Shown piece after piece: positions 1 through 64,000 of a DNA stretch of 64,000 nt (position 1 is its first letter; each line of letters starts with the position of its first letter). Source of the stretch: Streptomyces griseus subsp. griseus (lineage in GTDB: Bacteria > Actinomycetota > Actinomycetes > Streptomycetales > Streptomycetaceae); assembly GCF_003610995.1 (NCBI RefSeq), contig NZ_CP032543.1:1860001-1924000 (forward strand), given 5' to 3'. Below the pieces are notes generated by a model that was not told where the DNA came from, ran no database searches, and worked only from the letters and a program-made list of their open reading frames with translations. The position numbers were made by a program, and so were the translations under genes.

Positions 1-74
1 CAGGCGCCGGGCCGTATACGGGAGGCGGCCGGCGGGACGGGGGCGGGGGCGGTGACGTCGGACATGAAGGTCAT
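1..74 (-). CDS. N-terminus of an unidentified protein leaving the window
   Basis: Reading the minus strand from an ATG at 74 (a second in-frame ATG is at 65) gives an open frame that runs out of the window. Its codons end almost entirely in C or G, as expected for a real gene here, and the product begins MSDVTAPAPVPPAA. This is a disordered Ala/Pro-rich start typical of many actinobacterial proteins. Only about 24 residues are visible, there is no convincing ribosome binding site, and no family can be assigned. Its start lies divergent from the BCCT transporter gene. Confidence 0.35.
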   Translation of the reverse strand, partial: MTFMSDVTAPAPVPPAASRIRPGA

Positions 75-112
75 GGTCGCAGGTGGGGCGCGGCCCGTAC
101 ATCGGGCATGAG

Positions 113-252
113 TCCCAGGTCTCGGGCCCGGAGCCCTGGACCATGGACGTCGGTCCCGGGACCCCGGACCACGGCCGTCGATCCCGGAGCCCCGGCCCAC
201 GGACACCGGTCCCGGATCCCGGGTCCACGGACGTCGATCCCGGGCGGCGGCG
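113..252. repeat. degenerate 28-bp tandem repeat, about 5 units
   Basis: Units start at 113, 141, 169, 197 and 225 and are 28 bp each. The core is CCACGGACGTCGATCCCGG with substitutions; the first unit is the most diverged. The array sits between the divergent starts of the partial gene at 74 and the BCCT transporter at 299. The open frames across it are a by-product of the repeat and GC bias, not genes. Confidence 0.7.
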
Positions 253-279
253 CGGCATATCCCCCATATCTCCGCATCA

Positions 280-293
280 ACCACCATAGTGGT
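280..293. promoter_or_regulatory. inverted repeat just upstream of the BCCT gene
   Basis: ACCAC-CATA-GTGGT is a perfect 5-bp inverted repeat that ends six bases before the BCCT start codon, with outer CGCA/TGCG arms (about 273-296). It replaces the position where a Shine-Dalgarno sequence would be expected. It could be an operator or an RNA hairpin over the start. No regulator gene is adjacent in the window, so its role is inferred from position only. Confidence 0.35.
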
Positions 294-298
294 GCGCT

Positions 299-2035
299 AT
301 GAGTACGGAGAACGCCCCACCGCCCCCCGGCCACTCCCCCCACGATCCGGCGGAATCCGACGACGGCCCCGGCCCGGGAACGGACTCCTCACCGGACCGC
401 GTGGTGGTGGCGATCGGGGCGTTGGGCATCATCGGGATCGTGCTCTGGGCGGCCTTCGGGAAGCACTCCTTCGAGAGCGCGTCGGACGCGGCCCTGCCCT
501 GGGTGCTCTCCAACTTCGCGTGGCTCTTCGTCATCGCCGCCGACGTCTTCCTGGTGCTGTGCCTCATGATCGCCTTCAGCCGCTTCGGCACCATCCGGCT
601 GAGCAGGGACGACTCCCCTCCGGAGTTCTCCAACTTCTCCTGGATCGCCATGATGTTCAGCGCCGGCATGGGGATCGGGCTGATCTTCTACGGCGTCGGG
701 GAGCCGGTCGCGCACTACTTGAGCCCGCCGCCCTCCAGCGGTGCGGAACCGCAGACGGCCGGGGCGGCGAGCGCCGCCATGGAGTACTCCTTCTTCCACT
801 GGACCCTGACTCCCTGGGCGATCTACGGGATCGTGGGCCTGGCGCTGGGGTACGCGAGCTTCCGCCAGGGCCGGGGCAACCGGTTGAGCGCCGTGTTCGT
901 CCCCCTCATCGGCGCGCGCCGGGCCAACGGCGTCTTCGGCAAGGTCCTGGACCTGCTCGCCGTCTTCGCCACCGTCTTCGGCACCGCGACGAGCCTGGGG
1001 CTCGGCGCTCTCCAGATCGCCATCGGGCTCGATCTGACGGCCGGTCTCGACCAGAGCACCGGCGTCCAGCTGGTGATCATCGCCGTACTCAGCGCGGCCT
1101 TCGTGATCTCCGCCTTCACCGGCCTGCACGGCGGCGTGAAGTGGCTCAGCTCGATCAATCTCGTCATCGCCGCGGCCCTCATGGTCTTCGTCTTCGTCGC
1201 GGGTCCGACCGTCTACCTCATGGATGTGCTGCCGTCCTCGGTCGGCGGCTACCTGGACCAGCTCCTCCCCATGGCCTCGCGCACCGGCGCCTTCGGCGGC
1301 GAGAGCTGGCTGGGGATGTGGACGATCTTCTACTGGGCCTGGTGGCTGTCCTGGGCCCCCTTCGTCGGCACCTTCATCGCCCGTATCTCCAAGGGCCGCA
1401 CGATCCGCGAGTTCCTGCTCGCCGTGCTGCTGGTGCCGAGCGGTGCGACCGCCCTGTGGTTCGTGGTGCTCGGCGGGACCGGTATCCGCCTCGCCGAGAC
1501 CGGGGTGGTCGACATGGCCGAGAAGTCGAAGGAAGGGACGGAGGCGACCCTGTTCGCGATGCTCGACGCCCTGCCGCTCAGCACGGTGACGGCCTGGGTC
1601 GCGATGATCCTGATCATGATGTACTTCGTCACCAGCGCGGACTCCGCGTCCCTGGTCATGGGGTCGCTGACCAGCAGGGGCGCCCTGCACCCCAGGCGCT
1701 GGCTCGTCGTCACCTGGGGGCTGCTCATGGCGGCGGTCGCGGCGGCTCTGCTGGTGGCCGGCGGGCTGGAGTCGCTCCAGAGCGCGACGATCCTGGTGGC
1801 GCTGCCCTTCGTCGTGGTGATGCTCTTCCTGTGCTGGTCCCTGCTGCGGGAGCTGCGCGTCGACCCCGGCGGCGGACCCAAGCGCAGTGAGGGGCTGCAC
1901 GGCATGCGCGACGCCGTACGCGTCATGGTCGGCGAGGAGATGGGCAACTCCCCGACCTCCCGCCACCACCGCCTTCGCCGCGCCGCCGCGGCCCGTGCGA
2001 ACGGCGGCGAGGAGGACCGGGACACCCGGAGCTGA
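299..2035 (+). CDS. BCCT family glycine betaine/choline/carnitine transporter
   Basis: A 578-residue secondary transporter for trimethylammonium osmolytes, predicted to lie in the membrane with 12 helices. The sequence shows the family motif MGIGLIFYGVGEP near residue 125 and the signature WTIFYWAWWLSWAPF near residue 345, followed by ISKGRTIREF. The Asp/Pro-rich N-terminal 35 residues and the Arg/Glu-rich C-terminal tail are cytoplasmic; such tails sense osmotic state in characterised BCCT carriers. Length fits the family. No clear ribosome binding site precedes the ATG; a small inverted repeat (280-293) lies there instead. Substrate choice between betaine, choline and carnitine cannot be read from the sequence. 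Confidence 0.93.
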   Translation: MSTENAPPPPGHSPHDPAESDDGPGPGTDSSPDRVVVAIGALGIIGIVLWAAFGKHSFESASDAALPWVLSNFAWLFVIAADVFLVLCLMIAFSRFGTIRLSRDDSPPEFSNFSWIAMMFSAGMGIGLIFYGVGEPVAHYLSPPPSSGAEPQTAGAASAAMEYSFFHWTLTPWAIYGIVGLALGYASFRQGRGNRLSAVFVPLIGARRANGVFGKVLDLLAVFATVFGTATSLGLGALQIAIGLDLTAGLDQSTGVQLVIIAVLSAAFVISAFTGLHGGVKWLSSINLVIAAALMVFVFVAGPTVYLMDVLPSSVGGYLDQLLPMASRTGAFGGESWLGMWTIFYWAWWLSWAPFVGTFIARISKGRTIREFLLAVLLVPSGATALWFVVLGGTGIRLAETGVVDMAEKSKEGTEATLFAMLDALPLSTVTAWVAMILIMMYFVTSADSASLVMGSLTSRGALHPRRWLVVTWGLLMAAVAAALLVAGGLESLQSATILVALPFVVVMLFLCWSLLRELRVDPGGGPKRSEGLHGMRDAVRVMVGEEMGNSPTSRHHRLRRAAAARANGGEEDRDTRS

Positions 2036-2052
2036 CGCCGCCGTGGCGCGGT

Positions 2053-3246
2053 TCAGCCGCGCCGCAGCAGCGTCACCACCGCCGCCCCGCCCAGCCCGAT
2101 GTTGTGGGCGAGGCCGGTGCGGGCGCCCGGGACCTGGCGCGGGCCCGCCTCGCCGCGCAGCTGCCAGGTCAGCTCGGCGGCCTGGGCGATCCCGGTCGCG
2201 CCCAGCGGGTGCCCCTTGGAGATCAGCCCGCCCGACGGGTTGACCACCCACCGCCCGCCGTACGTGGTCGCCCCGGACTCCACGAGCTTGCCCGACTCCC
2301 CCTCGCCGCAGAGGCCGAGCGCCTCGTAGGTGAGCAGCTCGTTGATGGAGAAGCAGTCGTGCAGTTCGATCACGTCGAGGTCGCCGGGGCCGAGGCCGGA
2401 GCTCTCGTAGACCTGCCGGGCGGCGGCCCGGGACATCGGGGCGCCGACCGCGTCGACGCAGGTGCCGGAGGCGAACGAGGCGTCGGTGTCGGTGGTCATG
2501 GCCTGGGCGGCGATCTCCACGGCCCGCTCCCCCAGACCGTGCGCCTCGACGAACCGCTCGGAGACGACCACGGCCGCCGCCGCCCCGTCGGAGGTGGGCG
2601 AGCACTGGAGTTTGGTGAGGGGGTCGTGGACGGTACGGGCGGCGAGGACCTCCTCCACCGTGTACGGGTCCTGGAACTGGGCGTACGGGTTGTGCACCGA
2701 GTGCCGGTGGTTCTTGGCCCCGACCGCCGCGAGCTGCGCGGGCGTGGTCCCGTACCGCTGCATGTGCTCGCGGGCCGCGTTGCCGAAGATCTGCGCGGTG
2801 GGCGGCGACATCTCGAAGCCATGGGCGGCGGCCATGATCCCGTAGTGCCGGGCGACGGGCGAGGAGGCGAGGTCACCGCCGCCTTCCGTGCCGCCGCCCA
2901 GCGAGCCGCGCGCCATCTTCTCGAAGCCGACGGCGAGGACGCAGTCGCTGGTGCCGCCCTCGACGAACTGCCGGGCCAGCATCAGGGCGGTGGAGCCGGT
3001 GGCGCAGTTGTTGTTGACGTTGTAGACGGGGATGCCGGTGAGCCCCAGCTCGTAGACGGCCCGCTGTCCGGCGGTGGAGGGCTGGAAGCAGTAGCCGACA
3101 GGGGCCTGTTCGACCTGGTCGTAGCGGACGCCCGCGTCCTGGAGCGCGGCGGTGCCCGCCTCGCGGACCATGTCGCCGTAACCCCGGTCGCGGGTCTCGG
3201 GCTTCTCGAACTTTGTCATGCCGACGCCGACGATGTACGCCTTCAT
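2053..3246 (-). CDS. thiolase-fold lipid-transfer protein, Ltp1-like (SCP-x type)
   Basis: A 397-residue thiolase-superfamily protein that closely resembles mycobacterial Ltp1 (Rv2790c) as I remember it: same start (YIVGVGMTKFEKP), same VNNNCATGSTAL active-site loop with Cys81, and the GGLISKGHPLGATG His loop near residue 350. SCP-x-like thiolases or aldolases shorten branched acyl-CoA or sterol side chains. The gene lies 29 bp downstream of the double acyl-CoA dehydrogenase and is surely in the same operon, so oxidation and carbon-carbon cleavage of one acyl-CoA substrate are likely consecutive steps. Expression is probably governed by the KstR-type site at 5609-5622. Thiolytic versus retro-aldol activity is not decidable by eye. 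Confidence 0.88.
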   Translation of the reverse strand: MKAYIVGVGMTKFEKPETRDRGYGDMVREAGTAALQDAGVRYDQVEQAPVGYCFQPSTAGQRAVYELGLTGIPVYNVNNNCATGSTALMLARQFVEGGTSDCVLAVGFEKMARGSLGGGTEGGGDLASSPVARHYGIMAAAHGFEMSPPTAQIFGNAAREHMQRYGTTPAQLAAVGAKNHRHSVHNPYAQFQDPYTVEEVLAARTVHDPLTKLQCSPTSDGAAAAVVVSERFVEAHGLGERAVEIAAQAMTTDTDASFASGTCVDAVGAPMSRAAARQVYESSGLGPGDLDVIELHDCFSINELLTYEALGLCGEGESGKLVESGATTYGGRWVVNPSGGLISKGHPLGATGIAQAAELTWQLRGEAGPRQVPGARTGLAHNIGLGGAAVVTLLRRG

Positions 3247-3275
3247 CTTCCGACTCCTCTTCTACGTCCCCGTGG

Positions 3276-5566
3276 TCAGTCCCGGGGCAGGCCGAGAATC
3301 CGCTCGGCGACGACGTTGAGCTGGATCTGGGTGGTGCCGCCCGCGATGGTCAGACAGCGGGACATCAGGAAGCCGTGCAGGGCCCGCTCCCCGGCCGCCG
3401 GTTCGTCCACCGCGCCTGCCGGGCCGAGGAGTTCGAGGGTGAGTTCGGCGACCTTCTGCTGGTGGACGGTCTGGACGAGCTTGCGCACCGAGGCCCCGGC
3501 GCCCGGTTCGAGGCCGGAGACCTGCTGGAGTGTGGTGCGCAGCCCGACGCAGGCGAGGGCGTGGGCCTCGGCGGCGAGTGCGCCGATACGCGCCCGGGTG
3601 GGGTCGTCGAGTCCGCCCGAGCGCGCGATCAGCATCTCCAGCCCGCTGTCGAAGGTCATCTGGTCGGCCATGTGGACGCGTTCGTTGCCGAGCGTGTTGC
3701 GGGCGACGCGCCAGCCGCCGCCGACCTCGCCCACGACGGCGTCGGCGGGCAGGAGCACGTCGTCGAAGTAGACCTCGTTGAAGAGGGATTCGCCGGTGAT
3801 CTCCTTCAGCGGCCGGATGTCGATGCCCCGGGCCCTCTTCATGTCGATCAGGAAGTAGGTCAGCCCCTGGTGCTTGGGCGCGTCCGGGTCGGTTCGGGCG
3901 AGCAGGATGCCGTGGTCGGCGGTGCGGGCGGCGCTCGTCCAGACCTTCTGCCCGGTGATCCGCCACCCCTCGTCGGTCCGTACGGCCCGGGTGCGCAGGG
4001 CGGCGAGATCCGACCCGGCGCCGGGCTCGGAGAAGAGCTGGCACCACTGGAGGTCGCCACGCAGGGTGGCCGGCAGATAGCGCTCGCGCTGCGCCTGGGT
4101 CCCGTACGCGATGAGCGAGGGCACGACCCAGGTGGCGATGGAGAGGTCGCTGAGCCGGATGGACTGCTCCCGCAACTCCTGCTGGATGGCCAGCTGTTGT
4201 ACGGGGCCCGCACCCAGTCCGTACGGGGCCGGGAGGTGCGGGGCGGCGTAACCGGTGGCGGCGAGGGCGCGGCGGGCCTCGCGGGGCGGCAGGCCCCGGG
4301 CAGCGGCGAGGTGGGGGCGGGCCTCGGCTCGGTGGCGGGCGGCCTCGGGCGGGAGCTCCAGGGCGAGTTCGCGGCGGGCGCCCGCTTCGGCGAGGCGGGC
4401 GGCGCGCAGCCGGTGGGTGTCGGCGGGGCCGAGGAGCTGGCGGGCGAGGACGGCCCGGCGCAGCTGGAGGTGGGCGTCGTGCTCCCAGGTGAAGCCGATG
4501 CCGCCGAGGATCTGGATGGCGTCCTTGGCGCAGCTGTACGCGGCCTCCGGCGCGGTGGCGGCGGCGAGGGCGGCGGTGAGCCCGCGAACGTGGTGCTGCC
4601 CGCCGTCGGACCGGGCGGCCTCGTCGGCGGACCGGGCGGCCCCTCCACCGGCGCGGGCCCCCGGGACAGCGGCCTCCTCGTCGGCGGCGCGGGCCGCGTC
4701 CCAGGTCAGGGCGCGGGCCTGTTCGAGGCGGACCAGCATGTCGGCGCAGAGGTGCTTGACGGCCTGGAACGCCCCGATGGGCCGCCCGAACTGCTCACGC
4801 ACGCGGGCGTGTTCGGCGGCCGTGTCCAGGATCCGGGCGGCGGTCCCGCAGGCGTCGGCGGCGAGGAGGACGGCGGCCAGGTCGCGGACGAGCGCGGAGT
4901 CGAGGGGCAGGGCCCGGAGCTCCGGTACGAGGACGGCGTCGGCCCGCACCTCCGCAGTCGGCCGGGTCGGGTCGACGCTGCGGTGCGGGCGCACGGTGAG
5001 CCCCTCGGCCCCGGCGTCCACGAGGAACCAGAGCACCCCGCCGGACGGATCGGCGGCGGGCAGGAGCAGCAGGTCGGCCGCCTCGCCGGAGAGGACGGGC
5101 GGGGCGGCCCCGTCGAGACGGTGGCCGCCCTCGGCCGGGGTGGCGGTGAGGGTGCCGGGGGTGAGGGCGAGAGCGGCGGTACGCTCCCCGGCGGCGAGGC
5201 CCCGGAGCAGGTCGCCGGCCCCGGCCCCCGCCGCTCGCCGCACCACAGCCCCCGTCAGCACGGTCGCGAGGTACGGCCCCGGCAGCGACCCGTAGGCCGC
5301 CTCCTCCAGGACCACGGCGAGGTCCAGGAGGCCGCCGCCCCCGCCCCGCACCCCTCGGGCAGCTGGATCCCGGTCAGCCCCTGCCCGGCGAGCGCCTCCC
5401 AGTACGCGGGGCGCACCCCGCACGGAGCCGGGCTCCCCGCGTCCAGGAGCTTGCGCACCTCGCCGGGCGGGACGGCCCGCGCAAGCCACCCCCGTACGGA
5501 GTGCGCCAGCGCGCGGTGCTCCTCGGTGATCCCGATGCCGGTGCCGATACCTGTGCCGATGCCCAT
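3276..5566 (-). CDS. double-domain acyl-CoA dehydrogenase, FadE34-like (one apparent frameshift)
   Basis: Encodes about 763 residues with two acyl-CoA dehydrogenase modules in tandem, as in mycobacterial FadE34, a steroid side-chain dehydrogenase. The first module (residues about 15-370) contains AEHARVREQFGRPIGAFQ and ILGGIGFTWEHDAHL; the second contains QLFSEPGAGSDLAALRT, GQKVWTSAA and IAGGTTQIQLN. The first about 75 residues (from MGIGTGIGTGIGITEEHRA) are in a different frame from the rest; the break is at a run of five C at 5338-5342, where one more base would give an intact protein. The start at 5566 is chosen for GGCGAGG about 6 bp upstream; ATG 5572 is an alternative. It leads the operon with the Ltp1-like thiolase and has a perfect KstR-type site upstream. 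Confidence 0.85.
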
Positions 5567-5608
5567 GCGCATCCTCGCCGGTCGCAGCCACTGGAACGGC
5601 GGCAAGAG

Positions 5609-5622
5609 TAGAACACGTTTCA
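5609..5622. promoter_or_regulatory. KstR-type operator before the acyl-CoA dehydrogenase operon
   Basis: TAGAACACGTTTCA matches the mycobacterial KstR consensus TNNAACNNGTTNNA at every defined position. It lies about 45 bp upstream of the chosen start of the dehydrogenase and in the divergent gap before the MFS gene at 5771. A KstR-like TetR repressor is encoded at 16546-17193, and similar sites occur at 16327, 27189, 35719 and 35883. Binding is inferred from the motif only. Confidence 0.65.
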
Positions 5623-5655
5623 TTTCGACGGAAGGGCTCGCGGCGAAAGTCCTGA

Positions 5656-7974
<2,319 letters not shown>

Positions 7975-8017
7975 GGCGTACCCGGGTACGCCACCCCCGT
8001 ACGGATAGCATCGCCGC

Positions 8018-8921
8018 GTGCCGTACGACGACAGCGTTCCCCCCACCCGCCGCGCCCGGCCGCTCCTCGTGGCCTCCGCACTGGCCGCGCTCTGCCTGAC
8101 GACCGCCACCGGATGCGGCGGCGGCGAGAGCCCGGACACGACGAACGGGAAGGGCACGGACGCCGCCGCTTCCGGTTCCGCTTCTCCTTCCGGTTCCGTC
8201 TCCGCGACGCCGGGCGCGAAGGCCTCCCCCACCGAGCCGCTCCCCCAGGGCCCCTGACCGGCCGGACCGTGGTGATCGACCCGGGCCACAACCCCCGTAA
8301 CCGTGAGCACTCCGTGGAGATCAACCGACAGGTCGACATCGGCACGGGCCGCAAGGAGTGCGATACGACCGGTACGTCCACGAACGCCGGTTACGCGGAG
8401 GCCCTGTTCACCCTCGATGTGTCGCACCGGCTGCGGGAGCTGCTCCAGGCGCGGGGGCCCGGGTCCTGCTGACGCACGACGACGACCGGCCGTTCGGGCC
8501 CTGCATCGACGAGCGGGCCCGGATCGGCAACGAGGCGAAGGCCGACGCGGTGGTCTCGGTGCACGCGGACGGCTCGGCGGTGGGCAACCGGGGCTTCCAT
8601 GTGATCCTGCCCGCAGCGGTGGAGGGCGGCGGGGCGGACACTTCGAAGATCGTGAAGAGTTCGGCCGACCTCGGGGCCCGTATCGCCGGGCATCTCGTCC
8701 GCACGACCGGAAGCGCGCCTTCCAATTACATCGGCGGCGGTACCGGACTGGACACCCGCGATGATCTCGGCGGACTGAATCTGTCGACCGTGCCCAAAGT
8801 CTTCGTGGAATGCGGCAATATGCGTGACCCGAAGGACGCGGCCCTGCTCACCGACGCGAGTTGGCGCCAGAAGGCGGCCCAGGGAATGGCGGACGGCATC
8901 GCCGACCACCTGACGGGGTAG
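8018..8921 (+). CDS. secreted lipoprotein N-acetylmuramoyl-L-alanine amidase (two apparent frameshifts)
   Basis: A zinc-dependent Amidase_3 enzyme that cleaves the amide between muramic acid and the peptide stem outside the membrane. The N-terminus is a lipoprotein signal (LCLTTATGCGGG) followed by a Ser/Ala linker. The catalytic domain shows TVVIDPGHN (zinc His), VVSVHADGS (second His) and PKVFVECGNMRD (catalytic Glu). The coding frame changes twice: after the CCCC run at 8251-8254 and after the GGGGG run at 8453-8457. At each point one added base restores one continuous product of about 301 residues, so homopolymer undercalling is more likely than true loss. A GATAGCAT -10-like sequence lies about 10 bp before the GTG start, so the leader would be very short. 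Confidence 0.85.
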
Positions 8922-9163
8922 TCCTGACCTCCTGACGGCCCGGTCCGCCCGGCCGGGGAGGGGCGGGGGCCCAGCCGGGAGGGGCGGGCCTGCGGGGATA
9001 TTGGGGGGATAACTGTTCAAGAAGCGGGCACGGGCACAACCCGCCCGGTCAGACGATAGATTCATCCGTACGATGGGGAGCCACCCCCGAGCTTCATGCC
9101 GTGCCCGCCGAACAGGCGGCAGCGACGACCGCCCCGACGAGACGACCGACTAAGGACCTTCAC

Positions 9164-10009
9164 GTGAATATCCGCTCCCTCACTCGAGGCGACGGCGTGG
9201 TGATCGGAGCAGCGGTCGTGCTGTTCATCGCCTCTTTCCTCAACCTCGCCAACTACGACTGCCCCGCCGGTGTGGACTGCTCCCGTTTCAACACGAACGC
9301 CTGGGACTCCCTCGGACTCCTGATGAGCGTCTACCTCGCCGGAATCATCGGCGCGGCACTGTTGATCGTGAGCCGCATGATGCCGGGCCGTAAGGTCGCC
9401 GGGCTCGACCTCGGCCAGTTCGGGGCCGCGTTCACCGTCTTCGCGCTGTGGACCGCGTTCTGGACGATCATCGACGTCAACAGTGCCGGCGCCGGCCTGA
9501 TCCTCGGCCTGCTGGCGGCCATCGTGCTCGCCGCCGGTGCGGTCGCCGGCCCGCTGGTTCCCGCGCTGAAGGCCCCGCTCGTCGGCGCCCCGAAGCCGGC
9601 GCAGGCCGTGCAGCCGCCGCACGGTGGCCAGCCCGGCCAGGGCTACGGCTACCCGGGCGGCCAGCAGCAGCCCTACGGCGGCCAGCCGAGCCAGGGCTAC
9701 GGCTACCCGGGTGCGCAGACCGGTGGCCAGCCGGGTCAGCCCGGTCAGGCCGACCCGGCGCAGGCCCACGCCCAGCAGGCCGCCCCGCAGGGCGGCGCGG
9801 CTCCGGCGGGCGACTTCACCCCGTTCTGGTTCGCCGTTCCGGTGGCCCGCCCGCTGTACGGCGAGGACGGCGCGCCGAACCCGATCGCCGAGCTGGCGCC
9901 GGGCACCTGGTACCTCGCGGTGGAGCAGCGCGGTCAGGGCCTCATCGCCCAGACGCAGGACGGCCGTCGCGGTGTGCTCCAGGACACGACGGGCATCCAG
10001 CGCGGCTGA
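9164..10009 (+). CDS. four-helix membrane protein with Gly/Gln/Tyr-rich repeats and C-terminal soluble domain
   Basis: A 281-residue conserved actinobacterial protein of unknown function. Residues 10-150 contain about four hydrophobic helices (for example VVIGAAVVLFIASFLNLAN and LGLLAAIVLAAGAVAGPLV). A flexible repeat region follows, with QGYGYPG occurring twice among GGQPG units. The last about 75 residues (DFTPFWFAVPVARPLYG onward) form a compact domain ending near RRGVLQDTTGIQRG. GTG 9164 is chosen for AAGGA about 6 bp upstream. A strong terminator (10029-10060) follows, so it is probably monocistronic. Confidence 0.78.
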   Translation: MNIRSLTRGDGVVIGAAVVLFIASFLNLANYDCPAGVDCSRFNTNAWDSLGLLMSVYLAGIIGAALLIVSRMMPGRKVAGLDLGQFGAAFTVFALWTAFWTIIDVNSAGAGLILGLLAAIVLAAGAVAGPLVPALKAPLVGAPKPAQAVQPPHGGQPGQGYGYPGGQQQPYGGQPSQGYGYPGAQTGGQPGQPGQADPAQAHAQQAAPQGGAAPAGDFTPFWFAVPVARPLYGEDGAPNPIAELAPGTWYLAVEQRGQGLIAQTQDGRRGVLQDTTGIQRG

Positions 10010-10028
10010 TCCCGCACGCGTGACACCC

Positions 10029-10060
10029 GCGGCCCCTCGCCCTTCCGGGCGGGGGGCCGC
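10029..10060 (+). terminator. intrinsic terminator after the repeat-rich membrane protein
   Basis: GCGGCCCCTCGCCC, loop TTCC, then GGGCGGGGGGCCGC: a 14-bp stem with a single T-G wobble, 19 bases after the stop codon. There is no U tract, as is common in Streptomyces. Confidence 0.75.
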
Positions 10061-10141
10061 TGCCGTACAGTCCGTCCCGCACGCTCCTCGTCTGACGGAC
10101 CGTCACCTGCGGCCGGAGGCAACGGAACCGGAGGCAACGGA

Positions 10142-11152
10142 ATGCGGCTCGGACTGGCACTCGGATACTGGGGCCGCGGCCCGGACCCCGGCCATCTCGC
10201 CCTCGCCCAGGAGGCGGAGCGGCTCGGCTACGGTTCGGTGTGGACGGCGGAGGCGTGGGGCTCGGACGCCTTCACCCCGCTGACCTGGATCGCCGCCCAC
10301 ACCTCGCGGATCCGGCTGGGTACGGACATCGCGCAGATGGCGGCCCGTACGCCGACGGCCACGGCCATGCACGCGCTGACCCTGGACCACCTCTCGGGCG
10401 GCCGGCTGCTCCTCGGCCTCGGCCTGTCCGGGCCGCAGGTGGTGGAGGGGTGGTACGGCCGCCCGTTCCCGAGGAGCCCCCTCACCGCGACCCGCGAGTA
10501 CGTCGAGGTGATCCGCCGCGTGCTGGCCCGGCAGGGCCCGGTGGAGGTGGCGGGCCGCTTCCACTCCCACCCGTACACCGGCCCGGACGCCACCGGCCTC
10601 GGCAAACCGCTCAAGCCCATCACGCACCCGCTGCGGTCCTCGCTGCCGATCCTGCTGGGCGCGGAGGGCCCGAAGAACATCGCGCAGACGGTGGAGATCG
10701 CGGACGGCTGGCTCCCGCTGTACTGGTCCCCGCACCGCACGGACGTGTACGAGGCATCGCTCGCCGGACTCAGCGAGGGCTTCATGATCGCCCCGATGGC
10801 CCGGGCACACGTCTGCGACGACGTGGCGGAGGGGCTGCTGCCGGTGAAGGCGATGCTCGGCTTCTACATCGGCGGGATGGGCCACGCGGCCCGCAACTTC
10901 CACGCGGACCTGATGGGGCGGATGGGGTTCGAGGAGGAGGCCCGGCGCATCCAGGACCTCTTCCTCCAGGGCCGCAAGGAGGAGGCGATCCAGGCGGTCC
11001 CGGACACCTTCGCCGACGAGATCTCCCTGATCGGCCCGCGCGCCCGGATCGCGGAGAAGCTGGCGGAGTGGCGCAAGGGCCCGGTGACCGACCTCCTGCT
11101 CACCGCCCCGGACCCGCACACGCTGCGGGTGCTGGCCGAGCTGAACGCCTAG
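10142..11152 (+). CDS. LLM-class F420-dependent oxidoreductase
   Basis: A 336-residue TIM-barrel oxidoreductase of the luciferase-like monooxygenase family. Typical features are LGYGSVWTAEAWGSDAFTPL near residue 28, RIRLGTDIAQMAARTP near 60, and HLSGGRLLLGLGLSGPQVVEGW near 85, which form the F420-binding face in family members. Streptomyces make F420, so F420 rather than FMN is the likely cofactor. Its substrate is unknown. The gene is convergent with the next one, only 10 bp apart. Confidence 0.85.
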   Translation: MRLGLALGYWGRGPDPGHLALAQEAERLGYGSVWTAEAWGSDAFTPLTWIAAHTSRIRLGTDIAQMAARTPTATAMHALTLDHLSGGRLLLGLGLSGPQVVEGWYGRPFPRSPLTATREYVEVIRRVLARQGPVEVAGRFHSHPYTGPDATGLGKPLKPITHPLRSSLPILLGAEGPKNIAQTVEIADGWLPLYWSPHRTDVYEASLAGLSEGFMIAPMARAHVCDDVAEGLLPVKAMLGFYIGGMGHAARNFHADLMGRMGFEEEARRIQDLFLQGRKEEAIQAVPDTFADEISLIGPRARIAEKLAEWRKGPVTDLLLTAPDPHTLRVLAELNA

Positions 11153-11162
11153 CCGGCCGGGC

Positions 11163-11942
11163 TCACCCGAACGACGACCGGTCCAGCCAGAAGTCCAGCA
11201 GCTCCGCGTCGCCGAGCACCTCCACCCGCTCACTCGCCGGCTCCAGGCGGCGGTTGAAGACGAGCATCAGGTCGGTGAGCGGGCCGCGCAGGGCGACCGT
11301 CGCCTTCTCGTGCGCGTGCCGCCAGGTGAAGCGGTCCTCGCCGAACTCGATCAGCCACTCCGCACCCGGTACGTCGGTGGCGTGCAGGTGCAACGAGCGC
11401 CCGCCGCCACGCAGTTCGTCCGCCTCCGGGTCGCCGCCCTCCTGGGCGAAGGAGACGATCCGCAGCCATTCGTCGATGGTGTCGGCGGCCACCTCGGGGT
11501 CGACCGTGTAGGGGACCCGCGCGGCGAGCGCCGCGTCCGCCCGGTGCACCGCCGTCTCGTGCGTCATGCGCCGCGCCCAGAACGCCGTACGCCGCTCCCA
11601 CGCCCAGGTCCACACCTCGGCGTCCGGCCCCGCCTCCCGCAGCGCGGCGACGGTGGCGGCCGCCCCATCGGCGAGCCAGCCGTCCAGCGCGTCCGGGTCG
11701 TCGGTCCCGGGCCCCTCGAACCCCGGAACCTTCTCCTCCGGAACGTCCGCGGCGGCCCGCCCGCGCACGATCTCGCCGACCCAGCGGTGGGCGCCGCCGA
11801 CATGCACGGCCAGCTCCCGCAGGTTCCAGTCGGGGCAGGTGGGGACGGTCGAGGCGAGGTCCGCGCCCCTGAGCGTCGCGCGCAGGGCGTCGGTCTGGGC
11901 CAGGACCTCGTCGCAGTAACGGCCGTACGGAAGAAGCGTCAT
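11163..11942 (-). CDS. maleylpyruvate isomerase family mycothiol-dependent enzyme (DinB-fold)
   Basis: A 259-residue protein of the actinobacterial family with an N-terminal four-helix DinB-like, mycothiol-dependent domain and a C-terminal sterol-carrier-like domain. The N-terminal domain shows VPTCPDWNLRELAVHVGGAHRW, the metal-binding-type His region, and MTHETAVHRADAALA. ATG 11942 is chosen because upstream codons lose coding character. These enzymes use mycothiol as a thiol cofactor for isomerisation or detoxification; the reaction of this member is not known. Confidence 0.8.
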   Translation of the reverse strand: MTLLPYGRYCDEVLAQTDALRATLRGADLASTVPTCPDWNLRELAVHVGGAHRWVGEIVRGRAAADVPEEKVPGFEGPGTDDPDALDGWLADGAAATVAALREAGPDAEVWTWAWERRTAFWARRMTHETAVHRADAALAARVPYTVDPEVAADTIDEWLRIVSFAQEGGDPEADELRGGGRSLHLHATDVPGAEWLIEFGEDRFTWRHAHEKATVALRGPLTDLMLVFNRRLEPASERVEVLGDAELLDFWLDRSSFG

Positions 11943-12018
11943 GCCCGGGACCCTAACCGGGCCGCGGAAGCGGGTCACCTCGATAACCGACCGCGGGGCG
12001 GCAGCCACCGGGCAACCG

Positions 12019-12609
12019 CTATCCGGTCAGCTGCGAGGTCGAGGGGACCTTCTCCTTCACCTCGGCGCCCGCGTCCTTCCCTGCGTTCTTGATGCTGTCG
12101 ATGACGCTCTCGAAGGCCCCGATGTCCCCCTCGCCCGCCTTCCCGTCGCGGAGCTTGGTGGCCATCCCCTTGAGCGACTCGATCCCGGCCGTCAGCGGGG
12201 CGACGGCCTTCGACAGCAGCGGGTCGCCCTTGGCGTTCTCCGCGGCCGCCTTGAGCCGGTTGTACGCGAACCCGCCCGCGAGCCCGGCCTTGACGAGGGC
12301 GAAGCGGCGCCCCTCGGCCCCCTTCTTGAAGGTCCCGGCCCGGTACGGCTTCACGATCCACTGGTACGTCGCCCCGGCCGCGAGCCCCGCGTTGGCCACG
12401 AAGCGGGTCTTGGCCAGCCGCTGCTTCTCGGTGGAGGCGGACGGGCTGGCGGCGGGGGCGGACGCGGAGGCACTCGCACCGGTGCGCACCCCCGTACCGG
12501 TCGCGCTGCCGGAATCACCGGAGTCACCGCACGCGGTGGCGGAGACCAGGACGGCGCAGGCGAGCAGGAGCGCCACCAGCGGGCGACGGATCGGTACGGA
12601 ACGGGTCAC
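12019..12609 (-). CDS. putative lipoprotein of unknown function
   Basis: A 196-residue exported protein. The N-terminal signal PLVALLLACAVLVSATACGD contains a lipobox (ATAC) with the lipidated Cys near residue 27. A Ser/Ala/Thr-rich linker follows, then a conserved helical domain with FVANAGLAAGATYQWIVKPY and two similar glycine-rich alpha segments. The GTG start at 12609 has GGGAGG 6 bp upstream. It ends close to the divergent start of the mycothiol enzyme. I do not recognise a function. Confidence 0.7.
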   Translation of the reverse strand: MTRSVPIRRPLVALLLACAVLVSATACGDSGDSGSATGTGVRTGASASASAPAASPSASTEKQRLAKTRFVANAGLAAGATYQWIVKPYRAGTFKKGAEGRRFALVKAGLAGGFAYNRLKAAAENAKGDPLLSKAVAPLTAGIESLKGMATKLRDGKAGEGDIGAFESVIDSIKNAGKDAGAEVKEKVPSTSQLTG

Positions 12610-12747
12610 AGCGGCCTCCCGGGCAGGGCGCGTCACGGGGAGTGACGAACCTCGGCACTCCCGGTCAGACTCGCCCGGCCCCGCACGGCCCGCCACCCGG
12701 TACCGCCATTCGGGTTTCACTGAGGGTAAAGCGGTAACCAGGACCCC

Positions 12748-13041
12748 ATGTCCTACAGAACCCGTTCTTCTGGCAGCAGTTCAGCGGCGAGGATCATCGC
12801 CGTCGTGGCCGACATCCTGGCCTTCATCATCATTCTCTGGATCCTGATGTACCTGCTGGACGCCAACCGGGGCAACGACTTCGTGCAGTGGGTGCACGAC
12901 GCGGCCACCTGGCTGGCGGGCTGGTCGTACGACCTGTTCACGTTCGACGCGGCATGGGCGCGGGTCGTGGCCGGTTACGGTCTCGCGGCCGTGGTCTACC
13001 TGTTCATCGGGCACGCCATCGCCGGCCGGATCCGCCGCTGA
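12748..13041 (+). CDS. small conserved two-helix membrane protein
   Basis: A 97-residue protein with two hydrophobic segments, IIAVVADILAFIIILWILMY (about residues 16-36) and VVAGYGLAAVVYLFIGHAIA (about 73-92), separated by an amphipathic stretch rich in Trp and Asp (VQWVHDAATWLAGWSYDLF). It resembles a widely conserved Streptomyces membrane protein of unknown role. It is convergent with the terpene-cyclase-fold gene downstream. Confidence 0.75.
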   Translation: MSYRTRSSGSSSAARIIAVVADILAFIIILWILMYLLDANRGNDFVQWVHDAATWLAGWSYDLFTFDAAWARVVAGYGLAAVVYLFIGHAIAGRIRR

Positions 13042-13078
13042 CGGCGGGCCGGCCGCACCAACGGTCAGCGCCTACCGG

Positions 13079-14151
13079 CTACCGGCAGCAGTCCGGCTCC
13101 AGGCCGACCGGCAGCCGCTCCCCGGAGAAGACCGCGGTGGTCGCCTCGTCCCCCCGAGTGCGGCCACCGCCAGCAGGAGGGAGCCCGCCGTCCAGGTGGT
13201 GAGCTCCTCGGGCCAGAAGGCCTTGTTGCCCTCGAAGACGTATCCCGTCCAGTACAGCCCGCCCTCGGCGCGCAGGTGCTGGATCGACTGGAGGATCTCC
13301 AGGGCCCGGTCCGATTCCCCGGTCACCCAGAGGGCGAGGGCGAGTTCGCAGCTCTCGCCGCCGGTGACCCAGGGGTTGGGCAGCACACAGCGCACCCCGA
13401 GGCCGGGGACGACGAAGCGGTCCCAGCCCTCCTGGATACGGGCGGTGGCCTCGGCCCCGGTGACGGCGCCGCCGAGGACCGGGTAGTACCAGTCCATCGA
13501 GTAGCGGTTCTTGTCGAGGAAGCGCTCGGGGTGGTCGCGGATCGCGTGGGCCAGCGCCCCGGTCGCCAACTCCCAGTCCGGCTGCGGCTCTTCGCGCCGC
13601 TCGGCGATGGCCAGCGCACAGCGCAGCGCCTGGTGGACGGAGGACGAGCCGGTCAGCAGCGCGTCGTTCACGGCCGTCCCGTCCGCCTCCCGCTTCCAGC
13701 CGATCTGCCCGCCGGGCTGCTGGAGCCGGAGCACGAACTCGATCGCCGCGAAGACCGTGGGCCACATCCGGTCGACGAACGCGTCGTCCCCGGTGGCGAG
13801 ATAGTGGTGCCAGACACCGACGGCCACGTACGCGCAGAAGTTGGTCTCACGGCTGAGGTCGGTCGGCTGTCGCGGGTCGCCGTCGTGGTAGGCGGCGTAC
13901 CAGGAACCGTCGCCGTTCTGGTGGCGGGCCAGCCAGTCGTAGGCGCGCGCCGCCGCCTCGTGCTCGCCTGCCGCGTCCAGCGCCATCGCGGCCTCGGTGT
14001 GGTCCCACGGGTCGAGGTGGTGGCCCCGGAACCAGGGCAGCGCCCCGTCCTCGCGCTGTACGGCCAGGAGCGCGGCGACGGTCTCGGCGGCCTCGGCGGC
14101 GGTCAGGACCCCGGGAAGGACAAGGTGCTCGGTCTGTTCGGGAGTGCTCAC
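13079..14151 (-). CDS. prenyltransferase/squalene-cyclase-fold protein (one apparent frameshift)
   Basis: About 357 residues with the alpha6/alpha6 toroid fold of terpene cyclases and prenyltransferases, with repeats such as DWLARHQNGDGSWYAAYHDG and PWFRGHHLDPWDHTEAAMAL. It lacks an evident DXDD cyclase motif, so a cyclase activity is not claimed. Near the C-terminus the frame changes at six C (13150-13155); one extra base joins LLLAVAALGG to DEATTAVFSGERLPVGLEPD, the natural ending. The GTG start at 14151 overlaps the stop of the methyltransferase by 4 bp. It forms an operon with the methyltransferase and glycosyltransferase upstream. Confidence 0.8.
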
Positions 14152-14879
14152 GCCTCGGCCTTCGGAAGGTGCGGCTTGGTGGCGTACGCGACGAAGCTCT
14201 TGCCGACGACCGGGTTGAGCAGCTGCTCGGCGACCCGGGTGGCGAGCGGCTTCTTCATGATGTCCCAGACCAGGAGCTTGTGGTACGCCCGCACCGGCAG
14301 CGCCTTGTCGTTGTCGACGCCGAAGGCGCACTTCAGCCACCAGTAGGGCGAGTGCAGGGCGTGGGCGTGGTGGGTGCCGTACGGCTTGAGCCCGGCCTCG
14401 CGTATGCGGGCGAGGAGCTGGTCGGCCTTGTAGATGCGGATGTGCCCGCCCTCGACCTCGTGGTACGCGTCGGAGAGGGTCCAGCAGATCTTCTCGGGGC
14501 CGTAGCGCGGGACGGTGACGGCGATGCGGCCGCCTGGCTTGAGGACCCGGACCATCTCGGCGAGGACGCCCTTGTCGTCCGGGATGTGCTCCATGACCTC
14601 GGAGATGATCACGACGTCGAAGGAGTCGTCGGGGAACGGCAGGTTGAGGGCGTCACCCTCCATCGCGGTGGCGGTGGCACCCTCGGGGGCCTCACCGGCC
14701 TCCTTCATCGCCGCGAACCACTTGGCGACCTCGCGGATCTCCTCGGCGTTCTGGTCCAGGGCGACGACCTGCGCGCCGCGCCGGTAACACTCGAAGGCAT
14801 GCCGGCCGGCACCGCAGCCCAGGTCGAGCACTCGGTCGCCTGCGGCGAGCGGGAAGCGGGTGAAGTCGACGGTCAGCAC
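14148..14879 (-). CDS. class I SAM-dependent methyltransferase (Methyltransf_11 type)
   Basis: A 243-residue methyltransferase. Motif I is VLDLGCGAGRHAFE (residues 18-31); the acidic loop is QVVALDQN; the post-I region has GDALNLPFPDDSFDVVIISE; and VLKPGGRIAVTVPRYGPE follows. A C-terminal part with HALHSPYWWLKCAFG may contact a lipid or sugar acceptor. It sits between a GT4 glycosyltransferase and a terpene-cyclase-fold protein in a three-gene operon conserved in Streptomyces, which suggests a joint role in modifying a glycan or glycolipid. That role is inferred from neighbours. Confidence 0.85.
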   Translation of the reverse strand: MLTVDFTRFPLAAGDRVLDLGCGAGRHAFECYRRGAQVVALDQNAEEIREVAKWFAAMKEAGEAPEGATATAMEGDALNLPFPDDSFDVVIISEVMEHIPDDKGVLAEMVRVLKPGGRIAVTVPRYGPEKICWTLSDAYHEVEGGHIRIYKADQLLARIREAGLKPYGTHHAHALHSPYWWLKCAFGVDNDKALPVRAYHKLLVWDIMKKPLATRVAEQLLNPVVGKSFVAYATKPHLPKAEA

Positions 14880-14952
14880 GAGGGCCTGCCTTCGAGGTCG
14901 GAGGTACGGGTTCAGGAAAGCGGGTTACGGCCGCCGGGACACGGCATCGCCG

Positions 14953-16274
14953 TCACCTGCGGGCCGCGGCTTCGCGGACGGCGATCGCCTGACGGTACAG
15001 CTCGGCCGTTCCGGCGGCCGCCCGGGCCCAGGTGAAGTTGGCCAGTACCCGCTCCCGGCCCGCCGCGCCCAGCCGGGCGCGCAGCTCAGGGTCGGCGAGC
15101 AGCCGGGCGAGCGCCCCGGCCAGCGCGTCCGCGTCCCCCGGGGGCACGGCGAGGCAGCTCTCCCCGTCGCGGCCGGAGACCTCGGGGATCGCTCCGCCGG
15201 TGGTGGCGACGAGGGGGTGCCGGTGGCCATGGCCTCGGCGGCGGGCAGCGAGAACCCCTCGTACAGCGACGGCACACAGGAGACCTGGGCGCTGCGCACC
15301 AGGCCGACCAGCTCGGCGTCGCTGATGCCCTTGACGAACTCGACGGCGTCGGTGAGCCCGTGCCGCTCGATGGCCCGGGCGACCGGCCCGTCCTCGGCCC
15401 GCTTGCCGACGACGACGAGGTGGGCGGCGGGGTTCTCCGTACGGAGCTTGGCGAGCGCGTCGACGAGGTGGACCAGGCCCTTGAGGGGGACGTCGGCGCT
15501 GGAGGTGGTGACGATGCGGCCCGGCACCTCGGCGACCGAGGGGTCGGGCGACCAGAGGCCGGTGTCGGCGCCGATGTGGACGACGCTGATCCGGTCCGCG
15601 CGTACGCCGAGGTCCTCGACGATCTCGGCACGGGAGGAGCCGGAGACGGTGAGGACGGTGTCCAGCTTGCGGGCGACGCGCTTCTGCATCCGGGTGAAGG
15701 CGTACCAGCGGCGTACGGAGGCGCGTCGGCGGCGGCTGGTGGCGGCCGCCAGGTCGAGTCTGCGGTCCACGGTGATGGGGTGGTGGATCGTCGTCACGAG
15801 CGGGGCCCCGAGGTCGCCGAGGAGCCCGTAACCGAGGGTCTGGTTGTCGTGGACGACGTCGAACTCGCCGCGCCTGGCCAGGAGATGGCGGCGGGCGCGG
15901 AGGCTGAAGGTGAGCGGTTCGGGGAAGCCGCCGGTCCACATGGTGGCGACCTCGGCCAGGTCGACCCAGTCCCGGTACTCGCCCCACTTCGGCGTACGGA
16001 ACGGGTCGGGCTGCCGGTAGAGGTCGAGGCTGGGGAGCTCGGTGAGCGGAACGCCCTCGTCCAGCACGGGGTAGGGCTGCGCGCCGATGACCTCGACGCT
16101 GTGGCCCAGCCGCGCGAGCTCCCGCCCGAGGTGGCGCACGTAGACGCCCTGGCCACCGCAGAACGGGTTGCCCTTGTACGTGAGGAGCGCGATGCGCAGC
16201 GGCCGGTCACCGGCCCCGTCGGAGGAGCTGCTGTCGCCCGTGCGGGGACTCGTCTCTATGGCCTCAGCGGTCAC
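14953..16274 (-). CDS. GT4 family glycosyltransferase (one apparent frameshift)
   Basis: About 440 residues with a GT-B retaining glycosyltransferase fold. The N-domain has GNPFCGGQGVYVRHLGRELA; the C-domain has GLVHLVDALAKL and the EX7E-type loop SLYEGFSLPAAEAMATGTP that binds the nucleotide sugar. The frame breaks exactly after GTP, at five G on the plus strand (15213-15217); one extra base continues into LVATTGGAIPEVSGRDGESC, which is the expected family sequence. The gene heads the glycosyltransferase-methyltransferase-cyclase-fold operon. Its start lies about 53 bp from the KstR-type site, so it may share control with the divergent TetR gene. Confidence 0.85.
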
Positions 16275-16326
16275 ACTCGGCCCCCTTCTGACTGCGTGTT
16301 CGCCGGAGCGTAACCGGTAGCGCTAA

Positions 16327-16344
16327 TCTAGAACAAGTTCCAGA
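16327..16344. promoter_or_regulatory. KstR-type operator in the divergent glycosyltransferase/TetR promoter
   Basis: TCTAGAAC-AA-GTTCCAGA is an 18-bp inverted repeat with one mismatch, and its core TAGAACAAGTTCCA fits TNNAACNNGTTNNA exactly. It lies between the divergent starts at 16274 and 16546. This position predicts autorepression of the KstR-like gene and possible repression of the glycosyltransferase operon. Confidence 0.7.
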
Positions 16345-16545
16345 CTTCATCGTTCGACGTGCATCGAATCTACCGGCAGGTAGCGACGGTGTGAGGTCCG
16401 GAACAGGTGATTCGCGCCACGGCGGGCGCCCTGGCATGCTGTGCGCGCCCGGACGCATTCGGTACGTCGGCCCGGGCGCGGGATCAACGCCATGGAACGT
16501 GAACGGGGACAGCATGACCACTCACGGATCGCGGAGGGGGGCGGC

Positions 16546-17193
16546 ATGACCGCGGACGCCAGACCGGTGGCGCAGCCGCCGACGGACCGCGCGACACCGC
16601 CGCTCACCGAGCGGCAGGAGGCCCGCCGCCGCCGCATCCTGCACGCCAGCGCCCAACTCGCCAGCCGTGGCGGGTTCGAGGCGGTGCAGATGCGCGAGGT
16701 GGCGGAGGCGGCCGGGGTCGCCCTGGGCACCCTCTACCGCTACTTCCCCTCCAAGATCCACCTGCTGGTCGCCACCATGCAGGACCAGCTCCAGCACATG
16801 CACACCACGCTCCGCAAGCGCCCCCCGGCCGGGGACGACGCGGCCCAGCGGGTCGCCGAGACGCTGATGCGCGCCTTCCGCGCCCTCCAGCGCGAACCGC
16901 ACCTGGCGGACGCCATGGTCCGCGCCCTGACCTTCGCGGACCGCAGCGTGAGCCCCGAGGTGGACACGGTCTCCCGCCTCACGACGGCGATCATCCTGGA
17001 CGCGATGGGCCTGGAGCACCCGACGCCGGAGCAGCTCTCGGCGGTCCGGGTCATCGAGCACACCTGGCACTCGGCGCTGATCACCTGGCTGTCGGGCCGG
17101 GCGTCGATCGCCCAGGTCAAGATCGACATCGAGACGGTCTGCCGCCTGATCGACCTGACCGAGGAGAGCGGATCGGCCCCATGGCGTGGGTAG
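16546..17193 (+). CDS. TetR family repressor, KstR-like
   Basis: A 215-residue regulator. The N-terminal helix-turn-helix reads VQMREVAEAAGVALGTLYRYFPSK, then IHLLVATM. The ligand domain has ADAMVRALTFADRSVSPEVD and VIEHTWHSALITWLSGRAS, which align from memory with mycobacterial KstR (AMTRAYVFADASAASEVD, VWLSNLLAWLTRRAS). KstR represses cholesterol catabolism and is released by a sterol-CoA. ATG 16546 is preceded by GGAGG at 9 bp; ATG 16492 is an alternative. Its own promoter carries a perfect KstR-type site, and four more sites precede lipid-oxidation genes in this window, so a local regulon is likely. The ligand in this organism is unknown. Confidence 0.88.
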   Translation: MTADARPVAQPPTDRATPPLTERQEARRRRILHASAQLASRGGFEAVQMREVAEAAGVALGTLYRYFPSKIHLLVATMQDQLQHMHTTLRKRPPAGDDAAQRVAETLMRAFRALQREPHLADAMVRALTFADRSVSPEVDTVSRLTTAIILDAMGLEHPTPEQLSAVRVIEHTWHSALITWLSGRASIAQVKIDIETVCRLIDLTEESGSAPWRG

Positions 17194-17507
17194 TGGGAGC
17201 AGGACTGCTCCTGGGGTTGCTGATGATCGCCATGGGGACGGCCGCGCTCCGGACAGGCTGGATCGTGCCCACCGCGCGCCGCCATGTGACGAGGCCCCGG
17301 CTTCACGGATGCGGCGTCCTGCTCATGGGCGCCACCCTGGCCGTGCAGAGCCTCACGTACTTCGGGGCCCTGCCGAGCCCTTCCCCTCAGGCCCGCTCCG
17401 CCGGCGGGAACGCGCTGCTGCTCGGCGGGATGCTCCTGCTGCTCGTCAGCCAGTCGCTGCCGAGGCGGCGGGACAGCCCTGCCGGGGCCCGTCCGGATCA
17501 GGGCTGA
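17181..17507 (+). CDS. small three-helix membrane protein
   Basis: A 108-residue hydrophobic protein with helices at about residues 2-25 (VVGAGLLLGLLMIAMGTAAL), 44-62 and 76-92. It overlaps the end of the TetR gene by 13 bp, and its last 62 bp overlap the end of the convergent phosphopantetheinyl transferase gene. Codon use is good up to the overlap. Function unknown; existence moderately sure. Confidence 0.55.
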   Translation: MAWVVGAGLLLGLLMIAMGTAALRTGWIVPTARRHVTRPRLHGCGVLLMGATLAVQSLTYFGALPSPSPQARSAGGNALLLGGMLLLLVSQSLPRRRDSPAGARPDQG

Positions 17508-18138
17508 GGGGCTCCCCGCCGGCGAGCGACGCCGGGGAGGGGACCGGGCAGGCGAGGGCCACCACGGCCGCACGCCGCCGGTCCGTCCACGAGGTCAGCC
17601 GTACGTCGTCGGCCCCGGCCTTGAACCGGGCCTCGCGGCGGACCCACAGCCGCAGCAGTGCGGGGCCGGGGTCCGGCTCGGCGCAGGCGGCCTCCACGTC
17701 GGCCGCGGGCAGCAGCAGCCGCAGGACGGACAGGGGCCCCGGCCGCCGGGTCAGCGGCTCCACGTCGATGCCGACCGGCGCGGGCCCGGCCACCGCCGCC
17801 ACCAGACCGTCGGCGTGGCTGTAGCTGACGCCCAGGCCGGGGCGGCCCGGGAGGTACGGCCGCCCGTGCCCCTCCTGACCGCAGCCGGGGCAGCGCTGGG
17901 CCGGCTCCGCCTCCCCGGGCGGCAGCCCGGTGGCCCGGGAGACGGCCAGCCGCAGCAGCAGCCGGGCCGCCACCACGTCGTCGCGCCGGGCCGGCACCCG
18001 GATGCCCGCCAGCCGACGGCGTTCCCACGGGGCCAGCATGGCCTCGTCCACCTCCCGGCAGGACAGCACCTCCGCGGTGGTGGCCACCAGGACGACGGTG
18101 GCCGGGTCCTGCCCGTACGGCGCAGGCGGGCGGGTCAC
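17446..18138 (-). CDS. 4'-phosphopantetheinyl transferase (Sfp type)
   Basis: A 230-residue enzyme that moves the phosphopantetheine arm of CoA onto a carrier-protein serine. The magnesium site is VGIDVEP (residues 122-128) and the second signature is WVRREARFK (165-173), a variant of WxxKEAxxK. VSYSHADGLVAAV precedes them as in Sfp-like proteins. A CPGCG pair near residue 83 may bind zinc. It begins with GTG 10 bp after the stop of the carrier-protein gene, so it is the third gene of the ligase-carrier-transferase operon and the obvious activator of that carrier. Its 3' end overlaps a convergent small gene. Confidence 0.9.
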   Translation of the reverse strand: MTRPPAPYGQDPATVVLVATTAEVLSCREVDEAMLAPWERRRLAGIRVPARRDDVVAARLLLRLAVSRATGLPPGEAEPAQRCPGCGQEGHGRPYLPGRPGLGVSYSHADGLVAAVAGPAPVGIDVEPLTRRPGPLSVLRLLLPAADVEAACAEPDPGPALLRLWVRREARFKAGADDVRLTSWTDRRRAAVVALACPVPSPASLAGGEPLSPDPDGPRQGCPAASAATG

Positions 18139-18148
18139 CGTCGGCCGC

Positions 18149-18400
18149 TCACTCCGCCGCCGCCTCCGCGAGACCGGCGGAGCCGAGGAAGCGCTCGCCG
18201 ACGCGCGTGAGGGTGCGGAAGTCGTCGATGGTGACCTCCTGGAGGTCGATGGTGGCGCCCGATATCTCCTCCAGGAGATCGATGAACTCCAGGAAGTCCA
18301 TCGAATCGATGAGGCGGGCCTCGATGAGGTCCTCGTCGGCGGCGATGGGGCCGTCGAGTCCGGGGTTCTTCTCGTGGAGCCACGCGATGACTTGTTCCAT
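18149..18400 (-). CDS. stand-alone acyl/aminoacyl carrier protein
   Basis: An 83-residue four-helix carrier protein. The phosphopantetheine attachment site is Ser33 in LIDSMDFLEF, and the following acidic helix (IDLLEEISG) is typical of the recognition helix II. It lies between a class II synthetase-like amino acid ligase and a phosphopantetheinyl transferase, the arrangement expected for a carrier that is loaded with an amino acid rather than a fatty acid. The RBS AAGAGGAG lies upstream of ATG 18400. No modular NRPS or PKS is present, so this is the cluster's only visible carrier. Confidence 0.92.
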   Translation of the reverse strand: MEQVIAWLHEKNPGLDGPIAADEDLIEARLIDSMDFLEFIDLLEEISGATIDLQEVTIDDFRTLTRVGERFLGSAGLAEAAAE

Positions 18401-18521
18401 GGGGAGATCGCTCCTCTTGCTGTTCCGCCGGCCGGGGCGGCGGTACTGGTGACTTCGGGAATCCCGGCAGTGGCCGTGGAGGCCGGTGGTGTCGCGTCGT
18501 CGGCCGCCGGAGCGGCCGACG

Positions 18522-19378
18522 TCAGGATCCGGCGGCGCGGAGCCGCTCCAGAGCCTGCTCGGCGGAGCCGTGGGCGAGGATCATCGCGTGGACCCAGCGC
18601 TCCATCCCGAAGGCCACGCAGGAGCTGTACGCGGGCCCGTGGGAGCCCGCGCCGATGCCCAGCCGCTCGCCGAAGAAGTTGCGGTGGCGGTTCACGGAGG
18701 CGATGGCCGTGCCGTCGGGGGCGCTGTACTCGAACTTCACCGGGTCCAGGGCCATCAGGCGGGCGCGCGATCCGCCGTTGTCGTAGAACGGGTCGTCGGC
18801 GGCCGCCCGGGTCAGGTCCAGCCCCAGCCGTCCGGCCACCTCCTGGATGAACTCCCCGCCGCGCTCCTGGTGTTCGCTCGCACCGTCCTTGGTGCCCAGG
18901 TAGATCACCTCACGCATGTGGAAGCCCCACAGGCGGCGGAGTCCGTCGTAGTGGGTCTCGTTGCGGAAGCAGCGGCCGACCGCCGAGAGCCGCAGCCCGT
19001 CCTCGCCGACGTCCTGGCCCTCCAGGGAGAGCAGCAGGCCGTAACAGGTCGCGGACGGCAGCAGGTGGCCGGTCGGGTCCAGCGGGAGGCCCTGCGGCGA
19101 GCCGCCCGATGCCAGGCCGTCCAGCGTGTCGGGGCCGAACTTTCCGGCGGAGACGCCGAGATGGGGGAAGTTCCGGAAGAAGTCCAGCCGCGCCAGCCCC
19201 TCGGCGGACAGGAGCGGCGGCCCCACGACCTCGGGGCGGCGAGCCGCGCGGCCAGGCCGGTCAGCAGCTCGTCCAGGCCCCGCAGCAGTGCGGTGCGGAC
19301 CGGGTCCAGCGTGATCAGCCCGGCACCGGGGCTCTTCAGCTCGATGCCCGGCAGGGCCGTGATGCTGGATGTGTTCAT
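18522..19378 (-). CDS. amino acid:[carrier protein] ligase, class II SerRS-like (one apparent frameshift)
   Basis: About 285 residues homologous to the truncated seryl-tRNA-synthetase-like enzymes that activate glycine or alanine with ATP and load it on a carrier protein (aa:CP ligases, first described in Bradyrhizobium). It lacks the SerRS tRNA-binding coiled coil. Motif 2 is CFRNETHYDGLRRLWGFHMRE and motif 3 contains AFGMERW. Likely zinc ligands are the Cys in SATCYGL, the Glu in the RNETH loop and the Cys in YSSCVAFG. The first 48 residues (to LAARLAAP) are in another frame; the join is at four G on the plus strand (19233-19236) and needs one base to read EVVGPPLLSAEG. It is first in the operon with the carrier protein and phosphopantetheinyl transferase. 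Confidence 0.85.
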
Positions 19379-19563
19379 GAAACCGCGTCTTTCTCGGTGG
19401 AGGCCGGCGATCGGGGCACCCCACAGGGACGAAGGGATCGCGCCGCCGTGGCGCCGGCCTTCCGGGCGGGGCCGTCACCGGTCGGAGTGCAGGCGAAAGG
19501 GCGGGCCGACGGCCCGTCGCGTCGCCGACCGCACCTGTGGACAGTAGGCCTGTCGCTCTCCTG

Positions 19564-19680
19564 TTGTCTAGACCAAAAATACCGAACGCCAGGTATCGAT
19601 CCATGGCCGGGCAGACGCATAAGCGCATCCCATATCCCCATATGTGCATGGCACTTGACAGTTCGGGCGGTCTGGACCAA
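19564..19680. promoter_or_regulatory. divergent promoter region with paired GTCTRGACCAA palindromes
   Basis: The 419-bp gap between the ligase (start 19378) and the oxygenase (start 19798) contains no gene and is less GC-rich than its surroundings. Two near-identical palindromic motifs, TTGTCTAGACCAA (19564-19576) and GGTCTGGACCAA (19669-19680), lie 105 bp apart. The second sits between a perfect -35 box TTGACA (19655-19660) and the weak -10-like CAATCC at 17 bp, so a protein bound there would cover the core promoter of the plus-strand operon. No regulator is encoded in the cluster, so control in trans is inferred. Confidence 0.6.
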
Positions 19681-19797
19681 TCCTGCTGATCGACGTGGTC
19701 ACGGCTCCTCCCGCCACGGCGCTGCAACCTGTCCTGCCGACCACGGCGCCCCCTCCCCGGGGCCGCCGCACAGGCCGGCCGAGGAGAAGAACCTGCC

Positions 19798-20895
19798 ATG
19801 AACCCCATGACGACCCCCACCCCTCGCCGTCGGCCGCGCCTGCACCGCGCCGCCTCGGACATCCCGTACTTCAGCGCGGACGGTGAGTCGTACCTGGCCC
19901 AGACGACCCTGCGGGAGCTGAAGAAGTCCCGGCCGCTGAGAGTCCTCTCCGAGGAGGACTTCGCCCACTGGCAGACCTACGGCTACGTCATCGTCCGGGA
20001 AGCCGTCCCCGCCGCGGTCGCCGGCCGGCTGCTCGACTTCACCTGGGACTTCCAGGGCCTGGACCCCGGGCGTCCGGAGAGCTGGTACGAGGAGCGGCCG
20101 CTGCGCTCCGAGCTGGACCAGCAGCTGCTCATCTACGGCTTCGTCGAGGCGTACCACCACCAACTGCTGTGGGACAACCGGCAGTCCCAGCGGGTGTACG
20201 ACGCCTTCGTCGACGTCTGGGACTGCGAGGAGCTGTGGGTCACCCTGGACCGGCTCAACCTCAACCCGCCCAACCGGGGCATCCGGGACCGGGCGCTGAT
20301 CGACCCCACCGACCGGGGTTTCGACATCGAGTTGCACTGGGACATCGACACCACGATCGGCGTGCCGCCGCAGCGGGTGCAGGGCATCATCGCGCTCAAC
20401 GACACCCGGCCGGAGACCGGCGGCTTCCAGTGCTGCCCGGAGCTGTTCCGGCAGTTCGAGACCTGGAAGGTGGGCCAGCCCGAGGACCGCGACCCGCTGC
20501 GTCCGGCCATCGACCGGGACGAACTCCCCGTCGTACGGCCGGATCTGCGCCCCGGTGACCTGCTGATCTGGAACGGCCTGCTGGCCCACGGCGTGGCGCG
20601 CAACCTCTCCGAGAGCGGCGTACGGGCCGTGCAGTACCTGTCGATGATGCCCGCGCTGGAGGAGCACGAGCGGCTGCGGAAGTCGCGGGTCGAGTCCTGG
20701 AGGCACCTGCGCACCCCGCGCTGGAACCGCACCCTGGTCGGCGATCCGGTGCTGCACGAGTCCAAGCGCTACCCCACGGCCGAGCTGAACGCACTGGGCA
20801 GCCGGCTGCTGGGGCTCGCCTCGTGGCAGGACCCGGTCGAGGACACGGCGCCCGCCACGGGGACCGAGGAGCCTTCGTGCGCCGTATCTGCCTGA
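19798..20895 (+). CDS. phytanoyl-CoA dioxygenase (PhyH) family Fe(II)/2-oxoglutarate oxygenase
   Basis: A 365-residue non-haem iron oxygenase. The jelly-roll core shows ELHWDIDTTIG, giving the HxD iron ligands, and LIWNGLLAHGVARN, giving the distal His, with Arg in GVRAVQYLS as the likely 2-oxoglutarate anchor. An intact HxD triad points to hydroxylation or desaturation rather than SyrB2-type halogenation, where Asp is replaced. It starts at ATG 19798 after GAGGAGAAG. As first gene of the plus-strand operon facing a carrier-loading operon, it probably oxidises a carrier-bound aminoacyl group. That substrate is an inference. Confidence 0.88.
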   Translation: MNPMTTPTPRRRPRLHRAASDIPYFSADGESYLAQTTLRELKKSRPLRVLSEEDFAHWQTYGYVIVREAVPAAVAGRLLDFTWDFQGLDPGRPESWYEERPLRSELDQQLLIYGFVEAYHHQLLWDNRQSQRVYDAFVDVWDCEELWVTLDRLNLNPPNRGIRDRALIDPTDRGFDIELHWDIDTTIGVPPQRVQGIIALNDTRPETGGFQCCPELFRQFETWKVGQPEDRDPLRPAIDRDELPVVRPDLRPGDLLIWNGLLAHGVARNLSESGVRAVQYLSMMPALEEHERLRKSRVESWRHLRTPRWNRTLVGDPVLHESKRYPTAELNALGSRLLGLASWQDPVEDTAPATGTEEPSCAVSA

Positions 20896-22187
20896 CCCTG
20901 CCCACCCACCGGGAGTGCGCCGCCACCATCGCGGCGGTCGCCGAGGAAGCGGCCTACGGGGCGGCGGAGTTCGGCGTCGAGGTGCGGTTCCTCGTGCTGG
21001 ACTCCTCTCCCCCGCCGGTGCTCGCCGCCCACCGGGCGGCGGTGGCCGCGCTGCCCCCGGCGCCCGGGGTCGCCGTCCACCACCTGGACGAGGACGGTCA
21101 GCGCGGCATCCTGCGCGAGGCGATCGGCCGGTCGGGGACCGCCGACCCGGACCGGCTGCTGGAGCTGCTGCTGCCCTCCCGGGTCTCCTACGGCTCCTGC
21201 ACCGACCGGGCGTTCCTCATCGCCCAGGCGCTCGGCTGCACCTCGGTGCACCGCCGGGACTCCGACAGCCGCTACCAGACCTTCGACGGCCGCCCCGTCT
21301 TCCCCCTCCACCAGGAACTCGCCTTCCTGGGCCGGGCCGCCGACGAGGTGAAGGAGCCGGCCACCCGCCACCGGATCGCGCCCGGGACCGGTGACCGTCC
21401 GGTGGCGGTCGTCGGCGGCTCCTTCGTGGGGGAGATGTCGGTGGACATCGCGGAGATCCACGGCCGCGACCCGGACGTCTACCGCGAGCTGGTCGGCCTC
21501 TCGATCCCCGACGACTGTCCCGCGATCTGGCGCGGCCATCTGGTCGAGGAGTCCTTCCGGGGTGCCGGGGACACCGCCTTCGACGGCGACCGCACCCTCC
21601 TCGCACCCGTCAGCCCGACGCGGGTGGACATGTGCAACATCGCGCTGGACCACGAGGTCTACCGCCGGGTCCCGCTGCCCCCCGCCACGGACACCATCGG
21701 CACCGACTACTTCCTGCTCGGCCTGGCCCACGACGCCCGGCTGCCCGGCGTCGAGCACAACCGGCACATCGTCAACTTCCATACGGAGGAACGGCGTACG
21801 GACGCGGGGTTCCTCGCCTACCAGCTGCGCTTCGCCCGGTTCCTGCTGGCGAAGGCCTACCTCAACGACGTGCACGCCCGGACCAAGGCCGCCGGGGACG
21901 CCCTGCTGGACGGGGAGCACCGGCTGCGGACCGCCCTGGTCGCGCAGTTCGTCCGGGACAGCCTGGCGCGGGACCCGGAGGAGGACACCCGGCGCCTCGA
22001 CGGCGTGGAGCGTGCCTACCGGCGCCTGGGCGGCCGGTACGCGGAGGTCGCCGACGCCCTGGCCGCCCGCCGCGAGAGCCTGCCGGCCGAGGTACGCGAC
22101 GGCATGGCCGACTTCGCCTTCCTGCTGGACCACTGGCCGGCGCTGACCCGCGCCTGCGCCGACGCGGGCCTGTCCGTGAACCGATGA
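20877..22187 (+). CDS. DUF6271-type protein with GT-A-like features
   Basis: A 436-residue protein I recognise only as a DUF6271-like family seen beside carrier-protein genes. The N-terminus (RRICLTLPTHREC) and the strand RFLVLDSS resemble the nucleotide-binding start of GT-A glycosyltransferases, and HRRDSDSRYQ (Asp128-Asp130) resembles a DxD metal motif. The C-terminal third is helical and rich in Arg and Ala. GTG 20877 has GAGGAG 6 bp upstream and lies inside the oxygenase gene (19-bp overlap), so the two are coupled. A sugar or related transfer is possible but unproven. Confidence 0.72.
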   Translation: MRRICLTLPTHRECAATIAAVAEEAAYGAAEFGVEVRFLVLDSSPPPVLAAHRAAVAALPPAPGVAVHHLDEDGQRGILREAIGRSGTADPDRLLELLLPSRVSYGSCTDRAFLIAQALGCTSVHRRDSDSRYQTFDGRPVFPLHQELAFLGRAADEVKEPATRHRIAPGTGDRPVAVVGGSFVGEMSVDIAEIHGRDPDVYRELVGLSIPDDCPAIWRGHLVEESFRGAGDTAFDGDRTLLAPVSPTRVDMCNIALDHEVYRRVPLPPATDTIGTDYFLLGLAHDARLPGVEHNRHIVNFHTEERRTDAGFLAYQLRFARFLLAKAYLNDVHARTKAAGDALLDGEHRLRTALVAQFVRDSLARDPEEDTRRLDGVERAYRRLGGRYAEVADALAARRESLPAEVRDGMADFAFLLDHWPALTRACADAGLSVNR

Positions 22188-22209
22188 ACTCCCCCGCCCC
22201 GAGGACACC

Positions 22210-23949
22210 GTGCACCCGATCCCCCCGCGTACCCTCACCGTCGCCTACACGGGCGGCCAGGAGCGCCGCGGCCCGATCACCATGGGCCAGGCCAACATGA
22301 TCCGCTGCATCCTGCGGGACGACCCCACCCACATCAACATCCACGACGTGTGGCCGGTCCCCGAGGGCACCGCCCTGGAGGCCGTGACCGACGCCCTGCG
22401 CGCCCTGGCCGTACGGCACGAGGGGCTGCGCACCACCTTCCCGCACCCGCCGGGGGCCGCGCCGGTCGAGCAGGCCGTGGCGGCGGAGGGCACGTTCACG
22501 GTGACCGTCCTCGACCACACCGAACTCCCCGGAGACCCTGCGGAGTACGCCGAGTCGGTGGCGCGGGCGGCACGGGCCGGGCGCTACGCGCTGGACCGGG
22601 AGTTCCCGCTGCGGATCACGCTGCTCACCGTGGCCGGTGCGCCGGCCTACGCGGCGCTGGCGTGCAGCCACGCGGTGGCGGACGGCAGCGCGTTGGCCAT
22701 CCTGCGGGAGGAGTTCGGCGAACTGCTCGCGGGCAAGGAGCTGCCCGAACTCGCCTCCCTGCCCCCGGTCGACCTGGCCGCGGTGGAGGCCTCCCCGGCC
22801 GGACTGCGGAAGCCGGAGGCGTCCCTGCGGTACTGGGAGCGGATCATCCGCAGCGGTCCGCAGGAGATGTTCGCCGAGCCGCGCGGCAGGCGCCCGGGAA
22901 TTGACGAGGAGGCCCGGCAGCTGACGCTGCGCTCCCGCCGGGGCGGCCGGGCGCTCGCGGAAGCGGCCCGCCGCACCGGGCACCCCGAGGCAACCGTACT
23001 GATGGCCGCCTGGTGCGCCCTGGTGGCCCACCGGGCGGGCCAGGACAGCTGTGTCACCGCCGTCCCCACCGCCAACCGGTTCCACCCCCGGGTCGCCCGT
23101 TCGGTGACCACCACCGCCCAGGACGCGCTGCTCCACCTGGACACCGGGGTACCGGCCTTCGACGCCCTGGTAGCCCGGACCTGGGGCGCGGTGCTCAACG
23201 CCTACCGGCACAGCCAGTTCGACTCCGTACGCCTGTGGGAGATGATCGGCCGGGTCACCGCCGAGCGCGGCAGCCACTTCGGCCGGGACGTCGTCTTCAA
23301 CGACGTGAGCGCACTGCCCGCCCCGCTCCTGGGCACCGACACGCAGGACCACGACGCCGTCGAGCACGAGCTGACATGGGGCCCGCCCCAGGCGCTGCCG
23401 ACCCGGCTGCTCGCCTTCACCTACCGGACCGCCCCCGAGCTCCACATCTCCCTCTGGGCCGCCCCCTCCCTCTTCACCCCCGAGGAGGCGGAGGGCTTCC
23501 TCTCCGGGCTGGTCCTGTTGCTGGAGGCGGCGGCCGACGGGGACGTGCCGATGGCGGCGCTGACAGAGGTGACGGGGGTCCGCCCCGCCGAACGCGGCCC
23601 CGAATGGCTGCGGCTGGACGGCTGCTGGGTCTCGCCCGAGGCCGTGCGGGACGCCCTGGGCCAGGCGGTGGGCGGGCTGCCGGTGCACGTGGCCGAGGAG
23701 CCGGAACCGGAGGACGCGGACGGCGCGGGACCGGGCCTCACGGCCTACATCGCCCGCGGCGACGCCCCGTTGACGCCCGCCGATGCCCACCGGGCGCTGA
23801 CGGCCCTGATCCCCGCCGCCGGGTCGGGCGTCCTCGCGCCGGGCCGCTATGTGCTCGTCACGGACCCGCCGGCCGACCCGGACCGGAGCGGTGCCTGGCG
23901 TCGGACGAAGACCATCGAAGAAGGGACCGGCCGCGGCCGGCAGGTGTGA
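22210..23949 (+). CDS. stand-alone NRPS-like condensation domain with unusual C-terminal extension
   Basis: A 579-residue protein. Residues about 20-450 form a condensation-domain fold with the catalytic His in CSHAVADGS (His154, Asp158, Gly159; HHxxxDG family), AVRHEGLRTTFP as the C2-like motif, and DVVFNDVS near the end. It should join a carrier-bound acyl or aminoacyl group to an amine or alcohol. Residues about 455-579 (GCWVSPEAVRDALGQ, LTAYIARGDAPLT, APGRYVLVTDPPADP) look like the small C-terminal subdomain of an adenylating enzyme without its large core. Fourteen bases after the previous stop a GTG begins it, with GAGGA upstream. Confidence 0.82.
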   Translation: MHPIPPRTLTVAYTGGQERRGPITMGQANMIRCILRDDPTHINIHDVWPVPEGTALEAVTDALRALAVRHEGLRTTFPHPPGAAPVEQAVAAEGTFTVTVLDHTELPGDPAEYAESVARAARAGRYALDREFPLRITLLTVAGAPAYAALACSHAVADGSALAILREEFGELLAGKELPELASLPPVDLAAVEASPAGLRKPEASLRYWERIIRSGPQEMFAEPRGRRPGIDEEARQLTLRSRRGGRALAEAARRTGHPEATVLMAAWCALVAHRAGQDSCVTAVPTANRFHPRVARSVTTTAQDALLHLDTGVPAFDALVARTWGAVLNAYRHSQFDSVRLWEMIGRVTAERGSHFGRDVVFNDVSALPAPLLGTDTQDHDAVEHELTWGPPQALPTRLLAFTYRTAPELHISLWAAPSLFTPEEAEGFLSGLVLLLEAAADGDVPMAALTEVTGVRPAERGPEWLRLDGCWVSPEAVRDALGQAVGGLPVHVAEEPEPEDADGAGPGLTAYIARGDAPLTPADAHRALTALIPAAGSGVLAPGRYVLVTDPPADPDRSGAWRRTKTIEEGTGRGRQV

Positions 23950-23950
23950 C

Positions 23951-25228
23951 ATGAGCGTTGACGACACGACCCTCCAGCAGAAGCCGGACCCGCTGCCCAG
24001 TCCTTGGCGGTCGGGCCGGTTCCGGCTGTTCTTCACCGCCCGCAGCGCCTCGCTCCTGGCCGACGGCATGCTCATGGTCTCCCTCACCACAGCCGTCCTG
24101 GGAGCGGGCCACGGAGCGAGCGGCGTCGGGTACGCGCTGGCCGCGTGGATGACCCCGATCGTGCTGCTGGTGCTCTTCGGCGGGGTGCTGGCCGACCGCT
24201 TCACCCCGCAGGTGATGATGATCTGCGCCGACGTGGCGCGGATGGCGGCCATGCTCACGATGGCCGTGCTGCTCTTCTCCTCGGACAGCGTGCCCCTGTG
24301 GCAGATCATGGGGCTGATGGCGCTGAGCGGGGCCGCCACGGCGATGTTCCAGCCCGGGATGGCGAGCATGGTCCCCCGGGTGGCGAAGGACATCCAGAAG
24401 GCCAACGCGCTGCTGCGCATATCCGAGGCCCTGAGCACCCTGCTGGGCCCCGGCCTCGCGGGTCTGCTCGTCGCGTACTGGCAGGTCTCGGGGTCGTACC
24501 TGGTCATCGCGGCGGCCTACGCCCTCAGCGCGGCGGTGCTGCTGCCCCTGCGGAAGCTGCACACGGAGCGGGACGAGGGCGACGCGCCGATGTGGCGCAG
24601 GCTCGCGACCGGGTGGCAGGAGTTCCGGTCCCGTCAGTGGCTGTGGGGCGTCATCGCGGTCTGGTCCGTCTACGGCCTGTTCGTGTTCGGCCCCGCGCTT
24701 CCGCTGGGTGCGGCGCTGATGATCGAGCAGCACGGGGCGAACGGCTACGGCTGGATCGCCTCCGCCGACGGCGCGGGCACGATCATCGGCGGCCTGATCG
24801 GGATGCGGGTCCGCCCGCGGCGCCCCCTCGTCGCGGGCGCCCTGGCCATGCTCTGCTTCGCGCTCAACCCCTTGGCCCCGGCGCTGGAGTGGTCCTTCGA
24901 GGCCACGGCGATCGCCCATGTCATCGCGGGGTACGGCTTCGCCTTCTGGGGCGTCATGTGGGCGACGAGCGTCCAGTCGCACATCCCGCTGACGGTCCTG
25001 AGCCGCGTCTCCGCCTATGACGTCGCCGGTTCCATCATGGTCATCCCGCTCGGTCGCGCGCTGGCCGGCCCGGCGGCCGACATGTTCGGCGCGAACGAGG
25101 TGCTGATCTTCTCCTCGGTCATGTCGTGCGTCCTGCTGGCCGTCATGCTCAGCGTCCCGGCCATCCGCGCGCTGCGGCGGGCACCGGATACCCTCCTTCG
25201 CAAGGCGGAGGGCGAGCCGGCGCTCTGA
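23951..25228 (+). CDS. MFS exporter (MFS_3/enterobactin-exporter-like)
   Basis: A 425-residue transporter with 12 predicted helices; FGGVLADRF after helix 2 is the family motif and IQKANALLRISEALSTLLGP is typical of DHA3-type exporters such as siderophore and macrolide pumps. It starts 1 base after the stop of the condensation protein and ends the biosynthetic operon, so it most likely exports the cluster product and may give self-resistance. No substrate can be read from the sequence. Confidence 0.88.
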   Translation: MSVDDTTLQQKPDPLPSPWRSGRFRLFFTARSASLLADGMLMVSLTTAVLGAGHGASGVGYALAAWMTPIVLLVLFGGVLADRFTPQVMMICADVARMAAMLTMAVLLFSSDSVPLWQIMGLMALSGAATAMFQPGMASMVPRVAKDIQKANALLRISEALSTLLGPGLAGLLVAYWQVSGSYLVIAAAYALSAAVLLPLRKLHTERDEGDAPMWRRLATGWQEFRSRQWLWGVIAVWSVYGLFVFGPALPLGAALMIEQHGANGYGWIASADGAGTIIGGLIGMRVRPRRPLVAGALAMLCFALNPLAPALEWSFEATAIAHVIAGYGFAFWGVMWATSVQSHIPLTVLSRVSAYDVAGSIMVIPLGRALAGPAADMFGANEVLIFSSVMSCVLLAVMLSVPAIRALRRAPDTLLRKAEGEPAL

Positions 25229-25350
25229 GCCGGCGGAACGGGGCGTCGCGCTCGGCCGGAGCCGCCAGGTGGGAGGTCGCCCGGCGGGGGTCGCCCGGCT
25301 CCCGTCGGCCGGACGGCCGGACGGCCGCGTTCCGGCGTACCGGGCGCCCG

Positions 25351-25584
25351 TCACTCCTCCGGCGGGAAGACCACCTCACCCGACCCCACCAGTGTCAGCG
25401 TGATCGCCTCCACCGGGCAGCCCTCCGCCGCCGCGAGGACCTGTTCGCCGGCGTCGCGGTCCTCTTCGCGGGGGTGGGACTGGCGGGCGGTGTCCAGCTG
25501 GAAGGCGTCCGGGGCGTGGTTGACGCACATGCCGGAGCCGATGCAGACGGAGCGGTCGACCTCCACGTGCCAGCGGTCGCCCAT
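25351..25584 (-). CDS. single-cluster ferredoxin (3Fe-4S type)
   Basis: A 77-residue electron carrier. Cysteines occur in SVCIGSGMC and in EGCPVEAI; the CxxxxxC spacing with a missing middle Cys suits a [3Fe-4S] cluster, the class that feeds bacterial P450s. It overlaps the aldehyde dehydrogenase stop; ATG 25584 has GGGAGG 4 bp upstream and ATG 25587 is an alternative. It may donate electrons to the CYP125-like enzyme encoded at 35956; no ferredoxin reductase is seen in the window. Confidence 0.9.
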   Translation of the reverse strand: MGDRWHVEVDRSVCIGSGMCVNHAPDAFQLDTARQSHPREEDRDAGEQVLAAAEGCPVEAITLTLVGSGEVVFPPEE

Positions 25585-27053
25585 CATGCCTCCCGGTAGC
25601 CGGCGGGGAGGTGGATCATCTTGTGCTCGAAGAACTCGCCGTACCCCTCGGGGCCGAACTCGCGGCCCAGGCCGGAGTTCTTGTAGCCGCCGAAGGGGCC
25701 GAGCATGTCGAGGCTGAAGGTGTTCACGCTGTACGTGCCGGTGCGGACGCGGCGGGCCACGTCGATGCCGCGTTCGGTGTCCGCGGTCCAGACGCTGCCG
25801 CTGAGGCCGTACGGGGAGTCGTCGGCGATGCGGACGGCCTCGGCCTCGTCGGCGTACGGGATCAGGCAGATCACCGGGCCGAAGATCTCCTCGCGGGCGA
25901 TGCGCATGGAGTTGTCCACCGAGCCGAAGAGGGTGGGCTCGACGTACCAGCCGCGCTCCTGGGAGGCCGGTACGTTGCCGCCCGTGAGGATCTTGGCGCC
26001 TTCCTCCTGGCCCAGCCTGATGTAGTCCAGGGAGCGCTGTTGCTGGCGTCGCGCCACCAGGGGGCCCAGTTCGGTGGCCGGGTCCAGGGGGTCGCCCACG
26101 CGGAGTGCGCCCGCCGCCGCCGCGAACGCCTCCGCCATCTCGTCGTAGCGGGAGCGCGGGACCAGGATGCGCGTCTGGGCCACGCACGCCTGACCGTTGA
26201 TCATCCAGGCGAAGGGGACGATGCCCGCGACCGCCGCCTCCAGGTCCGCGTCGGGGAGGATCACCGCCGCCGACTTGCCGCCCAGCTCCAGGGTGACGCG
26301 GGTCAGGTTGCGCGAGGCCACCTCCATCACGCGCCGCCCGGCGGCGACCGAGCCGGTGAAGGAGACCTTGTCCACGTCCCGGTGGCCCACCAGGTACTCG
26401 CTCACCTCGCGGTCGGCCGGGAGGATGGAGAGGACGCCCTCCGGCAGCCCCGCCTCCGCCACGATCTCCGCCAGCAGATAGGCGTCCAGAGGAGTTTCGG
26501 GCGACACCTTCAGGACGGCCGTGCATCCCGCCAGCAGCGCGGGGGCCAGCTTCGCCGCCGCCGTGAACTGCGGGACGTTCCACGGGACGATGGCGGCCAC
26601 CACTCCGACCGGTTCGCGGCGCACCAGCAGCGGGCCCAGGACTCCGTCGCGGCGCTCCTCGTAGGGGAACGTGCGCGCCACCGTGATCGCCGAGTCCCAG
26701 ACCATCATCGCGGCCAGCGCCTGCACCATCACGCTCGCGCTGTACGGGGTGCCGTTCTGGACGCTGATCAGGCGCGCGAACTCCTCGTGCCACACGGCGA
26801 AGGCGTCCTTGATCCGGGTGATCACCGCGATCCGCTCGTCCAGCGTCATCCGGGGCCACGGGCCCTCGTCGAAGGCGTGGCGGGCGGCGGCGACCGCCTG
26901 GTCCACGTCGGCCTCGGAGGCGTGCGGCACACGGCCGATGACCTGTTCGGTGTGCGGGGAGATCACCTCGATGACCTCGGTGGAGAGCGGATCGGTGAAC
27001 TCGCCGCCGATGAACAGCTGTCCGTGCTCCACCAGCTCCGTACGTTCCGTCAT
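25584..27053 (-). CDS. aldehyde dehydrogenase, Rv0223c-like
   Basis: A 489-residue NAD(P)-dependent dehydrogenase. The coenzyme site includes SFTGSVAAGRRV, the general base lies in TLELGGKSAAV, and the catalytic Cys in NGQACVAQTR; EEIFGPV and GGYKNSGLGREFGPEG complete the family set. The sequence resembles mycobacterial Rv0223c as remembered, a gene I recall as KstR-linked. GGGAGG lies 8 bp before ATG 27053. It is coupled to the ferredoxin gene and divergent from the MBL gene, with a near-KstR site in the 198-bp gap. A role in oxidising a P450-derived side-chain aldehyde to an acid is plausible. Confidence 0.92.
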   Translation of the reverse strand: MTERTELVEHGQLFIGGEFTDPLSTEVIEVISPHTEQVIGRVPHASEADVDQAVAAARHAFDEGPWPRMTLDERIAVITRIKDAFAVWHEEFARLISVQNGTPYSASVMVQALAAMMVWDSAITVARTFPYEERRDGVLGPLLVRREPVGVVAAIVPWNVPQFTAAAKLAPALLAGCTAVLKVSPETPLDAYLLAEIVAEAGLPEGVLSILPADREVSEYLVGHRDVDKVSFTGSVAAGRRVMEVASRNLTRVTLELGGKSAAVILPDADLEAAVAGIVPFAWMINGQACVAQTRILVPRSRYDEMAEAFAAAAGALRVGDPLDPATELGPLVARRQQQRSLDYIRLGQEEGAKILTGGNVPASQERGWYVEPTLFGSVDNSMRIAREEIFGPVICLIPYADEAEAVRIADDSPYGLSGSVWTADTERGIDVARRVRTGTYSVNTFSLDMLGPFGGYKNSGLGREFGPEGYGEFFEHKMIHLPAGYREA

Positions 27054-27188
27054 GGCCGTTGCCTCCCGCGAAGCGAACCCGTGCACCGCAACTGACTGCT
27101 CGTCAGAACTGATACCAGTTCCCGTTCCAGGAGTCCACGGCGTGGACCGTACCCGAGAGGCGGCGATATGGTCGGCCCGGGCTACCAA

Positions 27189-27205
27189 TGGAACGAGTTC
27201 TCGTT
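27189..27205. promoter_or_regulatory. near-KstR operator between ALDH and MBL genes
   Basis: TGGAACGAGTTCTC (27189-27202) matches TNNAACNNGTTNNA except for the last base. It is part of the inverted repeat AACGAG-TT-CTCGTT (27192-27205). It lies 46 bp before the MBL start and about 135 bp before the ALDH start. The same AACGAGTTCT core occurs, inverted, before the CYP125-like gene. Confidence 0.5.
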
Positions 27206-27251
27206 AGAGTGGGGGCAGTTCGCGCCGCCGCCGAGCAGAGATGGGGAGCCC

Positions 27252-28307
27252 ATGACTCAGGTGACGCAGGTGGCCCACGTGGCCGACCACGGCGGGGGCG
27301 TCCACAGCATCAAGGTCCCCATCCCGGACAACCCTCTCGGCCACACCCTGGTCCACCTCGTCGACACCGACCGGGGACCCGTCCTCATCGACACCGGCTG
27401 GGACGACCCGGCCTCCTGGGACACGCTCGTCGCCGGGCTCACCGCCCTCTCCACCTCCGTCACCGACATCCACGGCGTCGTCATCACCCACCACCACCCC
27501 GACCACCACGGCCTCTCCGGCCAGGTCCGCGAGGCGTCCGGGGCCTGGATCGCGATGCACGAGGCGGACACCGCGATCGTCCGGCGTACCCGGGAGGCCG
27601 AGCCCGGCACCTGGCTCGGCTACCTCACCCGCAAGCTCGCCGCCGTCGGCGCCCCCGACGACCACCTCGCCCCGCTGATCGCCGCCCGGACCGGCGGGCG
27701 GCTGCGGACCCTGCCCGGGCTGCGCGCCGCCCTCCCGGACCGGGAGATCGTGCCCGGAGAGCTGCTCCCCCTCGCCGGGCGGCGGCTGCGGGCCGTCTGG
27801 ACCCCCGGCCACACCCCGGGCCATGTCTGCCTCCATCTGGAGGAGCGGCATCCGGCGGACCTGCCGGGGCACGGGCGGCTGTTCTCCGGGGACCATCTGC
27901 TGCCCGGGATCAGCCCGCACATCGGGCTGTACGAGGACCCGGACGACACCGCCGTCACCGATCCGCTCGGCGACTACCTCGCCTCCCTGGAGCGGATCGG
28001 GCGGCTCGGGGTGGCCGAGGTGCTGCCCGCCCACCAGCACGCGTTCACCGATGCGGGCGGACGCGTGCGGGAGCTGCTGGACCACCACGAGGAGCGGCTC
28101 ACCGGGCTGCTCGCCCTGCTCGCCACCCCGCTGACCCCGTGGCAGCTGGCCGAGCGGATGGAGTGGAACCGGCCCTGGGAGCAGATCCCGCACGGTTCGC
28201 GGTCCATCGCGGTGTCGGAGGCCGAGTCCCATCTGCGGCGGCTCGTGAAGCTCGGGCGCGCGGAGGCTGTGCCCGGCAGCGAGCCGGTCACGTACAGGGC
28301 GGTGTGA
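27252..28307 (+). CDS. metallo-beta-lactamase-fold hydrolase with C-terminal winged-helix-like region
   Basis: A 351-residue MBL-fold protein. The metal motif is VITHHHPDHHGLSG (HxHxDH), followed by TPGHTPGHVCLHL, FSGDHLLPG and LPAHQHAF. A C-terminal part of about 70 residues after the metal domain resembles the winged-helix tail of thioesterase-like MBL proteins. Some family members hydrolyse acyl-CoA or glutathione thioesters. ATG 27252 is preceded by GGGGAG. Position opposite the ALDH with a near-KstR site suggests a thioesterase or lactonase step in lipid breakdown; this is inference. Confidence 0.85.
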   Translation: MTQVTQVAHVADHGGGVHSIKVPIPDNPLGHTLVHLVDTDRGPVLIDTGWDDPASWDTLVAGLTALSTSVTDIHGVVITHHHPDHHGLSGQVREASGAWIAMHEADTAIVRRTREAEPGTWLGYLTRKLAAVGAPDDHLAPLIAARTGGRLRTLPGLRAALPDREIVPGELLPLAGRRLRAVWTPGHTPGHVCLHLEERHPADLPGHGRLFSGDHLLPGISPHIGLYEDPDDTAVTDPLGDYLASLERIGRLGVAEVLPAHQHAFTDAGGRVRELLDHHEERLTGLLALLATPLTPWQLAERMEWNRPWEQIPHGSRSIAVSEAESHLRRLVKLGRAEAVPGSEPVTYRAV

Positions 28308-28471
28308 CGCGTACCCGGTCACGTACATGGCGGTGTCGCCCACGCCCGCTCACACACATCTCGGCGTGACCCCCACCCGGTCACCCACGCCGCGTGCGTC
28401 CACGGGGAGGAGCCCGCGCGCTGCTCCCTCCGGACGACTCCCGCGGTCTGCCGCCCCGGGGCGGAGCGCTA

Positions 28472-28615
28472 CGGCCCGGTAGAGTGGGCAGGTCGTCATC
28501 ATGCCCGCACAGGGGAAAGTCGGTGCGAACCGGCGCCGGCCCCGGCCGTGAACCGTCCGAACCGTCCGCCCGACGGCAGCCGGAGCGCCCTGTCCGCGGA
28601 GCGTGAGCGGCCAGG
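28472..28615 (+). ncRNA. cobalamin riboswitch
   Basis: The core GGGGAAAGTCGGTGCGAACC (28512-28531) followed by GGCGCCGGCCCCGGCCGTGAA fits the conserved cobalamin aptamer (GGGAA, GGTGNAANNCC, GCNGNCCC). Upstream, GGTCGTCATCATGCCCGCACAG fits the P2/P3 side. Ends are approximate. It precedes a five-gene operon for an ECF uptake system, which is the usual context. Together with the hairpin at 28663-28684 it should lower expression when B12 is abundant. The rest of the 462-bp gap (28308-28470) holds no gene. Confidence 0.75.
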
Positions 28616-28662
28616 GGCAGTGTGACCACGGGCCCCAGGGCCATCGGGAACCCGGTGGCCAG

Positions 28663-28684
28663 GGTCACCGGAACCCCGGTGACC
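28663..28684 (+). terminator. hairpin in the riboswitch leader, possible expression platform
   Basis: GGTCACCGG, loop AACC, CCGGTGACC: a perfect 9-bp stem about 50 bp after the aptamer and 85 bp before the start codon of the first gene. No U tract follows. It may act as the conditional terminator or attenuator of the riboswitch. Confidence 0.45.
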
Positions 28685-28769
28685 GGCACCGTCGAGGTTT
28701 ACGGGGCCGGAGCCCGGTGCCCTCGTGCGCCCGGGAGCGCCGGCCCCCGCAGGAGAGGCACAGCCCGCC

Positions 28770-30038
28770 ATGACCGTACGCCGCAGCGCAGCCGCGCTCG
28801 CGACCACCGCCGTTCTTCTGGGCGCGGCCGCACCCGTCGCGGTCGCACCCCTCGCGGTCGCCGCACCGAGCCCGTCCCCGTCGGCCAAGCTGCCGCTCGG
28901 GCTCTACGGGACGACGGACCCCACGTACGACGGGGTGTGGCGGCAGTCGCTGGCCTTCCTCGCGCAGAAGATCGAGTACGTCACGCCGGCGAAGCAGTCC
29001 GTGGACTGGCTGGTGGAGCAGCAGTGCGACAGCGGCGCGTTCACCTCCTTCCGGCCCGACGCCTCCGTGGCGTGCGACGCCTCGACCGTGATGGACACCA
29101 ACGCCACGGCCGCCGCCGTCCAGGCCATCGTGGAGCTGGGCCAGCACCGTGACGCCGCCGACAACGGCGCCGACTGGCTGAAGTCCGTCCAGAACGACGA
29201 CGGCGGCTGGGGGTACAACCCGGGCAGCCCCAGCGACGCCAACTCCACCGCCGTCGTGATCGGCGCCCTCGCCCGTACGGGTGTCCCGGTCAGCGAGCTC
29301 ACCACCGCCGACGGCAAGACCCCGTACACCGCGCTCCAGGCCCTCGCCATCCCGTGCGGGAAGAAGGACGGCGGCGCCTTCGCCTACCAGCCCGGTAAGA
29401 AGGGCGAGCTCGTCGCCAACGACGACGCCTCGGCCGCCGCCGTGCTCGGGCTGCTCGGCAAGGGCATGGCCATCGGCAACGCCAACGCGGTGAAGGACCC
29501 GGCCTGCACCAAGGGCGACGGCCTTACCGCCGAGCAGAGCGCGCAGAACGGCGCCCACTACCTCGCCGCGACCCTGGCCGCCTCCCCCTACCTGGAGCAG
29601 CCGCCGATGCCGGGCGCCGAGGCGAGCGAGCCGCAGCCCGACTTCGGCAACACGGCGGACGCGGTCGTCTCCCTCGCCGCCTCCGGCCACAAGGACAAGG
29701 CCGCCGCCTCGGTGGCGTGGCTGGAGAAGAACTCCAAGGGCTGGGCGCAGCAGGGCGGTCCCGCCGCCACCGCGCAGCTGATCTTCGCCGCGCACGCCAC
29801 CGGCACCGACGCCCGCAGCTTCGGCGGGGTCGACCTGGTCAAGCAGCTCAACACGACCGGCCCCGCCCCCGCCGCGACCGCCGCCCCCTCCCCGACGCCG
29901 ACCGGTCCGCAGCCCTCCAGCGGCACCGAGAGCGACGACGGCGGGCTCGGCGTGGGGTGGCTGATCGGCCTCGGTCTGCTCTTCGGCGCGGGCATCGGCC
30001 TCCTGCTCAGCATGCGCCGGAAGAAGCAGCAGCCGTGA
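28770..30038 (+). CDS. surface-anchored prenyltransferase-repeat protein, possible B12 capture protein
   Basis: A 422-residue exported protein. An N-terminal signal peptide ends near APLAVAAPS; a central alpha6/alpha6 toroid of squalene-cyclase-type repeats follows (VDWLVEQQCDSGAFTSF, DWLKSVQNDDGGWGYNPG, VAWLEKNSKGWAQQGG); then a Pro/Ser-rich linker; then a C-terminal membrane helix (GWLIGLGLLFGAGIGLLL) with RRKKQQP inside. The same fold is used by the animal B12 binders intrinsic factor and transcobalamin. It is the first gene after a cobalamin riboswitch and is coupled to the ECF genes, so B12 capture at the cell surface is a reasonable hypothesis. No catalytic motif is visible. Confidence 0.8.
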   Translation: MTVRRSAAALATTAVLLGAAAPVAVAPLAVAAPSPSPSAKLPLGLYGTTDPTYDGVWRQSLAFLAQKIEYVTPAKQSVDWLVEQQCDSGAFTSFRPDASVACDASTVMDTNATAAAVQAIVELGQHRDAADNGADWLKSVQNDDGGWGYNPGSPSDANSTAVVIGALARTGVPVSELTTADGKTPYTALQALAIPCGKKDGGAFAYQPGKKGELVANDDASAAAVLGLLGKGMAIGNANAVKDPACTKGDGLTAEQSAQNGAHYLAATLAASPYLEQPPMPGAEASEPQPDFGNTADAVVSLAASGHKDKAAASVAWLEKNSKGWAQQGGPAATAQLIFAAHATGTDARSFGGVDLVKQLNTTGPAPAATAAPSPTPTGPQPSSGTESDDGGLGVGWLIGLGLLFGAGIGLLLSMRRKKQQP

Positions 30039-30736
30039 CACGCACCTCGTCGGCGCTGCTCCGGAGTCCGGTCGCCGCGCTCCTCGCCGTCCTCCTCGCC
30101 GCCTCGGGCACCCTGCTCGGGGCCGGTGGGGCGCAGGCCGCCGGGTATCGCTACTGGTCCTTCTGGGAGAGCGACGGCAAGAGCTGGGCGTACGCCACCC
30201 AGGGCCCGTCCCTCGTGCGCCCCGACGACGGTACGGTCCAGGGCTTCCGGTTCGCCGTCAGCGAGGACTCCGCCGATGCCCACCGGCCGCGCCACGCCCC
30301 CGACTTCGGAGCGATCTGCGCCTCCACCCCGGCGAAGGACGGCGCCAAGCGGGTCGCCCTGGTGATCGACCCCGGTACGGCGGAGGACGCCCCGGACGGG
30401 GAGAGGCCGCCCGCGCCGCGCACCGCCTGCGCCCAGGTCGCCCCGGACGCCAGCAGCGCGGAGGCGCTCGCCTCGGTGGCGAAGCCGCTGCGGTACGACA
30501 GCAGCGCGATGATCTGCGCGATCTCGGGCTACCCGAAGACGGGCTGCGGCGAGCAGGTCTCCGGGGACGGTGACGGCAGCGGGAAGCCCACCGACGCCCC
30601 CTCCCCCTCCTCCGCCCCGGCAACGGACGACGGGAGCGGCAGCGGCGGCGGCCCCTCCGCCGGTCTCCTCCTCGGGATCGGCGCCGTCCTGCTCCTCGGC
30701 GTCGCCGCCGTGTTCCAGGCCCGCCGGCGCCGATGA
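30035..30736 (+). CDS. secreted, membrane-anchored SCO2322-type protein
   Basis: A 233-residue protein with a signal peptide (LLAVLLAASGTLLGAGGAQA), a soluble domain starting YRYWSFWESDGKSWAYATQG, a Ser/Gly/Asp linker and a C-terminal helix (AGLLLGIGAVLLLGVAAVF) ending RRRR. I recall the name SCO2322 family for such proteins; function is unknown. Cysteine pairs in the soluble domain (ICAS, TACAQV, ICAIS, GCGEQ) may form disulfides. It starts with GTG inside the previous stop codon (4-bp overlap) and ends with an ATGA overlap into the EcfT gene, so it belongs to the cobalamin-controlled operon. Confidence 0.8.
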   Translation: MTRTSSALLRSPVAALLAVLLAASGTLLGAGGAQAAGYRYWSFWESDGKSWAYATQGPSLVRPDDGTVQGFRFAVSEDSADAHRPRHAPDFGAICASTPAKDGAKRVALVIDPGTAEDAPDGERPPAPRTACAQVAPDASSAEALASVAKPLRYDSSAMICAISGYPKTGCGEQVSGDGDGSGKPTDAPSPSSAPATDDGSGSGGGPSAGLLLGIGAVLLLGVAAVFQARRRR

Positions 30737-31902
30737 CCCGCTCCCCGGGGACGGCCCGGCTGCTCCGCCGTGCCCTGCACGCGCCCGAGGCGGGCCGCTC
30801 CAACGCGCTGCCCGCCGGAGCGTGGTGGCTGTGGGCTCTGGGGCTGGCCACCGCCGCCTCCCGGACCACCAACCCCCTGCTGCTCGGCCTGCTGGTCGGC
30901 GTGGCCGGATATGTGGTGGCGGCCCGGCGCACGGACGCACCCTGGGCCCGCTCGTACGGGGCGTTCATCAAGCTCGGCCTCTTCGTCGTGGCCCTGCGCC
31001 TGGTCTTCTCCGTCTTCCTCGGCTCGCAGATCCCGGGCTCGCACACCGTGCTGACGCTGCCCGAGGCGCCGATGCCCGACTGGGCGCAGGGGGTGCGGAT
31101 CGGTGGCCGGGTCACGGCGGAGCAGCTGGTCTTCTCGCTCTACGACGGGATGAAGCTGGCCACCCTGCTGATCTGCGTCGGCGCGGCCAACTCGCTCGCC
31201 AACCCGGCCCGGCTGCTGAAGTCCCTGCCCGGTGCGCTGTACGAGGTCGGGGTCGCCGTCGTCGTCGCGATGACGTTCGCCCCGAACATGGTCGCCGATG
31301 TGGTCCGGCTGCGGACCGCGCGGCGGCTGCGGGGGCGGCCGACCGGTGGCGTCAAGGCGGTCGCGCAGATCGGACTGCCGGTGCTGGAAGGGGCGTTGGA
31401 GCGGTCGGTGGCGGTGGCCGCGTCGATGGACGCGCGGGGGTACGGGCGTACCGCCCAGGTCCCGCCCGCCGTCCGCCACACCACGGACGTGCTCACCCTC
31501 GGCGGGCTGCTCGGGGTGTGCGCCGGGACGTACGGGCTGCTCGCCGCGCAGGGGGCCGTGTACGGGCTGCCCGTTCTGCTGGCGGGGCTCGTCGCGGCGA
31601 TGGCGGGGCTGCGGCTGGGCGGGCGGCGCTCGGTGCGGACCCGCTACCGGCCGGACCGGTGGGGGGTGCGGGCCTGGCTGGTGGCGGGGTCGGGAGCGGT
31701 GGTGGCGGCCGCGATGATCTGGGCGGGCTCGGTCGATCCGGAGGCGCTGCACCCCGGCGTCGTCCCGCTGACCGCGCCCGTGCTGCCGCTGTGGCCGGCG
31801 GGGGCTGTGCTGATCGGGCTGGTGCCCGCGCTGGCCGCCCCCGTACCGCCGTCCCCACGCGGCCCCGAAGAACACGACCCTCGCGGCAAGGAGCAGGCGT
31901 GA
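30733..31902 (+). CDS. ECF transporter transmembrane component (EcfT/CbiQ)
   Basis: A 389-residue membrane protein, the coupling subunit of an energy-coupling-factor importer. It has several hydrophobic helices and the family's cytoplasmic coupling region with AASMDARGYGRTAQ and VVVAMTFAPNMVADVVRLRTARRL, whose Ala-Arg-Gly motifs contact the ATPases. Length exceeds simple CbiQ because of an extra N-terminal part. It is coupled to neighbours on both sides. With the cobalamin riboswitch upstream, corrinoid import is the likely task. Confidence 0.88.
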   Translation: MTRSPGTARLLRRALHAPEAGRSNALPAGAWWLWALGLATAASRTTNPLLLGLLVGVAGYVVAARRTDAPWARSYGAFIKLGLFVVALRLVFSVFLGSQIPGSHTVLTLPEAPMPDWAQGVRIGGRVTAEQLVFSLYDGMKLATLLICVGAANSLANPARLLKSLPGALYEVGVAVVVAMTFAPNMVADVVRLRTARRLRGRPTGGVKAVAQIGLPVLEGALERSVAVAASMDARGYGRTAQVPPAVRHTTDVLTLGGLLGVCAGTYGLLAAQGAVYGLPVLLAGLVAAMAGLRLGGRRSVRTRYRPDRWGVRAWLVAGSGAVVAAAMIWAGSVDPEALHPGVVPLTAPVLPLWPAGAVLIGLVPALAAPVPPSPRGPEEHDPRGKEQA

Positions 31903-33608
31903 TCAGGTTCGAGCAGGTCTCCGTGCGGTACGACGGGACGGACCGGCCCACCCTCTCCGGTGTCGATCTCGCGGTCCCGGAAGGGGAGTTGGTGCTGCTC
32001 GTCGGGCCGTCGGGGGTCGGCAAGTCGACGTTTCTCGGTACGGTCTCGGGGCTCGTGCCGCACTTCACGGGCGGGGTGCTGGGCGGCCGGGTCACGGTGG
32101 GCGGGCGGGACACCCGCACCCACAAGCCGCGTGAACTGGCCGATCTGGTGGGCACGGTGGGGCAGGACCCGGCGGCCCATTTCGTCACGGACACGGTCGA
32201 GGACGAACTCGCCTACGGCATGGAGTCGTTGGGCCTGGCGCCGGATGTGATGCGGCGGCGCGTGGAGGAGACGCTCGATCTGCTGGGCCTGGCCGAGCTG
32301 CGCGACCGGCCGATCGCGACGCTCTCGGGCGGCCAGCAGCAGCGGGTGGCGATCGGTTCGGTGCTGACCCCGCACCCCAAGGTGCTGGTCCTCGACGAGC
32401 CGACGTCCGCGCTGGACCCGGCGGCGGCCGAGGAGGTCCTGGCGGTGCTGCAACGGCTGGTGCACGACCTGGGGACGACCGTGCTGATGGCCGAGCACCG
32501 GCTGGAGCGGGTGGTGCAGTACGCGGACCAGGTCGTCCTGCTGCCCGCGCCGGGCGCCGCCCCGGTGATGGGCGCGCCCGCCGACATGATGGCCCTCTCG
32601 CCGGTCCGGCCGCCGGTGGCCGAGCTGGGGCTGCTGGCGGGGTGGGACCCGCTGCCGCTCTCCGTACGCGATGCCCGGCGGGGGGCCGGTGACCTGCGGG
32701 CCCGGCTGGCGTCGGCCTCGCCGCCGGGGCCTCCCCTGAACGCGAACGTGTCCGTCGTGCCCCCGCCCGTATCCCCCGGCCTCCGCCCCGGGCGGATCGC
32801 CCGGCTCCTGGGCCGTACGAAGGCCGTGGAAGCGCCCGGCCCCGCCGACCCCGTCACCCGGGTCGAGTCCCTCGGCGTGCGGCGTGGGCGGATCGAGGCG
32901 CTGCGGCGCGTCACGCTCACTGTGGCGCCCGGCGAGACCGTGGCGCTGATGGGCCGTAACGGGGCCGGGAAGTCCACGCTGCTGGGCTCCCTCGTCGGCA
33001 TGGTGGAGCCCACCTCGGGTTCCGTGCGCGTCGGTGGCCTGGCCCCCGCCCGTACCGATCCGCGCGCCATGATCCGCCGCGTCGGCCTCGTCCCGCAGGA
33101 GCCGCGCGACCTGCTGTACGCGGACACCGTGGCCGCCGAGTGCGCCGCCGCCGACCGGGACGCGGGCGCGGACGCGGGCACCTGCCGGGCGCTGGTCTCC
33201 GAGCTGCTGCCGGGCGTCGAGGACGGTACGCATCCGCGCGACCTCTCCGAGGGGCAGCGGCTCGCCCTGGCCCTCGCGCTGGTGCTGACCGCCCGCCCGC
33301 CGCTGTTGCTGCTGGACGAGCCCACCCGGGGCCTGGACTACGCGGCGAAGGGGCGGCTCGTCGGCGTACTGCGGTCGCTGGCGGCCGGGGGCCACGCGAT
33401 CGTCCTGGCCACGCACGATGTGGAGCTGGCGGCGGAGCTGGCCCACCGGGTGGTGATCCTCGCCGACGGGGAGGTCGTCGCGGACGGCCCGACCGGGCGG
33501 GTGGTCGTCTCCTCCCCCGCCTTCGCCCCGCAGACGGCGAAGATCCTGGCCCCGCAGGAGTGGCTGACGGTCTCCCAGGTGCGCGGCGCGCTGGAGGCGG
33601 GCGCGTGA
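31899..33608 (+). CDS. ECF transporter ATPase, fused EcfA-EcfA' pair
   Basis: A 569-residue protein with two ABC domains in one chain. Domain 1: Walker A GPSGVGKST (about residue 38), signature LSGGQQQRV, Walker B VLVLDEPTSALD, H-loop MAEH. Domain 2: Walker A GRNGAGKST (about 352), a degenerate signature LSEGQRLAL, Walker B LLLLDEPTRGLD, H-loop ATHD. The weaker second signature suggests unequal ATP sites. It drives the EcfT/EcfS importer. GTG 31899 overlaps the EcfT stop by 4 bp. Confidence 0.93.
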   Translation: MIRFEQVSVRYDGTDRPTLSGVDLAVPEGELVLLVGPSGVGKSTFLGTVSGLVPHFTGGVLGGRVTVGGRDTRTHKPRELADLVGTVGQDPAAHFVTDTVEDELAYGMESLGLAPDVMRRRVEETLDLLGLAELRDRPIATLSGGQQQRVAIGSVLTPHPKVLVLDEPTSALDPAAAEEVLAVLQRLVHDLGTTVLMAEHRLERVVQYADQVVLLPAPGAAPVMGAPADMMALSPVRPPVAELGLLAGWDPLPLSVRDARRGAGDLRARLASASPPGPPLNANVSVVPPPVSPGLRPGRIARLLGRTKAVEAPGPADPVTRVESLGVRRGRIEALRRVTLTVAPGETVALMGRNGAGKSTLLGSLVGMVEPTSGSVRVGGLAPARTDPRAMIRRVGLVPQEPRDLLYADTVAAECAAADRDAGADAGTCRALVSELLPGVEDGTHPRDLSEGQRLALALALVLTARPPLLLLDEPTRGLDYAAKGRLVGVLRSLAAGGHAIVLATHDVELAAELAHRVVILADGEVVADGPTGRVVVSSPAFAPQTAKILAPQEWLTVSQVRGALEAGA

Positions 33609-34444
33609 GCGTCACGGAGAGGGCGCGGGCTCCCCGGCCCGTGCGGCTCGGGCCGAAGTCGGTGGCCGCGCTGGTGCTGGTGAGCGGGGTCGGGGTGGTC
33701 GCCTTCGGGTGGCCGCTGCTGGCCGGTGCCGGGTCCGGGCTCGCGCATGCCCAGGACGCGCCGTGGCTGTTCGCCGCGCTGCTGCCGTTGCTGGTCGCGG
33801 TGGTGGTGGCGACGATCTCGGAGTCCGGGATGGACGCCAAGGCCGTCGCGATGCTCGGTGTGCTGGCGGCGGTCGGGGCCGCGCTGCGCCCGCTGGGGGC
33901 GGGGACGGCGGGGCTGGAGCCGATGTTCTTCCTGATGGTGCTGAGCGGACGGGTGCTGGGGCCCGGCTTCGGCTTCGTGCTCGGCTCGGTGACGATGTTC
34001 GCGTCCGCTCTGCTCACCGGCGGGGTGGGGCCGTGGATGCCGTTCCAGATGCTGTCGATGGGCTGGTTCACGATGGGCGCGGGGCTGCTGCCGGGCGCGG
34101 ACCGGCTGCGTGGCCGGGCCGAGCTGGCGATGCTCGCGGTCTACGGGTCCGTGGCGGCGTTCGCGTACGGCACGATCATGAATCTGTACGGGTGGACGAT
34201 CATCCCGGGGCTCGGCTCGGGCATCTCGTTCGTCGCGGGCGACCCGCTCCACGAGAACCTGGTGCGCTTCCTCGCCTACTGCGCGGCGACCTCGCTGGGG
34301 TGGGACCTGGGCCGGGCGGTGCTCACGGTCGTCCTGACGCTGACGATCGGCCCGACGCTGCTGAAGGCGTTGCGGCGGGCGACCCGGCGGGCGGCGTTCG
34401 ACGCGCGCGTGGGGTTCGAGGACGACCGGTCGCAGGAGCCTTGA
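33605..34444 (+). CDS. ECF transporter substrate-binding membrane component (EcfS)
   Basis: A 279-residue membrane protein with about six helices, including the motif-rich MLSGRVLGPGFGFVLGSVTMFASALLTGG-type stretch (about residues 110-140) that in S components lines the substrate cavity. It completes the ECF set and is coupled by a 4-bp GTGA overlap. From the operon's cobalamin riboswitch, its substrate is probably B12 or a precursor. It ends convergent with the FadA5-like thiolase, with a small inverted repeat (about 34459-34484) that may terminate both. Confidence 0.87.
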   Translation: MSVTERARAPRPVRLGPKSVAALVLVSGVGVVAFGWPLLAGAGSGLAHAQDAPWLFAALLPLLVAVVVATISESGMDAKAVAMLGVLAAVGAALRPLGAGTAGLEPMFFLMVLSGRVLGPGFGFVLGSVTMFASALLTGGVGPWMPFQMLSMGWFTMGAGLLPGADRLRGRAELAMLAVYGSVAAFAYGTIMNLYGWTIIPGLGSGISFVAGDPLHENLVRFLAYCAATSLGWDLGRAVLTVVLTLTIGPTLLKALRRATRRAAFDARVGFEDDRSQEP

Positions 34445-34485
34445 GGGGAGGACGGCCCCTGGGCTCCCGAGAACCCCGGGAGGGG

Positions 34486-35738
<1,253 letters not shown>

Positions 35739-35882
35739 ATGCAAGCAGTCTCGTGACGGCGGCCCGGCTGCGCAAGGGGCGTGCACCGACCGCGTACACC
35801 CCCTGCGCGCGCCCCCGCTTCAGGGGTGCCGACTGCACGCACCCCCCGCGGGGAACAGATCCGGCCAGGACCCTTGCGACTT

Positions 35883-35899
35883 GTAGAACTCGTTACTAC
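35883..35899. promoter_or_regulatory. KstR-like operator before the CYP125-like P450
   Basis: GTAGAACTCGTTACTAC is an inverted repeat around TAGAACTCGTTACT, one mismatch from TNNAACNNGTTNNA. It lies 57 bp before the P450 start, with a second KstR-like site at 35719 serving the other direction. Confidence 0.55.
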
Positions 35900-35955
35900 C
35901 TTGCGGACAGATTCTGATGGAGCGTCAGACACAGGCTCGGAGTGGAGAGGTGCCC

Positions 35956-37209
35956 ATGCGCTGCCCCCATCTGCCCGACGGGTTCGACTTCACCGACCCC
36001 GACCTTCTCCAAGCCCGGGTCCCGCACCCGGAGTTCGCGCTGATGCGGCAGACCGCGCCGGTGTGGTGGTGCACCCAGCCCGCCAACATCTCCGGCTTCG
36101 GCGACGAGGGGTACTGGGTCGTCACCCGGCACGCGGACGTCAAGTACGTTTCCACGCACCCCGAGTTGTTCTCCTCGAACACCAACACCGCGGTCATCCG
36201 CTTCAACGAGACGATCAGCCGCGACCAGATCGAGGTCCAGAAACTCATCATGCTCAACATGGACCCGCCCGAACACACCCGGGTCCGCCAGATCGTCCAG
36301 CGCGGCTTCACCCCGCGCGCGGTGCGCTCCCTGGAACAGGCGCTGCGGGCGCGGGCCCGGTCCATCGTCGAGACCGCCCACGCGACGGCCGCCGGGGCCG
36401 ACGGCTCGTTCGACTTCGTCACGAACATCGCGGTGGAGCTGCCGCTCCAGGCGATCGCCGAACTCATCGGCGTACCGCAGGAGGACCGGTCCAGGATCTT
36501 CGACTGGTCCAACAAGATGGCCGCGTACGACGATCCCGAGTACGCGATCACCGAGGAGGTCGGCGCCGAGGCGGCGATGGAGATCGTGGCGTACTCGATG
36601 AACCTGGCGGCGGCGCGCAAGGAGTGCCCGGCCCAGGACATCGTCAGCCAGCTGGTCGCGGCGGAGGGCGAAGGGAACCTGTCCTCCGACGAGTTCGGGT
36701 TCTTCGTGATCCTGCTCGCGGTGGCCGGCAACGAGACCACCCGTAACGCGATCAGCCACGGCATGCACGCCTTCCTCACCCACCCCGAGCAGTGGGAGCT
36801 CTACAAGCGGGAGCGGCCGAGGACGACCGCCGAGGAGATCGTGCGCTGGGCGACCCCCGTCGTCTCCTTCCAGCGGACCGCCACCCAGGACGTGGAGCTG
36901 GGCGGTCAGCGGATCCGGAAGGGCGAGCGGGTCGGGCTGTTCTACTCCTCGGCCAACAACGACCCCGAGGTCTTCGACGCCCCGGAGGCCTTCGACATCA
37001 CCCGCGACCCCAACCCGCACCTCGGCTTCGGGGGCGGCGGCCCGCACTTCTGCCTCGGCAAGTCGCTGGCCGTGATGGAGATCGACCTGATCTTCAACGC
37101 CATCGCGGACGTGCTGCCCGACCTGCGGCTGCTGGAGGACCCGCGGCGGCTGCGCTCGGCCTGGCTGAACGGGATCAAGCAGCTTCAGGTGAGTGCGCTC
37201 CCCTCGTGA
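35956..37209 (+). CDS. cytochrome P450, CYP125-like
   Basis: A 417-residue haem monooxygenase. The I-helix motif is VAGNETTRN, the K-helix ExxR is in EEIVRWATP, and the haem Cys is in GGGGPHFCLGKSLA. It aligns well from memory with mycobacterial CYP125A1 across the whole length (LPDGFDFTDPDL, KLIMLNMDPPEHTRVRQIV, DEFGFFVILLAVAGNETT, SAWLNGIKQLQV). CYP125 hydroxylates the terminal carbon of the sterol side chain. ATG 35956 has GGAGAGG 5 bp upstream; ATG 35917 is an alternative. A terminator follows. The natural substrate here is unknown, since most Streptomyces do not grow on cholesterol as mycobacteria do. Confidence 0.9.
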   Translation: MRCPHLPDGFDFTDPDLLQARVPHPEFALMRQTAPVWWCTQPANISGFGDEGYWVVTRHADVKYVSTHPELFSSNTNTAVIRFNETISRDQIEVQKLIMLNMDPPEHTRVRQIVQRGFTPRAVRSLEQALRARARSIVETAHATAAGADGSFDFVTNIAVELPLQAIAELIGVPQEDRSRIFDWSNKMAAYDDPEYAITEEVGAEAAMEIVAYSMNLAAARKECPAQDIVSQLVAAEGEGNLSSDEFGFFVILLAVAGNETTRNAISHGMHAFLTHPEQWELYKRERPRTTAEEIVRWATPVVSFQRTATQDVELGGQRIRKGERVGLFYSSANNDPEVFDAPEAFDITRDPNPHLGFGGGGPHFCLGKSLAVMEIDLIFNAIADVLPDLRLLEDPRRLRSAWLNGIKQLQVSALPS

Positions 37210-37273
37210 GGCCGCCCTACGAGTGGCGGGGGTGGCGCGGCGGGCGGACCACGTGAGGACGCGGCGATCCATG

Positions 37274-37322
37274 CCGAAGGGGTGCCGGGACGGCGGCATA
37301 GACCGTCCCGGCGCCCCTTCGG
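37274..37322. terminator. bidirectional terminator between P450 and GT87/PAP2 genes
   Basis: A 20-bp stem (37274-37293 pairing with 37303-37322; CCGAAGGGG...CCCCTTCGG) with a single G-T wobble and a 9-base loop, placed between two convergent genes. Confidence 0.85.
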
Positions 37323-37330
37323 GCTGTTCG

Positions 37331-39373
37331 CTACTTGCCGACCGCCTCGGCGCGTACGGGTTCGGGCGCGGGTTCCGCCGTCGCCTTCACGGGTTCCGCG
37401 GCCGTCTCCTTCTCCCCGGCCACCAACTTCCGCGGGCCTGACAGCAGATACGTCAGCCCGAAGCCCAGCGAGACCACCAGTGCCCCGCCGACCGCGTCCA
37501 GCACCCAGTGGTTGGCCGTCGCCACGATCGCCGCGATGGTGAGGAGCGGGTGGAGCAGGCCGAGCGCCTTCATCCACAGCTTCGGGGCCAGCATCACGAT
37601 GACCACGCCGCACCACAGGGACCAGCCGAAGTGCAGTGACGGCATCGCCGCGTACTGGTTGGTGACCGTCGTCAGCGTCCCGTAGTCGGGCTTCGCGAAG
37701 TCCTGCACCCCGTGGACGGTGTCGATGAAGCCGAGCCCGGGCATGAGCCGGGGCGGGGCCAGCGGGTAGAGCCAGAAGCCCACGAGGGCCAGCAGGGTGG
37801 CGAAGCCGATGGAGGAGCGGACCCAGCGGTAGTCGGCGGGGCGGCGCGCGTACAGCACCCCGAGGATCGTCAGCGGGACGACGAAGTGGAAGGTCAGGTA
37901 GTAGTAGTCGAAGAACTCCCGCAGCCAGGTGATCTGCACGACCGTGTGGTTGACCCACAGCTCGATGTCGATGTGCAGCCACTGCTCGATGGCGTGGATC
38001 TGCCGGCCGTGCTCCTCGGCGAGGGGGCGGCCGGCGGTGGCGGCGAGGCGGACCTGTGCGTACGCGGAGTAGACGACGCGGATGAGCAGGAGTTCCAGCA
38101 GGAGGTTGGGGCGGTGGAGCACCCGGCGCCAGAACGGCAGGAGCGGGACGCGTCTGAAGCGCGCGGCGACCGGCTTCGCGTGGTCGGTGGGGACCGGCCG
38201 CTGCCAGTACGGCGATGTGCGCAGCAGGAACGGGGCGAAGCAGGCCGCTCCGAGCGCCACGAGGAGCAGCACGTTGTCCCGTACGGGGATGACCAGGCCG
38301 ACGTTCGGGAGCAGCATCTTGGCGGGGAGCATGATGACGAGCGCCACGACGGCGGGCCAGACCAGCCGGTCGGAGGCGCGCCTGCCGACCTTGCCGACGA
38401 CGGCCAGCAGCACCCACAGGAGCTGGTGCTGCCAGGCGGTCGGTGAGACGGCCACGACGACGCATCCGGTCACGGCGACGGCGAGGAGCAGCTGCCCGTC
38501 CTGGGCGTAGCGGACCGCGCGGCGTACGCCGATGACGGTGACCGCGGCGGCGAGGACGAGGAACAGGGCGATCTCACCCGGTCCCTCGAAGCCGAGCCGG
38601 AGCAGCGCGCCGTGCAGGGACTGGTTGGCTAGGCTGTCCGGCCGCTCACCGAGCCCGGCGCCCGCGGCATGGTGCACCCAGTACGCCCACGAGTCCTTCG
38701 GCACCGCGGCCCAGGCGGCGGCCGTGCAGAAGGCGAAGGTGGCCAGGGAGACCGCCGAGGCCCGCCGCTTCCCGGTCAGCCAGAGCAGCGCGGCGAAGAG
38801 CAGCAGCGCCGGTTGCAGGGCGGCCGCGAGGCCGACGAGCACGCCTTGCAGCCGGTGGTCCCGGGCGGCGAAGCAGGCCAGCAGCACCAGGAGCACCGGC
38901 AGGATGCTGGTCTGGCCGAGGTGGAGGGTGTTGCGGACCGGCAGCGACAGCATGAGCAGGGTGATCGCGACGGGCGCGGCGAGCAGCGCCGTACGGCGGC
39001 TGACCGGTGCGGGCAGGGCGCGGGCGGCGACGACTCCGAGGGCGACCACGAGGAGCAGGGAGCCGAAGGTCCACGCGATGCCGAGGGCCGCTTCGGCCGA
39101 GGCGGTGAGCGGCTTGAGGACCAGACCGGCGAAGGGCGTCCCGGTGAAGCGGCCGCCCTCGTAGAGCGAGCCCGTCACATGGAGGACGCCGTTCTCCCCG
39201 GTCCAGGTCTCCAGATCGGTGAGCCGTTCCCCGGGCGGCTGCCGCAGCACCACCGCCATCTGCCGTACCGCCAGCACGGCCACGATCAGCCAGAGCAGGG
39301 CACGGGTCAGCCCGGTCCTCGTCCCGGCGTCCGCCACCGCGTCACCGCGCACACTGTGATCCGCATTTGCCAC
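37331..39373 (-). CDS. fused GT87 glycosyltransferase / PAP2 phosphatase membrane protein
   Basis: A 680-residue polytopic membrane protein. The N-terminal about 420 residues resemble GT87 polyprenyl-phosphomannose-type transferases (SLYEGGRFTGTPFAGLVLKP, LSLPVRNTLHLGQTSILPVL, SPTAWQHQLLWVLL). The C-terminal about 250 residues are an Aur1-like PAP2 domain with AMPSLHFGWSLW and TANHWVLDAVGG, carrying the catalytic His residues. Such fusions are taken to build or remodel lipid-linked glycans or inositol lipids. GTG 39373 is chosen for GGGAGGG 10 bp upstream; ATG 39400 is possible. The Ala/Glu/Val-rich tail is cytosolic and disordered. Confidence 0.87.
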   Translation of the reverse strand: MANADHSVRGDAVADAGTRTGLTRALLWLIVAVLAVRQMAVVLRQPPGERLTDLETWTGENGVLHVTGSLYEGGRFTGTPFAGLVLKPLTASAEAALGIAWTFGSLLLVVALGVVAARALPAPVSRRTALLAAPVAITLLMLSLPVRNTLHLGQTSILPVLLVLLACFAARDHRLQGVLVGLAAALQPALLLFAALLWLTGKRRASAVSLATFAFCTAAAWAAVPKDSWAYWVHHAAGAGLGERPDSLANQSLHGALLRLGFEGPGEIALFLVLAAAVTVIGVRRAVRYAQDGQLLLAVAVTGCVVVAVSPTAWQHQLLWVLLAVVGKVGRRASDRLVWPAVVALVIMLPAKMLLPNVGLVIPVRDNVLLLVALGAACFAPFLLRTSPYWQRPVPTDHAKPVAARFRRVPLLPFWRRVLHRPNLLLELLLIRVVYSAYAQVRLAATAGRPLAEEHGRQIHAIEQWLHIDIELWVNHTVVQITWLREFFDYYYLTFHFVVPLTILGVLYARRPADYRWVRSSIGFATLLALVGFWLYPLAPPRLMPGLGFIDTVHGVQDFAKPDYGTLTTVTNQYAAMPSLHFGWSLWCGVVIVMLAPKLWMKALGLLHPLLTIAAIVATANHWVLDAVGGALVVSLGFGLTYLLSGPRKLVAGEKETAAEPVKATAEPAPEPVRAEAVGK

Positions 39374-39555
39374 GCTGCGCCGACCCTCCCACCGTTCCAT
39401 GCCCCGCCCCTTCGACTCGGGGCAGTGCCGGATGAAGCCTCGCATTGCCCTACGAGGTAGACACAATCAACCCCCTCTTTGCCTGACTGTCATCATGCTT
39501 TCGTCCGGAAGAACGCGGGACCGGGGCCGGTCCGGGGTCGGTGCGGGGGGATCTG

Positions 39556-40677
39556 TCAGCGTTCCGGCAGGTCGGAGGGGATGTCCGCCTGCCAGGCGGT
39601 GAAGAGCGGTACCTCGCCGTCGGCCGGCAGCACGACGATGCCGAACGGACGGTCGAAGGCGAGGTGCAGGAGCCGCCGCGGCGGCGCGATCGCCCCCGCG
39701 GCCCGCGCCGCGACCACCGTCACCGCCACGGCCTCCACCCCCTCCTCGGCGACCTTCAGCACGGCCTCCTGGACCACGGCGGAGAGGGCGAGCGGCTCGG
39801 GCGAGAGTCCGGAGAAGTCGGCCGCGTCGGAGGTGGCCAGCCGGATGCCGAGGGCGGGCAGCTGTCCGGTGACGGCGATGCGCGTACGCAGGGTGAGGCG
39901 CGGCAGCGCGATACTCACCCGGTCCGCCTCGGGCCGGGCACCGGCCGCCCGGTCCGCCCATCCGGCGGGCAGCACATCGCGGGCGCCCGCGCCCGGCTCC
40001 CCCAGCACGAACCTGACCCGGGCCCCGCCGCCCGCCCCTCCGGCGCAGCGCAACTCGACGACGTACGCACCGTCCACCGCCCGGACATCGGCGAGCGGTA
40101 CGTCCCGGGCCATGGTCGCCACCGGGCGGGTCGTCCCGGACGCGTCGGTGAACGGCAGGTCGCGGGTCCGCCGGGCATCGAACGGCCTCTCCCAGCGGGC
40201 CTTCAGCGCCAGGACGTTGACGAGGGCGAGCAGGGTCTCGTCCGTGATCTCCAGGGGCAGCCGTTCGATCAGCCCGCCGGTGGCCTCACACACCCAGGCG
40301 TCGACGGCCGCCGCGTCCATCGCGTCGAAGCGGACGTCCGGCAGCGCATCCCGGTACGCGCGCTCCACCGGCACCCGGCTCCACACCCGGGTCGCCACCC
40401 CCAGCGCACCGGTCAGCGCCAGCTCGCGGGCCGCCGCCGTCACGACGGGCGCCGCCTCCCGGTCCGCCGTACCGAGCAGCGCCCGCAGCTCCCGGGCGGT
40501 CCCGCCGCGCGCCCCAGCGGCCACGGCGGCGAGCGCCAGCCACAGCCCGGCGGGCGAGCAGACGAAGCTGCCGCCGTCCGCACGCTCTCCGGTGGCCAGG
40601 GCGTCGCGTATCCAGCGGTCGGCCAGGTGCTGGACGGCCCGGGCCCTGGTCGTGGTGTCGGTGACGGGTCCGTTCAT
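39556..40677 (-). CDS. serpin family protease inhibitor
   Basis: A 373-residue serpin without a signal peptide, so probably intracellular. FVCSPAGLWLALAAVAAGARG is the serpin N-terminal core; NVLALKARWERPFDARRTRD is the breach region; VLKVAEEGVEAVAVT is the hinge of the reactive-centre loop, with the Glu and small residues needed for loop insertion, so it looks inhibitory. DRPFGIVVLPADGEVPLF closes the fold. The loop beyond the hinge is short and ends APPRRLL; P1 cannot be set surely. Bacterial serpins are uncommon. It is divergent from an acetyltransferase gene. Confidence 0.88.
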   Translation of the reverse strand: MNGPVTDTTTRARAVQHLADRWIRDALATGERADGGSFVCSPAGLWLALAAVAAGARGGTARELRALLGTADREAAPVVTAAARELALTGALGVATRVWSRVPVERAYRDALPDVRFDAMDAAAVDAWVCEATGGLIERLPLEITDETLLALVNVLALKARWERPFDARRTRDLPFTDASGTTRPVATMARDVPLADVRAVDGAYVVELRCAGGAGGGARVRFVLGEPGAGARDVLPAGWADRAAGARPEADRVSIALPRLTLRTRIAVTGQLPALGIRLATSDAADFSGLSPEPLALSAVVQEAVLKVAEEGVEAVAVTVVAARAAGAIAPPRRLLHLAFDRPFGIVVLPADGEVPLFTAWQADIPSDLPER

Positions 40678-40729
40678 CGCTGCCCCCTGGGGATAAATCA
40701 CGTCGTCCTTCGGCCGTGGGAGAGCAAGA

Positions 40730-41227
40730 ATGCCGCACATGACCTGGACCGTGACCGCCGAGCGATTCGACTCCCCCGACGCCACCGCGCTGCGCCGCGA
40801 CTACTACGACGAGGTGGCGAGCCGCTACTGGCAGCGGCCCGCCACCGAAGCGGAGATAGCCGAGGGGCTCGCCGACGACGGCGCGGATCTGCTGGCGCCG
40901 CCGACCGGTCAGTTCGTCGTCGGCCGCCACGAGGGCAAGGCCGCGAGCTGCGCCGGGCTGGTGCTGACGGAGGAGGCCGCACCGGGTTCGGCGGAGCTGA
41001 CGCGGGTGTACGTCCGCCCGGCGGTCCGGTCCACGGGCGGCGGCGGGGTGCTGCTGGCCGCGATCGAGGAGGAGGCGCGGGCGCTCGGGGTGCGGCTGCT
41101 CCGGCTGGACACCCGTCTCGACCTGGTCGAGGCGCGCGGCCTGTACGCGAAGCACGGTTACGCGGAGGTTCCGGCCTTCCACCGGCGCAACCCGTATGCG
41201 GAGGTCTGGTTCGCGAAGGAGCTGTGA
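40730..41227 (+). CDS. GNAT family N-acetyltransferase
   Basis: A 165-residue acetyltransferase. The acetyl-CoA loop is RPAVRSTGGGGVLLAAIEEE (about residues 97-116), followed by LRLDTRLDLVEARGLYAKHG and ending PYAEVWFAKEL, the normal GNAT architecture. ATG 40730 has GGGAGAG 6 bp upstream. Acceptor unknown. It is divergent from the serpin with a 52-bp gap. Confidence 0.85.
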   Translation: MPHMTWTVTAERFDSPDATALRRDYYDEVASRYWQRPATEAEIAEGLADDGADLLAPPTGQFVVGRHEGKAASCAGLVLTEEAAPGSAELTRVYVRPAVRSTGGGGVLLAAIEEEARALGVRLLRLDTRLDLVEARGLYAKHGYAEVPAFHRRNPYAEVWFAKEL

Positions 41228-41281
41228 CTCCCGGGGCGCGGCCTGCCCGTGCGCGGCCCGCCGAAGGGCGGCCCAGGTCGG

Positions 41282-43414
41282 TCAGGGCCGGGGGTCCGGG
41301 CCGTCCGGGTGGTCACGGCCGTCCGGGTGGTCCCTGTGCCCTAGGTGGTCCGGGTGGTCGATGTCGTGGTGCCGGTCCGCCGCGTGGTCGCGGGGCTGCG
41401 CCGGCAGGTGCGGGCGTTCCCTGCTGGACCCGCTGACCTCCGCGGTCAGCTCGGCGACCAGCTTGACCAGGTCGGTGGGGCGCTCGGGCCCCCACCAGTC
41501 CCCCAGCAGCTCGGCGAGGGACTCCTCCCGGGCCTGGGAGAGCCGGACGACGGCCTCGGCCCCCGCTTCGGTGAGGATCATCTGGACCCCCTCTCGGCGG
41601 ACCAGCCCGCGCCCCTCCACCTGCCGGGCCGCCTCGGTGATCACCCGGAGCGGTACGGGGGCCACCTCGGCGAGCCGGGCGGGCTCCACCGTGCCGTGCC
41701 GCTTGATCCGCAGCAGCAGCCAACTGGCGGCGGGCAGCAGGTCGTACCCGGCGCGCGCGGTGATCTTCTCGTAGATCTCGCGGCGGCCCTCCCGGGTGGC
41801 GAGCACCGAGAGCGCGCGGGCGCACTCGTCGTACGAGGAGCGCTCCACCGGGTTCGAGGCGAGCGTCTGGCTGGTGTCGGGGGCGGTCACCGAGCCGCGG
41901 AGCTTGTCCTCCCGGAGGAACCAGGCCAGCACGAAGGCGATGAGGACGACGGGTGCCGCGTACAGGAAGACGTCCGTGATGGACGTGGAGTACGCCTCCA
42001 GGATCGTGGGGCGCAGGTCGGCCGGGAGCGTCTGGATGGCCCGGGGGTCGGCCGCCAGCCGTTCGGCGTCGGCGCCCGGCGGCACGGACCGGCCCGCGAG
42101 GGCGCGGTCGAGCTGGCCGGTGAGCCGGTTGGTGAAGAGGGTGCCGAAGATGGCCACGCCGAACGAGGCCCCGATGGAGCGGAAGAACGTCGCGCCGGAG
42201 GTGGCGACGCCGAGGTCCTGGTAGGAGACGGCGTTCTGCACGACGAGGACGAGCACCTGCATGACCAGGCCCAGCCCGGCGCCGAAGACGAAGAAGCAGA
42301 GGCTCATGTCCCAGGTCGAGCTGTCCGGGGTGAGGCGGTGCAGGAGCAGCAGGCCGGCGGCGGTGAGGGCGGTGCCCGCGAGCGGGAAGACCTTCCAGCG
42401 GCCGGTGCGGCTGACGATCTGGCCGGAGGCCGTCGAGGTGAGCAGCAGGCCGAGGACCATCGGCAGCATGTGCACACCGGACATGGTCGGCGTGATCCCG
42501 TGGACCACCTGGAGGAAGGTGGGCAGGTAGGTCATCGCGCCGAACATCGCGAAACCGATGACGAAGCTGATGACGGCGACGAGGCTGAAGGTCCTGATCC
42601 GGAAGAGCTTCAGCGGCAGCACCGGTTCCGCCGCCCGACGCTCCACGGCGACGAACGCGATCAGCAGCACCACGGCGAGCACGGCCAGCACGATGATCTG
42701 GGCCGATGCCCAGGCCCAGGTGGTGCCGCCGAGGGACGCCACGAGGATCAGGCAGGTGGCGACGGAGGCGATGAGGAAGGTGCCGAGGTAGTCGATGGTG
42801 TGCTTCTCACGGCGGACCGGGATGTGCAGCACGGCCGCGATGACGAGCAGCGCGACCACGCCGATCGGCAGGTTGACGTAGAAGACCCAGCGCCAGCTGA
42901 GGTGCTGGGTGAAGAACCCGCCGAGCAGCGGTCCGAGCACGCTCGTCGCGCCGAAGACGGCACCGAAGAGACCCTGGTACTTGCCGCGTTCGCGGGGGGT
43001 GACGAGGTCTCCGACGATCGCCATCGAGAGCACCATGAGCCCGCCGCCGCCGAGCCCCTGGAGAGCGCGGAAGCCGATGAGCTGGGGCATGTTCTGGGCC
43101 ATGCCGCAGAGGGCGGAGCCGATCAGGAAGATGACGATCGCGGTCTGGAAGAGCTTCTTGCGGCCGTACTGGTCGCCGAGCTTTCCCCAGAGCGGTGTCG
43201 CCGCCGTCGCCGCCAGCAGATAGGCGGTGACCACCCAGGAGAGGTGGTCCAGGCCGCCGAGCTCGCTGACGATCGTGGGCAGCGCCGTGGAGACGATGGT
43301 CTGATCGAGTGCCGCGAGCAGCATGCCGAGGAGCAGTGCGCCGATCGCCACCAGGACGGTCCGGCGGGACTGCCCCTCGCCGGGGACCATGGGCGGGCTC
43401 AACTGCTGGGCCAT
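41282..43414 (-). CDS. DHA2 MFS multidrug transporter with MarR-like C-terminal domain and His/Asp-rich tail
   Basis: A 710-residue protein. Residues 1-530 form a 14-helix EmrB/QacA-type exporter (LAALDQTIVSTALPTI, GKLGDQYGRKKLFQ, GLFGAVFGATSVLGPLLGG). Residues about 560-670 are soluble and resemble a winged-helix MarR-type domain (AASWLLLRIKRHGTVEPARL, GLVRREGVQMILTEAGAEAV). The tail is built from HPD and HRDHPDG units (DRHHDIDHPDHLGHRDHPDG), likely to bind metal. Together they suggest a pump with a built-in sensor, but DNA binding by a membrane protein is not shown. GAGGAGA precedes ATG 43414. Confidence 0.88.
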   Translation of the reverse strand: MAQQLSPPMVPGEGQSRRTVLVAIGALLLGMLLAALDQTIVSTALPTIVSELGGLDHLSWVVTAYLLAATAATPLWGKLGDQYGRKKLFQTAIVIFLIGSALCGMAQNMPQLIGFRALQGLGGGGLMVLSMAIVGDLVTPRERGKYQGLFGAVFGATSVLGPLLGGFFTQHLSWRWVFYVNLPIGVVALLVIAAVLHIPVRREKHTIDYLGTFLIASVATCLILVASLGGTTWAWASAQIIVLAVLAVVLLIAFVAVERRAAEPVLPLKLFRIRTFSLVAVISFVIGFAMFGAMTYLPTFLQVVHGITPTMSGVHMLPMVLGLLLTSTASGQIVSRTGRWKVFPLAGTALTAAGLLLLHRLTPDSSTWDMSLCFFVFGAGLGLVMQVLVLVVQNAVSYQDLGVATSGATFFRSIGASFGVAIFGTLFTNRLTGQLDRALAGRSVPPGADAERLAADPRAIQTLPADLRPTILEAYSTSITDVFLYAAPVVLIAFVLAWFLREDKLRGSVTAPDTSQTLASNPVERSSYDECARALSVLATREGRREIYEKITARAGYDLLPAASWLLLRIKRHGTVEPARLAEVAPVPLRVITEAARQVEGRGLVRREGVQMILTEAGAEAVVRLSQAREESLAELLGDWWGPERPTDLVKLVAELTAEVSGSSRERPHLPAQPRDHAADRHHDIDHPDHLGHRDHPDGRDHPDGPDPRP

Positions 43415-43559
43415 GGGCGTCTCCTCGATCCGCGCTGATCCACTACACCCCCATCCTGGCCGTTCCGCCCTGTTATGGCCTGTCGGGCACCGGTGGGGCA
43501 TTGGGCTTCGCCGGAGCGGGCTGCATAATCGCAGGCAGTTCAAGGGGAGGGGACCCACG

Positions 43560-44714
43560 ATGACCGGACACGCATGCCCGGAGTGCGGCAGACGGACGGC
43601 AGGCGAGCCCGGCACGGAGCACCGGGTGCCCTGCCGGTGCGGTACGGACACGGGCGCGACGCCGCTCACGGGGGACGAGCTGCGCGCCGCCCGCTCGGCG
43701 GAGATGGCGGCGGCGGAGGACTTCGACCCGCTGCGGATCAGGCCGTACGTGACGCTGGGGGACGGCGCCGCGCCTGGGGGCGGGGATGCCGGTGCCGGTG
43801 CCGGTGGGCCCGTGCAGGAATCCGTGGACGACGCGGCCACCACGATGCCGCTGCCTCTGGACGGCGGGGTGGGGCCGGGCGCGGATTCCCGTCCGGGCAT
43901 GGGCACGGGGGATGGCTCCCGTGCGAGCGCTGATTCCCGTACGAGCGTCGGCCCGGGAGCTGACTTCCGTACGGGCGCGGGTACGGCCCCGCCGTCCGCC
44001 CCCGGCGCTCCCCCGGCCGCCGACGAGAGCAGGCGGCGCACCACGGCCCCCGGCACGGGCCTCGGCGCCCCCGACCCCGTGCAGCCGCGCCGCAGGCGCC
44101 CCCTAGCGGTCCTGGCCGTGGGGGCGGCCGTGGCGGCGGCGGTCGGCACGGCGGCCTTCGCCGGAGGGCTCTTCGACCGGGACGGGAGCCAGGACGAGGC
44201 ATTGCCGGAGGCGACCACGAGCGCCCCGGACACGGCGGACGAACCGGCGGCGGCCTCCGTCGCCCCGTCCCCCTCCCCCTCGGCCGCTCCGTCCCGTGAG
44301 GCGTCGGCCTCGCCCACCCCCTCCGCATCCGCCTCCCCGTCCGCCTCCGCCTCCCCTTCGGAGAGCGCCGAGCCGAGCCCGGCCGCCTCCGCCCCGGCGA
44401 CGCCGGCCCCCGGCACCCCGTCCGCGTCGGCGACCGGCGGCGAGGTGCTGCCGTCCGCCGCGCCGCCGGCGGAGCTGGCCCCTTCCTCGCTGCGGCGCGG
44501 CGACCAGGGCCCGCAGGTGACCGTGTTGCAGAACCGGCTCAAGGAGGTGTGGCTCTACCACGGCGACACGGACGGGAACTTCAACGACCGCGTGGAGAAC
44601 GCCGTGCGGATCTACCAGTCGTACAAGGCGATCCAGGGCGACCCGGCCGGTGTGTACGGGCCGAACACCCGGCGCGCGCTGGAGGCGGAGACGACCGGGC
44701 AGGGGCGCGGCTGA
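43560..44714 (+). CDS. membrane protein with zinc-ribbon start and extracellular peptidoglycan-binding domain
   Basis: A 384-residue protein. The N-terminus CPECGRR...CRCG looks like a small zinc ribbon in the cytosol, followed by about 120 disordered residues rich in Gly, Asp and Thr. A single helix (PLAVLAVGAAVAAAVGTAAF) leads to a long Ser/Ala/Pro linker that spans the wall. The C-terminal about 65 residues (RRGDQGPQVTVLQNRLKEVW onward) are a PG_binding_1 domain. It probably senses or tethers to peptidoglycan. RBS AAGGGGAGGGG precedes the ATG. Confidence 0.82.
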   Translation: MTGHACPECGRRTAGEPGTEHRVPCRCGTDTGATPLTGDELRAARSAEMAAAEDFDPLRIRPYVTLGDGAAPGGGDAGAGAGGPVQESVDDAATTMPLPLDGGVGPGADSRPGMGTGDGSRASADSRTSVGPGADFRTGAGTAPPSAPGAPPAADESRRRTTAPGTGLGAPDPVQPRRRRPLAVLAVGAAVAAAVGTAAFAGGLFDRDGSQDEALPEATTSAPDTADEPAAASVAPSPSPSAAPSREASASPTPSASASPSASASPSESAEPSPAASAPATPAPGTPSASATGGEVLPSAAPPAELAPSSLRRGDQGPQVTVLQNRLKEVWLYHGDTDGNFNDRVENAVRIYQSYKAIQGDPAGVYGPNTRRALEAETTGQGRG

Positions 44715-44877
44715 CCGGCCGTACGAGCCCCGGGGCGGGGGCGGACCTGCGGGATTGGCTTTCCGCCCCAGGTTTTTGTATGTTCGTGGAACAAAGTAGC
44801 TCCCGCCCGCACTCCCTGACCGGCGGGCGGGGCTGCTCTTGTACCGCACCACCACCCCCGCGCCCTGGAGCCAGCCG

Positions 44878-45540
44878 ATGTCGGCCACCGTCCTCACCGC
44901 AAGCGCCCTCCTTCTGGACATGGACGGCACCCTCGTGAACTCCGACGCGGTGGTGGAGCGCTGCTGGCGCCGGTGGGCCCTGAAGCACGGACTGGATCCC
45001 GAGGCCGCCCTCAAGGTGGTCCACGGCCGCCAGGGGTACGCCACGATGGCCGTCCTGCTGCCGGACCGCCCGGTCGAGGAGAACTACGCGGACAACCGCG
45101 TGATGCTCGCCGAGGAGACCGCCGACGTCGACGGCGTGGTTCCGATCGGTGGCGCCGCCGCCTTCATGGCCGCGATCGCCGACCTCCCGCACGCCCTGGT
45201 GACCTCGGCCGACAGCGCGCTGGCGACGGCCCGGATGGGGGCGGCCGCGCTGCCGATGCCCGCCGTCCGCGTCACCGCCGAACAGGTCGGCGCCAGCAAG
45301 CCGGACCCCGAGGGCTTCCTCAAGGGCGCGGCGGAGCTGGGCTTCGGGGCGGCGGACTGCATCGTGTTCGAGGACTCCGAGGCGGGTGTCGCGGCGGGCC
45401 GGGCGGCCGGGATGCGCGTGGTGGGCGTCGGCCCGCGCGCGGCGGCATTGTCGCCGGACGCGCATGTCGAGGATCTGACACGGGTGCGGGTGGAGGCGGC
45501 CGGCGACGGCACGATCCGCCTGCACATCAGCGCGGCCTGA
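44878..45540 (+). CDS. HAD superfamily sugar-phosphatase-like hydrolase
   Basis: A 220-residue HAD phosphatase. Motif I is LLLDMDGTLVNSD (nucleophile Asp), motif II ALVTSADS, motif III Lys in GASKPDPEGFL, and motif IV IVFEDSEAGVAAGRAAG. The cap domain between I and II is the helical C1 type (WALKHGLDPEAALKVVHGRQG), as in glycerol-3-phosphate and sugar-phosphate phosphatases. ATG 44878 with TGGAG about 9 bp upstream. Convergent with the permease gene. Confidence 0.88.
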   Translation: MSATVLTASALLLDMDGTLVNSDAVVERCWRRWALKHGLDPEAALKVVHGRQGYATMAVLLPDRPVEENYADNRVMLAEETADVDGVVPIGGAAAFMAAIADLPHALVTSADSALATARMGAAALPMPAVRVTAEQVGASKPDPEGFLKGAAELGFGAADCIVFEDSEAGVAAGRAAGMRVVGVGPRAAALSPDAHVEDLTRVRVEAAGDGTIRLHISAA

Positions 45541-45558
45541 GCCCCTCGGGCACCCGGC

Positions 45559-46333
45559 TCACCCCTGGTGCGGCCACCCCCGCGCGACCAGCTCCAGCAC
45601 CACCGCGACGGCCACCACCCGCGCCGCCGCCAACGCCACCAGGACGAAGAGCCGCACGGCGCCCGCCTCCACCGGTGAGGCGCCGTCCAGCAGCATCCCC
45701 ACGAACGCCCCCGGCGACGTGACGAGCCCCACCGTCCGCGTCCGGTCCAGCCCCGGCAGCAGCGCGTCCGACGCGGCGGGCCGCACGCTCTCCGGCCGCG
45801 CGTCCCGGTCGAGCAGCCCGAGCGCCGCATACGCCTCCACCTCCCCGTAACGGGTCGTGAGTCCGTCCGGCGCGCGCCGCCCACCGAGCACGGTCGCGGT
45901 GAGCGCCCCGCCGATGAGGATGGCCGCCACCGGGATGAGTGCCGCCCCCGGACCGGCACGAGCCCCGTCACCGGCAGCAGCCCGATCACCGGGAAGGCCC
46001 CCGCCGCGATCGGCAACGCCGCCCACCACCAGGCGCGGTCGGGGGTGACGCGGCACCCCGCAGTCCACGCCGCCACGGCGAACACCAGCACCAGGAACCC
46101 CAGCAGCGGCCCGAGCCGCTGGGCCACCCGGCCGATGAGCAGGGAGACGGCGGCGAGTTGGGCCGTGGCCCGCACCCCGGCCACCAGGATCTCGCGCGAG
46201 CGGCCCAGGCGGCCACGGCGGCGGCGAGGGCCATCAGGACGACGAGGACGGCCCCGAGGGCGGGCGCGACCGGAAGCGGCACGAGGCGACGACGGATCCG
46301 CCCGCCGCCCCTCCGGCCGGCACTGCGCCACAC
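45559..46333 (-). CDS. ABC transporter permease, FetB/UPF0014-like (two apparent frameshifts)
   Basis: About 258 residues of a membrane permease once both joins are made. Helices include GAVLVVLMALAAAVAAW, GVRATAQLAAVSLLIGRVAQ and LLGFLVLVFAVAAWTA; the conserved C-part has PVAAILIGGALTATVLGGRR and TVGLVTSPGAFVGMLLDGASP, the metal-export FetB signature. The frame changes near CCC 46204-46206 and again at CCCCC 45945-45949 (plus strand); one added base at each restores the protein. No ATPase partner is adjacent. The start is uncertain: GTG 46333 has GGGGG 6 bp upstream, TTG 46366 is the other candidate. Confidence 0.72.
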
Positions 46334-46545
46334 CGCAAACCCCCGTCCCGCTCCCTGTGCGCGCAACTCCCTTCACACAGCGGGCGGTCGGTTCACTCCC
46401 ACACGCCCCGTCACACCTCTTGATGTGACGTGAACATGTCGTCACCCTGTTACCTGGTGCCCACCCCCCAGAAACCTGGCGCCGACACGCTGGCCGGGCT
46501 CCACATGCCGCCCGCCCAAGCACCCCCCACCCCAAGGGAGTTCGC

Positions 46546-47190
46546 ATGTTCGGTATCTACGCGCGTCGCTCGGCCGTCGCCGCCGCGACCGCCACCCTCG
46601 CCGCCACCTCGGTCCTGCTCACCGCCCCGACCGCCCAGGCCGCCCTCCCCACCCCGGTCAGCGCGGCGACGGCCCGCACCTACCTCGGTCAGCTCACCGT
46701 CGCCGCCGAGGGCTCGTCCAGCGGCTACAGCCGCGACAAGTTCCCGCACTGGATCACCCAGTCGGGCACCTGCAACACCCGCGAGGTGGTCCTCAAGCGC
46801 GACGGCACCAACGTCCAGCAGGACGCCGCCTGTGCGGCGGTCAGCGGCAGTTGGTACTCGCAGTACGACGGCGCCACCTGGAGCGCCGCATCCGACGTCG
46901 ACATCGACCACATGGTCCCGCTCGCCGAGGCCTGGCGCTCCGGTGCGAGCAGTTGGACCAACGCCCAGCGCCAGTCCTTCGCCAACGACCTGACCCGCCC
47001 TCAGCTCATCGCGGTCACCGACAACGTCAACCAGTCCAAGGGCGACAAGGACCCGGCCAAGTGGCTGCCCCCGCGCGCGGCGTACAAGTGCACCTATGTC
47101 CGCGCCTGGGTGCACGTGAAGCACTACTACGGCCTGAGCGTGGACTCGGCCGAGAAGAGCGCCCTGCAGACAGCCCTGAACGGCTGCTGA
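46546..47190 (+). CDS. secreted HNH (GmrSD C-terminal/DUF1524-like) nuclease
   Basis: A 214-residue exported nuclease. The signal peptide ends at LTAPTAQAAL. The nuclease core is ASDVDIDHMVPLAEAWRSG (DHxVPL, the beta-beta-alpha metal His) and IAVTDNVNQSKGDKDPAKW (Asn and catalytic Lys). Two Cys near the start (GTCNTRE, AACAAV) and two at the end (YKCTY, NGC) probably form disulfides. Such enzymes degrade environmental DNA. AAGGGAG precedes ATG 46546. Confidence 0.9.
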   Translation: MFGIYARRSAVAAATATLAATSVLLTAPTAQAALPTPVSAATARTYLGQLTVAAEGSSSGYSRDKFPHWITQSGTCNTREVVLKRDGTNVQQDAACAAVSGSWYSQYDGATWSAASDVDIDHMVPLAEAWRSGASSWTNAQRQSFANDLTRPQLIAVTDNVNQSKGDKDPAKWLPPRAAYKCTYVRAWVHVKHYYGLSVDSAEKSALQTALNGC

Positions 47191-47295
47191 GAATCGCCCA
47201 TCGGCCCCGGACCCGCACCCGAACCCCGTGCACCCACGCCCGTCGTTCTGTACGTTCGGAGCCCATCCGTGACCGAGGCGCGAGGAGGGCACGAC

Positions 47296-48975
47296 ATGGC
47301 CGGACTGCGTCTGGGTCCACTGCTGCGGTACGTCGACTGGGAGTCGGGGGCCGTGGCGACCGTCTGGGTCGAGGCGAGCCGTCCGTGCACCGTGGAGGTC
47401 CGGTGCGCGGACGGCGCCTCGGGGACGTCCCCGACCTTCTCGGTGGGCGGGCACCACTACGCGCTGGTGGTCGTGGAGGGGCTGACGCCCGGCACCACGA
47501 CCGCGTACGAGGTGGTGATCGGGGAGCGGCGCGTGTGGCCGCCCGAGGACTCCCGCCTGCCGCCGAGCACCATCACCACGCCCCCGGTGGGGGCAGCCGC
47601 GGCGGAGGGGCCCGGGGTCCGGATCTCGTTCGGCTCGTGCCGCTGGGCCGCCGCCCCCGGCGACGGGCACGATCCGGCGGGCCCGGACGCGCTGGTCACC
47701 CTGGCCGCCCGTCTCGCCGCCGACCCGGCCGCCGAACGCCCCGATGTCCTCCTCCTGCTCGGCGACCAGGTGTACGCGGACGAGACATCGGCGGCGACGC
47801 GGCGGAGGCTGGCGACGCGGCGCGATCTGCGGGAGCCGCCGGGCGCGGAGGTCGCGGACTACGAGGAGTACACCTGCCTGTACGACGAATCGTGGCGCGA
47901 CCCCGAGGTGCGCTGGCTGCTCTCCACCGTGCCCAGCTGTGCGATCTTCGACGACCACGACGTCATCGACGACTGGAACACCAGTGCCGCCTGGCAGGAG
48001 CAGATGCGCGCCACTCCTTGGTGGAACGAGCGGATCGTCAGCGGGCTGATGTCGTACTGGGTCTACCAGCACCTGGGCAACCTCTCCCCCGCCGAGCTGG
48101 CGGAGGATTCCGTGTACGCCGCCGTGCGGGCCTCCCCCGACGGCACCGAGACGCTGCGCCGGTTCGCCGCGGAGGCCGATGCGGATCCGGCCCGGACCCG
48201 CTGGAGCTATCAGCGCGTTTTCGGCCGAGTACAACTGCTCATGGTGGACACCCGGGCGGCCCGTGTCCTGGCCGAGGGGCGGCGGGCGATGCTGGACGAC
48301 GGCGAGGCCCGCTGGCTCCGGGAGAAGGTGCTGGAGAACCCCTCCGCGTACGACCATCTTCTGATCGGCAGCTCGTTGCCGTGGCTGCTGCCGCCGCTCA
48401 TCCACGATGTGGAGACCTGGAACGCGGGTCTGTGCGCGGGAGTTCGCGGCGGGCGCTGGGCGCGCTTCGGCGAGAAGGTGCGCCGGGCGGCCGATCTGGA
48501 GCACTGGGCCGCGTTCCCCGAATCCTTCGGCCGGTTCACGGAGCTGCTCCGCCGCGCCGGGAGCGGGCCGGACGCCCCGGCGACGGTATATGTGCTGTCC
48601 GGGGACGTGCACCACGCCTACCTCGCCGAGCCGCACTGGCCCGACGCCACCCCCGACGGCGCCCCGGCGGCCCGCATCCTCCAGCTGACGTGTTCCCCTG
48701 TGCACAACTCGGTGCCCCGGTCGATCCGGATGGGATTCCGTTTCGGCTGGAGCCGGGCGGGCCGGCGCATCGGCCGGCTGCTGACCCGCCACGGGCGTAC
48801 GGAACCCTCGCCCGTCACCTGGAGCAGGGCGGGCGGCCCCTGGTTCGGCAACCAGCTCATGACGCTGACCCTGCGTGGCCGGAACTCTGCGCTGACATTG
48901 GTCCAGGCCAAGTCGACAGGCGGCAGCAACCAGCTAGTGAGCGTTCTTGAGCGTTCACTCACCCAGGAGCCGTGA
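47296..48975 (+). CDS. PhoD-like metallophosphatase
   Basis: A 559-residue alkaline phosphatase D family protein. The N-terminal beta domain (LGPLLRYVDWESGAVATVWV) is the Fn3-like PhoD lid; the catalytic core shows ISFGSCRW, LLLLGDQVYADE, AIFDDHDVIDDWN and VLSGDVHHAYLAEP, which supply metal ligands. No signal peptide is seen, unlike Tat-exported PhoD, so it is probably cytosolic. GAGGAGG lies 7 bp before ATG 47296. Confidence 0.9.
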   Translation: MAGLRLGPLLRYVDWESGAVATVWVEASRPCTVEVRCADGASGTSPTFSVGGHHYALVVVEGLTPGTTTAYEVVIGERRVWPPEDSRLPPSTITTPPVGAAAAEGPGVRISFGSCRWAAAPGDGHDPAGPDALVTLAARLAADPAAERPDVLLLLGDQVYADETSAATRRRLATRRDLREPPGAEVADYEEYTCLYDESWRDPEVRWLLSTVPSCAIFDDHDVIDDWNTSAAWQEQMRATPWWNERIVSGLMSYWVYQHLGNLSPAELAEDSVYAAVRASPDGTETLRRFAAEADADPARTRWSYQRVFGRVQLLMVDTRAARVLAEGRRAMLDDGEARWLREKVLENPSAYDHLLIGSSLPWLLPPLIHDVETWNAGLCAGVRGGRWARFGEKVRRAADLEHWAAFPESFGRFTELLRRAGSGPDAPATVYVLSGDVHHAYLAEPHWPDATPDGAPAARILQLTCSPVHNSVPRSIRMGFRFGWSRAGRRIGRLLTRHGRTEPSPVTWSRAGGPWFGNQLMTLTLRGRNSALTLVQAKSTGGSNQLVSVLERSLTQEP

Positions 48976-49001
48976 TCGGTTTTCAGCCAGGCGGCAAAAT
49001 G

Positions 49002-49039
49002 TTGAACTTGCAAGTAATGGTGAGGTTTCCCTAACCTGA
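49002..49039 (+). promoter_or_regulatory. promoter of the DoxX gene with iron-box-like palindrome
   Basis: TGAGGTTTCCCTAACCTGA (49021-49039) resembles the DmdR1/IdeR iron box (TTAGGTTAGGCTAACCTAA) in both half sites. TAACCT within it can serve as the -10 box of a promoter with TTGCAA (49008) 18 bp upstream. This suggests iron-dependent repression; binding is unproven. Confidence 0.4.
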
Positions 49040-49088
49040 GGCGCTCAGTCGGTTCACGTCCCCACCCAGACCGAAGGAGCCCACCCCC

Positions 49089-49535
49089 ATGTCCAGTCGC
49101 CTGAACGGGGCCCAGCCCTATGCGCTCGGCCTCTTCCGCTTCGTCATCGGCCTGATCTTCGCCATCCACGGCGCCTCCACCATCTTCGGCCTGTTCGGCG
49201 GCCGCGAGGCCGAGGCCGGAGCCTGGCCGGGCTGGTACGCCGCCCTGATCCAGCTGGTCTGCGGCACCCTGGTCGCCCTCGGCCTCGGCACCCGAATCGC
49301 CGCGCTCCTCGCCTCCGGGTCGATGGCCTACGCGTACTTCGTGGTCCACCAGCCCGAGGCGCTCACCCCGGTCGGCAACGGCGGCGAGGCGTCGGCCCTC
49401 TTCTGCTGGGCGTTCCTGCTGCTGGTCTTCACCGGCCCGGGCGCCGTGGCCCTGGACCGGTTCTTCGGGTCGCGCACCGAGCGCACCCCCGCCGAGCAGT
49501 CCCGCCGCGAGCCGGCCACCGCCGTCTCGGTCTGA
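49089..49535 (+). CDS. DoxX family membrane protein
   Basis: A 148-residue four-helix protein: LGLFRFVIGLIFAIHGASTIF, AALIQLVCGTLVALGLGTR, AALLASGSMAYAYFVVHQP and ALFCWAFLLLVFTGPGAVAL. DoxX proteins are membrane partners of redox enzymes; in mycobacteria one works with superoxide dismutase. A Cu/Zn-SOD-like gene lies just downstream on the other strand. GAAGGAG precedes ATG 49089. A possible iron box lies upstream. Confidence 0.88.
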   Translation: MSSRLNGAQPYALGLFRFVIGLIFAIHGASTIFGLFGGREAEAGAWPGWYAALIQLVCGTLVALGLGTRIAALLASGSMAYAYFVVHQPEALTPVGNGGEASALFCWAFLLLVFTGPGAVALDRFFGSRTERTPAEQSRREPATAVSV

Positions 49536-49616
49536 CACCCGGCACACCCCGGACGACACGGTGCCCCGCTCCCCGCGCGACGGACGCGAAGGGGCGGGGC
49601 ACCGCCGTGCTCCCTT

Positions 49617-49761
49617 ACCTCGTTACGGAAGTACGGCCAGGACGCACCTCGGTACGGGACCACGGCCACGGACTACCTCGGTACGGGCATACAGTCACGG
49701 CCTACCTCGGTACAGGCATACGGCCAGGAAGTACCTCGGTACAGACCTACGGCTAGGGCGC
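49617..49761. repeat. 29-bp tandem repeat, 5 units
   Basis: Units begin at 49617, 49646, 49675, 49704 and 49733, each 29 bp and each starting ACCTCGGTAC (first unit CGTTAC). There are no spacers. The last unit contains the stop codon of the SOD-like gene (49753-49755), so the array begins in that gene's last codons and runs through its 3' untranslated region toward the DoxX gene. Confidence 0.85.
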
Positions 49762-50481
49762 GAACGGCACCGTGAAGCAGGCCACCCGCTTCCCCGCGCC
49801 GCCCTGGGCGTCGTGGACGATCACCGAGCGGGCACCGCCGTCCCGGAACCCCCACTCGTGCCGGGCCTCCGCCTCGCCGTTGCCCTTGCCGTCGGTGCGG
49901 AAGTCCAGCCACACCTCGTTGTCCGGGTCCGCGGTGGCCGAGGTCCGGTGCTGGTAGTGCGGCCCCGCCGACGCGGGGTCGGCCGCACAGGGCGAGGTGT
50001 GCACATGCATCCCGTACGCACGGTTCGGGACGAGGCCGCGCAGCCGGGTGCCTACGCGGTGGCTGGTCCGGTCGGCGTTGTGCGTGATCTCGATCCGCGC
50101 GGCCGCCGGCACGAGGGCGGTGTCGTACGTCAGCGCGTCGGACGGCACGAAGGAGCCGGGCGGCGAGAACACCCCGTCGGCCCGCATCCAGAGCCCGCCG
50201 CTCCGCGAGGCGCCGCCGACCGGGCCCGCCTCTTCTGCACCGCTCGCCGCTCCGGCGCCGGTGCTGTGGGCCGCGTGGCCTCCGCCGTCCGGAGCGGGCG
50301 CGCCGTCCGAGCCCGCCGCCCCATGGGCGATCGAGACACCGCCGGTGAGCATCACCAGGGCCGCGGCCCCCACCAGCACCCTCCTCCGTACGGTCCCGGG
50401 CGCCCGGGACGCACCGTCCGCCCCGGCCACCTCTGCCGCCGCTGCCGTCTCCGTGTCCGGGCCCACCTGTGCTGCTGCCAT
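49753..50481 (-). CDS. membrane-anchored Cu/Zn superoxide dismutase-like protein
   Basis: A 242-residue protein with one N-terminal helix (RVLVGAAALVMLTGGVSIAH), a Gly/Ala/His-rich linker and a C-terminal SOD-like beta barrel. Candidate metal ligands are in GMHVHTSPCAADP, GPHYQHRT and HEWGFRDG; the Cys pair (SPC and RVACF) could form the usual disulfide. The active-site set is not fully canonical, so dismutase activity is uncertain. GAGGAG lies about 10 bp before ATG 50481. Confidence 0.82.
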   Translation of the reverse strand: MAAAQVGPDTETAAAAEVAGADGASRAPGTVRRRVLVGAAALVMLTGGVSIAHGAAGSDGAPAPDGGGHAAHSTGAGAASGAEEAGPVGGASRSGGLWMRADGVFSPPGSFVPSDALTYDTALVPAAARIEITHNADRTSHRVGTRLRGLVPNRAYGMHVHTSPCAADPASAGPHYQHRTSATADPDNEVWLDFRTDGKGNGEAEARHEWGFRDGGARSVIVHDAQGGAGKRVACFTVPFAP

Positions 50482-50682
50482 GCGCTGCCGCTCCTCGCTC
50501 GTGCCGGTCGTTGCGGCCTGCCTAACGCCCGTACCGCCCGCGAGGTGTACACGATCCGCACAACATCACCCGACCCTGAGCGATCTGTGCGGAGCCCTCA
50601 CGCGTACGCTGTACAGCTGAACCTGCCGCCCATGCCGCTCCCCTGCGACGTCGCGGCGTTGACACGATCGGGGAGTCGACGG

Positions 50683-51492
50683 GTGCTTGAGAGTGTGGCC
50701 GCACTGACCAGCAGCCCATGGATCTATGTGGTGGTCGCCGTCTCGGTGCTGCTGGACGTCTTCCTCCCCCTGCTGCCCAGTGGTGTCCTCGTGATCACCG
50801 CCGCAACCGCGGCCGCCGCCGGCTCCACCGGCGTCAACGGCGCCGGGAACGCGTCCGGTGAAGTGCCCTCCCTCGTCGTCCTCATCCTCTGTGCGGCCAC
50901 CGCCTCGGTGCTCGGTGACCTCGTCGCGTACCGCCTGGCCTGGCGCGGTGGCGACCGGCTGGACCGGGCGATCGCGCGCTCACGCCGTCTCACCAAGGCG
51001 CAGGAACGTCTCGGCGCGGCGCTGAGCCGGGGCGGCGGGGCGCTCGTGGTCATCGCCCGGTTCGCGCCCGCCGGCCGCTCGGTGGTCTCCCTCGGGGCGG
51101 GCGCCGCCCACCGCAGGGTGCGGGACTTCCTGCCGTGGTCGGCGCTGGCGGGCCTGGCCTGGGCGGGCTACAGCGTGGGGCTCGGCTACTTCGGGGGCCG
51201 GTGGCTCGGGTCGACCTGGTTCGGGACGGCCGTCTCGGTGCTGGCCCTGTTCATGGCGGGCGCGCTGGCCGCGTTCGTCGTGAAGCGCCCGGCCGCCGTG
51301 CGGGATGCGGCGACGGCGGAGGCGCTCCAGGGCTCCTCCGCACCGGCGGCCGTGCCCGCCCAGGACGCCAAGTCCCGGAGCACCCGCCACGATTCCGCCC
51401 AGGACGCTGTTTCCGGCACCGCGTCCGGCACCGTCTCCAGCCAGCCGAACGGCCCCGCGCCGGTCACATCACCGGCGCCGGTCTCCCCCTGA
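50683..51492 (+). CDS. DedA family membrane protein
   Basis: A 269-residue polytopic protein related to the DedA/SNARE-associated lipid scramblase family. Conserved parts are VLLDVFLPLLPSGVLVITAA, LGDLVAYRLAWRGG, VIARFAPAGRSVVSLGAGA (the F-x-P-x-x-R motif) and SALAGLAWAGYSVGLGYFGG. The C-terminal 60 residues are disordered and Ser/Ala-rich. GTG 50683 has GGGGAG 8 bp upstream. DedA proteins recycle carrier lipids or move phospholipids across the membrane. Confidence 0.85.
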   Translation: MLESVAALTSSPWIYVVVAVSVLLDVFLPLLPSGVLVITAATAAAAGSTGVNGAGNASGEVPSLVVLILCAATASVLGDLVAYRLAWRGGDRLDRAIARSRRLTKAQERLGAALSRGGGALVVIARFAPAGRSVVSLGAGAAHRRVRDFLPWSALAGLAWAGYSVGLGYFGGRWLGSTWFGTAVSVLALFMAGALAAFVVKRPAAVRDAATAEALQGSSAPAAVPAQDAKSRSTRHDSAQDAVSGTASGTVSSQPNGPAPVTSPAPVSP

Positions 51493-51548
51493 GCCGTTCC
51501 CGGCTGTCCGTCCTCCGGTCCGCTCCCCGGTCCGTCCTCCCCGCCGGC

Positions 51549-51785
51549 TCAGCTCCCGGCGTTGCTCCGGGCGGCCACGCCCCGTATCTCCAGGCCGTCC
51601 AGCAGCTTCATCGTGGCCTCGGTGATCTCGTCGACGGCACGGTCGAACACCTCCCTGTTGTGCGCGGCGGGCGCGCGGAAGCCGGACACCTTGCGTACGT
51701 ACTGAAGGGCTGCGGCCCGCATGTCCTCCTCGGTGGCCTCTTCGGGGAGGGCGGGCGGTCGAAGGGTCTTGATGCTGCGGCACAT
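51549..51785 (-). CDS. DUF2277 family small protein
   Basis: A 78-residue protein beginning MCRSIKTLRPP, followed by EEATEEDMRAAALQYVRKVSG and ending in a helix before IRGVAARSNAGS. This matches the small DUF2277 family found in actinobacteria and plants; function unknown. It resembles a helical DNA- or nucleotide-binding core by its charge pattern, which is only an impression. Convergent with the DedA gene. Confidence 0.85.
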   Translation of the reverse strand: MCRSIKTLRPPALPEEATEEDMRAAALQYVRKVSGFRAPAAHNREVFDRAVDEITEATMKLLDGLEIRGVAARSNAGS

Positions 51786-51867
51786 GTCTCCAGTGTGGAC
51801 CGCACCACTGACAACGGCCCGGCGTCGCCCCGCACCGTCCCGCGACCGGTGCCCCCTCCCCGGCCCG

Positions 51868-53247
51868 TCAGTCGACCCGCTCGATGACGGGGATCTCGTA
51901 CGTCCCGTCGAGGACGGCGGCCCCCGGTGTGTACAGCCGCAGCATGGGCCGGAACTCTCCGGCGGGCGCGGGGAGCCAGTTCGCCGCCCGGGCGGGGTCG
52001 GCGGGCCGGCCGTGGGAGAGGTACAGGGTGAGCGAGCCGTCGTCCGCGTGGAGGAGACCGGGCGTACGGTCCCCGATCGAGTACCGCCCGGCCGGGTTCT
52101 CGATGAGGTGGTAGTCCGGGATGCCGTACATCGTCACCGACCAGAACGCCCCGACGGGCGGCGGCTCCGGGAAGCGCAGGACATAGGAGTGCGCCCCGTC
52201 CAGCTGCCGCCCTTCGCTGTCCTGGAAGGTCTGGGCGTACACCGCCTCGTACCCATGGTTCCCCCACAGCCCGACCCGGGCCGCCACCGCGCGGGCCAGG
52301 TAGGAGGCCTCCCGGTCGGGGGTCCGCCACTGCGGCGAGTCGATGGTGCCGACACCGAAGTGGTCCAGGTTGTAGTCGAACGCGTGCGGGTCCATGGTCC
52401 AGCTCCCGGGCTGCCCGCCTCCGCCGCCCGCCCCGGCGCGGCTGACCCCCTCGACCCGGGCCCGCCCCCGCTCCAGACCCTTGGCCAGCGCGTCGACGAG
52501 GGCCGGGCCGGCGGTGGCGTACGGCGAGGGTCCCTCCTCCAGCAGCCCGAGCGGCTGGAACCGGTCCTGGTAAGCCCGGTCGGCCGCGGACGGCGGGAAG
52601 TCGGCCGTCCACACCCGCAGCTCCTCGAAGAACCGCAGCTCCTCCGGTACGCCGGGCTCGGGCGCGGGCAGTCCGGTGCGGTGGGGCCTGCCGTCGAGGG
52701 GGGTGAGGGTGAGCCGCTCCTGGAGCGCCCGGACACGCGGCAGGTCGTCGGGGCCGTCACAGGCGTAACGTCCCGCCACGGTCACGACGGAGGTGGGCGC
52801 GTCGATGACCCCGCGTACGCCGTCGGGGACGCCGCCCGCCCAGCCGGGCGGCACGATCAGCCACTCGCCCTCGCCGGTACCGGTGGCGCGTCGGCCGACG
52901 TACGCGAAGTTGTTCGTCCAGGCATCGATGAACTGGAGCACGTAGTACGCGCCGCCGGTGTCGGGGACATGAAGGCGCAGCGGCCCGCCGGACAGATCGA
53001 GCTGGGCCACGGAGTAGGCGGTGTCGTTGTTGACGGAGACGAATTCCGTACGGTGGTCGGCGAGGTGCTCGGAGTGGGCGAACCGGTTGAAGGGTGCGGC
53101 CGGCATCCCTCCGAACCCTCTATGGAGCGAGGTTGCGACCATGGAGAGGTCGTAGACCAGGGGGTATCCGTAGATGTACGCCTCGGCGGCGAGATCCACG
53201 AGATCGGTCCCCGGGCTGTCGGTCCCCGTCCCGGGGCTGTCGGCCAC
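51868..53247 (-). CDS. DUF1254/DUF1214 domain protein
   Basis: A 459-residue protein with an N-terminal DUF1254 domain (DLAAEAYIYGYPLVYDLSMV, VNNDTAYSVAQLDLSGGPL) and a C-terminal DUF1214 domain (GAFWSVTMYGIPDYHLIENP, LTLYLSHGRPADP). No signal peptide is visible although many relatives are exported. The role of the family is unknown. It starts with GTG two bases after the stop of the small membrane protein gene, so the two are cotranscribed. Confidence 0.88.
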   Translation of the reverse strand: MADSPGTGTDSPGTDLVDLAAEAYIYGYPLVYDLSMVATSLHRGFGGMPAAPFNRFAHSEHLADHRTEFVSVNNDTAYSVAQLDLSGGPLRLHVPDTGGAYYVLQFIDAWTNNFAYVGRRATGTGEGEWLIVPPGWAGGVPDGVRGVIDAPTSVVTVAGRYACDGPDDLPRVRALQERLTLTPLDGRPHRTGLPAPEPGVPEELRFFEELRVWTADFPPSAADRAYQDRFQPLGLLEEGPSPYATAGPALVDALAKGLERGRARVEGVSRAGAGGGGGQPGSWTMDPHAFDYNLDHFGVGTIDSPQWRTPDREASYLARAVAARVGLWGNHGYEAVYAQTFQDSEGRQLDGAHSYVLRFPEPPPVGAFWSVTMYGIPDYHLIENPAGRYSIGDRTPGLLHADDGSLTLYLSHGRPADPARAANWLPAPAGEFRPMLRLYTPGAAVLDGTYEIPVIERVD

Positions 53248-53249
53248 CG

Positions 53250-53699
53250 TCAGACCGCCGGCTGGGAGCGGTCGGTGCACAGGGCCCAGATGATGAAGAC
53301 GTCGATGGCGATGGTGACGATGGCCCAGATCGGCGTGTACGGCAGCCACATGAAGTTGGCGATCAGGTTCAGGGCGACAAGGGCGATGCCCACGGCCCGG
53401 GCCCAGGTGGCGCCCCTGAGGATGCCCCAGCCGACGAAGATCAGGACGACGCCGAGGATGAGGTGGATCCACCCCCATGTGGTGACGTTGAACTTGAAGA
53501 CGTAGTCGTTGACCGCCGCGTACACATCGTTGGTGGCGATCCCCGCGACGCCCTTGATGACTCCGAGGACACCGTCGACGAGGAGCAGGAAACCGGCGAA
53601 CAGCGTTCCGCCGCCGGCCCACGGGTTGGCGGAGCCGCGGTCCGAGGAGGACGCGGCGGGGCGGGAGGTGCCGGGCGTCGGTGTGCTGGACTGGGACAT
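53250..53699 (-). CDS. four-helix DUF7144-type membrane protein
   Basis: A 149-residue protein with a Ser/Thr-rich cytosolic N-terminus and four helices, including LFAGFLLLVDGVLGVIKGVA, WIHLILGVVLIFVGWGIL, AVGIALVALNLIANFMWLPY and WAIVTIAIDVFIIWALCTD. The family is widespread in actinobacteria without known function. It is translationally close to the DUF1254 gene downstream (2-bp gap). Confidence 0.82.
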   Translation of the reverse strand: MSQSSTPTPGTSRPAASSSDRGSANPWAGGGTLFAGFLLLVDGVLGVIKGVAGIATNDVYAAVNDYVFKFNVTTWGWIHLILGVVLIFVGWGILRGATWARAVGIALVALNLIANFMWLPYTPIWAIVTIAIDVFIIWALCTDRSQPAV

Positions 53700-53907
53700 G
53701 GAGACTCCTTGGCCGGGGCAGACACGGGTGCCTGCGGTCCTGACCTGCGCTGATGGTGCGTGCAGATCAGCTCCGACGTTCCCTGCGGCCGGTCCGGCCA
53801 GCCACTTGGACGCACCCGTTCGGGTGAAGGCTCACGGGCCACTCGCACGGGTTCCCACGTTCCCCGATTGACGAGTGCACGGGTTTCCGAGGGCACGGGT
53901 GCGGGGT

Positions 53908-54141
53908 CTACGGGTTCACGGCCGGGCTCCAGGTGTCGAGGTCGCCGCCGCGCCATTCGATCAGCCCCGGCCGGTCCAACTCGACGGCCTCGTCCGGCCC
54001 GGGCGCGAACCCCGCGGCCCGCAGCAGCGCGGCCACCTCGCCCCGCCCGTGCGCCAGCCCCACGATCTGCCCGTGCACGGTCACGCGCCGCGCTCCGGTG
54101 GCGGAGGGCGGGTGGACGATCACAGGAGGATGCGCGGCCAT
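53908..54141 (-). CDS. small conserved hypothetical protein
   Basis: A 77-residue protein of unknown function with a predicted beta-beta-alpha start (RRVTVHGQIVGLAHGRGEVAA) and an acidic C-terminus (EWRGGDLDTWSP). Codon use is typical of the genome. I cannot name the family. The 207-bp gap to the gene at 53699 shows no other gene. Confidence 0.6.
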   Translation of the reverse strand: MAAHPPVIVHPPSATGARRVTVHGQIVGLAHGRGEVAALLRAAGFAPGPDEAVELDRPGLIEWRGGDLDTWSPAVNP

Positions 54142-54216
54142 GTCTCCACGGTGCCTTGGGGGTCGCGGGAGCGCATCCCGGGAGAAGACCGGCAGGAGCC
54201 CCCCGGAGGCGCACCC

Positions 54217-54858
54217 CTACCGGCCGAGCAGCAACATCTCCGAGCCCACCGGCCGGAACCCGGCGGCCTGGAACGCCCTGATGCTGCGCGCGTTGCCCGC
54301 GGCCTGCTGGGACCAGAGGGGCCGGCCGTCGGGCACCAGATGGCGGGCGGCGGTGGCCAGGGCGCGCCCGAGGCCCCGGTGGCGGGCGTCCTCGTCCACT
54401 TCGACGGCCACTTCCCAGCGTCCGGCCACGCCACGGCCCAGGACCAGCACCCCGCCGTCGACCGCCCACATCCGCACCCCGTCACGCCTCCTGCGCGCGC
54501 TCACCGCCCGCGGATGAACCGGATCGGTGACTTCCCGCAGCTCCAGCGGAGGTTCCCCGGGCAGCGCGGGCGCGACCGTGAGGAGGTCGATCGTTTCGGT
54601 GGTCCGGCCGGTCCGCTCCAGGAACGCGTGGAGGAAGCCCGGGTGCATCGTGGCCGCCAGCGCGTCGCAGTCGAGGGCCGCCAGGGTCGCGTGGACCCAC
54701 GCGGGATCCTCGTCGGTGAACACCACCGAGTGCGCGGTGAAGGCGATCACGCCACTGTCCCGCCCGCTCGGCGCCTCCACCACGGTGGTTCTTCCGTCGG
54801 CCGCCGGAAACCGGCCGTGTGCCGCCCCTTCCAGGATCTCCGCAAGACTCTGCCCCAC
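54217..54858 (-). CDS. GNAT family acetyltransferase
   Basis: A 213-residue protein with two halves. The C-terminal half has the acetyl-CoA loop DEDARHRGLGRALATAARHL and the trailing strand GSEMLLLGR; the N-terminal half lacks the loop, giving a tandem-GNAT-like shape. GTG 54858 is chosen for GGGAGGGG 8 bp upstream. Acceptor unknown. Confidence 0.8.
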   Translation of the reverse strand: MGQSLAEILEGAAHGRFPAADGRTTVVEAPSGRDSGVIAFTAHSVVFTDEDPAWVHATLAALDCDALAATMHPGFLHAFLERTGRTTETIDLLTVAPALPGEPPLELREVTDPVHPRAVSARRRRDGVRMWAVDGGVLVLGRGVAGRWEVAVEVDEDARHRGLGRALATAARHLVPDGRPLWSQQAAGNARSIRAFQAAGFRPVGSEMLLLGR

Positions 54859-54921
54859 GCCTGTGCCCCTCCCCGTTCTCCACCAGGGCGCCACCCGCAC
54901 CCGCCCTGTCGGCCGCCGCGC

Positions 54922-55314
54922 TCAACGGCGACGCTCCGCGCCCGCGCAGCCGACACAGGCCGTAGCCGCCGGCCGTACCTCCAGGCGGGCGGCCGGAATG
55001 AGCTCTCCGCACACCTCGCAGCGCCCGTAGTCGCCGTTCTCCAGCCGTTCCACGGCCAGGTCCAGCTCGGCCAGGTGCTCACGCGCCTGCGTCAGCAGGG
55101 AGGCGACATGGGCACGCTCGAAGGCCGTACTCGACCCCTCGGGGTCATGCTCGTCATCGACGGCCACCAGGGCGTTCGCCTCGACGATGGCCTCGAAGTC
55201 ACGGCTCAGCGCCGCCATCCGCGCGCTCGTGTCGGCGTGGTCGGCCAGGAGCCGTCGCCGGACCGCCCGATGTTCGGGCGGTACGGACGGTTCATCGCCG
55301 GTGTGCTCGGTCAT
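54922..55314 (-). CDS. TraR/DksA C4-type zinc finger protein
   Basis: A 130-residue protein with a coiled-coil hairpin (about residues 15-90) and a C-terminal C4 zinc finger, YGRCEVCGELIP followed by ACVGCAG. DksA relatives act in the RNA polymerase secondary channel with ppGpp; the acidic tip of the coiled coil (DDEHDP) is in place. The gene is followed in the operon direction by the GNAT gene. Confidence 0.85.
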   Translation of the reverse strand: MTEHTGDEPSVPPEHRAVRRRLLADHADTSARMAALSRDFEAIVEANALVAVDDEHDPEGSSTAFERAHVASLLTQAREHLAELDLAVERLENGDYGRCEVCGELIPAARLEVRPAATACVGCAGAERRR

Positions 55315-55384
55315 CGACTCCACAACGCCGGACCGGAAGCGGCCATTCCAGGCCACTCCTCTGTAGCCGTCACGGATATAGCCG

Positions 55385-55626
55385 CTACGAACCCTCGCTG
55401 AAGCGGACGGACCACGCGTAACCACTGAGGGTGTCGTGCGGAACCTGCCGGACCTCTCTGACCTGGCAGCCGTCGTGAGCTTGAGCGCGAACCGGTCGAG
55501 ACGCTGCGCGTCGGTCAGCTCCTCCATGGACAGCGGCGCCCCGATCACCAGATCCTCGTGAAGGGTTACGTCGGTTGCGGAGCCGTCCGAGCAGGCCGAG
55601 CAGTGATGCGTTCTGGGTAGGGCCAT
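55385..55626 (-). CDS. small hypothetical protein with CxxC motif (one apparent frameshift)
   Basis: Starting at ATG 55626, the product begins MALPRTHHCSACSDGSATDV and continues with ELTDAQRLDRFALK. There third-position GC falls; the neighbouring frame has good codon use and reads AHDGCQVREVRQVPHDTLSG to a stop at 55385. One base lost near 55478-55482 explains this and gives about 80 residues. Without the correction the first frame would run into the downstream zinc-finger gene. Function unknown; the CSAC pair may bind metal. Confidence 0.55.
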
Positions 55627-55701
55627 GCCCCCAGTGTGCGCCCTGGCCGGGCACGCCGTTCACCGCCCTCGGGAAGAAGCCGCCCGCAGGAACGGAGATG
55701 C

Positions 55702-55736
55702 GCGAAGGCCCCGACCGTGACGGTCGGGGCCTTCGC
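55702..55736 (-). terminator. strong terminator of the tRNA-Val gene
   Basis: A perfect 16-bp stem (55702-55717 with 55721-55736; GCGAAGGCCCCGACCG) and a TGA loop, 12 bp past the 3' end of the tRNA on the same strand. Confidence 0.92.
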
Positions 55737-55747
55737 ACATCACACGG

Positions 55748-55819
55748 TGGGCGCGGACGGTTTCGAACCGCCGACATCTGCTTTGTAAGAGCAGCGCTCT
55801 ACCCCTGAGCTACGCACCC
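55748..55819 (-). tRNA. tRNA-Val (anticodon TAC)
   Basis: The minus strand folds as a complete tRNA: acceptor GGGTGCG/CGCGCCC (one G-T pair), D-arm GCTC...GAGC, anticodon arm CTGCT-CTTACAA-AGCAG with anticodon TAC, and T-arm CGGCGG-TTCGAAA-CCGTC. The CCA end is not encoded. It decodes GTA and, by wobble, GTG. Its own terminator follows. Confidence 0.95.
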
Positions 55820-56095
55820 GTGGATGAGGCAACAGCGTACATGGGCCGGACCCCCTGGTCATAAACCGGATCGGGAACCGACGGGAACCGATGGGGGGAC
55901 GATGGGGAAGCGATCGGGGGGCGATCGAGGCTGCGCCGAACCGCGAGCGCCGGGCCGGGCCGGGGGTTAACCCCACCCCGGAGACGGTAGCCGTCCGTAT
56001 GCCCCTGCCCCGGCCCCGGTGCATACGGTTTGCAGTACACCGGCAGCGACGACCGGTGGCACCGTCCGGCTGTATTTCCTGGGGGACCGATCACC

Positions 56096-56896
56096 GTGGA
56101 TATCCGTACCAGCGCACCGCCCCGCAAGCGCCGCAGGGCCCCGGGCCGGGTGCTCGGCGTGGGGAGCGGGGCCGCGCTGCTCGCTCTGGGTCTCGCCGGG
56201 TGCGGCAGCGCCGATGTCGATGACGCGCCCGTGGAGCGCAAGTCGTTCGCGTTGGCGGGTAAGACGCTCACCATCGACGCAGAGGACTCGACCGTGGCCC
56301 TCGTGCCGGCCGATGTGGACGAGGTCGAGGTCGAGCGGCAGGTCGACGGCTGGGTCGTGCTGGGGAGCGGTCCCGATCCCGTCTGGAAGATGGAGAACGA
56401 CACCCTGACGCTCCGGGTGAAGTGCGACGCCATGATCAACAACTGTGCCGCGCACCATGAGGTGAAGGTGCCGCGCGGCGTGACCGTGAAGGCCGACGCG
56501 GGCAACGGCCGGGTCACCGCGGCCGGGTTCGACACCCCGCTGCGCCTCTCCGCCGACAACGGCGACATCGTCGTACGGGACTCCGGCGGACCGCTGGACC
56601 TCAAGAGCGACAACGGGTCCGTCCTCGCCGAGCGGATAGGCACCAAGTCCGTGGTGGCCCGCGCGGACAACGGGCAGATCCGGCTGGGGTTCAGCGGTGT
56701 GCCCGATCTGGTGGACACCGTCAGCGACAACGGGAGCATCGTCATCGATCTGCCGCCGGGCGGACAGGAGTACGCCGTGAACGCGAGCGCCGACAACGGG
56801 GAGGTCAGCATCGGGGTGCCGCGGAGCGACGCCAGCACCCATGTGGTGAAGGCCCGCAGCGACAACGGGGAAGTGAAGGTTCGAACCGCGAACTAA
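56096..56896 (+). CDS. lipoprotein with DNG-repeat beta-helix domain (DUF4097-like)
   Basis: A 266-residue lipoprotein. The signal ends in the lipobox GLAGCGS (Cys about residue 37). The rest is a right-handed parallel beta-helix-like repeat in which DNG recurs about every 20-24 residues (SADNGDIVV, KSDNGSVLAE, RADNGQIRL, VSDNGSIVI, SADNGEVSI, RSDNGEVKV). A CDAMINNCAAHHE segment may be disulfide-linked. The GTG start has GGGGGA 8 bp upstream. Function unknown; such folds mediate surface contacts. Confidence 0.85.
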   Translation: MDIRTSAPPRKRRRAPGRVLGVGSGAALLALGLAGCGSADVDDAPVERKSFALAGKTLTIDAEDSTVALVPADVDEVEVERQVDGWVVLGSGPDPVWKMENDTLTLRVKCDAMINNCAAHHEVKVPRGVTVKADAGNGRVTAAGFDTPLRLSADNGDIVVRDSGGPLDLKSDNGSVLAERIGTKSVVARADNGQIRLGFSGVPDLVDTVSDNGSIVIDLPPGGQEYAVNASADNGEVSIGVPRSDASTHVVKARSDNGEVKVRTAN

Positions 56897-56967
56897 CGGG
56901 CCCGTGTGTTCGTCCTTACCTGGTGGGAGAATGTACCGGCAGGGGCGGAACAGCACGGGAGAGGGAT

Positions 56968-58425
56968 GTGACGGCGACACACACGCGGCCAGAGGCAGGA
57001 GCGGGTGGGAGTTCCGCCGTCGAGAGCGTCTCCGGTGCCCGGGGCGGACAGGACGAACGGTACGGGAGCGAGCGGCAGGCCAGGGGCAGGCGGCAGGCGG
57101 GCCGGGGATTCCGGGACGTCCTGGCCCTCGCGTTGCTGCCTATGCCCCTGCTCGCCGTCACGCTGACCGCCGCCTTCGCCGGGGGCGGTACGCGGCGGTG
57201 GTTCGGCGGGCGTGGGGAGAGCCAGCGTGCCGAGGCCCAGGCGGCCAGGGACGCGGCCGCCGAAGCGTTCTACGAGCTGGACACCGCCCAGCGTGACCTG
57301 AAGATCTCCATAGAGACGATCAACGCCGTCGACAACTCTCCGCGCGGCCGCAAGGCTGCGGAGGACTTCGCCGCGCTGGGGCGGCGGATCGACGAGGTCA
57401 GCCACGCCTACATCTCCGCCGTCGACAGCCATGACCTGGACCGGGACGATCTGGAGCCCTCCGTAGCGGCCAGCGCCCGCACGGAGCTGACCCGGGCCAA
57501 GGACGATCTCGTACGGGTCAAGGGCGAGCTGGACCGGTTCGGGCAGGGGCTCGGGACGCTGCTGGGCAGTGCGGAGACCCAGCTCGCCCGGCTGGCCCCC
57601 GCCGTGGAGCGGGCCCGGCAGGCGCTGCTCGGGGCGAGCAACGCACTCGATGCCGTACGTGCGGCGGGGCTGCGCGCCGATGAGCTCGCGGCCCGGCTCG
57701 CCGCCCTCGCCCCGGAGCTGACCAAGCTGAACCAGGGTGCGGGGAAGCACGGGGTCGCCGAGACGCTCCAGCGGGCCGATGTGGTCCTGCGCGATGCGGA
57801 GGCCCTGCGGGCCGAGGCGGAGCGGCTGCCGGAGCGGGCCGCCGAGATCGACCGGCGGCTGGTGTCGCTGCGGACCCGCGCCCAGGCCCTGACGACGCGG
57901 GCGGGCTCGGTGGAGCCGGTCCTCAGCGAGCTGCGGCGGCGTTTCTCGGCCGCCTGCTGGCAGGACCTCCAGCAGGTGCCGGAGCAGGCCGCCGTCAATG
58001 TGCGGCAGGCGGAGGTGAAGCTCGCGGAGGCGGCGAAGGCCCGGGACGAGCAGCGCTGGGCGGATGCCACATCGCGGCTCTCCACGGTCCGCGCCCTGCT
58101 CAACGCGGTGGACGAGGCGGTCTCCGCCGCCGGGGACCGGCTCCAGCGGCTGGACGCCGTGGCGAAGGACCCGCAGCAGGAGATCGAGCGGACCCGGTTC
58201 GCCGTACGGGACGCGCAGCGCCTCGCCATGGCCGGCCGGCACACGCCCGACCCCCGGCACGCCCGGCCGCTGGACGACTCCGTGGCGCGGCTGGACCGGG
58301 CCATCGCCGATCTGGAGGGCCGCCACCCCGACTACTGGCACTTCCTGACCGAGACCGAGGCCGTACGGCAGACCGCCGCCCGGGTCGTCTCCGACATCCG
58401 CGAGGAGCGCGGCAGCGGGGTTTGA
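56968..58425 (+). CDS. coiled-coil membrane protein
   Basis: A 485-residue protein. A disordered N-terminus is followed by one membrane helix (LALALLPMPLLAVTLTAAFA, about residues 51-70) and then about 400 residues of nearly continuous heptad helices rich in Ala, Arg, Glu and Leu (for example ARTELTRAKDDLVRVKGELD). It resembles a conserved Streptomyces coiled-coil protein. A scaffold role at the membrane, comparable to cytoskeletal coiled coils of this genus, is possible but unproven. GGGAGAGGG precedes GTG 56968. Confidence 0.78.
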   Translation: MTATHTRPEAGAGGSSAVESVSGARGGQDERYGSERQARGRRQAGRGFRDVLALALLPMPLLAVTLTAAFAGGGTRRWFGGRGESQRAEAQAARDAAAEAFYELDTAQRDLKISIETINAVDNSPRGRKAAEDFAALGRRIDEVSHAYISAVDSHDLDRDDLEPSVAASARTELTRAKDDLVRVKGELDRFGQGLGTLLGSAETQLARLAPAVERARQALLGASNALDAVRAAGLRADELAARLAALAPELTKLNQGAGKHGVAETLQRADVVLRDAEALRAEAERLPERAAEIDRRLVSLRTRAQALTTRAGSVEPVLSELRRRFSAACWQDLQQVPEQAAVNVRQAEVKLAEAAKARDEQRWADATSRLSTVRALLNAVDEAVSAAGDRLQRLDAVAKDPQQEIERTRFAVRDAQRLAMAGRHTPDPRHARPLDDSVARLDRAIADLEGRHPDYWHFLTETEAVRQTAARVVSDIREERGSGV

Positions 58426-58431
58426 GCCCGC

Positions 58432-58745
58432 GCCGCCCCAGCTGGCCGGGAGCCCCGCCGCCCCGCGTGGTCGCGGCAACGCTGTTCCATGTAGGCGGAG
58501 CCGAGCCGTTCCAAGTGGCCGGAGTCCCGCTGTTCCACGTACGTGGAGCCGAGCCGTTCCAAGTGGCCGAAGCTCCGCTGTCCCATCTAGCTGGAGCCGC
58601 GCTGTCCCAAGTGGCCGGAGTCCCGCCGCCCCAAGTGGCCGGAGTCGAGCCGTCCCCCAATGGCCGGAGCCCCGCTGTCCCGAGCAGCCGGAGCCGAGCC
58701 GCTCCCACGCGACCGGAGCACCGCTGCTCAGGTGGCCGTAGCCGC
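58432..58745. repeat. 24-bp minisatellite, about 13 units
   Basis: Units of 23-25 bp run from 58432 to 58745, seven bases after the coiled-coil gene's stop. Two forms alternate in the middle: GCCGTTCCAAGTGGCCGGAG (type A start) and GCTGTTCCATGTAGGCGGAG (type B start), so the higher-order unit is about 48 bp. The best-conserved units are 58481-58648. Being a multiple of three, the repeat is open in several frames; the encoded 8-residue repeats have no start signal worth trusting. It fills most of the 348-bp gap before the FmdB-type gene. Confidence 0.88.
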
Positions 58746-58773
58746 CGGGCGGCGATGGCTCTAGCCTGAGGCC

Positions 58774-58989
58774 ATGCCTCGCTATGAATTCCGCTGCCGC
58801 ACCTGCGGCGACACGTTCGAGCTCAGTCGCCCCATGGCCCAGTCCTCGGACCCGGCCTCCTGCCCCGCAGGCCACGACGACACCGTCAAGCTGCTTTCCG
58901 CCGTGGCCGTGGGCGGCGCCGCCGCGTCCGCACCCGCACCGTCCGGCGGTGGGGGCGGAGGCTGCTGCGGCGGCGGTTGCTGCGGCTGA
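58774..58989 (+). CDS. FmdB family zinc-ribbon protein
   Basis: A 71-residue protein starting MPRYEFRCRTCGDTFE; the FmdB zinc ribbon uses this CxxC and a second knuckle reduced here to one Cys in SCPAGHDD, so zinc binding may involve His. The C-terminus is a Gly/Cys run (CCGGGCCG), typical of the family in Streptomyces. Often called a regulatory protein, without solid evidence. Confidence 0.88.
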   Translation: MPRYEFRCRTCGDTFELSRPMAQSSDPASCPAGHDDTVKLLSAVAVGGAAASAPAPSGGGGGGCCGGGCCG

Positions 58990-59016
58990 GCCGAGCCAAC
59001 TGGGCGGAGACGGGCG

Positions 59017-59676
59017 CTACTTCTTGCGCGCGAGCGTCAGTCCGTCCGCCACCGCCAGCAGCACACTGTCCATCCGGGCGTCGGCGCTCACATGGTCGTT
59101 GAACTCCTTGATCGCCGCCGCCGACCCGGTCGCCCGCGGATCCGTGACACCGCCGTGGAAGAGCACGTTGTCCACGGCGATCACACCGCCCTGCCGCATC
59201 CGGGGCACCAACTCCTCCCAGTACCCGATGTAGCCGCCCTTGTCCGCGTCCAGGTAGGCGAAGTCGATGTGCGGCTCGGCGGGCATCGCGCGCAGGGTGT
59301 CCAGGGCCGGGGCGATGCGCAGGTCGATCCGGTCCGCGACGCCCGCCTTCTCCCACGCCTCACGGCCGTACGCCGTCCACTCCTCCGAGATGTCGCAGGC
59401 GATCAGCGTGCCGTCGGCGGGCAGCGCCTGGGCCATCGCCAGGGCGCTGAACCCGGTGAACGTGCCGACCTCCACCACGTGCCGGGCGCCCACCAGCCGG
59501 ACGAGGAAGGCGAGCAGCGGGGCCTGCTCCTCGGCCGACACCATGCCGGCGTGGTCGGGAAAGCGGTCGTAAGTCGTCTCCACCAGCTCCCGCTGGACCG
59601 GGTCCAGCGGCGGGTTGTGGGCCAGCATGTACGCGTACAGCTCGGCAGTGATCGTGGTCTCGTTGCCCTTGGTCAT
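59017..59676 (-). CDS. SAM-dependent O-methyltransferase (COMT/MdmC type)
   Basis: A 219-residue Methyltransf_3 enzyme. Motif I is VVEVGTFTGFSALAMAQALP, followed by LIACDISEEWTAYGREAWEKA; metal ligands lie in DFAYLDADKGGYIGY and VIAVDNVLFHG; the fold ends with MDSVLLAVADGLTLARKK. These enzymes methylate catechol-type hydroxyls with Mg2+. ATG 59676 has GGAAGG about 9 bp upstream. Transcription is toward the FmdB gene; no partner pathway is visible. Confidence 0.9.
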   Translation of the reverse strand: MTKGNETTITAELYAYMLAHNPPLDPVQRELVETTYDRFPDHAGMVSAEEQAPLLAFLVRLVGARHVVEVGTFTGFSALAMAQALPADGTLIACDISEEWTAYGREAWEKAGVADRIDLRIAPALDTLRAMPAEPHIDFAYLDADKGGYIGYWEELVPRMRQGGVIAVDNVLFHGGVTDPRATGSAAAIKEFNDHVSADARMDSVLLAVADGLTLARKK

Positions 59677-59731
59677 GGCCCCAGCCTTCCCCACCCCAGG
59701 CTCTCCCGCAGCCGAACGCCCGGAGCCGGAC

Positions 59732-60553
59732 TCACGTGGCCGAAGCCGCCAGGAACCGGCGTAGGATCTCCTCCCCCGCCGCCCCGCCCCGCTCGTCCAG
59801 CGCCACGACGTGCGGGGCGCGCCAGTCGTTCTCGGCCAGTTCGCCGTGGCCGGGGCGCCAGCCGAGGTCGGCGGCGAGCAGCAGGTCCGCGTCGAGGAGG
59901 GAGTCCCCGGCGGCGAGGGTGCGGGTGGCGCCGGAGCGGCGGGCGACCTCGTTCATCGCGGCGCTCTTGGTGAGCGGCACCGGGACGGCGTAGATCTTGC
60001 GGCCCTGGAGCGAGACCGTCCAGCCGCGCTCCTGCGCCCAGACCGCCAGCTCCTTCACCCACTCCTCGGGGAGCAGGGAGCGTTCGACGACCAGATAGGC
60101 GAAGAGGTTCTCGGCCACCCGCTCCTTGAGGAGCCAGGCCGGGTCGGCGGTGGTGGCGAGGTGGGCGCGGATCTCGGTGAGGGGGGCGCATTCGGCGGCG
60201 ATGCGGGCCTCCACCTGGGCCTGCCAGTCCCGGTCGGAGACTCCGTCGACCAGGATGTGCCCGCCGTTGGCGCAGATCGCGTACCGGGGGGCGGGGCCGG
60301 GGAGGTGGATGCGGTGGTACTGCTCGCGGGTGCGGGTGGTGGTGGGCACGAAGACCGTGGAGCCGGCCACCTCGGTGAGGAGGGCGGCGGCCGTCTCCGT
60401 CATGTATGAGAGGGGCTGGCGGCCGTACACCTCGACGCAGAGGAGCCGGGGGGCGTCCGCGTCCGGCATCGACAGGTCGAGTGCGGCCGCCGAGTAGATG
60501 AGCGTGCGGTCGAGGTCGCTCGCCACCAGCGTGGTCGTCGCCATCTCGCTCAT
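59732..60553 (-). CDS. HAD hydrolase of the Ter-associated biosynthetic module
   Basis: A 273-residue HAD phosphatase: motif I is VASDLDRTLIYS, the cap is the Cof/SPP type, Lys lies in VPLTKSAAMNEVARR and motif IV is LAAGDSLLDADLLLAADLG. Its ATG overlaps the stop of the PRTase-PELOTA gene (ATGA), and a CitE-like gene precedes that. This trio is the module described by Anantharaman and colleagues near ter genes and proposed to make a nucleoside-like metabolite. The ter genes themselves are outside this window. Confidence 0.85.
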   Translation of the reverse strand: MSEMATTTLVASDLDRTLIYSAAALDLSMPDADAPRLLCVEVYGRQPLSYMTETAAALLTEVAGSTVFVPTTTRTREQYHRIHLPGPAPRYAICANGGHILVDGVSDRDWQAQVEARIAAECAPLTEIRAHLATTADPAWLLKERVAENLFAYLVVERSLLPEEWVKELAVWAQERGWTVSLQGRKIYAVPVPLTKSAAMNEVARRSGATRTLAAGDSLLDADLLLAADLGWRPGHGELAENDWRAPHVVALDERGGAAGEEILRRFLAASAT

Positions 60554-63033
60554 GCGCCCTGCACCGCCTTGCCGTCCGCGCCCGTCGCGCCCCGGGTGAA
60601 CCGGGGATGGATCAGCCCGACACAGCTGTAGGGGAGGTCGCCGACCTCCTCGACCGGAACGCCGCGTTGTTCGGCCAGCAGTCGGATGTGGGTGAGGTCC
60701 GCACCCGCGCCGCGCTTGGCGAGGATCTTCCAGGGGACCCGGCGGAGCAGGACCCGGGTGGTCTCGCCGACGCCCGGCTTGACCAGGTTGACGTCGTGGA
60801 TGCCGTACTCCTCGCTGATCCGCTCCACAGCCGCCCAGCCCTCCCAGGTCGGCGCCCGGTCGGCGGCGAGCAGCTCCTTGGTCTCCGCCTCCACCTGGTC
60901 CGCCACCTCGTCGAAGCGGGCGGACACCGCGGCCAGGAAGTCGCCGGAGACGTCGGAGTCCGCCAGCTCGCGGTAGAACTTCCCGCCGTGGAAGTCGTCG
61001 GGTCCGACGAGGTCGGCGCGGAGCACCGTACGGGAGATGAGGCCGGAGACCGTGGAGTTGAGGCAGGCCGAGGGGATCAGGAAGTCCTCGCGGGTGCCGT
61101 ACGTGCGGACGCAGCCGCCCGGGTCGGCGAGCACCGCGATCTCCGGGTTGAAGCCGATCGGGCCCGCGGCGCCGCCGGGCCCGCCCGCCGCCTCGAACTC
61201 CTCGATCGCCGCCGCCAGTTCGCGGGTGATCGCGCCCTTCCCCGTCCAGCCGTCGACGAACACCACGTCGGCCGGGTCGTGGTGGGCGGCGAGCCAGCGC
61301 AGGGCGGTGGCGTCGATGCCCCGGCCCCGGACGATGGAGATGGCGTAGTGCGGCAGGTCCAGGCCGTGCCGGTGGCGGGCCCAGTGGCGCATCAGCACCC
61401 CGACGGGCGTCCCGGCGCGGGCGAGCGAGACGAGGACCGGGCGCGGGCCGCGTTCGGCGAGGACCGTCTCGGTGACGGTGCCCACCGCGCGGGCGATGCG
61501 CGCGGCGGAGGCGTCCAGGGCGGCGGTGAACAGGGCCTGGTACCCGGCGCTCGGCTGGTACTCCACGGGCAGCGACTCCGCGTAGTGCGCGCCGCCGCTC
61601 TGGATCGCCTCCTCGCGCTCCTCGGTGGGCGCCTCCAGCTCGGTGTCCGAGAGGTCCTGGAGGAGCCAGCCGACGTCCTCGGGCGCGTAACTGGAGAAGT
61701 CGGGGCCTCGGAGGGGCTCGGGCAGCACGGCGGGCTCCTGCCGGTGGGGAACGGGTGCGGGGGTGTACGAGGGGACGACCGCGAGGAGGACCTGGCCGGT
61801 GTGGGCCGCCAGGCGGGCCAGCAGGCCGTCGGGGGCGTGGAGTTCGGGGGTGTCGGCGAGGGAGTCGACGACGGCGACCACCGCGTCGAAGCCGGCTCCC
61901 GCCACGTTGTACGCGTACCGGTCGCCGGGGCCGTCCGCCGGGTCGTCATGGGCCGGGAAGACCAGGCGGGTGCGTATCGCGTAGCCGGGGTCGTCGACGG
62001 CGAGGACGGGCGAGCGGGTGGTGGTGGAGTAGCAGACCTCGGTGCCCGTACCCAGCGCCTCCTCCAGGGCGGTGCCCAGGCGCAGCGGCGCGTACATCAG
62101 CTCCTCGAAACCGAGGACGAGCACCCGGCGGACCCGGCCTTCCAGAGCGCCCGCGATCCGCTCCGCCATGCCCGGGAGCGCCGCTTCGAGCGCCGCCCGG
62201 TGGGCCGGGGTGAAGCCGTGCCGGCCGCCGTCGGGGACGTCCGCCGGCCAGTCCAGACCGACCCGGGTGACGGGGGTGCCGGCTCCCTCGACAGCCGCGT
62301 CGGCCCGGCCCGCCTGCTCCGCCTCCTGGGCCGCGACCAGGGCCTGACCCCGCTCCAGCACGCCTTCGGGGAGCGCGACCGTGCCCGAGGAGCGGGTCAC
62401 CAGATCGACGCGGGCGCCGATCTCGGCGGCGAAGGCGGTCAGCCGGTCGCGGTCCGCGGGTGAGCGCATGTCGACCAGCGCGACGATGACGTACCGCTCG
62501 CGCGGATGCGACTCGTGCAGCGCGCGGATGGTGTTGAGCACGGTGTTGCCGGTGGAGAACTCGTCGTCGACCAGCACGAGAGTGGACGCCTCCGCTCCGC
62601 CCGCCAGGAGCTCCGGGTCCTCCGGCAGCAGCAGGTGCGAGGTGGCGTGCGAGTGGGCCTCCTCGAAGCCGCCCGCCTGCGCGACGCCCGCGACGGGCCG
62701 CCGGGTGGAGTGGAGGTACGAGGCGTCCCGCAGGCCGTCCGCGACGGCGTGGCCGAGGCCGGTGGCCGTCTCCGCGTATCCAAGGACGACCGCGCGGCGG
62801 GCGTCGTCGGCGCCGAGGAGGGCCCGCACGCGCTCGCCGAGCCCGTACCCGACTCCGTACACGACGGAAGGCTTCTGGGGCACATGCTTGCCCAGCACGT
62901 TGGAGACGAGCAGGTGGGCTCGCTTGGGGTTACGCCGCAGGGCGAGGCCCAGCAGCTCCTGGAGCTCCCCGTCGCCCTCCAGGGCCACTCCCAGCCGCTC
63001 GGCCACCCAGTCGCCCGACCACACCACGTCCAC
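60550..63033 (-). CDS. PRTase-TRSP-StiP-PELOTA fusion protein of the Ter-associated module
   Basis: A 827-residue protein with several units that are separate genes elsewhere. The N-terminal phosphoribosyltransferase has VLVDDEFSTGNTVLNTI (PRPP loop); a TRSP-like middle follows (VLVLGFEELMYAPLRLGTAL); then a StiP-type domain (VLVSLARAGTPVGVLMRHW, DVVFVDGWTGKGAITRELAA); and finally a PELOTA RNA-binding domain (HDVNLVKPGVGETTRVLLRR). It should attach a base to ribose phosphate and process the result. GTG 63033 is chosen for GGGAGAGAAGAG just upstream; ATG 63063 and ATG 63090 are alternatives. Confidence 0.85.
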   Translation of the reverse strand: MDVVWSGDWVAERLGVALEGDGELQELLGLALRRNPKRAHLLVSNVLGKHVPQKPSVVYGVGYGLGERVRALLGADDARRAVVLGYAETATGLGHAVADGLRDASYLHSTRRPVAGVAQAGGFEEAHSHATSHLLLPEDPELLAGGAEASTLVLVDDEFSTGNTVLNTIRALHESHPRERYVIVALVDMRSPADRDRLTAFAAEIGARVDLVTRSSGTVALPEGVLERGQALVAAQEAEQAGRADAAVEGAGTPVTRVGLDWPADVPDGGRHGFTPAHRAALEAALPGMAERIAGALEGRVRRVLVLGFEELMYAPLRLGTALEEALGTGTEVCYSTTTRSPVLAVDDPGYAIRTRLVFPAHDDPADGPGDRYAYNVAGAGFDAVVAVVDSLADTPELHAPDGLLARLAAHTGQVLLAVVPSYTPAPVPHRQEPAVLPEPLRGPDFSSYAPEDVGWLLQDLSDTELEAPTEEREEAIQSGGAHYAESLPVEYQPSAGYQALFTAALDASAARIARAVGTVTETVLAERGPRPVLVSLARAGTPVGVLMRHWARHRHGLDLPHYAISIVRGRGIDATALRWLAAHHDPADVVFVDGWTGKGAITRELAAAIEEFEAAGGPGGAAGPIGFNPEIAVLADPGGCVRTYGTREDFLIPSACLNSTVSGLISRTVLRADLVGPDDFHGGKFYRELADSDVSGDFLAAVSARFDEVADQVEAETKELLAADRAPTWEGWAAVERISEEYGIHDVNLVKPGVGETTRVLLRRVPWKILAKRGAGADLTHIRLLAEQRGVPVEEVGDLPYSCVGLIHPRFTRGATGADGKAVQGA

Positions 63034-63112
63034 GGTCTCTTCTCTCCCGGCGCGCCCGCTCATCGGTACGCGCTCACTACGCTCGGTCATCGGTTCACGC
63101 CGCCACGGGCGC

Positions 63113-64000
63113 TCACTGCGTCAGGCCGGCGGCCAGCAGGTCGACGAAGCCGATGTCCTCGCTCGCCACCCCGAAGACCTCGGCCCGCCGGAGCGTGCGC
63201 TCGGCCCAGGCCCGGTGGGGCTTCACTTCGTTCATCTTGTTCGTATACGCCGAGCGCAGCACCCCGCCGCCCCCGCGCTCGGGCCGCAGGATGTCCTGCG
63301 CGTCGGTGAACTCCTCGTGGCTGACCACGGAGAGTGCGTGGACGGGTGCCACATGCGACGGGTGGATGCAGGTCTTGCCGAGCAGGCCGTTGGCCCGGTC
63401 GAGTTCGATCTCCCGCAGCAGGCCGTCCAGGTCGTGTTCGATCAGTGCCGTACGCAGCTCCTCGGCGCTGCCCTCCAGGAAGGGGCTGCGGCGCAGCTGG
63501 GGCTTGAACATGCGCTCCTGGCGGCGGAAGTACTCCCACACCGGGCCGGTGATCGTGAAGCCGGTGCTGTCGGCCCGGCCCAGCACGTTGACCACATCGG
63601 CGATGACGGAGCCCACGATCTGGACGTCGTACGCCGTCATGTCGGGCGCGCGGCGCAGTCCGTAGGCCGAGCAGAAGTCGGTGACGCCGAGCCGCAGGGC
63701 GAGCACCCGGTCCCGGTACTTGTCGACGGAGCGCGCGATTCCCTGGAGGACTTCACCGCGCGTCTCCAGATGGAGCAGCTCGGGCGATTCGAGGACGGGC
63801 ATGGCGAACAGCCGTCGTCCGCAGGCCGCTTCGGCTTCCGTCAGGGCCTCCAGAAAGAGGGCCCCGCGCTCTTCGGTGAATTTGGGAAGTACAAAACCGG
63901 ACAATGTCCGGACCGAGGCGCCGAGCCGTTCGACCAGGTCGGTGATCTGGCCCGGTTCACGGACCCGTACGAACAGGAGCGGCAGCTCGGCGCCCGCCGC
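63113..64000 (-). CDS. HpcH/HpaI aldolase/citrate-lyase (CitE-like) protein, 5' end outside window
   Basis: At least 295 residues of a CitE-like TIM-barrel lyase; the frame stays open to the window edge, so the start lies beyond 64000. Visible motifs are ELPLLFVRVREPGQITDLVE, AMPVLESPELLHLETRGEV, LALRLGVTDFCSAYGLRR and ANGLLGKTCIHPSHVAPVHA, which carry acidic metal ligands and the phosphate site. It is followed by the PRTase fusion and HAD genes in the same direction and is part of the Ter-associated metabolite module. Its substrate is unknown. Confidence 0.88.
   Translation of the reverse strand, partial: AAGAELPLLFVRVREPGQITDLVERLGASVRTLSGFVLPKFTEERGALFLEALTEAEAACGRRLFAMPVLESPELLHLETRGEVLQGIARSVDKYRDRVLALRLGVTDFCSAYGLRRAPDMTAYDVQIVGSVIADVVNVLGRADSTGFTITGPVWEYFRRQERMFKPQLRRSPFLEGSAEELRTALIEHDLDGLLREIELDRANGLLGKTCIHPSHVAPVHALSVVSHEEFTDAQDILRPERGGGGVLRSAYTNKMNEVKPHRAWAERTLRRAEVFGVASEDIGFVDLLAAGLTQ

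Follow-up and report, generated by a model that had tools for sequence, protein, structure and literature searches.

A conserved seven-gene Streptomyces locus that probably joins a simple amino acid to a separately made block

What might an amino acid:[carrier protein] (aa:CP) ligase be used for when its gene sits beside those of an oxygenase, a DUF6271 protein, a condensation protein and an exporter? Ligases of the Bradyrhizobium kind load Gly or Ala, according to the accessible part of a 2017 review (PMC5370406), and the role of loading amino acids onto carriers in this way is described as unknown in the accessible part of a 2022 review (PMC9437257). We analysed a 64,000-nucleotide stretch of Streptomyces griseus subsp. 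griseus DNA (hereafter the window), taken from a genome that is one contig of 7,238,194 bases. At 17446-25228 it carries seven genes in two divergent groups, which probably build and export a small compound in which a simple amino acid is joined to a separate oxidised, perhaps sugar-modified, block. As a small conserved set with a defined carrier, a condensation protein and a candidate acceptor pathway, this locus makes the question of aa:CP-ligase function testable.

Architecture and conservation of the locus

The coordinates and Pfam matches bear out the two divergent operons described in the initial annotation (Table 1). The seven genes, their order and their families stand as described there, but the ligase is split across two frames in the window. 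The minus-strand group holds the ligase, carrier and 4'-phosphopantetheinyl transferase (PPTase) genes, and the plus-strand group those for PhyH, DUF6271, the condensation-domain (C) protein and the MFS protein. DUF6271 starts at a GTG that overlaps the PhyH gene, and the MFS gene starts at an ATG one base past the C gene. All but two of the proteins passed their Pfam cut-offs; the carrier and the interrupted ligase ORF fell short (for the latter, tRNA-synt_2b 22.3 bits versus a cut-off of 29.3, and the NCBIfam aa-[ACP] ligase model PRK07080 99.2 bits versus 357). Pfam found no AMP-binding (adenylation) domain in any of the seven, so we rejected a modular NRPS, in keeping with the initial reading of a SerRS-like ligase, carrier and PPTase working without one.

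Table 1. Features of the seven-gene locus, in window coordinates
Feature	Position	Strand	Match or remark
4'-phosphopantetheinyl transferase (PPTase), 230 aa	17446..18138	-	PF01648 27.1 bits, cut-off 25
Small stand-alone carrier protein, 83 aa, Ser33 in LIDSMDF	18149..18400	-	PP-binding 15.7 bits, below cut-off 20.8
SerRS-like amino acid:[carrier protein] ligase	18522..19378	-	Frame changes near 19240 in assembly
Divergent intergenic region	19379..19797	.	Spans ligase start to PhyH start
PhyH-family Fe(II)/2-oxoglutarate oxygenase, 365 aa, H180-x-D182, H264, R276	19798..20895	+	PF05721 37.2 bits, cut-off 22
DUF6271 protein, 436 aa, predicted GT-A fold like GT75	20877..22187	+	DUF6271 661.8 bits, cut-off 25
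Free-standing condensation-domain (C) protein, 579 aa, SHxxxD with H154 and D158	22210..23949	+	PF00668 72.7 bits, cut-off 30.6
MFS exporter	23951..25228	+	PF07690 (MFS_1) 86.8 bits, cut-off 33.4

Comparison with five relatives gave dN/dS values of 0.12-0.55 across the seven genes. No sigma-70-like promoter was detected in the divergent intergenic region (0.1 expected by chance), two terminators were detected versus 1.2 expected by chance, and the seven counted stretches, with the ligase represented by its second piece only, contained no TTA codon.

The best named matches of the window's DUF6271 and ligase proteins were from Streptomyces. The initial annotation had called for a search for the same gene order elsewhere, and the full arrangement recurred: order and orientation were complete in 54 of 67 named ligase loci (the 13 incomplete ones are L114, L115, L123, L149, L151, L154 and L160-L166, several truncated by contig ends). 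A piece of the ligase N-terminus matched 39 of 392 Streptomyces genomes, counting that of the window; of the other 38 we took in 36, leaving out G446 and G499, and 32 of these 36 loci carried all seven genes in identical order. The exceptions were L089, L090, L091 and L098, and L090, where a single weak fragment is all that matches, was rejected as a ligase locus. Some genomes are duplicated among the loci (L089 is L154, L098 is L123), with further overlaps between the locus sets, and the seven-gene set is present in roughly 8-10% of the sampled Streptomyces genomes. Neighbouring TetR and glycosyltransferase genes are each common to nine loci only, indicating that the seven genes form a unit. 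Plasmid pF1D18A of Streptomyces clavuligerus (L002) also carries the set. Split transketolase genes lie 3' of it there (L002:17013-18656), and on a plasmid of Apilactobacillus kunkeei split transketolase genes also come directly after a distantly related DUF6271 gene (L099:12961-14689).

His154 and Asp158 of the C protein are kept in 33 of 33 aligned sequences, window included, and the final Gly of the motif varies. Beyond the C domain, the last ~130 residues (window 23545-23946) have conserved positions and no good Pfam match; a remnant adenylation subdomain, suspected there by eye, was rejected when Pfam gave no such match in six sequences.

PhyH and DUF6271 in loci without a carrier

DUF6271 occurs in 101 of 200 Streptomycetaceae genomes. 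Of 392 Streptomyces genomes, 119 carry it at E 1e-60, a threshold at which it is found in 36 of the 39 ligase genomes (not G316, G408 or G492). We examined 19 PhyH-DUF6271 loci in which no ligase or carrier match lay within about 20-25 kb. This is a non-random sample: 20 loci were picked from the 101 genomes, most among the best matches, three of them were excluded (L080 and L081, with DUF6271 and no PhyH, and L082, a seven-gene locus), and two of the 19, L003 and L004, are plasmid records. In 18 of the 19 the pair continues into genes for an ODC/LysA-like decarboxylase, a GNAT protein and another MFS protein, forming a five-gene cluster PhyH-DUF6271-decarboxylase-GNAT-MFS (L003 and L063-L079, 18 of 18); L004 has the pair alone. 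Our searches of an open-access literature collection met no mention of DUF6271, no description or name for the five-gene cluster and, as the initial annotation had anticipated, no characterised compound from the seven-gene set.

These loci bear on the order of reactions. The initial annotation had taken gene order as a guide to the sequence of reactions (loading, oxidation while carrier-bound, condensation); its ligase, carrier and PPTase logic and the conserved order survive, but that sequence of reactions is not supported, given the occurrence of PhyH and DUF6271 in another cluster, with no ligase or carrier, in 18 of 19 loci. PhyH proteins in 13 of the 18 five-gene loci are 68-75% identical to the window's (that of the hybrid locus L098, described below, is 78% identical), and H180-x-D182, H264 and R276 are invariant in 25 sequences. 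Such likeness with and without a carrier suggests one substrate in both settings, and we therefore consider it unlikely that an amino acid is loaded, oxidised by PhyH on the carrier and then condensed by the C protein, even though a diiron oxygenase is reported to oxidise carrier-bound glycine in enteromycin-type pathways (PMC9967187, accessible part), relatives of the ligase adjoin such diiron oxygenases, and the PhyH gene is divergent to the ligase gene in the 54 full loci. Because the pair occurs elsewhere without a ligase or carrier, these sequence comparisons make it more likely that PhyH and DUF6271 (module A) make an acceptor than that they modify a carrier-bound amino acid.

The decarboxylase offers a lead to the substrate of module A. 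Its motif reads GPTCDSDD in 17 of 20 aligned stretches and GPTCDGDD in one; a Cys-Asp pair at this position is typical of ornithine-type enzymes, and the substrate may be basic. A role for PhyH as a halogenase was rejected, as Asp182, whose presence argues against halogenases by the usual rule, is in place; the structure model of PhyH is poor (pLDDT 37.3). In the two loci with no PhyH (L080:9339-10655 and L081:10005-11306), the DUF6271 protein is 44-45% identical, and the GNAT protein beside it shares 53-54% identity with its counterpart in the five-gene cluster.

The initial annotation had assigned DUF6271 no role. Its confident structure model groups with GT-A enzymes, and the predicted GT-A fold, a core with a helical C-terminal domain, resembles that of GT75. 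D128-S-D130, with D130 invariant, and an invariant H294 would supply the metal site, likened to that of MtdL by order and spacing only. The GT75 nucleophile, Arg159 in MtdL, has no conserved counterpart when judged by sequence order, not superposition: across 31 DUF6271 sequences, no Arg is invariant, or nearly so, in the interval from D130 to H294, to which both Arg159 and Arg257 of MtdL correspond. MtdL was not among the best 50 Foldseek matches of the model, and DUF6271 found no PDB sequence when searched as a single sequence and only chance matches when searched as a profile. The missing Arg, together with the fact that no separate glycosyltransferase among the seven genes could use a furanose, leaves only a small chance that DUF6271, instead of being a transferase, acts as an MtdL-like, metal-dependent mutase of nucleotide sugars or combines the GT-A fold with other chemistry. 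DUF6271 gains a predicted fold and a chemistry open to testing.

The ligase, its interrupted frame and mixed loci

In the window the ligase is read in one frame from 19378 to about 19240 and in another from there to 18522, the two pieces being 88-89% identical to an intact relative. Relatives have a single ORF, mostly of 285 codons; the exception, L096, has several broken genes. Compared with close kin, using 116 close-relative proteins that match the window, the genes at 13072-14340 and 14925-16274 are also frame-shifted, near 13150 and 15215, and identity exceeds 90% to either side of the breaks. Three such breaks within about 6 kb point to an assembly error as the probable cause. A truly broken ligase in a cluster non-functional in this strain would fit the two frames and the lack of a second copy in the genome at E 0.001, but is quite improbable given the two neighbours broken alike and the low dN/dS past the frame change (0.13-0.24 with five relatives; 0-0.62 in the 45 codons ahead of it). 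In the comparison with L050, and with this relative only, the start of a TetR-like gene splits too.

The intact ligase of L002 matches the Bradyrhizobium aa:CP ligases 3mey and 4h2w at E 3e-23, and through this homologue we assign a class II synthetase core related to Bll0957. The Cys/Glu/Cys positions of the zinc site align with 4h2w and are kept: of 37 relatives, PSATCYG and MREVxYLG are present in 36 each and SxCVAFGxER in 35. The carrier gene adjoins the ligase gene in at least 66 of 67 named loci (a carrier is listed for all 67), and its serine motif L[IV]DS[ML]xF is present in 37 of 37 relatives.

Several relatives of the ligase and carrier genes stand beside AurF-type genes (L089, L091, L098 and L160-L164; domain confirmed in L089 and L161), NMO-type genes (L089, L091, L098, L165) and O-methyltransferase-type genes (L091, L098, L165). 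In the biosynthesis of enteromycin carboxamide, carrier-bound glycine is oxidised by a diiron oxygenase and O-methylated (He and Ryan, 2021, as cited in the accessible parts of PMC9967187 and PMC12154687). This precedent and the AurF-type neighbours make glycine our best guess, by analogy, for the loaded amino acid. Against Gly or Ala counts a table in PMC9437257, which, in the part accessible, places the ligase for Ser with SerRS, that for Gly with GlyRS and that for Ala with AlaRS. No diiron N-oxygenase gene lies beside the ligase and carrier among the seven genes, and the matches elsewhere in the genome lie far away and reach only 28% and 21% identity.

Two loci have mixed content. L098 (Streptomyces sp. 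TRM64462), whose contig stops inside the PPTase gene, combines PhyH-DUF6271-decarboxylase-GNAT with AurF-, ligase-, NMO-, O-methyltransferase-, carrier- and PPTase-type genes. In L114 the genes for PhyH and DUF6271 stand with those for an ABC transporter, a ligase, a carrier, a PPTase and a different C protein. The 15 seven-gene sequences of the PhyH tree form one group (99/94), with L114 next outward (100/99) and then L098 (98/93); five-gene sequences lie outside, except that L077 and L078 (both five-gene) are placed, weakly, on the side of the seven-gene group, as is L004. The ligase tree joins L098 and L114 to the seven-gene sequences (99/99), at places that it does not fix exactly, and leaves the seven AurF-locus sequences outside. 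Both trees are midpoint-rooted and hold 13 (ligase) and 14 (PhyH) seven-gene-type relatives out of those retrieved. The simplest story is a merger between the five-gene cluster and a glycine-nitronate cassette, after which the genes for AurF, NMO, O-methyltransferase, decarboxylase and GNAT disappeared, an account that relies on the two intermediate loci and on midpoint rooting. These loci suggest how one pathway was put together from two.

A proposed pathway and its relation to known systems

From these genes we infer substrates, reaction order and product as follows. PhyH would hydroxylate a free small substrate, and DUF6271, with its GT-A fold, would then probably transfer or remodel a nucleotide-activated sugar on the PhyH product, completing the acceptor made by module A. 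Module B (PPTase, carrier and SerRS-like ligase) would make an aminoacyl-S-carrier that most likely bears glycine. The free-standing C protein would then link the carrier-bound aminoacyl group, through an amide bond, to an amine on what module A has made, and export would fall to the MFS protein. This non-modular cluster of two modules plus an exporter is the best explanation that we have, with about an even chance of being right. Several points count against it. L098 unites GNAT with ligase and carrier, so the acetyl and glycyl caps do not simply stand in for one another, and the C proteins of the window and L114 share only 29% identity. To these are added the Ser entry in the table of PMC9437257, the missing Arg of DUF6271 and the absence of MtdL from its 50 best Foldseek matches, the poor PhyH model, the non-random choice of the 19 loci and the out-of-frame ligase of the window.

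A more speculative reading, possible though not probable, is that DUF6271 represents a new GT-A family for the sugar modification of a free amino acid, probably a basic one, that PhyH has hydroxylated, with two uses of this core in Streptomyces: decarboxylation and acetylation in the five-gene cluster, and a carrier-glycine cap in the seven-gene cluster, which would have arisen by merger of the five-gene cluster with a glycine-nitronate cassette and later loss of the N-oxidation genes. If so, both pathways would give undescribed glycosylated amino-acid products.

Carrier-based, non-modular aminoacyl chemistry is already known; the partner module is new. Like the Bradyrhizobium ligases, ours has a class II core of about 285 residues, the Cys/Glu/Cys positions and a carrier gene nearby, but the homology is distant and the window's ligase is joined to PPTase, C protein, PhyH, DUF6271 and an exporter. 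Glycine-nitronate (enteromycin-type) cassettes share carrier-loaded glycine chemistry, as far as the accessible sources describe it, and AurF-type oxygenase genes adjoining kin of our ligase and carrier, whereas the seven genes include no AurF-, NMO- or O-methyltransferase-type gene. DUF6271 resembles the GT75 NDP-pyranose mutases (MtdL, UAM) in predicted fold, DXD motif and H-x-R, and differs in having no conserved Arg in the nucleophile interval and no sequence match to PDB chains. The five-gene cluster shares an adjacent PhyH (68-75% identical) and DUF6271 (about 51-57% identical) in the same order, but in it a decarboxylase and GNAT replace the ligase, carrier, PPTase and C protein.
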